Shown one piece after another: positions 1-35,551 of a DNA stretch of 35,551 nt. The position numbers and the translations under genes are program-made. The number at the start of each line of letters is the position of its first letter. The stretch's first letter is position 1. This DNA comes from Candidatus Latescibacterota bacterium (GTDB lineage: Bacteria; Latescibacterota; UBA2968): the NCBI GenBank assembly GCA_022823725.1, contig JAJEHL010000006.1:1-35551 (forward strand), written 5' to 3'. The notes beneath the pieces are model-generated. The model worked only from the letters and a program-made list of their open reading frames with translations, searched no databases and was not told where the DNA came from.

Positions 1-231
1 CTTGATATTGCGGCCCTGAGGATACGAAAACGAAGACTGTGCCAGCTTTGTCTCGTTATCTTTTTTCCCCGTCATGCCCGGATTGTGGAGCGTGTGACCG
101 ATTTGACCCCGGGACATCGAGATTCTGGCATTGCCGGGCCATTGAGCCTGAGCCTGTGTGACCAGACCCGCCAGGCACATGCCAACTCCGGCGAAAAATC
201 CGGAAGCGTAAAACCAGAGCTTTTTGGACAT
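1..231 (-). CDS. Secreted protein, N-terminal part (runs off left edge)
   Basis: An open frame of 77 codons starts at ATG 231 and continues past the left edge without a stop. The first 30 or so residues form a clear signal peptide: MSKK, a hydrophobic stretch, then a cleavage site after AQA. The mature part begins QWPGNARISMS and contains a SFSYPQG motif. A GAGGAG Shine-Dalgarno lies 8 nt before the ATG. It is the third gene of the minus-strand set after the outer-membrane barrel and the TonB receptor. In many FCB bacteria a large secreted or surface protein with a similar SYPxG segment sits beside such receptors, so a surface-associated partner is plausible (inference). The function is not recognisable from the fragment. 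Confidence 0.75.
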   Translation of the reverse strand, partial: MSKKLWFYASGFFAGVGMCLAGLVTQAQAQWPGNARISMSRGQIGHTLHNPGMTGKKDNETKLAQSSFSYPQGRNIK

Positions 232-439
232 GGATACTGCTCCTCTATAGGAGTGATTGATGACATCTTTACTACTTGCGATCTACTGCGTTACCCCGGC
301 GACTTCAAGCGAAAATATTGACCGTCCCTCCTCTCTGCGTGAAGCCGGTAGTGTGCAGGCGCCCCTGTACACCACATTCTCAGTTTTGTAGTACGATATA
401 AACTAATAACTGGGATTAGAAGTTCCCACTTTTTTTAGA

Positions 440-463
440 AAGGGCGCGGTTTTGCGCGCCCTT
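440..463 (-). terminator. Perfect 9-bp hairpin after the TonB receptor gene
   Basis: AAGGGCGCG (440-448) and CGCGCCCTT (455-463) form a GC-rich stem with a 6-nt loop, 8 bases after the receptor stop codon. In the direction of transcription (minus) it is followed by A-rich rather than U-rich sequence, so it is not a canonical intrinsic terminator. It may act as a 3' stability hairpin or partial attenuator between the receptor and the next secreted-protein gene. The rest of 232-470 shows no gene. Confidence 0.4.
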
Positions 464-470
464 CCGCAAT

Positions 471-3400
471 CTACCACTTGATGCGCAAGCTGAATTGCAT
501 CTCGCGCGGAGAATCCCAATAGTTACCGATATCGTTGATTTCCGGTGCTTGCAGACCCAGCGCAAGAATATCGACATTGGTAGGCTCTAAGCCCATGATT
601 CCATATTTCTGATAGCGATCGGAATCCCAATCTTCAGGAACGCCACCCAGAGCATTCTGGCGCCAGTCCTTCTGATTGAACAAATTGTAGATCTCCACAG
701 CCACGGTTATGTTCACGCCCGACATATTGCCAAATACCTTCTCGGCATTGAAGTCTGCACGCGTATGGAGGGGACCCTGTCGGAATCCCTGAATACCACC
801 CGTGCTATACGTAAACCTGTTACCCGCGTAGAGATAATACACCAGGTTGGAGCGAACATTGCCCAGTGCTTTGCCACCAAAAGGACCGTAGTTCGCTGGC
901 GTGGCAAACAAGAACGTAATCGAACCAAAACTGCGGCGATCAGCGGTCAGCGGAGCGCGCTCGCCAGATTCCTGGTTGTGTCCAACAGACAGCGTACCTT
1001 CGCCACTTCCCGGATTGCCGGGATGGTTGCCCGCGCGTTCCCAGTATTCCCTGTCTGCATCGTCGTAATGGCCCAAATTCGTGCGGGCTTCGGTGGCGAC
1101 AAACTGCGCACCCTCTGACGAATAGTGGGAATACCACGGAATCCACGACCACGCACCACCCTGGCCGTCGAATTCCACCACTCTGCGATGGAGACTCTGC
1201 AACTGATCATTTGCTGCTGCACCATATTGGATGATGTAGTGATCCTCGGGTAGTCCTTCGCGACGCGCTTTTTCCCGCAGTGATACGGGCGTCTCTGCGC
1301 CTGTCGTGGGATCGACATCCCAGGTGTTCCAATAGTACCCACTGGCTACGAACTGAGAATCGGGCCATACATCGCGGCGGTGCGCGCTATTGCGCCCTCC
1401 GTCTGCCCACTGCAGGTTGTAGCCCACATTGAACGAGAACATATTCGAGAATTTCTTGCGCAAATTGATCTCAAAACCGCGGACATCGCGCCAGTTGCCC
1501 GGCCCAGAGCCTTGAACACCTGTCACATACTGATGACCTGCCGGGTCAATCCACTGCTGTGAGGCGGATCTGATCTCATTGCCCGACGCTTTGTAATAAG
1601 TCGTCAGACCGAGCACATAATCGCTCACAAAGTTCCAGTCCAGGCCCACCTCAAAAGAAGTGGTTTCTTCGGGAGGCAAATACGGCGTGCCGTGCCGCGA
1701 GCCAGAGTCATTGAACTCGTTGAACTGTTCACCGGGATCAATCACGCCATTGCCATTCAGGTCCCTATCCACAGCTTCATTGGACGTGAACTCGTTCATG
1801 AACATTTCGTGAAATTGCGGGCGCTGCGTAAACCGACCGTAGAAGAAACGCACGAGGCTCTTTTCCGTAATCGGATGCGACACGCCAATGCGAGGCTGAA
1901 ATGCTTTGATCGTGGGTCCCTTGAGTGTGGGAATATAGGCGGAACGCGTCATGCCATTCCAGGGAGCCTTAGCACCGTACCAGGCATCGGAGTCTTTGAT
2001 ATAGGTATTCGGGAAGAAAAGCTCGCCCCTTATACCCGCATTCACAATCATCCCCTCAAACTCGATCTTGTCCTGAATATAAACACCAAAATCAAGGGGA
2101 TTGAGGCCCACATTGTCCCCATTGGGCCAGAATGCTGTATCTGTATAGTTCTGGGAGAACCAGCGCAGGCGACGGTGCGTGGGACCATCTGACCACCGCT
2201 GCTGATACCAGTTGTTATAGCGAATTACTTCCACGCCAGCTTTCACAAAGTTCTGCTTGTTCACCTGGCTGGAAAGATCTGCCTTAAAGCTCAACCGCTT
2301 GTAGCCAAACATGCTCCAGTTGTGCGTTTCGCGGTAAATCGTGTAGTGACCTGCCGCATCCTTCACGCTGGAAGACGTCAGTTTTTCACCTACGACAAAG
2401 TGGGGATGAAAACCCGTTGTATCGCGCGTCGTCGTCGAATAACCCAGATTCACTTCGTAAAAAGTCTTGGGAGACAGAGAATGCGTCACAGCACCGTAAA
2501 ACAACGCATCTGTGGTAACGTAGTTACCCGTTGGATTTACGACGTGCAAAAAGATATTTTTACCGCTGTTGCGCAAATCCAACCTGCCGCCTTCGCTCGG
2601 GCCACCAAAGGTTCCTTCACTGCTATTGTAAATCCCCCCTACTCGCAACTTCAAGCTGGGCGATGCGGAAAACGTCAGCTTCGCCGTATTGCGCGTGTTT
2701 GGGGGCGTCGTCAAATTGGCATTCAACAATGGCTGTGGCTCTTTGCGCCAGACCGTACTGGCAAAAAATGTCATGTCCTGACTCAGTGGACCCGCGATAT
2801 TGGCATCGATGCGATGTCCCATTTTGCCCGTGTAGTCCAGACGCTTGTGCGCCTGTACGATGTCATTGGCACCATCGCCATCGAGATCAGCTGGGATTTC
2901 GACCTGCTCTGCAACCCAGTCGGGATTATCCCATTGGTTACTGCCCCGGTGCATAGGCGAATCGTACACATTCGCACCCCAGTGCTTCTGTCCGGCAGGT
3001 GTGAATCGATAGTCCAGCATACCGCTGTATGACGAGCCTCCATCGCGCGTCACCATCGAAACCACACCACCCTGGGCATTGCCATACTCGGCGTTGTAAC
3101 CACCCGTAATCACCTGGAGTTCCTGAACCGCACTCTTGTTCAGCGCTCGCCCAATACCCGTGCGAGAACCATAGGAGTCGGTCGTTGAAATGCGAACGCC
3201 ATCCACGATGTATGCCACATGGTCGCGGTCGCCGCCGCGGATCATAATGTCATCGCCTTCGGCATCGACGGAAACACCAGCCTGAAGCTCGATGAAATCG
3301 CCCATATCGCGCACGATGGGCACAGCCTCGAGATCCTCGGCACTCATAATATACTTACTCGTCGTCTTATCTGGCTCAACGGGCGGACGCTCTGCAATCA

Positions 3401-3743
3401 CTGTGATTTCACCCAATTCCAGAGCTGCTTCTCGAATCTGGAAATCAACCGTCGTCGTCAAGTCAACTTGAACCCTGATGTCGGTCTGACGCTGTGAATC
3501 ATAACCCACCAGCGAGGCCGTCATCGAATACGTGCCGGGATCGACGAGCAAAATCACAAAAAATCCATCGCTATCGGTGACCGCACCGCGCTGTGTGCCA
3601 TCGATCACTACATTGGCACCCGGCAATACCTCACCCGTCTGCGCGTCGCGCACTGTACCCTGCATTTTTCCCGTTGTCGCGGCATGTGAAACACCCGCGC
3701 TAACAAGCAAGGACAGCACAACTATTGAAAGTATCTTTTGCAT
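471..3743 (-). CDS. TonB-dependent outer-membrane receptor with carboxypeptidase-like regulatory domain
   Basis: A protein of about 1,090 aa. It has a signal peptide (cleavage near SHA-ATT) and a carboxypeptidase-regulatory-like beta-sandwich at about 25-105 (GTVRDAQTGEVLPGANV). A plug domain follows at about 115-235 (DIMIRGG, YIVDGVRI, QVITGGYNAEYGNAQGG), then a long beta-barrel ending in the aromatic residue W (LRIKW), typical of outer-membrane proteins. Two acidic EF-hand-like loops (DLDGDG and DLNGNGVIDPGEQ) may bind calcium. The ATG at 3743 is preferred to the adjoining TTG because AGGAGG lies 9 nt upstream, directly after the preceding gene's stop. Such receptors take up large substrates using TonB energy; the substrate cannot be read here. 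No SusD-like partner is visible, so it is not a complete Sus pair. Confidence 0.93.
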   Translation of the reverse strand: MQKILSIVVLSLLVSAGVSHAATTGKMQGTVRDAQTGEVLPGANVVIDGTQRGAVTDSDGFFVILLVDPGTYSMTASLVGYDSQRQTDIRVQVDLTTTVDFQIREAALELGEITVIAERPPVEPDKTTSKYIMSAEDLEAVPIVRDMGDFIELQAGVSVDAEGDDIMIRGGDRDHVAYIVDGVRISTTDSYGSRTGIGRALNKSAVQELQVITGGYNAEYGNAQGGVVSMVTRDGGSSYSGMLDYRFTPAGQKHWGANVYDSPMHRGSNQWDNPDWVAEQVEIPADLDGDGANDIVQAHKRLDYTGKMGHRIDANIAGPLSQDMTFFASTVWRKEPQPLLNANLTTPPNTRNTAKLTFSASPSLKLRVGGIYNSSEGTFGGPSEGGRLDLRNSGKNIFLHVVNPTGNYVTTDALFYGAVTHSLSPKTFYEVNLGYSTTTRDTTGFHPHFVVGEKLTSSSVKDAAGHYTIYRETHNWSMFGYKRLSFKADLSSQVNKQNFVKAGVEVIRYNNWYQQRWSDGPTHRRLRWFSQNYTDTAFWPNGDNVGLNPLDFGVYIQDKIEFEGMIVNAGIRGELFFPNTYIKDSDAWYGAKAPWNGMTRSAYIPTLKGPTIKAFQPRIGVSHPITEKSLVRFFYGRFTQRPQFHEMFMNEFTSNEAVDRDLNGNGVIDPGEQFNEFNDSGSRHGTPYLPPEETTSFEVGLDWNFVSDYVLGLTTYYKASGNEIRSASQQWIDPAGHQYVTGVQGSGPGNWRDVRGFEINLRKKFSNMFSFNVGYNLQWADGGRNSAHRRDVWPDSQFVASGYYWNTWDVDPTTGAETPVSLREKARREGLPEDHYIIQYGAAANDQLQSLHRRVVEFDGQGGAWSWIPWYSHYSSEGAQFVATEARTNLGHYDDADREYWERAGNHPGNPGSGEGTLSVGHNQESGERAPLTADRRSFGSITFLFATPANYGPFGGKALGNVRSNLVYYLYAGNRFTYSTGGIQGFRQGPLHTRADFNAEKVFGNMSGVNITVAVEIYNLFNQKDWRQNALGGVPEDWDSDRYQKYGIMGLEPTNVDILALGLQAPEINDIGNYWDSPREMQFSLRIKW

Positions 3744-3758
3744 CAACTTTTACCTCCT

Positions 3759-4532
3759 TTAGTCCCAAAAATAAAACTTGAACCCGGCACTCAGATCAAA
3801 CATCTGAAGCGGAAATGCCTTATCCAGGCCCCATGCATCTCGAGGGCGGAGTTCGCCGAGAATAAAATGATACCGCGCACGTACATCCAGCGCGATCGTC
3901 TGCGTCACATGCGCTTCCAACCCCAACCCCAACACTGCGGTCACGGCCGTGCGCGTATCTTCCTGACGGTCCATCACGACCTGGGGCAAAATATCGCCCT
4001 GGGCATCCACATTCGTCGCATCTACACCGCTGGCATCGGTCGGACTCTGACCGGGCCAAACGATATTTTCTGCTATGGTCTTGTGATCGTACACACCGCC
4101 ACCCGCAACGATATAGGGCGAAAAACTCCCCTCATTCATTGAACGGTCTGCATTAAAAAACCACAACCCGGACAAGAGCACGCTATTGAAGCGATTCGTA
4201 TGCGAACTATTCGGGTTGATATCTTTGCTGCTATATTGTTTGGCAGTCAAAGCCTTGGGAGACCAGGTAAACTCACCGGTTTCCAGAGCACCACCATCCA
4301 TCTGAGTGTGGTGAAACTCGGCTTCAACGGTCAGACGAGAGCTACTCACACGACTGGCAGTAAGCCCCCATTTATCCACACCACTGCCAAACCGCTCACC
4401 AAAGGTGAACATGGGATTTGTATAGCTGACAAACCCGCCCAAACCCCATTTGCCGGCAACCTGAGCCGATGACATGCTTGCCGAAGCCAAAACACCCGCA
4501 ACGACAAAACCTAAAACTTTAAACCATCTCAA
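3759..4532 (-). CDS. Outer-membrane beta-barrel protein
   Basis: A 257-aa protein with an N-terminal signal peptide (cleavage around SSA-QVAG) followed by alternating amphipathic strands. It ends in a strand reading FKFYFWD, consistent with a small OmpA/OmpW-like eight-strand barrel. The start is TTG at 4532, with AGGAGG 7 nt upstream; the nearby ATG at 4527 is out of frame and meets a stop after two codons, so the TTG start is well supported. The stop codon is followed at once by the Shine-Dalgarno of the TonB receptor gene 15 nt downstream, so the two are probably translated together. No enzyme motif is present. It could be a structural porin-like partner of the receptor (inference). Confidence 0.85.
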   Translation of the reverse strand: MRWFKVLGFVVAGVLASASMSSAQVAGKWGLGGFVSYTNPMFTFGERFGSGVDKWGLTASRVSSSRLTVEAEFHHTQMDGGALETGEFTWSPKALTAKQYSSKDINPNSSHTNRFNSVLLSGLWFFNADRSMNEGSFSPYIVAGGGVYDHKTIAENIVWPGQSPTDASGVDATNVDAQGDILPQVVMDRQEDTRTAVTAVLGLGLEAHVTQTIALDVRARYHFILGELRPRDAWGLDKAFPLQMFDLSAGFKFYFWD

Positions 4533-4688
4533 AGTGCTACCTCCTTTCGCAAACTGCGAAAAATGAACGACTTAACAACTTTACTATGCAACGCAAAACA
4601 AGTCTGTACGCTATTCACCACCTCCTTATTATTTATTATCATAAATCTGAAACATACAGCGCAAAAATAGCTATCGAGACATAGCAGA

Positions 4689-4705
4689 TTGAAACTTTGT
4701 TTCAA
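4689..4705. promoter_or_regulatory. 17-bp inverted repeat, candidate operator
   Basis: TTGAAAC-TTT-GTTTCAA is a perfect 7-bp inverted repeat with a 3-nt spacer, about 160 bp upstream of the outer-membrane barrel start. It lies in the AT-rich gap 4533-4796, which separates the barrel/receptor group from the cytochrome operon and holds no convincing gene. A dimeric repressor or activator site is a reasonable reading. A second SD-like AAGGAGG around 4621-4627 has no sensible ORF after it. Confidence 0.35.
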
Positions 4706-4796
4706 AAATGTTTCCAAAAATTCACCTTAATGTAAAAAAAAGTAACACGCTATGCAATCATTTTTTTCAGCAATCACTTACAATGCCAAATAGTGG

Positions 4797-5993
4797 TTAT
4801 TTTGCCTCTAACCGCAACCGCCTTGCTTCCGTGCGAATTTTATCCATCTCCATCTTCATCCTCACAATACCCTCCCAATGCGTATAATCTGGCGAATGGT
4901 GATACGCCGCCTTAAACGTGGTCGCGTGATAAAACTTGAACAACCTGAAAAACGCCTGTTCAATCTCCGACGTATTTTCGTACATCTGCTGCCCACCCAG
5001 TTCAAAAGCGTGCCCCACCACTGGATTGGCCGGACGGTCTTCGGGCATGGGATCCAGCGCATTTTCATCGTACAGTGCCTTAATCAACGCATAAGACTCC
5101 GCAACCAGCGCGTCTGCCTCGCGCTTAATCGCATCTGCGCGCTCGAGGCTCTCGCGAGAAAACCGATTGGAATGACACGGCGCACATACCTGCAACATCG
5201 CATTCCGATTCGCCTCAAACTCCTCTCTCGTCAACCGCTTCATCGCCAGATGCGGCAAAAAATCCTCCTCGAGCACCGCGCCCGTAAACACCGCACCCAA
5301 CCCGATATTGGGCACATGCCCGTGATCGCCATTGGGCATGTGGCACGTCACGCAACTCGGCGACTTCTCGGCATCTCTATCATTATAATATAGAACACCG
5401 TGAACACTCGTCTTATACGCCTCCATTACGGGATGATCCGGACCGCCGTGACAAACGGCACATGCCTCGGGTTCTCGCGCAAGCGCCGCACTAAATTCAT
5501 GACTCGGATGACAGGTATTGCACCCCCCCACGCTACCATCGGCAAACCGGGCACCAATGCTGTGACACCCCATACACCCCTCTTCTTGCATCGCGCGCGA
5601 CTGCGCCAAAAAACGCGCATCCGACAACGCGGCCAGTTCCGCATCGGCATGCCCACTCTCTGCAAATGCCTCGACCTCTTCTGCATGGCATTTGCCACAC
5701 ATACCCGCCGACACCTGCCCTCGAACAGCAAAAACCGTTTCGTGGTTCTCTCCATGACAATCCGCACACCCCACATTGGCTCTAAAATGGGCACTCTCGC
5801 GCCACTGTTTGTCCATGCCCGGATCGATATCCCGATGGCATCCTTCGCACGACTGGTCACTCTGGATACGCAACAAAAAACCCGGGTGTGCAACAAACCG
5901 AACCGCCTCTTCAGGCTGCAACAAATAAAACACGCCAAAGACGCAACCCAATACCAGCACGCTAACACCGACAATTTTCATCCAGACCTTCAC
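4797..5993 (-). CDS. HAO-like octahaem cytochrome c, membrane-anchored
   Basis: A 398-aa protein with an N-terminal transmembrane or uncleaved signal segment (about 6-24) and eight CxxCH haem sites, at Cys 49, 76, 99, 140, 158, 178, 214 and 270. The haem spacing and the C-terminal segment FKAAYHHSPDYTHWEG resemble the multihaem hydroxylamine-oxidoreductase family, whose members oxidise hydroxylamine or hydrazine or reduce nitrite or hydroxylamine. It is shorter than classical HAO (over 500 aa), so the reaction cannot be assigned. The C-terminal region holds Tyr residues, but whether one equals the haem-crosslinking Tyr of HAO needs an alignment. Its ATG overlaps the stop of the upstream octahaem-TPR gene (ATGA), and it is the last gene of the five-gene operon. 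It would act in the periplasm, tethered to the inner membrane. Confidence 0.85.
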   Translation of the reverse strand: MKVWMKIVGVSVLVLGCVFGVFYLLQPEEAVRFVAHPGFLLRIQSDQSCEGCHRDIDPGMDKQWRESAHFRANVGCADCHGENHETVFAVRGQVSAGMCGKCHAEEVEAFAESGHADAELAALSDARFLAQSRAMQEEGCMGCHSIGARFADGSVGGCNTCHPSHEFSAALAREPEACAVCHGGPDHPVMEAYKTSVHGVLYYNDRDAEKSPSCVTCHMPNGDHGHVPNIGLGAVFTGAVLEEDFLPHLAMKRLTREEFEANRNAMLQVCAPCHSNRFSRESLERADAIKREADALVAESYALIKALYDENALDPMPEDRPANPVVGHAFELGGQQMYENTSEIEQAFFRLFKFYHATTFKAAYHHSPDYTHWEGIVRMKMEMDKIRTEARRLRLEAK

Positions 5994-8755
5994 AATTCAC
6001 GCCCTCCCAATTCGCGCAACAAATCGCGCGCCTGCACATTGCCCGGCTCTCGCGCAATCACACGCTGCAAAACCGCAATCGCACTGTCTCGCTGCCCGCT
6101 TATGGCATAAGCCTGCCCCATAAACAACGCCAACCCCTGCGCTTCAGGATCCAGCACCCACGCCTGTCGATACACAGACAGCGCACCTTCTATATCGCCG
6201 CGCTCCTGTACAACTGTACCTAACACCGTAAGCGCGGGCACATAAAAAGGATCGACAATCAACGCATCGCGCATAAGGGATTCGGCAGCCTCCAAATCGC
6301 CCAAATCAGCGCGAATAAGCCCCTGCATCGCATACACATCAGCGCGGTTAGCCTGGTATTTTTTCGCAACCTCAAAATGCGGCAACGCATCTGCCAGCGC
6401 ACCCTGCACATAGACGCGGTGCCCAGTGGCAAAAGCCGAATCCGACTTTGCAATCCCCACATCTCGCGCCTGCCTGCCCAACCCAAATAATCCCGTACCC
6501 GCATCCTCCATTTCCAACGCCCTGCGGTATGCCGCGCGCGCCAATGCCCAATCGCCCGACAGCGCGTGTGCAGTCCCCTTTTCCACCCAATCGCCTATCG
6601 GCATCTCGTCCCACTCATAATCATCGCGCACCTCGCCATCCCCAGCCGAAAACGCCAATAACGCGAGTTGTCGAATCGCCGGCACATATTCCGGCGCAAT
6701 AGTAAGTGCGCGGCGATAGGCTTCAATAGCACCTGCGCGATCCCCACTGCCCCACAGCGCATTGCCCACAGCAGTATGCAACACGGGCGAACCATCGCGC
6801 ACACCATCAAAAGCAACCGCGGCATCTGCATAGCGCCCATGGTGCAACAGCAATGCACCTGCACGCAGTCGAGAAGTCAAATCGCTCTTCTCCCTGAGCA
6901 ATTCCCTCATCGCCTCAAAACGCTCCTGTTTTCCCTCCAACCGCGCCAGATCCGCCGCGGTCTCCGGATGCCGGGGATCTAACTTTGCAACAATCTCAAA
7001 TTCCCGCCTCGCATCTTCAAAAAGCCCCTGCGCTTCATAGACCTGCCCCAAACTCTCGTGAAAACCCGGATCATCGCCCTGCACGCCATACACCACATCG
7101 CGATGCTCTTCAAGCGCCCTGCGAAACGCATCGCCCACAGCAGAACCATCCGGCAAATAGCCAATATCCATCAGCGCGAACGGCGCTTGCACCCGCACAA
7201 TACGCGCCGAATCGGACAACGCATTCAAAAGCGCGGGCAAACCGCGCACATCGCCCAAACGCCCCAGCGAAATCGCCGCCTTCATCCGCACCATCGCATG
7301 TGAGTCATCCATCGCCTCAACCAGCGCCGGCAGCACACGCACATCCCCCAAATCGCCCAGCAAAGACGCAGCCGCTGCGCGCCACACCGCACTCTCATTC
7401 CCGTCATTTACCAACCGCGCCAACGGCACCACACCACTGCCCTTTTGCCCATTGGCAATCGCTGTTGTACGCGCCACAATTTCGTCCTGATAATCGCCAT
7501 ACCACTGCTTTGCCCACGACGAAGCCCATTGTGCGGACTTATCGCCGTGACACTGATTGCACGCATTGGGCACGCCATTGACCACCGTATTTTCCGGCGC
7601 AGGAGATGCAATGCGGTGATCCGTCAGATTCTCCCCCGTCACATAGTGATACGGCATGTGACACTGCACGCATTGATTGCCCACACTACCCGCGCGGTGA
7701 TGCCCATGTGCGACCGGATCGGCTGCAATGTCTTCATGACACGTTTCGCACAACTCCACGCCATTCCGATCCGCCACCAGATCGACATCGCGCGCTGTTC
7801 CGTGCGAATCGTGGCATGTCGTACACGTCAACTCGCCCTGAATATAACACGCACTCATCAAATGCAATGCCGCGGGATACAAATAAACCCGGGGCTGTCC
7901 ATCGGGATAAAAAATCGCCTCGTCATCTGGCAACACAAGAGAATAATAATCGTAAAAATTCTCCCCCGGCAAATACCCGGTCGCCACAATTTCCTTGGCC
8001 GCATGACACTGCGCACACACCTCAACAGCCCGTTCCTTATCCAGCGATCGCAACAACAGCAAATGCAACGGGGCATTGACTTGTCCGCGCGTCTCATCGT
8101 GTTTGCCCGACGGCCCATGGCACGCCTCGCAATCAATACTCAGACTGCCCACAGTCGTGCGATAAGACTGGGATGCCACATCGTAATGCTTTTGCACCCG
8201 GCTGGCATGGCAATCAAAACAGTGAAAATTCCAGGTGCGTCCCGCATTCGTCCAATAATAATAATCTTCTCTCGTCAAAGGTCGCGACTGAGCCACCACA
8301 CCTCCTTCTTGCGCATCGACCCAATCATTTGTCGCGCCATCGTGATACAGGGGCAACACCTGCCACCGCCCATTGGGAAAAGCCGTCAAATAGGCCTGAT
8401 GCTGCCGCTTGCCAATCGCGTAATCCACGCGATATGCCCCCACGCGCCCATCCTCATCCTCAGTCTGCATATAATACGCATCGCCCCTGCGAAACATGCG
8501 CGAACGCACACCGCCATACACATGGGACACATTGTCAAAATCGCCCACAATCGTCGAATCACTCGGCACAGTCATCGCGACACTGTGCAAACTCTGCCGC
8601 CACTCGGCATACTTGTCCGTATGGCAAGCCGCACACCGTTCCAACCCCGTAAACCCCGGCTCAGAAGCACGCACCAAATTGGGCACCTCGCGTTCCTGGC
8701 TGCACGACGCGAACATTAGCATCACCCATAAAATGTGAAATATCCCAAACCGCAT
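5990..8755 (-). CDS. Octahaem cytochrome c lipoprotein with HEAT and TPR repeats
   Basis: A 921-aa protein. Starting at ATG 8755 gives a lipoprotein signal with lipobox FASC (Cys 18), and AGGA lies 7 nt upstream; an in-frame start 14 codons earlier would bury this signal. Eight CxxCH sites occur at Cys 41, 179, 209, 247, 311, 336, 362 and 399, an arrangement like the cytochrome c554/NrfA-type modules seen in TPR-cytochromes. HEAT-like repeats follow at about 430-530 (ALVEAMDDSHAMVRMKAA), then TPR repeats to the C-terminus. It likely shuttles electrons in the periplasm and scaffolds partners through the repeats. A stop/start overlap with the HAO-like gene suggests that the two cytochromes form one electron-transfer unit. 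Proteins of this architecture are common in Planctomycetes and related phyla, but their reactions are mostly unknown. Confidence 0.9.
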   Translation of the reverse strand: MRFGIFHILWVMLMFASCSQEREVPNLVRASEPGFTGLERCAACHTDKYAEWRQSLHSVAMTVPSDSTIVGDFDNVSHVYGGVRSRMFRRGDAYYMQTEDEDGRVGAYRVDYAIGKRQHQAYLTAFPNGRWQVLPLYHDGATNDWVDAQEGGVVAQSRPLTREDYYYWTNAGRTWNFHCFDCHASRVQKHYDVASQSYRTTVGSLSIDCEACHGPSGKHDETRGQVNAPLHLLLLRSLDKERAVEVCAQCHAAKEIVATGYLPGENFYDYYSLVLPDDEAIFYPDGQPRVYLYPAALHLMSACYIQGELTCTTCHDSHGTARDVDLVADRNGVELCETCHEDIAADPVAHGHHRAGSVGNQCVQCHMPYHYVTGENLTDHRIASPAPENTVVNGVPNACNQCHGDKSAQWASSWAKQWYGDYQDEIVARTTAIANGQKGSGVVPLARLVNDGNESAVWRAAAASLLGDLGDVRVLPALVEAMDDSHAMVRMKAAISLGRLGDVRGLPALLNALSDSARIVRVQAPFALMDIGYLPDGSAVGDAFRRALEEHRDVVYGVQGDDPGFHESLGQVYEAQGLFEDARREFEIVAKLDPRHPETAADLARLEGKQERFEAMRELLREKSDLTSRLRAGALLLHHGRYADAAVAFDGVRDGSPVLHTAVGNALWGSGDRAGAIEAYRRALTIAPEYVPAIRQLALLAFSAGDGEVRDDYEWDEMPIGDWVEKGTAHALSGDWALARAAYRRALEMEDAGTGLFGLGRQARDVGIAKSDSAFATGHRVYVQGALADALPHFEVAKKYQANRADVYAMQGLIRADLGDLEAAESLMRDALIVDPFYVPALTVLGTVVQERGDIEGALSVYRQAWVLDPEAQGLALFMGQAYAISGQRDSAIAVLQRVIAREPGNVQARDLLRELGGREL

Positions 8756-8818
8756 AACACGTCCTGTTGATGCGCCAATAAAAATGTAAACCGTCACCCC
8801 ACAAGAGCAGTATCGCGT

Positions 8819-9661
8819 TTAAGGCTCTCCCCGCGCACACCGAAACCCAATGTGGGCAAATATTTCGATATCAAAATCGTCGCGCGCCGCAGCCCGTTCT
8901 TCCATAATTAAAACCGTACTCCGCACAAATACGCGGATACTGGGTTGTGGTGAAAACCAGCCCCCACCGCGCAACGTGCGGTCTGGCCCATCTTCCATAC
9001 CTGAATTTTGCAAATTCACCGGATTGTGCCTGGGGCTATTTGTGTAATACGTATGCTGGTACTCATCCAGCGTCCACTCCCACACATTGCCCGCCATATC
9101 CATCGCACCATAAGGACTTGCACCATCTGGATAGCTGCCCACGGGCATAGGACCAGTACTAAAATTGAAATTGCACAGCGATTCACTCGCATGCTCATTG
9201 CCCCAGGGAAACACGCGCCCATCCGTGCCCGCAGCAGCCAACTCCCACTGCGCTTCACTCGGCAATTGCAAACCCGCCCACTGGCAATAATCCCGTGCCT
9301 GAGACCACAAAACCCCCACCGCTGGCTGATCGGGTTGCTCAAACCCCTCTACTTGAAAGTATTGCGGAAGTTCACTCCCCGTAGCCTCTACATAAGCCAA
9401 ATACTGCGCGTTGGTCACCTCGTATTTATCGATATAAAATGCATCGAGCATCACCTCGTGCGGTGGACGCTCATTCGAAGGCCCATCGCTCGACCCCATC
9501 GTAAAAGTGCTGGCCGGAACAAAAACCTGCACATGCTCTGTACCCGCAGGCGTGGTCACAACAGACTCTTCAATCACATATTCTGGATCAGTCGCCTTGT
9601 CACAAGCCATGGTCAATGCAATACACAAAATTCCAAAATAATAGATCGCTTTTGGCATCAT
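8819..9661 (-). CDS. SUMF1-fold (FGE-like) lipoprotein
   Basis: A 280-aa protein. The ATG at 9661 is preferred (GGAG 6 nt upstream) and gives a short lipoprotein signal ending in the lipobox LTMAC (Cys 20); an in-frame ATG at 9682 overlaps the YcaO gene. The sulfatase-modifying-factor fold is clear: FTMGSSDG, DAFYIDKYEVTNAQY, LPSEAQWELAAAG, FPWGNE, MAGNVWEWTLDEY, LRGGGW and a final GFRCAR. The active-site cysteine pair of true formylglycine-generating enzymes (the RGGSW-CxxxxC region) is absent; here the segment reads WFSPQPSIRVFVRS. It is therefore probably not a sulfatase activator but a binding or assembly protein of the NirV/EgtB/PvdO-like branch. It sits between the YcaO and multihaem cytochrome genes. 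Confidence 0.88.
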   Translation of the reverse strand: MMPKAIYYFGILCIALTMACDKATDPEYVIEESVVTTPAGTEHVQVFVPASTFTMGSSDGPSNERPPHEVMLDAFYIDKYEVTNAQYLAYVEATGSELPQYFQVEGFEQPDQPAVGVLWSQARDYCQWAGLQLPSEAQWELAAAGTDGRVFPWGNEHASESLCNFNFSTGPMPVGSYPDGASPYGAMDMAGNVWEWTLDEYQHTYYTNSPRHNPVNLQNSGMEDGPDRTLRGGGWFSPQPSIRVFVRSTVLIMEERAAARDDFDIEIFAHIGFRCARGEP

Positions 9662-9672
9662 GACGCACTCCA

Positions 9673-10722
9673 TCATGTCCAAACAATATAATTGCCCGAA
9701 TCCACCATAATGCGATGCACATACGTCTCGATCATCGCGTGGTCCCGCTCGTGTTCTGTAGTCTCTAAGCTAAAAGGCCGCAGCACCGGAATCTGCATCT
9801 CCGGATCTGTCCAATCTTGCACATAAACCGAAGATTTCATACCGCTCAACACCACTTGAATATCAGTTATCAAATCATCCGTAAAATGATTGGGCAAATC
9901 CCACAGTGCAATCTCGGTATCAAAAGTCTGCAAATCAGATACAAACCGCGTCTTGTGACTCTGAACAGTCTCATTAAACGCCCGCTGCAACGCCACGCGC
10001 CCATCCAAATGCGTACACGTACGCACCAGAGGTCCCAAATCTTTGGGGCATACCACCGCGTGAACCGTCGTCACCTTCTCATTCTCCCCCGGCACGGCCA
10101 CAGCCAGCATCTTTTCTGCAACGCGGGGAGCAAAATCCGTCAAATTCGGATCGATAAACTGCCGGTGTTCCAATCCCGGCCAATAAAAATGCCGCCCCAC
10201 ATCCAGGTGTTCGTGCATCTCCAGCAAACCGTGAAACACGCACTCCAGCACAGTATTGCCCGCCGAAACGCCATTGGCCGAATCATTCAAATGCGGCACA
10301 TCCGAAGCCTTCATATCGGTCGGCACGAGTTCGACATTCGGCGTCAACTCATAAATCGGAGTCTCTCGCCCGCTCGCCAGCGCGTCAAAAAACGAAATGC
10401 GCTCGACAGCCTCTGCCATCGCCCCCGCCAGCACCTGCTGTTTGGAAAGCCCTTTGCCCATCGTGCGAAGCGCAATACCCTCCATCAGCGGCCCTTCGTA
10501 TTTGCGAAACAACGCCGACTGCACGTAATCCGTATAACAATCGGCAATCCACACCGTATCGTAAAACCGCCGCGCGCGCGTTTGAAACCGACACTTCCTG
10601 GACAGCGCCTCCCCGAACCGCTCAATGGTCTCTTCAAACGGAACCGTGCGATCAGCAACAACAATGCTTGTGCCGTAGTGATTAAATACGGTGCTTGTGC
10701 CGTCGTGCTTAGACTCACTCAT
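9673..10722 (-). CDS. YcaO-domain protein
   Basis: A 349-aa protein. Key YcaO signatures are visible: GKGLSKQQVLAGAMAEAVER (GKG at 89-91, Glu 104 and Glu 107) and SANGVSAGNTVLECVFHGLL (Asn 156, Glu 160, Glu 168). These match the ATP/Mg-binding elements of YcaO enzymes, which activate peptide amides with ATP to make azolines, thioamides or amidines. The C-terminus ends NYIVWT and lacks the Pro-rich PxPxP tail of azoline-forming YcaOs. No TfuA, E1-like partner or obvious precursor peptide is nearby. The N-terminus holds a small direct repeat (HDGTSTVF / HYGTSIVV) encoded by duplicated DNA at 10666-10706. Its start overlaps the TPR gene stop (ATGA). The substrate is unknown; a protein of the same operon is possible (inference). 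Confidence 0.88.
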   Translation of the reverse strand: MSESKHDGTSTVFNHYGTSIVVADRTVPFEETIERFGEALSRKCRFQTRARRFYDTVWIADCYTDYVQSALFRKYEGPLMEGIALRTMGKGLSKQQVLAGAMAEAVERISFFDALASGRETPIYELTPNVELVPTDMKASDVPHLNDSANGVSAGNTVLECVFHGLLEMHEHLDVGRHFYWPGLEHRQFIDPNLTDFAPRVAEKMLAVAVPGENEKVTTVHAVVCPKDLGPLVRTCTHLDGRVALQRAFNETVQSHKTRFVSDLQTFDTEIALWDLPNHFTDDLITDIQVVLSGMKSSVYVQDWTDPEMQIPVLRPFSLETTEHERDHAMIETYVHRIMVDSGNYIVWT

Positions 10723-11852
10723 TGCGTCCGTGCCCGATTCATATCTTCAACCGCCTCGGCAAACCGTCCCATTTGCCGAAACGTCTCCGCGCGGAGTTCT
10801 CGTGCCCATCCGTTTTCGGGATCGATATCCAACGCCCGCGTAAAATCTGAAACCGCTGCCTCAAACTGCCCCAGCATCCGTCGGGACTCCCCGCGATTTG
10901 CCCAAACCCACGCATCCCCATCCTCCAGCATCACCGCCCGCTCAAAGTCGGCCAGCGACGCCTCGGGATCATTTTCCATTCTCAACGCAACGCCGCGCCC
11001 CATAAGCGCCCACAGATGATCGGGAAAATTCTCCAGCACCCGTGTAAAATCGCGTATGGCTTCGGCACTTCGCCCCAATTGCCGCAACATATCACCCCGC
11101 GCGGCCAACAAATCCGGATCGTCAGGCGCGATAACGAGTGCGCGGTCAAAATCCAAAAGCGCATACGCCAATTGACCGATCTCCCACAGCACCTCGCCCC
11201 GCCCGATCAACGCGCCCAGATGATCGGGCATAACCTTCAAAGCCTCCCCAAACATCTCCATCGCAACCTCAGCCTCACCAGCCTGCCGATAAATCTCTGC
11301 CCGCCCGGCAAACGCATCCGGATGCCCATTGCCCACCGCAATCGCCCGGTCAAAATCGACCGCAGCCGCATCGAATTGCCCCAAAGACATCAACACATGC
11401 CCGCGGCTGATCAGCGCGCCGAAATAATCTGCATCCAACGCCAAAACCCGATTGAGATCCCCCAGTGCATCCTCAAACCGCCCCATCTCGCGCAGGGTCT
11501 CCCCCCGACTCGCAAGTGCCTGCGTATTGTCCGGATCGAGCGCAACAGCTTTTCCAAAACTATCTATCGCCGCATCAAACTGCCCCATCAACCCGCAGGC
11601 AATCGCGCGATTGCTCCACACATAGGGATCGTCTGGAGACAGAGCGATTGCGCGGTCAAAATCCACAATTGCCGCATCAAATTGTCCCAATTGTCCATAA
11701 GTAATCCCGCGCTGAACAAACACTGCCGGATCGCTGTCGCGGATCGCAACAGCCGCATCAAAACCCGCAACAGCCGCCTTCAGATCGCCACCATCGCGGT
11801 GCGCGATAGCGCGCTGAACCACAGCTTCAAAGTCATTTAGAGATAGAGACAT
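10719..11852 (-). CDS. Cytoplasmic TPR-repeat protein
   Basis: A 377-aa protein made almost wholly of about eleven 34-residue TPR units (repeating pattern such as GQFDAAIVDFDRAIALSPDD). Starting at ATG 11852 (MSLSLNDF) gives no signal peptide, so it should stay in the cytoplasm; an upstream in-frame extension to 11912 lacks support. No good Shine-Dalgarno is seen before either start. The stop overlaps the YcaO start, so it is probably translationally coupled with YcaO and could act as its scaffold or substrate-binding partner (inference). It is the first gene of the five-gene minus-strand operon. Confidence 0.85.
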   Translation of the reverse strand: MSLSLNDFEAVVQRAIAHRDGGDLKAAVAGFDAAVAIRDSDPAVFVQRGITYGQLGQFDAAIVDFDRAIALSPDDPYVWSNRAIACGLMGQFDAAIDSFGKAVALDPDNTQALASRGETLREMGRFEDALGDLNRVLALDADYFGALISRGHVLMSLGQFDAAAVDFDRAIAVGNGHPDAFAGRAEIYRQAGEAEVAMEMFGEALKVMPDHLGALIGRGEVLWEIGQLAYALLDFDRALVIAPDDPDLLAARGDMLRQLGRSAEAIRDFTRVLENFPDHLWALMGRGVALRMENDPEASLADFERAVMLEDGDAWVWANRGESRRMLGQFEAAVSDFTRALDIDPENGWARELRAETFRQMGRFAEAVEDMNRARTQ

Positions 11853-11896
11853 AAAAGAAAAAAGTGGGAACCGTAAAACACCCAAAACGTTTCCAC

Positions 11897-11925
11897 AATG
11901 TAGATAAACCAAACCCCAAAATCAA
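11897..11925 (-). promoter_or_regulatory. Weak promoter candidate for the TPR-YcaO-cytochrome operon
   Basis: On the minus strand TTGATT (11925-11920) and TACATT (11902-11897) are separated by 17 nt and lie about 45 bp before ATG 11852. The match to sigma-70 consensus is only moderate. Confidence 0.25.
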
Positions 11926-11997
11926 GCGCAAACCCCGTGACATTTTGCACGCGATTTAGTATATTAGCAATCAGCGGTCAGCAGTCAGCTAAAAACC

Positions 11998-12076
11998 TTC
12001 TGGATCGCGGCTTAAAACATGCCGCGATGACGGCTGCTACTCGTCACACCTGCATGTTTTAAGCAGGTGTCCAGAA
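11998..12076. repeat. Palindromic intergenic repeat, short type (copy A)
   Basis: Ends TTCTGGA/TCCAGAA are inverted. Inside are two hairpins: ATCGCGGC-N9-GCCGCGAT (12004-12028) and ACACCTGC-N9-GCAGGTGT (12046-12070). It is closely similar to copy D at 32089-32160 and shares its core with copies B, C and E. It lies between the divergent TPR/YcaO and selenoredoxin operons. Confidence 0.8.
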
Positions 12077-12135
12077 TGAAGGAATTGCCCTTAACTCTTG
12101 TCGCAATGTCAACTCCTACCTTCTGGAGGAACACC

Positions 12136-13443
12136 ATGAAACATCTGCAAATGCGTATTTTCTTTATCGCCCTATTTCTGTGCTTATGCACAACGGCTTT
12201 TGCCCAGCCCAACATTGGGGAAAAAGTAGGCGAATTTCAGCTTCAGGCCACCGATGGCATGTCTTATGGCGTCAGCCATTCGACTAATACCGTCTCCGTC
12301 CTCTTTTTTGTAGGCTACAACTGAGGGACTTGCATAGGGGCGGGTCCCGCCTTCGAAAGAGATGTTCATCAACGGAACAAAGACACAGCCGGTGTACAGA
12401 TCCTCACACTCGACAGATACAATGGCAACCGCGCACAGGCAACATCCTATCTGACACAAGCCAGAGTAACGACGCCCATGCTCACCAATGCCGGTGGCGT
12501 CGCCAGCACCCTCGGCACCCGCAACGAAGACATCCTCGTCGTTGACCAGGGAGGCATATTGCGCCTCAAAACCACGGCAATCGCCACCGGCTCTGCTGAC
12601 CTGATCAACGCGCAAGTCGATGCACTACTCAACAAAACGCCTGTTATTTCCCTCTTCCCAAACGAGCTTTACTTTGGCAGAACCCTTGAAGTGGGGCAAT
12701 CCAAAACCGTAGAATTTAAAATCGAAAACACCGGTGCAGGTCCGCTCGAAATCACCGGATACTCGGCTCCCGAAGGCATCGCAATGGAGCCATCCACCCT
12801 GACCATAGCACCCGGCGAAAGCAAAACCGTACAAATCACCCTGACACCGACGCAAGCCGGCACATTATCGGGTAAAATCACCCTCCAACACGGCGAACAA
12901 AGTGTTGGCACACTGGAAATCCCTTTTCTCGACCTCACCATCGAAGCGCCCCAACTCCCGGTCATTTCACTGGTTCAGGAAAACTTGAGCCTGGGTGAAA
13001 TTGAAGTGGGCAAAGACGTCACAAAAACATTCACCATCACAAATACTGGCTCAGGTCCGCTCACCATCACAGACATCCAATCCAACATCGCGGGCATTGC
13101 ATTTTCAGAGACCCAATTAACCGTGCCACCCGGTCAATCTCAAGACATTACCGTAACTTTCAGTCCGCCAGCCGAAGGTCCCATCACCGGCACCATCGAC
13201 GTATTTTCAGACGACCCTGAAAAAGCCTCAATCAGTCTGTCAATCACCGGCTCGGCCATCTTCATCCCCGCTGATCCACGCACCGACTTCGATGGTTCGC
13301 GCACCATTAACTTTCAGGACTTCCTCTTGTTCGTAAGTGCCTTTGGCACGACCGATGCAACCTTCGATCTCAACGGATCCGGCACTGTTGACTTTCCCGA
13401 CTTTCTCATATTCGTCCAGAATTTTGGAAAAACAATCAACTAA
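12136..13443 (+). CDS. Secreted selenocysteine-containing redoxin with two ASH-type domains and dockerin-like repeats
   Basis: A 435-aa protein read through an in-frame TGA at 12322-12324 (residue 63). ATG 12136 follows a GGAGG and begins a signal peptide (cleavage after AFA). The redoxin domain has LFFVGYN-Sec-GTC, so the TGA takes the first Cys position of a thioredoxin CxxC motif (Sec63, Cys66). The same frame continues as a redoxin (VQILTLD, LVVDQGGILR) to about residue 165. Two beta-sandwich repeats of the ASPM/SPD-2/Hydin type follow (about 170-270 and 275-370; each with an ENTG/TNTG-GPL motif). Two calcium-loop, dockerin-like repeats end the protein (Asp 384: DFDGSRTINF; Asp 411: DLNGSGTVDF). 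A hairpin just after the TGA fits a bacterial SECIS. The alternative is a nonsense mutation, but conservation on both sides and the motif position argue against it. It probably acts as a periplasmic or surface thiol/selenol oxidoreductase. Confidence 0.85.
12337..12353 (+). promoter_or_regulatory. Candidate bacterial SECIS hairpin
   Basis: Starting 13 nt after the TGA, GGCGG (12339-12343) pairs with CCGCC (12347-12351), extended by two G-U pairs at its base, with a GUC loop. If the closing pair opens, the loop reads GGUCC. Distance and G/U in the loop agree with SelB-binding hairpins; the match is by eye only. Confidence 0.5.
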
Positions 13444-13447
13444 AAAA

Positions 13448-13477
13448 GTAGGGACAACCCCGAGTGGTTGTCCCTAC
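13448..13477. repeat. 12-bp perfect hairpin after selenoredoxin gene
   Basis: GTAGGGACAACC (13448-13459) and GGTTGTCCCTAC (13466-13477) form a perfect stem with a CCGAGT loop. It is preceded by six A, so on the minus strand it would be an intrinsic terminator; on the plus strand no U-tract follows. It may be a REP-like palindrome or a transcript-end hairpin. It starts 5 bases after the stop codon. Confidence 0.6.
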
Positions 13478-13505
13478 CCTCTGTAGTTATCCTGCACTAT
13501 TTTCC

Positions 13506-14207
13506 ATGTCCCACCGCCAAACGCTCATCAACGCATTCAAACGCATCCTCGAAATATCGGATCACGACCATCTCTATTTGCCCTTTCAGCGCGACAGCAA
13601 ATTGCGGGCAAAACACTTCCCTGGCGCGGGGTCTAAAATCGGGCGGAAAAAACTCATCGACGCATATCTCCGTGAATTTGGCGGCACAAACCCCGATGAA
13701 AAATTGCTCCAACACGCCACCTATCCCTGGATTCACGGGTACGACGCCAGCCTCACGCATATTCTCGACGACCTCCGAAAACACAAAAAAAAAGCACCCG
13801 CCGAACTTTCTGCGGACCGAAGACGCGCACTCGAAAAGAAATTTACCCGCACGGGTGCCGAAGAAATCTCTGCCTTTTGGAGCGTATATGCCGCTGCCGA
13901 CAATAGCTATCGCAAAAGCGTCATAGAAATGCTCGCCCGCGTCAAACCACCCGAAACGGCCCCTCAAACCATTCAGCCTGCACAAAAGCCCACAACTCGC
14001 GACCCCTCTCAAATTGAACCCGCCACACAGTCGGGATATGCTTTGATGGGCACGCTTATCTTCTTTGTCCCCACCCTTATATTTACTATAATACAATATT
14101 GGCGACTCCCGCACGAAAGCCACTACATCGCCCTATCAATCGCTGGATTTTTTGGGATAGTCACACTCATTTTTCTCATCGACTACCTGCGTAAACGCAA
14201 CACCTGA
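13506..14207 (+). CDS. Hypothetical protein with two C-terminal transmembrane helices
   Basis: A 233-aa protein of unrecognised family. ATG 13506 (MSHRQTLINAF) is preferred to an in-frame start 14 codons upstream whose extension lies in the hairpin flank; no strong Shine-Dalgarno is seen for either. The N-terminal 150 residues are soluble, helical and basic, with YPWIHGYDASLTHILDDL and a KHKKK run. A Pro/Thr-rich linker follows, then two transmembrane helices (GTLIFFVPTLIFTII and IALSIAGFFGIVTLIFLI) and a basic tail (YLRKRNT). It ends 5 nt before the copper-monooxygenase fusion gene, so the two are probably co-transcribed. The function is unknown. Confidence 0.7.
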   Translation: MSHRQTLINAFKRILEISDHDHLYLPFQRDSKLRAKHFPGAGSKIGRKKLIDAYLREFGGTNPDEKLLQHATYPWIHGYDASLTHILDDLRKHKKKAPAELSADRRRALEKKFTRTGAEEISAFWSVYAAADNSYRKSVIEMLARVKPPETAPQTIQPAQKPTTRDPSQIEPATQSGYALMGTLIFFVPTLIFTIIQYWRLPHESHYIALSIAGFFGIVTLIFLIDYLRKRNT

Positions 14208-14212
14208 TCACA

Positions 14213-16027
14213 ATGAAACGCCCTCTCGTCATCGCACTTTTTCTCGCCCTCCCACTTCACCCCTGGGCAGCCCCCCTCCAGGCATGTGCTGAAGAGGTTC
14301 CATTCAGTATCGGCGGCACCCTCAATGATTTCGCCCTTGCCGACCTCAACGGCTCGCCCGTTACCCTCAGTGATTTATCTCAGAACCGCGCACTCGTCAT
14401 CATCTTCAGCTCCATCGTTTGCCCTGCCTCGCTAAAATACGACATACACCGAACACAAATACACAATCAGTATGCATCCAAAGGTGTACACTTGATATCT
14501 GTAAACGCCAATTTTAACGAAACCGACAAAGACATCAAAGAACACTACGCCCAAAACCCCGTACCCTTCACCGTCCTGCGCGATCCGCACAACAAACTCG
14601 CCGATCACCTCGGCGCAACACATACCCCCCATGCCTTTCTCTTTGACGCCCAACGCCGCCTGCGCTACACGGGCGAAATCGACAACGGCTGGGGCATACC
14701 CGAAGACACGACCTCACGCGGCTTATGGGACGCCCTCGATGCACTGCTCGCCAACCGCGAAATTGTCAACACCAACCTGCCCAGTTTTGGCTGTGAAATC
14801 AGACGTATGCCCCGGCCAACAACTGTGGCGAACACCTCTACCCCAACATTTTATCGCGACATCTTGCCCCTGCTCCAAAACCGCTGCCAGAACTGCCATC
14901 GCCCTGGCGGTATCGGTCGCGTACCCTTTTTCGACTACACAGAAGTACTCGCCTGGGCCTATCAGATGCGCGACTCCATCGAAGCCCGCATCATGCCGCC
15001 CTGGAAAGCGCGTCCAGAATACGGCAACTTCAAAAATTCCCGCAGACTCACAGACGCCGAAATACACACCTTCGCGCAATGGGTCAACAGCGGCATGCCA
15101 GAGGGCAATCCCTCCGATCAACCCGAACCTCTCGCATTTTCCAAAAGCTGGACCCTGGGCACGCCCGACCTGATCCTCGAACCCGAAGCACCCTATCCAC
15201 TCGAAGCCGTGGGGCGCGATGAATACCGCTGCTTTGTCTTGCCCACAAAACAGGACACAGGCAACTACGTATCGGCTATTGAAGTACTACCCGGAGAACG
15301 CGAAGTCGTCCACCATGTCAGCGTGTACATAGACATCTCTGGCAAAGCGCGCCTGCAGCAGAAAAATGCACCCGCGCCGGGATATCCTTGCTTTGGCGGC
15401 ATTGGCGTGCCCATCTACGAATCTCTGGGCGGTTGGGCACCCGGCAACACCCCCTTTGTCCTTCCAGATGGCACAGGCCGCGATTTACCGCCCAACAGCG
15501 ACATCATACTTCAGATCCACTATCACAAAATTGGTCGCGCCGTAAAAGATCATTCTCGGCTGGGAATCTACTTTGCCAAAAAACCCGTCCAGAAACAGCT
15601 CAGAGAAGAAGTCATCAACAGCCGCTTGCTCTTTATACCCCCCAACATCAAACGACACAGAGTAACCGGAGCAATCACCATAACCCGCGACCAGCACCTG
15701 CTCGGCATCTTGCCGCACATGCACCTGCTCGGCACAGAAATGAAAATAACCGCAACCTATCCCGACGGCACACAACACCCCTTAATATGGGTCAAACCCT
15801 ATGACTTTAACTGGCAAGAAACCTACGTGTACAAAACACCCATCGCACTCCCGCGCGGTACCCGCATCGCGCTCGAAGCCTTTTACGACAACTCTGCCGA
15901 CAACCCCCGAAATCCCAACAATCCACCCAGGCTGGTGCGATGGGGCGAAAAATCAACCGATGAAATGTGTACCGCATTTCTCTATGTCACGTACGATGAT
16001 GAAAATTTAGAAACAGGTAAGAAATGA
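14213..16027 (+). CDS. Redoxin / cytochrome c / copper type II monooxygenase-like fusion protein
   Basis: A 604-aa exported protein (signal peptide to about residue 27). Residues 30-190 form a redoxin domain with IFSSIVCPASL: one Cys (70) and Ser at the second position, so it is not a CxxC thioredoxin; Cys 194 follows in SFGCEI. One haem site CQNCH (225-229) with PPWKA downstream matches the cytochrome domain of these fusions. The rest resembles the two-domain copper type II ascorbate-dependent monooxygenases, with HHVSVYID, HYHKIG and HMHLLGTEMK as likely copper ligands. Such fusions are widespread in Acidobacteria and Planctomycetes and are thought to hydroxylate or oxidise an unknown substrate in the periplasm. 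It follows the two-TM gene by 5 nt and precedes a TPR gene by 1 nt. Confidence 0.88.
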   Translation: MKRPLVIALFLALPLHPWAAPLQACAEEVPFSIGGTLNDFALADLNGSPVTLSDLSQNRALVIIFSSIVCPASLKYDIHRTQIHNQYASKGVHLISVNANFNETDKDIKEHYAQNPVPFTVLRDPHNKLADHLGATHTPHAFLFDAQRRLRYTGEIDNGWGIPEDTTSRGLWDALDALLANREIVNTNLPSFGCEIRRMPRPTTVANTSTPTFYRDILPLLQNRCQNCHRPGGIGRVPFFDYTEVLAWAYQMRDSIEARIMPPWKARPEYGNFKNSRRLTDAEIHTFAQWVNSGMPEGNPSDQPEPLAFSKSWTLGTPDLILEPEAPYPLEAVGRDEYRCFVLPTKQDTGNYVSAIEVLPGEREVVHHVSVYIDISGKARLQQKNAPAPGYPCFGGIGVPIYESLGGWAPGNTPFVLPDGTGRDLPPNSDIILQIHYHKIGRAVKDHSRLGIYFAKKPVQKQLREEVINSRLLFIPPNIKRHRVTGAITITRDQHLLGILPHMHLLGTEMKITATYPDGTQHPLIWVKPYDFNWQETYVYKTPIALPRGTRIALEAFYDNSADNPRNPNNPPRLVRWGEKSTDEMCTAFLYVTYDDENLETGKK

Positions 16028-16028
16028 C

Positions 16029-17624
16029 ATGAAAAAATTCCTCAAACTCAGCATCCTGATAACCCTGATCCACGCGCCCATCTACGCCCAATGGAACATC
16101 GCCGTATTGCCACATGAAAACACACTGGGCGACCCGCAGTGGAATTGGCTCTCCGCAGCCATTGTCGAAGGATATATCAACGCCTATTACCATGTACCGA
16201 AAATACATGCCATTGACGAAGAATATCTGCGCCACAAACTCGGAGACACGCCAGTAAGTCCCTCTGATCTCGCACAAAAATTGGACATTCACCTGATTTT
16301 AGGTGGGCGTTACGACATTGTGGGAGGGCGCATCCAAATCGAAACCGACATGCTTCATACAACCACAGGCGAAGTCATTGAAACTTTTACAGGTCAGGCA
16401 TCCACCTCTACTCCGCTCGACGCCCTATTGCCCGTACTCTACGCCATTGCAGATCAGTTAAACGTGACCCTGACAGCCCATGAAAAAACCCGCCTGCAAA
16501 TCCCCATGTTTCACGATCCACAAGCTCTTCACATCGCAACCGAAAGCATGGTGGCACTGTATCGGGCACTGCGACAATCTCCCATTGACGACACCCTACT
16601 CACACAGGCTGAAGGCGGTCTAAAACGCGCCGTACAACGCGATGCCAAAAGCGCGATGCCCCACTACTATCTCGGGCGCATACACGAAACGCGCAACAAA
16701 ATATCAGAAGCGGAAAACGCCTATCGCAACGCCCTCAAAATCGACTTTGAACACGTTGCCGCGCGCTATCGCCTTGCCCTGGTCCTCAAAAAGCGCGGAC
16801 ACGCAGAAGAAGCCATGAACGAACTCGAACAGGCCCTCCAGCAGTCGCCTATAAACCCCGATATTCAGGCAGCCCTATCCGGCATGTTTTTCAATCAATA
16901 CGCTCAAACCTTTGAAACAATCACCGCCCAACTTCGCCAGGCCATCCAGGCCAACCCGGATGATCCCATTGCCTGTTATGAATTGGCCAATGCCTACAAC
17001 GAACTCGACCGCATCGACGAAGCCACAAAATACTACCATCAAGCCCTGCAACGCGATTCCACATTCGCCGATGCACACTTCAAACTCGGCCTGATTGCAC
17101 ACCGCAAAGGGGAGCACGAAAAAGCCGTTGACCAACTTCAAAAAGCCGCGGCGCACAACACCCAATTCACCCGCGTGCATTTTCGCCTCGGCACCATCCT
17201 CTACCTTATCGAGCGCTATGATGCAGCGATCAAAGCCTTTTCAAAAGCCATCGAAGTCGAACCCAATTACGTCATCCCGCGCTATCACCTCGGCCTGAGC
17301 TATCTCGCAAACGCGCAGGCAGACAGCGCTTATGAAGCCTTTCAGAAATACGCAGAACTCACCTCAGACGACCACCGCCCGTATTTCCAAATGGCCGAGA
17401 TTGCACGGCAAAAAGGAGAAAACGAACGCGCAATTAACGGATATATGCGTGCAATCGCCATCAGCCCTATTCACGTACCGTCACACCTCCGCCTGGGCTA
17501 TCTTCATGCCGAGCACCAGCGCTTTGACCTCGCCATCCAGCAATTGCAAACCGCGCTGCGCCTGCAACCCGATCACCCAAATGCCGAAAAAATCCTCGCC
17601 GATATCCAGAAATGGACACCATGA
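16029..17624 (+). CDS. Secreted TPR protein with N-terminal TolB/FlgO-like domain
   Basis: A 531-aa protein with a signal peptide (cleavage after PIYA). Residues 22-160 resemble the N-terminal alpha/beta domain of TolB/CsgG/FlgO-type proteins (WNIAVLPHEN, LILGGRYDIVGGRIQIE). From about 200 to the end there are roughly nine TPR units (for example ACYELANAYNELDRIDEATK). The gene starts 1 nt after the copper-monooxygenase stop and its own stop overlaps the aquaporin start. It is likely a periplasmic scaffold for the neighbouring redox enzymes (inference). Confidence 0.85.
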   Translation: MKKFLKLSILITLIHAPIYAQWNIAVLPHENTLGDPQWNWLSAAIVEGYINAYYHVPKIHAIDEEYLRHKLGDTPVSPSDLAQKLDIHLILGGRYDIVGGRIQIETDMLHTTTGEVIETFTGQASTSTPLDALLPVLYAIADQLNVTLTAHEKTRLQIPMFHDPQALHIATESMVALYRALRQSPIDDTLLTQAEGGLKRAVQRDAKSAMPHYYLGRIHETRNKISEAENAYRNALKIDFEHVAARYRLALVLKKRGHAEEAMNELEQALQQSPINPDIQAALSGMFFNQYAQTFETITAQLRQAIQANPDDPIACYELANAYNELDRIDEATKYYHQALQRDSTFADAHFKLGLIAHRKGEHEKAVDQLQKAAAHNTQFTRVHFRLGTILYLIERYDAAIKAFSKAIEVEPNYVIPRYHLGLSYLANAQADSAYEAFQKYAELTSDDHRPYFQMAEIARQKGENERAINGYMRAIAISPIHVPSHLRLGYLHAEHQRFDLAIQQLQTALRLQPDHPNAEKILADIQKWTP

Positions 17625-18334
17625 ACCTCCTTAAAAAATGCAGTGCCGAATTTATCGGCGCATTTGCCATCGTATTTGGCGGATGCGGTGCTGTAGCCAT
17701 CAACCAGCTATCCGAAGGCGCCATCACTCATGTGGGTATTGCGACATCCTTTGGCCTCATCGTCATGACAATGGTCTATGCCACCGGGCACATATCGGGC
17801 GCGCACTTCAACCCCGCCGTCACCACCGCCTTCGCCTTCACCCGCCACTTTCCCAAACGCGAAATTCTGCCCTACATCGCAGCCCAATGCCTCGGAGCCA
17901 TAACCGCCAGCGGCATTCATCTCTGGTCTCTCACACCCATCTTAAAAACAAAACACCCACAGCAAATCCTCAACCTCGGTGTCACACAACCGATGGACAA
18001 TCTTTTTGCCACTGCTTTTATCTGGGAATTCTTGCTCACCTTCTTCTTAATGCTCGTCATCATGGCCGTTGCCACAGACTACCGCGCCACAGGTCAAGCC
18101 GCCGGCCTGGCCATTGGCGGCACCATCTGGTTTGAAGCCATGTTTGCCGGTCCGCTATGCGGCGCCTCCATGAATCCAGCGCGTAGCCTGGGTCCCGCCC
18201 TGGCCGCTGGTGATTGGACACATTTTCTCGCCTACGTATTCGGTCCCATCCTCGGCGCAACCGCAGGCGCGTTCTTTTACGAATTTATCCGCTGCCATTC
18301 CGAACCCGGCACACACAAAAAAGCCCCGAGATAA
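17621..18334 (+). CDS. MIP-family aquaporin / glycerol-facilitator-like channel
   Basis: A 237-aa inner-membrane channel with six transmembrane helices and both hallmark NPA loops: HFNPAVT (Asn 64) and SMNPARS (Asn 185, Arg 188). ATG 17621 overlaps the preceding TGA (ATGA); an in-frame ATG at 17612 would overlap more. The length is normal for the family. Water, glycerol or another small neutral solute could be carried; the selectivity residues were not resolved by eye. It is the last gene of the plus-strand operon. The C-terminal codons and stop lie inside the terminator stem-loop. Confidence 0.92.
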   Translation: MNLLKKCSAEFIGAFAIVFGGCGAVAINQLSEGAITHVGIATSFGLIVMTMVYATGHISGAHFNPAVTTAFAFTRHFPKREILPYIAAQCLGAITASGIHLWSLTPILKTKHPQQILNLGVTQPMDNLFATAFIWEFLLTFFLMLVIMAVATDYRATGQAAGLAIGGTIWFEAMFAGPLCGASMNPARSLGPALAAGDWTHFLAYVFGPILGATAGAFFYEFIRCHSEPGTHKKAPR

Positions 18335-18346
18335 CTCGAGGCTTTT
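18319..18346 (+). terminator. Intrinsic terminator of the aquaporin operon
   Basis: AAAAGCCCCGAG (18319-18330) and CTCGAGGCTTTT (18335-18346) pair with one mismatch around an ATAA loop; TTTTAAATT follows. It overlaps the stop codon and also faces the convergent minus-strand gene, so it may work in both directions. Confidence 0.75.
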
Positions 18347-18364
18347 AAATTCTCAAAAAACTTT

Positions 18365-19453
18365 CTATTCCCATACCACACGCGGGCCATCCACATAATC
18401 CAAAAAGCGATTTGCAATATCGGCCTGCGCCGTATCCCCTGTGTGAACAATCACGCGCCAGCGAAACGTCATAGACGCGCCCTCAGCCAAATGGTGATCG
18501 GGCTTGAACATCCAGCAATTGGGCGCAAACAACCCATAACCGCGCACATGCCATGTGGTGGGATATCGGAAATTCTGTGGATGATCGAAAATGGCAAACC
18601 CCGCCACCTCATCGCCCACAGGGCCGTAGTAATCCATCCAATGTGAAGGCAATGACCAGCACCCCGTCTCATCGGTCGCACCATAGGCATTTCGCATCTG
18701 CCCATCGGCATTGGCATCCATCGACGGATTCACGCGGATACACAAAAATCCACCCTCCTTTGTATCCCCAATCGTCACCGCACCGTGAGAAGCTTTAAGC
18801 GTCAGCGCAATATCCAGAACCGCGGCATCCCGCCCCGAATCGTACAATCGATACGAACGACTATCTCTCATCAACGCGCGGTCCCCCTCATACCACGTAT
18901 TTTCCGAAGCGATCACCAGAGACAATGGATTGTGCGAAACAGAAATATCATCCTGCGCCGTGCGTCCATATCCCGGTTGATTGGGCCGCTCGTTCCAGCA
19001 ATCCACCCCATTAATTGCCCCCTGCATCAAAGTCAAACCCCTCTGCCAGGGATGTTCACCCTCTCCCCACGCCGCCATCGGCTCCCGCAACATATTGGTC
19101 CCATTCGGCGTCAAAATCGGATTGATGACCGGCTTGGGATAATCCGTCGTATGGTGAAACGTCATAAATGGCGACCCCGATAGAGAAACACTGAGTTTCC
19201 CATCGGCATCATCCGACGAAATCCCCGCAGCCGCATCTGCACCATCCAGTGCCAACACCTCAAAACTCGCTTCCTCACCCCCGCCCAGCGCGGGCAGATT
19301 AACGTGATAAACGGGCGCAGACGGATCGCGCTCGGCAATCAGTACCTCACCTCTACCCTTCAACTGCAACAACGGTGCTTCACATCCCTCTGGGGCGGAA
19401 AAACTCGCCAGATGCGCCGGACGAGAACGCGGAATCGAAAGCGTCAATTTCAT
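18365..19453 (-). CDS. DUF6807 / 'PmoA family' protein
   Basis: A 362-aa protein. ATG 19453 follows a GGAGGAG 9 nt upstream; a longer frame to 19534 has no support. It lacks a signal peptide. The sequence has the features of the family called PmoA or DUF6807 (PF14100): FMTFHHTTDYPKPVINPI, EHPWQRGL, GVDCWNE, GFLCIRV and GYGLFAPNCW. Despite its name this family is unrelated to the integral-membrane particulate methane monooxygenase subunit. Members often sit among carbohydrate-catabolism genes, and the activity is not firmly known. It stands 112 bp downstream of the acylase gene, behind a terminator hairpin, so it probably has its own promoter. Confidence 0.85.
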   Translation of the reverse strand: MKLTLSIPRSRPAHLASFSAPEGCEAPLLQLKGRGEVLIAERDPSAPVYHVNLPALGGGEEASFEVLALDGADAAAGISSDDADGKLSVSLSGSPFMTFHHTTDYPKPVINPILTPNGTNMLREPMAAWGEGEHPWQRGLTLMQGAINGVDCWNERPNQPGYGRTAQDDISVSHNPLSLVIASENTWYEGDRALMRDSRSYRLYDSGRDAAVLDIALTLKASHGAVTIGDTKEGGFLCIRVNPSMDANADGQMRNAYGATDETGCWSLPSHWMDYYGPVGDEVAGFAIFDHPQNFRYPTTWHVRGYGLFAPNCWMFKPDHHLAEGASMTFRWRVIVHTGDTAQADIANRFLDYVDGPRVVWE

Positions 19454-19526
19454 ATGCCAAAACTCCTCCACAATAATGAAAAAAATGATCCTGCCATTGA
19501 AAAAAACGATCCAAAAACGGCCAAAA

Positions 19527-19565
19527 TCTGGCACGATAGTTCAGTTGTGCAAATACCGTGCCAGA
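19527..19565 (-). terminator. Hairpin terminator after acylase gene
   Basis: TCTGGCACG (19527-19535) and CGTGCCAGA (19557-19565) form a perfect 9-bp stem with a 21-nt loop directly after the acylase stop codon. In the minus direction it is followed by TTTTGGCCGTTTTTGG. It likely ends the rhodanese-sulfatase-acylase transcript. Confidence 0.6.
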
Positions 19566-21911
19566 CTACGGACTCAGTTCCAACCTGCTCTGTAAATTAC
19601 CCACTATATCTTCCCAATCCATCAGCAGGGGATGGTATTCATCGGCGGCCCACAACTCGGACTGCGTGCGATAATTTGGACTGAGTGGATGCCCCGACTG
19701 TCCGCCTGCTGCCGTCGCCATACTCTGCGCCGGATTGCTCATATCCACCACCATCCGATAGGTCGAAAGCGACCCAACCTCAAACAGCTTGCCAAAATTA
19801 TACCCCGTCGCGCGCACGGTTCCCGTACTCCCCGACGACTCAAAAGGTCCCACATCAAACATCTCTGACAACGCCCCACCATCACTCAAGGGATGTCGAA
19901 AAGTCACCGTGTGCAAACGCCCCCATCGCCACTGCGATCTGCGCGGACCCACGCGGCGGCGCAGCCAATCCAGCGCGTCGCCCAATGCCGCATGCACCTC
20001 CGCATCCAGATCCCAGTCGTCCGGCGTCCAATCCAACGCCTGGCCCGTCAATACGCGGCGTGCCACACTCCCCCCCCGTCCCACCACCAATTGAATCACA
20101 TGCTCGGGAAACCGAACCCGCACCACCCGCCGCACCCAGTGCTCCCAAAATGTTGTAAACACCGTAGCGGCGACCGAATCAACCGAATACGCGCCATCCC
20201 AGCCGCGCAATAACTCACCCAGATCGCGCAAGCGTTTATTTCTCGATCTCAGTGCAATCTCTGCGACAATCGGCGCCAGGTCTTCCCCCCGCCCGTGGAC
20301 AACATCGGCGTGAATAGCACCCGTACTCTCCTGCGTATGCGTTTCCAATCCCTCAATACGCGCCCTGATCCTCCGAAACCGATACCCCTCCGACCACGAA
20401 CCCAGCGACAGATAAGGACCCCGACCACCCCATGGTGGATTATTTGCCGTCGCCACCCAATTGCGCTCGGGATCCACCAGATGCGGCAACTCGTCAAAAG
20501 CGTGCGGCGCGCCCCATTCGTGATCCGGATCATTTGCCAATCGAAATCCAAAATCCCCCACCTTGCGCGTTGGCACATGTCCCACCACGTGATATCCAAG
20601 CCTCCCATCGGAATCGGCAAACACAAAATTCAAAATAGGCATCGGCCATTTGGCGAGCGCATCCAGAACCTCTGCGACATTTTTCGACCGCATCAGCCCC
20701 AGCATTGCCTCAAAACCCGTTGTCGCCTCAGACCCTATCCAGCGCATAGACAGCACGGGCTGCTCCCCATCCCCTACAGCAGGCACAAACTCGTTGATTA
20801 CCGGACCGCGACGGGATCGGCGAATCACCAACTCATCCGCTGCGGAATCGCGCACCGGAATCGCCTGCTCCTCCACCTCAAACGGACGCCATGCATCCCC
20901 ATCTCGATATAAATTCTCATCCTCCTCCGCCACATCTTCAACATACAAATCGCGCACCGAAGCAGAGTGATTGGTCACGCCCCAAGCCGTATCGCGCGTA
21001 TGCCCCAGATAAATACCCGGCGTTCCCAAAAAAAACGCACCCACAGCATCCATACCCGGCGCACGCACCTGGGCTTGATACCACTGCCTGCACAAACTCA
21101 CATCATTGTGCGGATCCGTTGCCAGCACGGGTTTGCCATTCGCCGTCCGCTCGCCCCCAATCACCCAATTATTACTGCCAATCCCCGTATCGTATCCCCC
21201 CACACCTGCCGGTTCATCAGACGGAACAATGGTCTCTTCTGAAGCCTCTGTCGTCAAAAACAAATCGAACAAATCGGGAGACAAATGGCGTTTGGCCGCC
21301 TCATTCACCGCAACCCCACTCAGCCGCCCCGTCAGCATCCACCACCGCCATTTCCATATCGCAATCGAATCCACCACCGTCCACGGCGCGGGATCGTAAG
21401 CCAGCAAATCGAACTCAACACAACGCCGATCCCCCATCTCTTCCATCCACGCATTAATACCACCACCCAGCGACTGCAACACCATCTTCACCTCATCCGA
21501 CATCTCCGAAGCCGCCCCCTGTGCCGCGCGCGTCAAACCAATCGTTCGGTGCAATCGATCCTGCGCCAGACAATCCTTTCCCAAAATCTCCGACAATTGC
21601 CCGTGTGCCAACCGCCGCATATAATCCATCTGCCACAGCCGATCCTGCGCCATAGCATATCCCAGCGCAGTAAAACAATCCGCCATCGAAGCCGCCTCGA
21701 TATGCGCCACGCCCCATCGGTCGCGCAACACCGTCACCGGCTGATCAACCGGTGCTTTTACCATCTCCTCCGTCCCGGGCAATTTCTGACGCAAAAACCG
21801 CCGTTGAAAATCCCGAAACGACCGGTGCGAAATACCCAATTGATCGGCTGCCTCATCAACAGTTATCTCGCCGCGCAACGCCTGCATCAAACAAGTTTTT
21901 CGATCTGCCAT
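19566..21911 (-). CDS. Penicillin-acylase-family Ntn hydrolase with HTH-like N-terminus
   Basis: A 781-aa protein. Residues about 60-781 match the penicillin amidase/acylase family (S45): VLRDRWGVAHIEA, GYAMAQDRLWQMD, and the beta-chain start GIGSNNWV with the predicted nucleophile Ser 246, which is normally exposed by autocatalytic cleavage. It hydrolyses amide bonds such as those of acyl-homoserine lactones, beta-lactams or acyl-amino acids; the substrate is unknown. Unlike typical members it has no signal peptide. Instead residues 15-42 read ITVDEAADQLGISHRSFRDF, a helix-turn-helix-like segment. The start ATG 21911 follows a G-rich SD. It lies 21 nt after the sulfatase gene, same operon. 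Confidence 0.9.
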   Translation of the reverse strand: MADRKTCLMQALRGEITVDEAADQLGISHRSFRDFQRRFLRQKLPGTEEMVKAPVDQPVTVLRDRWGVAHIEAASMADCFTALGYAMAQDRLWQMDYMRRLAHGQLSEILGKDCLAQDRLHRTIGLTRAAQGAASEMSDEVKMVLQSLGGGINAWMEEMGDRRCVEFDLLAYDPAPWTVVDSIAIWKWRWWMLTGRLSGVAVNEAAKRHLSPDLFDLFLTTEASEETIVPSDEPAGVGGYDTGIGSNNWVIGGERTANGKPVLATDPHNDVSLCRQWYQAQVRAPGMDAVGAFFLGTPGIYLGHTRDTAWGVTNHSASVRDLYVEDVAEEDENLYRDGDAWRPFEVEEQAIPVRDSAADELVIRRSRRGPVINEFVPAVGDGEQPVLSMRWIGSEATTGFEAMLGLMRSKNVAEVLDALAKWPMPILNFVFADSDGRLGYHVVGHVPTRKVGDFGFRLANDPDHEWGAPHAFDELPHLVDPERNWVATANNPPWGGRGPYLSLGSWSEGYRFRRIRARIEGLETHTQESTGAIHADVVHGRGEDLAPIVAEIALRSRNKRLRDLGELLRGWDGAYSVDSVAATVFTTFWEHWVRRVVRVRFPEHVIQLVVGRGGSVARRVLTGQALDWTPDDWDLDAEVHAALGDALDWLRRRVGPRRSQWRWGRLHTVTFRHPLSDGGALSEMFDVGPFESSGSTGTVRATGYNFGKLFEVGSLSTYRMVVDMSNPAQSMATAAGGQSGHPLSPNYRTQSELWAADEYHPLLMDWEDIVGNLQSRLELSP

Positions 21912-21932
21912 AGTCCCCCCAATACCTCAATA

Positions 21933-23405
21933 TCACCGTTCGCGATAAGGATTGGAATCTGGATCGTACCACGCGAACAATCGCTCCTGCAAATCTGCAC
22001 AAATACCTGCAAAACCTCGATTATCAATCAAATTGATACACTCGCCCGGATCATTTTCCAAATCGTATAATTCATGTTGCGACCCTCCATCATTATAAAC
22101 GTACTTAAACCGTTCAGCCCGCACCATATACTGGGCTATGGGAGAACGCAACCCGTGCTCGGAAAACGCGACATCGGGACCTGATGTATCGGGATCGCGT
22201 ACAATACTGGCAAAACTCTGCGCATCCATTGTATCGCGAGCACCCTCAAAATCCATTAATGTCGTCCGATCGGGCGCCGACAACCCACACAACTCCGAAA
22301 GCGTGGGATACAGTCCGAAATATTCGGTCAAAGCAGAAGCCACCTGACCCTCTGGAAAACGAGAAGGGCAACTCACGATCAAAGGCACCTTCACCGCAGG
22401 TTCAAACATACAAAACTTCTGATACAACCCGTGCTCACCGGCCATCTCGCCGTGATCCGAAGTATATACCACAATCGTATCTTCTGCCAACCCCAACGCC
22501 TCCAGTCCATCCAGCACATGCCCGACGCAATAATCGACAAAAGATAGATTGCCCATATACCCCGCCTTATGCGCCCGAAGCCGCTTCTCACCCATACCCT
22601 GCGTCCTATCAATGCGTTTTTGAATATGTCCCGGATATTGCGTACTATCCCCCACCTCCACCATATCTATCGATCCCGGCGAAAACTGCTCTGCCCATTC
22701 GCGAGGCGGGTAAAAAGGCGGATGGGGCTTCATAAAACTCGCCACCAGAAAAAACGGCTGATCGCGATATTCGCGCATAAACTTCACGGACTCGCGCGCC
22801 ACAAACATATCCAGATGATCCTCGGCATCGAGCGGCGAAGCCGTACTCGAAAAATCCCACCGCGCCACATTGCCCGCCCAGGGACTTGCGCCATCCCACA
22901 GCGACGACATATCGGGAAACCCACTCCCCGTATCAAAAACCGAATCGAAAAACCCCTCGCCTATCGCGTGATTGGCAATCTCATTCGCATAATGCCCGAC
23001 CTTCGGCCCCAAATACATCAACCAATCGTTAATCGACAAATACGACGCAAACCCGTGATTATGTGCATCGTTAAAATGCATCTTGCCGATCAAACTGGTC
23101 AAATATCCGTGATCTGCAAAATGATGTGCCACCGTGCGATAGCGCCAATCCAACCGATCGCTATTGTTAATAGCCCCCGTATTATGTGCGTACAAACCCG
23201 TCAACAGCGACATACGCGAAGCCGTACACACCGGATAGGGGCAATAAGCATTCTCAAACCGCACCCCACGCGCAGCCACGCGATCTATCATCGGCGTAGG
23301 CACCGTATGATTACCCGCACACGTCATCCAATCCGCGCGATGCTGGTCGGACATCAAAATGAGAACATTGGGACGATTATTATAATCCAAGATAGACCTC
23401 CTCAT
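21933..23405 (-). CDS. Type I sulfatase (alkaline-phosphatase superfamily)
   Basis: A 490-aa protein without a signal peptide. Metal-binding NVLILMSDQHR (Asp 20, Gln 21) and the formylglycine motif VCTASRMSLLTG (Cys 60, Arg 64) are present; SDHGEMAGEHGL gives the second metal site. The motif has Ala in place of the usual Pro (CxAxR). Cys 60 would need conversion to formylglycine; the SUMF1 protein at 8819-9661 lacks the needed cysteines, so another enzyme must do it. ATG 23405 is 3 nt after the rhodanese stop with GAGGAG 9 nt upstream; a TTG at 23390 with AGGAGG is an alternative start. It hydrolyses a sulfate ester, possibly of a marine polysaccharide or small molecule (inference). Confidence 0.92.
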   Translation of the reverse strand: MRRSILDYNNRPNVLILMSDQHRADWMTCAGNHTVPTPMIDRVAARGVRFENAYCPYPVCTASRMSLLTGLYAHNTGAINNSDRLDWRYRTVAHHFADHGYLTSLIGKMHFNDAHNHGFASYLSINDWLMYLGPKVGHYANEIANHAIGEGFFDSVFDTGSGFPDMSSLWDGASPWAGNVARWDFSSTASPLDAEDHLDMFVARESVKFMREYRDQPFFLVASFMKPHPPFYPPREWAEQFSPGSIDMVEVGDSTQYPGHIQKRIDRTQGMGEKRLRAHKAGYMGNLSFVDYCVGHVLDGLEALGLAEDTIVVYTSDHGEMAGEHGLYQKFCMFEPAVKVPLIVSCPSRFPEGQVASALTEYFGLYPTLSELCGLSAPDRTTLMDFEGARDTMDAQSFASIVRDPDTSGPDVAFSEHGLRSPIAQYMVRAERFKYVYNDGGSQHELYDLENDPGECINLIDNRGFAGICADLQERLFAWYDPDSNPYRER

Positions 23406-23408
23406 ATA

Positions 23409-24236
23409 TCACTTCTCCTCAGGCACTTCGACCGGCAAATCCAGCCGGTCACCCCACTCTTTCCACGACCCGATATAATTTCGGACCTTTTCATAACCCA
23501 GCAACCGCAATGCCAGGTACGTTTGGGAAGAGCGGTACCCACCCTGTCAGTAAGGCACGATTTCCTTATCGGGCGAAATACCCACCGCCTCGTACATCGC
23601 CCGCAACTCATCTGCTGGCTTAAACGCCCCCATCTCATCCAGATTGTTCACATACTCAACATGCACAGCACCTGGAATAGCCCCCCCTCGCGCAGCCCGC
23701 ACATTGCGCCCGAAATACTCATCGTCACCGCGCGTGTCCAGAGGCACAACATCCTCGCGTCCCAAAAGACCATTTAGAACATCGGCCCCCATGTGACGCC
23801 CCGGCACCGCAGATGCGACAAACTCCGCGGGCGCGGCCTCCTCACAATCCGTCGTCAATTCATAGCCCATAGCCTTCCACGCATTGCATCCCCCATCCAG
23901 CACACGCACATCGGGATGACCCAGATATTCACAAATCCAAAAACCGCGCGCCGCGCGCACCCCGGAATCGTCTTCGTACCAGACCACCGTCTTATCCGTA
24001 CCAATACCCCGATTGCCGAACAAATACCCGAGCATCCACATAAACGCATCAAAAGCCTGTTCGCGGGTATCGTTCAAACTGATTGAATAAAGATCCAGAT
24101 GAAGCGCACCCGGAATATGCCCGGCGACATACGCATGTGTCGGTCGCGTATCCACAATGCAAACATCGGCATCGCTCTCATACAAATCCCGCGGCGAAAT
24201 CAACAACTCGGGATTCACATACCCTTTATCGCTCAT
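23409..24236 (-). CDS. Selenocysteine-containing two-domain rhodanese (sulfurtransferase)
   Basis: A 275-aa protein read through an in-frame TGA at 23549-23547 (residue 230). ATG 24236 ([10 protein letters not shown]) has AAGGAGGTG just upstream. The N-terminal rhodanese domain (about 8-135) is a non-catalytic copy: its loop reads [12 protein letters not shown] with Asp instead of Cys. The C-terminal domain reads EIVPY[18 protein letters not shown], then [18 protein letters not shown]. This matches the sulfurtransferase active loop YCQxGxRA and the conserved GSWxEWG tail, with TGA exactly at the catalytic Cys. The frame stays open for 45 codons after the TGA to a normal TGA stop. Selenium-dependent persulfide transfer is therefore inferred. 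A nonsense mutation is unlikely because the tail is fully conserved in sense. It is the first gene of an operon with a sulfatase and an acylase. Confidence 0.87.
23513..23546 (-). promoter_or_regulatory. Candidate SECIS region of the rhodanese gene
   Basis: Directly after the TGA, CAGG and CCTG (4 bp) enclose an inner GGG/CCC stem; an alternative fold pairs GGTAC with GTACC around a 14-nt loop. Neither is a textbook SECIS, so only the region, not a structure, is proposed. Confidence 0.3.
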
Positions 24237-24257
24237 TTTCACCTCCTTGCAAAATGC

Positions 24258-24426
24258 GAATAGACGAACCCCACCCAACTACCCAAAACCTCTGGATTGC
24301 GGCTAAAGCATGTCCCTGCATGGTTTAAGCAGGGAACCTGCCGCAATGACAGCTCTCATATACATCACCTGCTTCGTAGATGAACTGCTGACGCAGTTGT
24401 ACCCCGTTCCGTTGATTCGTCTGTTA
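24258..24426. repeat. MITE-like intergenic repeat (copy B)
   Basis: Left end GAATAGACGAACC and right end GATTCGTCTGTTA are imperfect inverted termini. The core holds ATTGCGGC (24296-24303), an inner TCCCTGC/GCAGGGA hairpin and GCCGCAAT. Almost the same sequence occurs at 25395-25530 and 32597-32724. It lies between the divergent rhodanese and rfbA genes, so it may carry or disturb their promoters. Confidence 0.8.
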
Positions 24427-24477
24427 TTTTATCCTTTCCAAAAACCGAACTATATACCAACTCATGTGTTCTACCAC

Positions 24478-24507
24478 TTGACAATATCGCACATCAGTAT
24501 CCATATT
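24478..24507 (+). promoter_or_regulatory. Promoter of rfbA-like gene
   Basis: A perfect TTGACA (24478-24483) is followed after 18 nt by CATATT (24502-24507), 27 nt before ATG 24534. Confidence 0.5.
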
Positions 24508-24533
24508 AAATGCCTAACCTTCAGGAGACATAT

Positions 24534-25400
24534 ATGAAAGGCATCTTACTCGCAGGTGGAGCTGGCACCCGCCTTTATCCCATCACGCGCGTGGTCAGCA
24601 AACAACTCCAGCCCGTTTACGACAAACCCATGATCTACTATCCCCTCTCCGTCCTCATGCTGGCCGGCATCCGCGATATCTTGATCATCTCCACCCCCCA
24701 CGACCTGCCCCTCTACCGACGTTTATTCGACGACGGCTCCTATATCGGCCTCAACATCACTTATGCCGAACAACCGCGCCCCGAAGGCGTTGCCCAGTCA
24801 TTTGTGATCGGAAGCGATTTTATAGACCGCGACCCCGTCTGCCTAATATTTGGCGACAACATCTTCTACGGCCATGGACTCGGCACAATATTAGATCGAG
24901 CCGGACAACTCACCAAAGGCGGCCTCATCTTTGGATATGCAGTAACCGACCCCGAGCGATATGGCGTCATCGAATTTGACAGCAAAGGCCGTATCATCGG
25001 CATAGAAGAAAAACCCGAACACCCCAAATCGCGCTACGCCGTTCCCGGCCTCTATTTTTACGACAACCAGGTCGTTGACATCGCCAAAAACCTCACACCC
25101 TCGGCGCGCGGAGAATACGAAATCACCGATGTAAACGAAGCATATCTCAAACGCAAGCAACTCGAAGTCGAATTGCTCGGCCGCGGGTATTGCTGGCTCG
25201 ACACTGGCACATTTGAATCGCTTCACCAGGCATCGGGATTTGTCCAGGCAATTCAAGAACGCCAGGGCCTCAAAATCGCGTGCATTGAAGAAATCGCCTA
25301 TCGCCGGGGATACATCGACGCCGCACAACTCGAACAACTCGCGCAAACCATGGCGCAAAACAGCTACGGCCAATTTCTATTATCGGTCCTGAACGAATAG
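24534..25400 (+). CDS. rfbA: Glucose-1-phosphate thymidylyltransferase
   Basis: A 288-aa protein of normal family length. It makes dTDP-glucose from glucose-1-phosphate and dTTP, the first step to dTDP-rhamnose and other deoxysugars. Family motifs are present: [16 protein letters not shown] (nucleotide binding), [26 protein letters not shown], and [23 protein letters not shown] 24534 has AGGAG 6 nt upstream, preferred to an in-frame start at 24510. It stands alone: no rfbB, C or D is next to it, so the other steps must be encoded elsewhere. The stop codon overlaps the left end of repeat copy C. Confidence 0.95.
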
Positions 25401-25530
25401 ACGAATAGACGACCCCGCCCTACCACCCAAAACCTCTGGATTGCGGCTAAGGCATGCCCCTGCATGGTTTAAGCAGGGGACATGCCGCAATGACGGCTTT
25501 CATGTACTTATCTGTTCCATTGATTCGCGC
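25395..25530. repeat. MITE-like intergenic repeat (copy C)
   Basis: Left end GAATAGACGAATAGACGACC, right end TTGATTCGCGC. The core has ATTGCGGC, CCCCTGC-N9-GCAGGGG and GCCGCAAT. It fills nearly the whole gap between two convergent genes and so may serve as a bidirectional transcript end; it even supplies the TAG stop of rfbA (25398-25400). Confidence 0.8.
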
Positions 25531-25533
25531 CTC

Positions 25534-28338
25534 TCAAACTACCGGATGCATCGCGTGCCAATCCGTAGCCTGTTCATAGGCTCGTGCAACAGCCAGAATC
25601 GTCGTCTCATCGTATAAATTGCCCAAAAAAGTCAACCCTCTCGGCGTACCCTCGGCAAACCCACATGGCAAAATAACCGCGGGATGTCCCGTCAAATTAG
25701 TCACAGCCAAACTCGTCCTTCCACCGCGCGGCACCAGCACCGCATCCCAGTCTTGCATCACCTGCGCCACATCGCGCATCAACAGAGCACGCAAACGCTG
25801 CGCCCGCAAATACTCCACAGCCGTCACCGCGCGCGCCGCTCGAAAAGTATTGGGCCACGCACTCTTATCCGCTTCCGTCATCACATCCAGTTCTCCGCGC
25901 AGGGTTGCATCGTCAAACATCGCGGAAGACTCAACCCGAAGCACCATCGCAATCGCATCCGTCGGATAATCCGGCAGCGAAACGGGTTGTAAATCAGCAC
26001 CTAAACCGCGCATCACCTCCAGCGCGGCGGCATAAACACCAGCGGGATCTTCGCCATCTGCCTCCTTCTGAAACTCAGACGCCAGATACCCAATCCGCAA
26101 CCCGGATAAATCCACATCGGGACACCAGTTAAACGGCGCATCCACCACCGAACGATCCTTTCCATCTGGTCCACAAATCGCGTGAAACACAGCAGCACAA
26201 TCCTCTACACTGCGGCACATAGGCCCCAATTTATCCATTGTCCAGCTCAGCGCCATCGCGCCATAACGACTCACGCGCCCATAAGTCGGGCGCAACCCCA
26301 CCACGCCGCATGTGTGACTGGGCGACACAATAGAACCCTGCGTTTCAGACCCGATACTGAACCCCACCAAACCCGCCGCGGTTGCCGCGCCAGACCCGGC
26401 CGACGACCCGCTCGATCCCGTATCGGTATCCCACGGATTGCGCGTCATACCCTCAAACCACGTCGGTCCCGACGCCAGCGCACCCAGTGACAACTTGGCG
26501 ACCAGCACAGCGCCCGCCTGTCTCAATTTTTTAACCACACTCGCATCCTCATTGGGCACTTGATCTCTAAACGGCGTGGCACCCCACGTCGTGCGAACAC
26601 CCTTTGTACTCAACAAATCTTTCGCACCCCAGGGAATGCCGTGCAACGGACCTCTATAATCGCCCCTCGCGATCTCCGCCTCAGCGGCTCTTGCCTGCTC
26701 CATCGCCAGATCTTCTGTCAGCGTAACCACACACTTCAATTTCTCCCCATAACGCGCAAGGCGATCCAGGTACAACCGCGTCAACTCAACCGGTGAAATC
26801 TCCCTCTGCTCAATCAAACGCGCAAGAGAACTCGCTGGCAAAAAAGCCAGTTCATCATCGGCATCTGGCCGCGCAATATCTGCGTCACTCAGCGCAAACG
26901 GCTGCTGCTCGCCCTCGGGCACATCCCCCGGCACAAACACCAGCGGAGGCTCGACATCATATCCCACCGACACATTGCGCAAAGCGACATATTGCCGCCC
27001 CTGCTTTTCAATTTGCCCCCGCACCTTTTGCCATTGCGCCCTGGAAAACGGCAACCGGGCAACATCTGCCAACCCCGATACCGCGCGATCCACCAGTGCA
27101 TCTTCGCGCTCGGCAACCTCATCCAAAAACACATGCCGAATTTCCGTATCGATATCCGGGCTACACCCCTCACCTATTTCACCGTGCGTGTACAAAAGCT
27201 GGGGAACCCCAACCTCGTTCTCGGATGTCGCACAACGCTCCAGACTCGGCAACCAATCCGACACCGTCTCATCCTCTGGCGAAACCCGGTATGCCCGCCA
27301 GGTCTCCCCCACATCCCGCGATACAAACAACACAATCGCATTTGTCGGATCGGCCCAATGCCCACCGCGCTTACACACCACGCCCGCCGCGTACAGCACC
27401 CCATCCTTTGACACACTCAACACACACCGATCAGACATCGCACATGGCCCAAAAACTTTCTCTGCCAAAGGCAAAAAAGACTGGCACTCCCACTTCCCCC
27501 TTTGCCAGCGATACAAAAACGTCTCGTCAAACTCGCCCTCTCGTCGGTTCAACGTAAAAAGTGCCACATCGCCCCCAAAGGCCACCACATTGCCAATGCG
27601 AACATCAAACCCATCGCTGTATTCAATTACACACGGAGAATCTGGCGTCACGGGCAAGTCGAGCCTTTCCCCCGCCACTGTCTCCCATGTCTCACCCCAA
27701 TCGCGCGACCGCATCATACCAAAACCGCGCCCCTTTGTATCTCCCGGATTATCCTCATTGCTCCGCGCAAGGTGAAAAGACAAATACAGCACATCCCCTT
27801 CAATATGGATACAATTCTCAAGATGCACATAAGCCGACGGTCCCAGAGGATCGACCAGCTTCACCGGCGTTGTCCAATCCCCATCCACGGACCGCTTCTG
27901 ATAAAACAGACCCCAGGGTCGCTCGCGCTGATATGCCCCCCGAAAACACGCATGCAACACATCGCGCGCATCACATACCAGACTGGGATAAGTCGCATTC
28001 ACACCGCCAAAAGGCGGGAGCATTTTCCACGCGGACGTATCATTGGGACGTACACTCACCGCGTGTTGCATCGGATTGTGATGCGGGCCAAACGCGAGAT
28101 AGAGATACCCCTTTGAATCCATCGTCATTGCCGCGCCCGCGTGATTATCAACCCCATCCGCCACAAAAACTGGATCGCTCCACGTTTTCGCCTCGTGACA
28201 ATAGGTTGCCGCATACGTCTTGTGAATCTGATCCAGCCACACCACATGCGTCTTGCCCTCGTGCGTAATAATTTTATTACTCATCCCATACGCCGTGCCA
28301 CGCGTCGAACCGGTTTTTGACAAAACAGTATAGTCCAT
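25534..28338 (-). CDS. BNR-repeat / amidase fusion protein
   Basis: A 934-aa protein. Residues 1 to about 455 form a BNR-type beta-propeller (HVVWLDQIHKTYAATY, SRDWGETWE, SRDVGETWR), like the BNR_4 family found in glycan-related proteins. Residues from about 490 to the end form an amidase-signature hydrolase: catalytic Lys in PWGAKDLLSTKG, the Gly/Ser-rich GSSGSSAGSGAA and the nucleophile loop GSETQGSI. Both halves look intact. ATG 28338 follows GAGAGG; an in-frame GTG at 28377 is possible. No signal peptide is seen. It hydrolyses an amide bond; the beta-propeller could bind the substrate (inference). Its start faces the SDR gene at 28420, so the 80-bp gap holds divergent promoters. Confidence 0.88.
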   Translation of the reverse strand: MDYTVLSKTGSTRGTAYGMSNKIITHEGKTHVVWLDQIHKTYAATYCHEAKTWSDPVFVADGVDNHAGAAMTMDSKGYLYLAFGPHHNPMQHAVSVRPNDTSAWKMLPPFGGVNATYPSLVCDARDVLHACFRGAYQRERPWGLFYQKRSVDGDWTTPVKLVDPLGPSAYVHLENCIHIEGDVLYLSFHLARSNEDNPGDTKGRGFGMMRSRDWGETWETVAGERLDLPVTPDSPCVIEYSDGFDVRIGNVVAFGGDVALFTLNRREGEFDETFLYRWQRGKWECQSFLPLAEKVFGPCAMSDRCVLSVSKDGVLYAAGVVCKRGGHWADPTNAIVLFVSRDVGETWRAYRVSPEDETVSDWLPSLERCATSENEVGVPQLLYTHGEIGEGCSPDIDTEIRHVFLDEVAEREDALVDRAVSGLADVARLPFSRAQWQKVRGQIEKQGRQYVALRNVSVGYDVEPPLVFVPGDVPEGEQQPFALSDADIARPDADDELAFLPASSLARLIEQREISPVELTRLYLDRLARYGEKLKCVVTLTEDLAMEQARAAEAEIARGDYRGPLHGIPWGAKDLLSTKGVRTTWGATPFRDQVPNEDASVVKKLRQAGAVLVAKLSLGALASGPTWFEGMTRNPWDTDTGSSGSSAGSGAATAAGLVGFSIGSETQGSIVSPSHTCGVVGLRPTYGRVSRYGAMALSWTMDKLGPMCRSVEDCAAVFHAICGPDGKDRSVVDAPFNWCPDVDLSGLRIGYLASEFQKEADGEDPAGVYAAALEVMRGLGADLQPVSLPDYPTDAIAMVLRVESSAMFDDATLRGELDVMTEADKSAWPNTFRAARAVTAVEYLRAQRLRALLMRDVAQVMQDWDAVLVPRGGRTSLAVTNLTGHPAVILPCGFAEGTPRGLTFLGNLYDETTILAVARAYEQATDWHAMHPVV

Positions 28339-28358
28339 AACACAACCTCTCGGTATTG

Positions 28359-28387
28359 TTGCGCTCTTACCCTTCACCTGCTATAAT
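28359..28387 (+). promoter_or_regulatory. Promoter candidate for the SDR gene
   Basis: A perfect TATAAT (28382-28387) lies 17 nt after TTGCGC (28359-28364), 33 nt before ATG 28420. The -35 box matches consensus in only three positions. Confidence 0.4.
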
Positions 28388-28419
28388 AGGCATCATCAAC
28401 TTCATACGAAAGGAAAGAA

Positions 28420-29244
28420 ATGCCCAATCTGAAAAACAAAGTCGCCCTGATAACCGGTGCCGGTGGTGAACACGGTATCGGACGTGCAATAGCACTGCGC
28501 TTCGCACGAGAAGGCGCTGATATTGTTATCTGTGATCTGAATACAAATGCCCGCGGCGACTGGGCTGGATTGCCCGCGGTAGCCGAAGAAATCGAAGCAA
28601 TGGGACGCCGGGTTCTCGCAACAGAAGTCGATGTCACCAGCGCAGAGCAAGTCCAACAAATGGTGAACACCGCACGCGCGCACTTTGGCAAAATCGACAT
28701 CCTCGTCAACAACGCGGGTGCCCCCGCCGGACCAGACCGCGTACCCATTGCCGAATTAGAAGAAGACGCTTTCGACCTCGTCCAGCGCGTAAATGTCAAA
28801 GGCACCTTCTTGTGCTCCCGCGCCGTTGTCCGCCACCTCATCAAACGGAATAACGGAGGCAAAATTATCAACATCTCATCAACCGCGGGCCTGCGCGGAG
28901 TCGCCAGATTTGCGGCCTATTGCGCCTCAAAATTTGCCGTCATCGGGTTCACGCAATGCCTCGCCCATGAAATGGGACCCTACGGCATCCAGGTCAACGC
29001 AATTTGCCCCGGCCTCATTGAAACCGAACGCCTGCGCGGCATAGCCAGCGGATTAAAACCCAGCGGAACATCGATCGAAGAATTTCAAGCGCGAATGGTT
29101 GAACGCTCCTCTCAGAACAACCCACTCGGCCGCATTGGACAGCCAGAAGATGTTGCAAACGTAGCAGCGTTTTTGGCCTCTCCCGATGGCGATTACATGA
29201 CCGGACAGGCAATCAGCATATCGGGCGGAGCGGCCATGCATTAG
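28420..29244 (+). CDS. Short-chain dehydrogenase/reductase (classical SDR)
   Basis: A 274-aa NAD(P)-dependent oxidoreductase. It has the nucleotide-binding motif TGAGGEHGIG, NNAG, the active-site Ser in NISSTAG and YCASK (Tyr/Lys), then PGLIETE and a C-terminal GQAISISGG typical of 3-oxoacyl-ACP-reductase-like or sugar-alcohol dehydrogenases. The substrate is not predictable. ATG 28420 is preceded by AGGAAAG. It is a single-gene unit; a hairpin (29262-29283) and a tandem repeat follow. Confidence 0.93.
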   Translation: MPNLKNKVALITGAGGEHGIGRAIALRFAREGADIVICDLNTNARGDWAGLPAVAEEIEAMGRRVLATEVDVTSAEQVQQMVNTARAHFGKIDILVNNAGAPAGPDRVPIAELEEDAFDLVQRVNVKGTFLCSRAVVRHLIKRNNGGKIINISSTAGLRGVARFAAYCASKFAVIGFTQCLAHEMGPYGIQVNAICPGLIETERLRGIASGLKPSGTSIEEFQARMVERSSQNNPLGRIGQPEDVANVAAFLASPDGDYMTGQAISISGGAAMH

Positions 29245-29261
29245 CCCCAGTAATCAGTCCA

Positions 29262-29323
29262 TCCCTGCTTACACCCGCAGGGACATGCCTGCGTACATCT
29301 GCGTACATCTGCGTACATCTGCG
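29262..29323. repeat. Hairpin and 10-bp tandem repeat
   Basis: TCCCTGC (29262-29268) pairs with GCAGGGA (29277-29283), similar to the inner hairpin of the dispersed repeats. Directly after, the unit GCGTACATCT occurs three times plus GCG (29291-29323). It lies between two convergent gene ends. Confidence 0.7.
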
Positions 29324-29325
29324 GA

Positions 29326-30162
29326 TTAACACAAAATGCGCTGATCGCTCAAATCCTTGCCACCAACCGTGCGCGTAAGCGACCCGCCCAAATACTCGAC
29401 AACCTCCAAATCGGCCAGCGCATTGATAATATTATACATCGTAGGCAAATCTTCCCAACGCGCGCGGTTCCACGTAATGCACCCATCGCCGATCAAATGT
29501 TCCTCAACCTTTCGATGCCCCCCCTTTGCAGGCGTAATAACCGGATACGCAATATCCTCCGTACCCCATACCCCAGTCCGAGGCATATATTTGTAGTGAA
29601 GCGTCCCATCGACCTTCCCTCCACCGCCTTTTGCAGGCGTCGAACCTTCGGATTTTGGCCTCAAATTCGTCACCGAAATATCCAGAAAATTGAACCCCAA
29701 CCAACCCGCAACAGCTTGCGCCTCGCTACTCGTAATACGCGGCTCGGGCATCTCGCAATAAATTTTTGAAAACCCGAGTTCTTCGCGCCCGGTGATAATC
29801 GGATCACAGAGATTTTCCCAAAGCACAGAGAGAAAAGGCCCGCGAACATGGTCTTTCTCTCCCTTAAACACCGCCGGAAAAGAAACACCCAGAATATTGT
29901 AACCGCGTCCCGCCAGCCACTCAATTTCCTTCATATAATTGGCATACACCGACACAACAGGCTCCCCGCCGAGTTCAAAACAATCGGGCAAAAGCGCCTT
30001 GAGCTGCTTCGCATTTGAAAGAAACGACACCGAAATCGACGTATTCTTCGGATTATCCACACATTCAAATTTGCGACCATCTGGACCCTGGCGAGGCCCC
30101 ATAAGCGGACCGAAATGCGTGGGCATCCGATACATCTTACCCGGTTGAAATTTATAAGCCAT
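29326..30162 (-). CDS. Acetoacetate decarboxylase-family protein
   Basis: A 278-aa protein. The segment GREELGFSKIYCEMP matches the catalytic-lysine region of acetoacetate decarboxylase (family motif GREExGFPKK; here Lys follows Ser). SVYANYMKEIEWLAGRGYNIL is also typical. Family members decarboxylate 3-oxoacids through a Schiff base, or act as hydratase/aldolases. ATG 30162 has AAGGAGC 4 nt upstream. It is the last gene of a three-gene operon after an SDR and a Gfo/Idh/MocA enzyme, which suggests a catabolic path producing a 3-oxoacid (inference). Confidence 0.85.
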   Translation of the reverse strand: MAYKFQPGKMYRMPTHFGPLMGPRQGPDGRKFECVDNPKNTSISVSFLSNAKQLKALLPDCFELGGEPVVSVYANYMKEIEWLAGRGYNILGVSFPAVFKGEKDHVRGPFLSVLWENLCDPIITGREELGFSKIYCEMPEPRITSSEAQAVAGWLGFNFLDISVTNLRPKSEGSTPAKGGGGKVDGTLHYKYMPRTGVWGTEDIAYPVITPAKGGHRKVEEHLIGDGCITWNRARWEDLPTMYNIINALADLEVVEYLGGSLTRTVGGKDLSDQRILC

Positions 30163-30187
30163 AAAAGCTCCTTTTTTTATTTTTCAC

Positions 30188-31000
30188 CTACTCCTCATTC
30201 AAATTATCAACCATAGACAGCGGCGACCCCGCAAAAAGCCCGGCATCCACGGGCAAAACCACGCCCGATATCCAGCGCGACTCATCGCTACCCAAAAACA
30301 CGGCTGCCCATGCAATATCCCATGCATTACCCTCTGTCCCCAGCGGCGCAATTTTGCGGCGGCGTTCTCGCGCCTCCTCGGAAATTTGACGCACAAAAGT
30401 CGTGTGAAGATGCCCGGGCGCAATACTATTCACACGCACATTTTCGCGCCCGTGGTGAACCGCTGCCAATCGCGTCAGCGTAATAATCCCCCCTTTGGTA
30501 ATGCCATAGGGGACATTCCTCGAATTGCCAGCGCGCATACCGTCAATAGACGAAATATTAATAACAGAACCGCCCCCAGACGCCGCCATCTCGGGAATCG
30601 CGTACTTACACAAAAAAACCATACTCTTAAGCCCCACATCCATCACGCGGTCCCAGAGTTCCTCATCGATCTCCGTCACCATGCCAGCCCCGTAACTCCC
30701 CACATTATTAAACAAAATATCCAATTTCCCGTAATGTTCAACAGCCGCATCCACAATCTTCCGACATTCATCCGTCTTTGAAACATCGGCCAAAACGATC
30801 TCTGCCTCTCCGCCCTCTGCCCGAATCTCCGCCCGGGTCCTCTCCGCATTCTCCGCGTCAATATCCGCCAGAATCACCCTCGCACCTTCGCGTGCAAAAA
30901 GCACCGCAGTCGCACTCCCCACACCTCTCAATTTCCTCTCATCCATCTCGCGCGTACCCGCACCCGTAACAATAGCGACCTTATCTTTCAAACGATCCAT
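30188..31000 (-). CDS. Short-chain dehydrogenase/reductase
   Basis: A 270-aa SDR with VAIVTGAGTRE, an insert before the Gly-rich loop continues (GVGSATAV), FNNVG, NISSIDG and YGITK catalytic residues. The tail SGVVLPVDAGLFAG is typical. ATG 31000 has GAGGAG 5 nt upstream; this SD overlaps the stop of the preceding Gfo/Idh/MocA gene (9 nt apart). It should oxidise or reduce an alcohol/ketone together with its operon neighbours; the substrate is unknown. Confidence 0.92.
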   Translation of the reverse strand: MDRLKDKVAIVTGAGTREMDERKLRGVGSATAVLFAREGARVILADIDAENAERTRAEIRAEGGEAEIVLADVSKTDECRKIVDAAVEHYGKLDILFNNVGSYGAGMVTEIDEELWDRVMDVGLKSMVFLCKYAIPEMAASGGGSVINISSIDGMRAGNSRNVPYGITKGGIITLTRLAAVHHGRENVRVNSIAPGHLHTTFVRQISEEARERRRKIAPLGTEGNAWDIAWAAVFLGSDESRWISGVVLPVDAGLFAGSPLSMVDNLNEE

Positions 31001-31009
31001 AAAAACTCC

Positions 31010-32047
31010 TCATTTCGGAATCACGACCCTGCGCCCTCGCGACATCAGCGCAACCTCATAAACCTTCATAACAGACAGCGCGAACGCCAGAGATCCGACC
31101 TCTGCCGTCCTATCTTCCAGAACACAATCGCAAAAATAGCGCAGTTCATCGTAAAAGCCTTGCGTGAAAAGAGCCTTGTTCTCAAGCGTCCCCAGCGTAT
31201 CCTGAGGCTCCCATGAGATCGCACCAGAATCCAAACCCGTGGGAATATAATTTGTCGTACGTGAATAATTAAAAGGAATACCGCGTTCCAAAGTCACGCG
31301 GAGATCTTTATCAATCGCCACATGCTGATTCCCCCAAAAAGCATACCGCTCGCATCCACGGCGTGCGGAAACCAGATTAAAAGACCCCACGACACCGCTC
31401 GCAAATTCGAGAATACACACACCAGTACCATAATCACTTCTATGCATAGTCACAGCCGAAACAGCCCCGCCAACAGCGAGAAGCAGCGAAAGTGGATGGC
31501 AACCATTCTTCAGCCAATTGGGCGCCTCGCGCGATCTGAGCACCTGCTCTCCATCCTCGGGAATCGTCATCGGATACTCTGCGGAAAGCCCTCTGAGCGG
31601 ACCGCAATCCTCTGTCCCCATCAACTCAATCACCTTCCGGGTCGCCGGCATAAATGCCTTCTTAAAACCAACAACAACCACGCGATCCCCGCGATGGCGC
31701 ATCATCGTTTCCACCTCGGAAGCGAGCGTAGCAGGCGGCTTCTCCATCCACACATGCAGCCCGGCATCCAGCGCCTCGCACGCCAGCTCTGGATGTGCTT
31801 CTGGAGATACACAAATAAAAACGCAATCCAGATCCTCACCCGCGTACATATCCGCAGTGCTGGCATAACAAGCACCCACGCCGTATTCCTCCGCCGTCGC
31901 CTTCGCGAGATCCAATCTCAAATCGCAAAACGCCTTAAGCCTCACCGGAAGATAATGCATCGCAGGCAGAATATTCCTGTAGCAATGTGACCCCACGCCA
32001 ACAACGCCGACATTCAGACGGCTTTCGAACTCCCTCTGGTAACTCAT
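31010..32047 (-). CDS. Gfo/Idh/MocA-family oxidoreductase
   Basis: A 345-aa NAD(P)-dependent dehydrogenase. It has the N-terminal Rossmann motif [14 protein letters not shown] and the family signature VWMEKPPAT; the C-terminal domain contains [13 protein letters not shown], with His as a likely catalytic residue. Family members oxidise sugars, inositols or related compounds. ATG 32047 (MSYQRE) is supported by AGAAGGA; an in-frame GTG at 32065 is weaker. It starts an operon with the SDR and decarboxylase genes. Repeat copy D lies just upstream. Confidence 0.9.
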
Positions 32048-32088
32048 AGTGGCATCCTTCTGCACAACGTCAGTAATGAAAAAAACAA

Positions 32089-32160
32089 CTGGATTGCGGC
32101 TTTAAGCATGCCGCAATGACGATTAGTACTCGTCACGCCCCTGCTTAAGGCGTCCAAGAT
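32089..32160. repeat. Palindromic intergenic repeat, short type (copy D)
   Basis: CTGGATTGCGGCTTTAAGC opens an inverted repeat with ATTGCGGC/GCCGCAAT; CGTCACGCCCCTGCTTAAGG follows. The order of blocks (palindrome, ACTCGTCAC, second partial hairpin, TCCA end) matches copy A at 11998-12076. The second hairpin is decayed. Confidence 0.8.
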
Positions 32161-32174
32161 AGGGCTAATTCGCA

Positions 32175-32579
32175 TCATCTGGCAAAACTGGAGCGCATTT
32201 TAACACCCCACCTGCCACCCTCATACGTCAAAACATAAAGTGAATCGTGAGCGGCAATCACCGAACCGTCTTCGCGGTACCGGGTAAATTGCGTATCAAC
32301 GTGAATTTTCTCATCCGAACAATGGACGATCTCGCGCCGGGTCCAAACACTATAGTGCCAGCCGATATTGCCCAACCCGGTCCTCACGCGCGCGATAAAC
32401 GCATCGTCCATATCCGCATCTTCCCATCGGTGCATAATTCCCGAAGCCAGGCGAAAATGCGGAAAATGCATCGTCGCTTTCCACGCCTGCAGATCCAACG
32501 CATTAAAACCAGCCATCCACGCATCCAGCACGGGAATCGCCCGTTCTCTCGCCTGTGCAACCGCTTTTTCTGACGGCAT
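32175..32579 (-). CDS. SnoaL/NTF2-like small protein
   Basis: A 134-aa protein of typical NTF2-like size. The pattern ILDAWMAGFNALDLQAW near the start, FPHFRLASG, TRYREDGSV, and a final GGRWGVKMRSSF fits the cone-shaped alpha+beta fold of SnoaL-like domains. ATG 32579 follows AGGAGG by 6 nt; a longer frame to 32666 runs into repeat copy E. Such proteins are isomerases, hydratases or ligand-binding proteins; no specific role can be read. It lies between the CoA-transferase and Gfo/Idh/MocA genes, all on one strand but separated by repeats. Confidence 0.8.
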   Translation of the reverse strand: MPSEKAVAQARERAIPVLDAWMAGFNALDLQAWKATMHFPHFRLASGIMHRWEDADMDDAFIARVRTGLGNIGWHYSVWTRREIVHCSDEKIHVDTQFTRYREDGSVIAAHDSLYVLTYEGGRWGVKMRSSFAR

Positions 32580-32596
32580 AAAAGTCCTCCTGGTAC

Positions 32597-32724
32597 GAAT
32601 AGACGAATAGACGAACCCCACCCAACCACCCAAAACCTCTGGATTGCGGCTAACACCATGCCGCAATGACGGTCTATTTGTCTATGAACTGACCTGAACC
32701 AGTTATACCCCACTCTGTCTATTC
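32597..32724. repeat. MITE-like intergenic repeat (copy E)
   Basis: Left end GAATAGACGAATAGACGAAC and right end CTGTCTATTC are inverted termini (GAATAGAC/GTCTATTC exact). The core keeps ATTGCGGC (32643-32650) and GCCGCAAT but has lost the inner CCCTGC/GCAGGG hairpin. It fills the gap between the CoA-transferase stop and the SnoaL-like gene. Confidence 0.8.
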
Positions 32725-32726
32725 TC

Positions 32727-35165
32727 CTAATGCGGCAAATAATACTTGTGAAGTTGCTCCTTCGCCACGCCCCTTGCGATCAAATCGTCAACATAATCGT
32801 CATCATAACCCAATTCCCCGAGAATCTCCCTCGTATGCGCACCCTGTTTGGGACAAGCGTAGAGCAATTGAACAGGCGCATTCTTCAAACGCACATACGC
32901 GGGCGGTGCGAGATCGACAGCACTACCAACCGGATGATCCGTAAAACGAACAATAGAAATAGATCGCCCATCGTCCCATGCATCCAACAGATCATCACAC
33001 ACCTCGTGCAAAAACATCTCGCGAATATCTTCCAACGAATCAATGCGATGCCCGGCCAGCCCCACTTCGTTAAATGCTTTGACCCAATGGGCCACATCGC
33101 ATTTTTTGATCTCACCTTCCAAAAATTCGCCAGCACCTTCATCAGGTACCTGCTCCAACCCCACAATCCCTCTCAACTTACCCATCTCATGCGCCAACCC
33201 ACCCAGAAAAACCCAGCCATCTCGCGCGCGATACATGCGGTGAAGCGCGTGTTCACCAACAGCATCTTGTCCCGCCGGCTCATCGCCCGAGCACCCGGCT
33301 TCGCAAGCATACATAAAAGGCGCCTGCACGAGCTGCCCCCCCTGCGCGAGCGAAGTCGTCACAAAATCGCCGCCATCGGGAACGCCACTGCGCCTGCGCT
33401 TGAGCAACGCCAGCACCGCGCCATAAGTCGCCGAATACCCCGTAATATAATCGATACACGACGCCCAACCGTGCAACACCGGTCTATTGCCCTCACCGCC
33501 ATAGCGCATCTGTATTCCCGTCGATCCCTGAAGCAGGGGATCAAAACCCGGCCGATTCATCCACGGACCCGGCCGCGGACCATTAAACGCCGTCAAATTG
33601 AGATACACAATATCGGGTTTACACTTCTTAACAGCGTCGTAGTCAATACCCAAACTCTGCGCAACCCCGGGCCGGAAATTGTGAACAATAACATCGGCTG
33701 TCTCAACCAACTTCATAAAAGCTGCCCTGCCAGCCTCGTCTTTCAAATTCAAAATCATGCTGCGCTTGCCAGGGCTGACCTCCAGGGGAAACCAACTGGA
33801 AATGCGCGGACCAAAATAAGGCTCTGGCGGATCGATCTTAATAACCTCCGCGCCGTATTCCGCCAGCGTACGCGCACTGGCTGGCCCCGCGAGCACATTG
33901 GACAAATCCAGAACGCGAACACCCTCCAGGATAGGTTTTCCAGCCGATGCCGCGATATCCCCGTTCAGTTTGGGTTCAACATCCCCCTCAAACGGCCTCG
34001 ACGGCCTGGGAATCGCGCATTCATCGGGCGTCTTGGAAAGCCACGTCTGCACACCGAGTTGCCGCATCGGTCCATACTCGGGATCATCGACCACAACCGT
34101 CAAAGCCGCCTCTTCGGTCTCGGATTTGTGCAACCACGCCTGTGCCGTACGCTGAATCGTACACGGCACGCCAGCAGCCGTCAAAACATCGACCCAGTGT
34201 TGTGCGGGTTCACTCGCCAGCACACTTTCAATTTTCTCTCGTGCTTTGAGATTCCATTCACCGGACAAATGGGATGAATCGGGAATATTATTCGTCAAAT
34301 GGAGATTCTCATACACGGGCACATCGACCATCCCCTCCGCAATCAAATCATCGTACACTTCCAGCGCTTTGACCAGTGACCGGCTATTCCGGGAATGTCC
34401 AGCCGCAATAATATAGAGCCATTGTCCATCGCCCGCGCGAAACGTACCACTAAAAGGCGACCCTGCGCTACTGGGCTGTTTCTGACGACCAGCATTAGCC
34501 GATGGACCATATCGCGCGGGCTTATCCGCCACATCCAGCATAATAACCGCCATAGCAGACATCGCCGCACCAACCAGCGAAACCTCAATCACATCGCCAC
34601 ATCCGCTCTCTTCACGCGCATACAGCGCAAGCACAACAGCAATAGCACCGTGAATCGCACCATAAGTCGAACCCAATGGCATCGGCGTATAAACAGGCGG
34701 CAAATCAGCCCTTCTACTTTGAAGATCTGTATATTGACCTATAGCCGCACTAATAATACCTTCAAATGCGCGAATCGGCGCTCTTTCATCCGTCGAAGCA
34801 AAACCCGGCAAAGAGAGATAAACCAGCCCCGGATTCAGCGCAGTCATCTCCTCGGCCCCCAAACCCAATCGCTGCATAACGCCCGGCCGAAAATTTTCAA
34901 TAACCACATCCGCCGAACGGATTAATTTCACCGCAGTAGCGAGATCATCTGCATCTTTCAGATCAAGAGTAACGCGCTGTTTGCCCCGATTAAAAACACC
35001 ATTTGCCGGCGTATCGTAATCCGGTTTGCCCGGCCGATCCACCTTAATCACCTCGGCCCCCTGATCCGCGAGCAACATCCCCGTCAAAGGCCCGGCAATA
35101 TAATGACCAAAATCGACAACGCGGATCCCGGTCAATGGTGCTTGTTTATCGCGTTCTGGATTCAT
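32727..35165 (-). CDS. Tandem class III CoA-transferase (CaiB/BaiF) fusion
   Basis: An 812-aa protein made of two complete CaiB/BaiF modules (about 1-400 and 410-812). Each begins with an equivalent segment: GIRVVDFGHYIAGPLTGMLL and GVRVLDLSNVLAGPASARTL. Each has a NFRPGV motif. These enzymes move CoA between carboxylic acids by way of an aspartyl-CoA intermediate. In the second module the catalytic Asp is present (CIDYITG); in the first the equivalent site reads LGSTYGA, with Ser, so only one module should be catalytic. Single-module enzymes are homodimers, so the fusion may be an internal pseudo-dimer. ATG 35165 has GAGGAG 7 nt upstream, preferred to the adjacent TTG. Confidence 0.92.
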   Translation of the reverse strand: MNPERDKQAPLTGIRVVDFGHYIAGPLTGMLLADQGAEVIKVDRPGKPDYDTPANGVFNRGKQRVTLDLKDADDLATAVKLIRSADVVIENFRPGVMQRLGLGAEEMTALNPGLVYLSLPGFASTDERAPIRAFEGIISAAIGQYTDLQSRRADLPPVYTPMPLGSTYGAIHGAIAVVLALYAREESGCGDVIEVSLVGAAMSAMAVIMLDVADKPARYGPSANAGRQKQPSSAGSPFSGTFRAGDGQWLYIIAAGHSRNSRSLVKALEVYDDLIAEGMVDVPVYENLHLTNNIPDSSHLSGEWNLKAREKIESVLASEPAQHWVDVLTAAGVPCTIQRTAQAWLHKSETEEAALTVVVDDPEYGPMRQLGVQTWLSKTPDECAIPRPSRPFEGDVEPKLNGDIAASAGKPILEGVRVLDLSNVLAGPASARTLAEYGAEVIKIDPPEPYFGPRISSWFPLEVSPGKRSMILNLKDEAGRAAFMKLVETADVIVHNFRPGVAQSLGIDYDAVKKCKPDIVYLNLTAFNGPRPGPWMNRPGFDPLLQGSTGIQMRYGGEGNRPVLHGWASCIDYITGYSATYGAVLALLKRRRSGVPDGGDFVTTSLAQGGQLVQAPFMYACEAGCSGDEPAGQDAVGEHALHRMYRARDGWVFLGGLAHEMGKLRGIVGLEQVPDEGAGEFLEGEIKKCDVAHWVKAFNEVGLAGHRIDSLEDIREMFLHEVCDDLLDAWDDGRSISIVRFTDHPVGSAVDLAPPAYVRLKNAPVQLLYACPKQGAHTREILGELGYDDDYVDDLIARGVAKEQLHKYYLPH

Positions 35166-35206
35166 CAACTATCTCCTCACACAAAGTTCTCTGATGCCCC
35201 CTTAAC

Positions 35207-35281
35207 TGACGTTACGCATAGATGCGCCTGTCATTCCCTTTTCATAAGCATGACAAGATATAGCGTTGCTGCGTAAGGTCA
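35207..35281. repeat. Short inverted-repeat element, possible MITE remnant
   Basis: TGACGTTACGCA (35207-35218) and TGCGTAAGGTCA (35270-35281) are inverted with one mismatch in 12 and enclose 51 bases with no ORF. The rest of 35169-35357 holds no gene. Confidence 0.4.
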
Positions 35282-35357
35282 AATATATATTTTCTGTAGA
35301 AATCCACTTGAGTTATCGCGGTTTTAATCCCTGTCGAAAACATGAGAAGTATAAACC

Positions 35358-35388
35358 AAAAAACCACGCCCAAAGGACGTGGTTTTTT
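35358..35388. terminator. Bidirectional intrinsic terminator
   Basis: AAAAAACCACG (35358-35368) and CGTGGTTTTTT (35378-35388) form a perfect 11-bp stem with a 9-nt loop; U-tracts arise on both strands. It isolates the gene at the right edge from the genes to the left. Confidence 0.8.
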
Positions 35389-35445
35389 ACTTGGTAGAAG
35401 ATGGCGTGGACGATAGGGTCCATATATTTCTGTAAAATGTAAAAA

Positions 35446-35521
35446 GTCACCGTAGCTCCGAGAAAAGTCTTAAAATAGGGGTGACACGTAATTCTAACCC
35501 CAACTTGGAGGCTACGATGAC
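35446..35521 (+). promoter_or_regulatory. Long inverted repeat covering SD and start codon of the right-edge gene
   Basis: GTCACCGTAGCTCCGAG (35446-35462) can pair with CTTGGAGGCTACGATGAC (35504-35521), with one mismatch, one bulge and one G-U pair. The right arm holds both the Shine-Dalgarno (GGAGG) and the ATG, so a transcript that begins upstream of 35446 would hide its own start site. Confidence 0.5.
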
Positions 35522-35551
35522 TTACCCCAAAGATATAAAAATTGCCGCGCC
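35517..35551 (+). CDS. Start of an unidentified gene (runs off right edge)
   Basis: ATG 35517 follows GGAGG by 5 nt and opens a frame reading MTYPKDIKIAA before the edge. Only 11 codons are visible, so no family can be named. The leading inverted repeat is of a kind often seen ahead of transposase genes, but this is only a suggestion. Confidence 0.5.
   Translation, partial: MTYPKDIKIAA

What the first reader, a model, noticed from the sequence alone, without database searches (positions are those of the whole stretch)
23409..24236. Rhodanese with TGA (selenocysteine) at the catalytic Cys
The active loop reads VPY-TGA-QGGYRSS where the sulfurtransferase family has YCQxGxRA. Translation in the same frame continues through the conserved VRNYxGSWxEWG tail to a proper stop 3 bp before the sulfatase start. 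Normal annotation would end the protein at the TGA and lose the catalytic part. A Sec rhodanese implies Se-based persulfide or selenide chemistry. Sec-containing rhodanese-like proteins have been predicted in some bacteria, but this operon with a sulfatase and an acylase is not known to me.
Basis: partly seen in the sequence, partly recalled or inferred. Interest (0 to 1): 0.88.

Follow-up and report, generated by a model that had tools for sequence, protein, structure and literature searches.

The report
Selenocysteine rhodanese with a long stem-loop
This gene very probably makes a sulfur-carrying enzyme whose catalytic cysteine is replaced by selenocysteine; that kind of protein was already catalogued from seawater DNA, but here it appears as a large family in little-known bacteria, with an unusually long RNA stem-loop after the recoded stop codon.

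Summary
On the minus strand, 24236-23409 encodes 275 residues interrupted only by TGA at codon 230 (23547-23549), where tandem-domain rhodaneses have the catalytic Cys. The genome holds selA, selB, tRNA-Sec and a selD that is itself a selenoprotein gene. All 110 homologous loci read have TGA, TGC or TGT there (91, 16, 3), and the tail after TGA is under strong purifying selection (median dN/dS 0.02-0.06). Sec insertion is close to certain by comparison; no experiment shows it.

The kind is known: Sec forms of COG2897 rhodaneses were reported from Sargasso Sea and GOS data. What I did not find in print: 74 non-redundant full-length genes, mostly Latescibacterota and Poribacteria; Cys two residues before Sec in 59 of 74; and an 82-nt stem after UGA whose outer helix is kept in all 74 at both free wobble pairs. 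My scan found no canonical bSECIS at -7.5 kcal/mol (0 of 74), though it does in 13 of 15 selD genes read from Sec-rhodanese genomes. The sulfatase/acylase neighbourhood is genus-level. Sulfur transfer through Se-S is inferred from family and fold.

The parts
23409..24236 (-). CDS of the tandem-domain Sec rhodanese, 275 aa plus TGA stop (23409-23411)
   Evidence: (PF00581, 124 bits, two stretches)
23547..23549 (-). in-frame TGA read as selenocysteine, residue 230, at the catalytic Cys position
   Evidence: aligned with a Cys of A. vinelandii RhdA (1e0c) (that it is the catalytic Cys of RhdA is recalled)
23832..24209 (-). N-terminal rhodanese domain (about residues 10-135, borders approximate), no Cys at the active-loop position, presumed non-catalytic
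23451..23783 (-). C-terminal catalytic rhodanese domain (residues 152-262), active loop U-Q-G-G-Y-R
23454..23535 (-). long SECIS-like stem-loop, nucleotides 15-96 counted from the U of UGA; base of stem 11 nt after UGA
   Evidence: inner part not settled, and weak in the window's own genus
23528..23535 (-). helix H1, 5' arm (nt 15-22)
23454..23461 (-). helix H1, 3' arm (nt 89-96)
21933..23405 (-). downstream sulfatase (PF00884), 3 bp after the rhodanese stop; neighbour, not part of the conserved unit
19566..21911 (-). penicillin-acylase-like protein (PF01804); neighbour

Best explanation
A tandem-domain rhodanese (COG2897/SseA/RhdA type) whose catalytic residue is selenocysteine, inserted at UGA by SelB and tRNA-Sec of the same genome with the help of a long stem-loop that begins 11 nt after the UGA. 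Shown by comparison: Sec coding, the machinery, and the conserved RNA helix. Inferred: the enzyme takes sulfane sulfur from a donor such as thiosulfate on the selenolate of Sec230 (enzyme-Se-SH, a selenenyl sulfide in place of the usual cysteine persulfide), held by the UQGGYR loop and the inactive N-terminal domain, and passes it to a thiol acceptor; in the 59 of 74 Sec forms with Cys two residues before Sec that thiol could resolve a Se-S bond. My odds: Sec insertion 0.96; sulfurtransferase with a Se-S intermediate 0.65; the long stem acts as the SECIS or as part of it 0.7.
For: selC (RF01852, 68.5 bits, ARAGORN tRNA-SeC), selB (396 bits), selA (576 bits, next to selB), selD (367 bits, next to selC, itself with TGA in GGUASK) in the genome. 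Sec or Cys at 230 in 110 of 110 loci read. A SelB match over the family cut-off in 20 of 21 Sec genomes. Tail dN/dS 0.02-0.06. Synonymous-shuffle z of the 108 nt from UGA: mean -3.12 in 74 Sec rows against -0.14 in 18 Cys rows and -0.9 to 0.19 in six windows elsewhere in the same genes (37 of 74 rows). Wobble pair 18-93 is C-G 50, U-A 17, U-G 4 in 71 distinct Sec rows, 21-90 is U-A 63, C-G 8, no mismatch; in Cys rows 18-93 pairs in 7 of 18 and 21-90 in 14 of 18. AlphaFold model pLDDT 94.2, best Foldseek match RhdA 1e0c, E 8.5e-25, TM 0.84. U-x4-R is the six-residue loop of sulfurtransferases (recalled).
Against: No protein, mass-spectrometric or enzymatic evidence. The canonical bSECIS model is not met. 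The window's own genus departs from the inner and upper stem; the window's folding z is -1.8, weaker than the mean. Independent covariation events are few: 6 independent row pairs for 18-93 (about 4 concordant, 0 opposed), 3 of 3 concordant for 21-90, about 2 of 8 for 39-72, no support from 42-69; sign tests do not reach 0.05. On 41 rows two of five measures (pairs with a two-sided change, further pair types) do not exceed shuffles, and a slide by +1 gives as many two-sided cells, though fewer cells paired. Five of the eight H1 pairs fall on first or second codon positions and are fixed by the protein. No neighbour is conserved enough to name donor or acceptor. One Sec genome, G005 (430 contigs), showed no SelB at the 1e-70 limit used.
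Confidence: 0.8

Rival explanations
1. The TGA is a true stop or a sequencing error and the gene is a pseudogene or a truncated protein.
For: TGA is a stop in table 11; the mechanical ORF ends there.
Against: The same codon in 74 non-redundant genes, from differently named MAG sets; conserved open tail with dN/dS 0.02-0.06; the catalytic loop would be lost; Cys is the only alternative seen.
Confidence: 0.02
2. TGA is decoded as another amino acid (reassigned code or programmed readthrough by a near-cognate tRNA).
For: Readthrough of UGA by other tRNAs is known (recalled).
Against: tRNA-Sec, SelA, SelB, SelD present; the gene's own terminator is TGA; aligned sense codons are TGC or TGT only; a SelD selenoprotein gene in the same genome.
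Confidence: 0.02
3. Sec is inserted, but the enzyme is a thiol or selenol oxidoreductase (for example through a Cys-x-Sec selenenylsulfide) and not a sulfurtransferase.
For: Cys at -2 in 59 of 74 Sec forms against 1 of 18 Cys forms; most predicted selenoproteins are taken to be redox enzymes in the review PMC9312934 (passage).
Against: The window's own genus has Pro at -2, three Poribacteria rows have Ser; tandem rhodanese fold closest to RhdA and to mycobacterial and Thermus rhodaneses; the -2 residue may simply follow lineage.
Confidence: 0.2
4. Selenium delivery: the protein carries selenium as a perselenide to selenophosphate synthetase.
For: The E form of rhodanese binds selenium 1:1 in vitro and a role in supplying selenium for selenophosphate is proposed (passages of PMC9369223).
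Against: A selenoprotein as supplier for its own amino acid would be circular, though SelD here is one too; not next to sel genes (selC and selD on C25, selA and selB on C31, the window on C39); Cys forms occur in 3 of 9 genomes without a SelB match at the limit used.
Confidence: 0.08
5. The long stem is a by-product of codon choice or of another RNA function, and a short, poorly conserved bSECIS does the work.
For: The published model puts the apical loop 16-37 nt from UGA (PMC13188914 section 5); the Sargasso paper reports bacterial SECIS elements for its new families, this COG included (passages); a short hairpin right after UGA also has a mean z of -1.66 in Sec rows.
Against: Canonical hairpins occur at chance level (24 of 74 rows with any, 29% in shuffles, 0 at -7.5 kcal/mol), whereas the same scan finds them at -7.5 in 13 of 15 selD genes read from Sec-rhodanese genomes; both free wobble pairs of H1 are kept in 74 of 74. 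My scan allows no bulges, so an irregular short element could escape it.
Confidence: 0.3

Closest known systems
Rhodanese-related sulfurtransferase COG2897 selenoprotein family (Sargasso Sea 2005; GOS 2008; 'Rhodanese-like domain-containing protein form 4', UxxG, in PMC13188914)
   Same: COG2897-type rhodanese, Sec in place of Cys, motif U-x-x-G (here UQGG).
   Different: Known from few marine metagenome sequences (3, first count column: 8 under cd01449 and 1 under COG2897); here 74 non-redundant genes, with Cys at -2 in most and a long non-canonical stem. Their sequences could not be fetched, so whether the sets are one is not tested.
Azotobacter vinelandii RhdA (PDB 1e0c)
   Same: Tandem rhodanese fold, Cys at the aligned position, 34% identity in the Foldseek alignment, TM 0.84.
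   Different: Cys and loop CQTHHR there, Sec and loop UQGGYR here.
NF041203 rhodanese-related (seleno)protein and TsoB (NF045694)
   Same: Rhodanese domains with Sec; the former carries a CxU motif (PMC13188914 table passage).
   Different: Scores of 32.5 and 27.7 bits against cut-offs of 115 and 805: not members. NF041203 is a model of 126 positions, so of one domain by its length.
Bacterial SECIS consensus (bSECIS)
   Same: Stem-loop inside the coding region just downstream of UGA; GG of a Gly codon at the start of the apical loop in the consensus.
   Different: Apical loop about 49 nt from UGA, not 16-37; stem-loop of 82 nt.

Membership tests
Bacterial selenoproteins | Sec machinery (selA, selB, selC, selD) in the genome | tested here: met
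Bacterial selenoproteins | Sec/Cys pairing in homologues with conserved flanks | tested here: met
Bacterial selenoproteins | canonical bSECIS: apical loop 3-9 nt, G in its first two positions, 16-37 nt from UGA, energy at most -7.5 kcal/mol | tested here: not met
   0 of 74 Sec rows, ungapped stems only; positive control selD 15 of 19 contexts, 13 of 15 in Sec-rhodanese genomes. The review itself says that some selenoprotein genes fail this model
Bacterial selenoproteins | conserved RNA structure just downstream of UGA | tested here: met
Bacterial selenoproteins | selenium in the protein | not testable with these tools
   needs 75Se labelling or mass spectrometry
COG2897 (SseA-type) Sec rhodanese | two rhodanese domains, Sec in the C-terminal active loop, UxxG | tested here: met
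   the COG assignment itself was not run, no COG library is at hand
COG2897 (SseA-type) Sec rhodanese | sequence clusters with the published Sargasso/GOS members | not tested
NF008557 3-mercaptopyruvate sulfurtransferase (equivalog) | score over curated cut-off 250 bits | tested here: not met
   105.7 bits
Thiosulfate sulfurtransferase activity | sulfur transfer from thiosulfate to cyanide or a thiol | not testable with these tools
   needs an enzyme assay

The most novel reading that the evidence does not exclude
This rhodanese family, in Latescibacterota and Poribacteria, uses a long (82-nt) class of bacterial SECIS with the loop about 49 nt from the UGA, while at least the Latescibacterota use ordinary short GGU-loop elements in selD, so one SelB serves two architectures; consensus-based SECIS finders would miss such genes. 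The enzyme would run sulfur transfer through a Se-S intermediate, with a CxU resolving pair in most members.
Probability: 0.4. Interest if true: 0.65.

Novelty: new variant of a known kind. Interest (0 to 1): 0.48.

Why it matters
It turns a catalogue entry known from a few marine sequences into a full-length family with named lineages, Cys counterparts and a tree, so that the effect of Sec on sulfur transfer can be measured on natural Sec/Cys pairs. If the long stem is the SECIS, it widens the rule by which selenoprotein genes are found and asks how one SelB reads two kinds of element. Standard gene callers would be expected to end these proteins at the catalytic residue.

Tried and rejected
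RNAalifold on stretches of up to 66 nt found little; the signal came when 99-108 nt were used. The short hairpin directly after UGA (mean z -1.66 in Sec rows, -0.46 in Cys rows) was my first candidate; it shares nt 15-21 with the long stem, which is far better supported (outer pairs about 0.9 against 0.07 in shuffles), so I set it aside. Rfam: nothing in the window at gathering threshold. A covariance model of the element finds only this gene in the genome (150 of 1653 first-look candidates scored), so no sign of a general element there. Operon logic: a sulfatase of one sequence cluster is next on the same strand in 5 of 7 same-genus loci (L064, L066-L068, L070) and in none of the other 63 Sec loci, three of which (L075, L077, L121) have it further down on the other strand; in 46 of 70 Sec loci the gene just upstream on the same strand belongs to one cluster, whose one scanned member is a MATE transporter. 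These counts rest on ORFs of 80 aa or more and cut contigs, so they are lower bounds. Neither points to a pathway. SelB presence does not separate Sec from Cys forms (20 of 21 against 6 of 9). Papers, by listing only: Poribacteria + selenocysteine (2 papers), Latescibacter + selenoprotein (2), selenoprotein + marine sponge + symbiont (7) show nothing on this family in title or abstract start; none of those was opened. COG2897 + selenoprotein gives 4 papers, of which three were searched for passages and PMC7435645 was not opened. Searches are further listings.

Rows dropped before counts: L050 (split gene) and identical coding sequences (110 to 92 rows); rows identical over 105 nt (74 to 71); I gave 44 of the 74 Sec rows or their copies in the second locus set (41 distinct). 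In one search the motif search counted 26 selD loci (20 with any hairpin, 16 at -7.5); by eye 19 of these are the true Sec site (15 at -7.5) and 7 are not (L031, L144-L146, L150, L168, L170); L159, L167 and L171 gave no site. Of the 19, 15 come from genomes with the Sec rhodanese (13 at -7.5; the misses are L151 and L155), three from genomes without a tandem-domain match (L148, L149, L165) and one from a Cys-form genome (L147). The true sites of L031 and L150 are and were not put through the scan; no Poribacteria selD was read. Of only the best 30 matches were fetched as loci; weaker matches with a TGA (G111:C25, G158:C1) were not read at position 230.

Full report
What is there. The window's minus strand carries, from 24236 to 23409, a frame of 275 residues with TGA at codon 230 and TGA as terminator. 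Pfam finds rhodanese (PF00581) in two stretches, 124 bits. The nearest solved protein by sequence is RhdA of Azotobacter vinelandii, 1e0c, E 3.4e-43, with residue 230 aligned on a Cys (its catalytic Cys, as I recall). An AlphaFold model from 31 sequences has mean pLDDT 94.2 and pTM 0.92; Foldseek ranks 1e0c first (E 8.5e-25, TM 0.84), with mycobacterial and Thermus rhodaneses next. The N-terminal domain has no Cys at the loop position (EDDSGVR), as in other tandem rhodaneses with one active site (recalled).

Is the TGA selenocysteine? The genome (5.3 Mb, 98% complete) has a tRNA-Sec (68.5 bits; ARAGORN anticodon tca), SelB (396 bits over a 242 cut-off), SelA next to SelB, and SelD next to tRNA-Sec. 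SelD has its own in-frame TGA in GGUASK, and 27 of 28 genomes searched, the window's included, have a TGA inside the selD match. Homologues of the rhodanese came from 194 genomes (76 with a match; best 30 loci read) and from the GTDB contig collection (108 found, best 80 kept). Codon 230 is TGA in 91, TGC in 16 and TGT in 3 of the 110 loci, no other codon. The sets overlap; 92 coding sequences are different, 74 with TGA and 18 with a Cys codon. Record titles say Latescibacterota or Poribacteria for most TGA rows, Gemmatimonadota or Gemmatimonadetes for some and Nitrospinota for one; titles of Cys rows say mostly Acidobacteria or Vicinamibacteria. The 40 codons after TGA show median dN/dS 0.023 in the genus and 0.046 over all Sec rows. 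A SelB match over the family cut-off is in 20 of 21 Sec genomes; the miss, at the 1e-70 limit I set, is G005 with 430 contigs. Two of the 20 matches cover only about 344 of 581 profile positions (G009, G016). SelB is also in 6 of 9 genomes with the Cys form, so it does not discriminate.

History. On a tree of 92 rows, 74 Sec rows and 2 Cys rows (L055, L048) lie on one side of a branch with support 100/93; the label needs 3 changes, of which well-supported branches force 2. The exact places of L055 and L048 are weak (93/56, 81/37). Both keep the RNA helix described below (8 of 8 and 7 of 8 pairs); of the other 16 Cys rows, 15 have 2 to 6 of 8 and L058, outside the clade, 8 of 8. The likeliest story is one gain of Sec and two returns to Cys with a remnant of the RNA element; independent gains are not excluded.

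The RNA. The published bacterial SECIS model asks for an apical loop of 3-9 nt with G in the first two places, 16-37 nt from UGA, and -7.5 kcal/mol or lower, and the review notes that some genes fail it (PMC13188914 section 5, read). My scan for ungapped hairpins of that kind finds 24 of 74 Sec rows with any, as in synonymous shuffles (29%), and none at -7.5; Cys rows 8 of 18 with any. The same scan on selD finds GGU or GGUC loops 17-20 nt from UGA: of 19 sites that I judge correctly placed 15 reach -7.5, and of the 15 that come from genomes with the Sec rhodanese 13 do; these are all from the Latescibacterota side, no Poribacteria selD was read. Base-pair probabilities over 99 nt against synonymous shuffles then showed a long stem: nt 15-22 with 89-96 (0.64-0.91 against 0.04-0.08; among the 30 strongest pairs listed), inner pairs 39-43 with 68-72 and 45-52 with 58-65, loop at about 53-57. 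Over 108 nt the mean z is -3.12 in 74 Sec rows (all negative, -6.02 to -1.17) and -0.14 in 18 Cys rows; six other 108-nt windows of the same genes give -0.9 to 0.19 (37 of 74 rows). Helix H1 (15-22/89-96) is 99.8% paired in 71 distinct Sec rows and 65.3% in Cys rows; the wobble-wobble pairs are 18-93: C-G 50, U-A 17, U-G 4, and 21-90: U-A 63, C-G 8. In the Cys rows 18-93 pairs in 7 of 18, 21-90 in 14 of 18. Over the whole structure 87.9% of cells pair and 41 cells change on both sides, against at most 87.0% and 21 in 100 shuffles of the 3' letters; a slide by +1 gives 54.6% and 40. On the session's pair counter with 41 distinct rows: 86.1% paired and 29 two-sided cells against 84.4% and 10.9 in shuffles (0 of 500 reach either), while the number of pairs with a two-sided change (5 against 4.9) and of further pair types (15 against 16.2) does not exceed shuffles, and a slide by +1 also gives 29 two-sided cells at 54.4% paired. 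Limits: relatedness makes the events few (6 and 3 independent row pairs, none opposed, not significant alone; 39-72 and 42-69 give little); five of eight H1 pairs are fixed by the protein; the inner stem is poorer (75.9% in 45-52/58-65), and the window's own genus folds its inner part differently. I take H1 as real and the exact architecture as open.

Neighbourhood. In the window the rhodanese is followed by a sulfatase and a penicillin-acylase-like protein. The sulfatase follows on the same strand in 5 of 7 same-genus loci and in none of the other 63 Sec loci. In 46 of 70 Sec loci one cluster of proteins precedes the gene on the same strand (from about 14 nt overlap to about 245 nt before the start); its one scanned member is a MATE-type transporter. 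Neither tells the substrate.

How it probably works. From the family (recalled: six-residue C-x4-R loop for sulfurtransferases, seven for Cdc25-like phosphatases), a UQGGYR loop fits sulfane-sulfur transfer. Sec would be ionised at neutral pH (recalled) and would form Se-S instead of S-S. That rhodanese can hold selenium in vitro is in PMC9369223 (passages), so a selenium-delivery role is thinkable but less likely. Cys at -2 in 59 of 74 Sec rows, against 1 of 18 Cys rows, offers a resolving thiol, yet the window's genus has Pro there.

Known or new. Sec forms of COG2897 rhodaneses: PMC1088965 (passages; 3 sequences), PMC2398784 (passages; 8 under cd01449 and 1 under COG2897 in the first count column), PMC9312934 (passages), PMC13188914 (abstract, passages and sections 5 and 9; form 4, UxxG). 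In the main text of the last, Poribacteria and Latescibacter occur 0 times. No NCBIfam model reaches its cut-off on the protein. So the protein is of a known kind; the breadth, the CxU form of this subfamily and the long stem are what I did not find in the passages that I read.

Noticed in passing
L031 (G000 C25:33721-34644) and L009: selD is itself a selenoprotein gene beside tRNA-Sec, with a short GGU-loop hairpin 20 nt after its UGA.
   Followed up: yes
L055/L123 and L048: Cys-form rhodaneses placed inside the Sec clade that keep the outer RNA helix (8 of 8, 7 of 8 pairs): probable remnants of a lost SECIS.
   Followed up: partly
G111:C25:25435-26187 and G158:C1:3145574-3146416: More distant rhodanese paralogues with one in-frame TGA each; position of the TGA not read.
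   Followed up: no
window 25534-28377 (-): One 947-aa frame joins BNR-repeat-like and amidase domains, an unusual fusion; a similar long protein lies near the rhodanese in other loci (cluster 8).
   Followed up: no
window 5990-8797 (-): Long frame with multihaem cytochrome-like, HEAT and TPR domains together.
   Followed up: no
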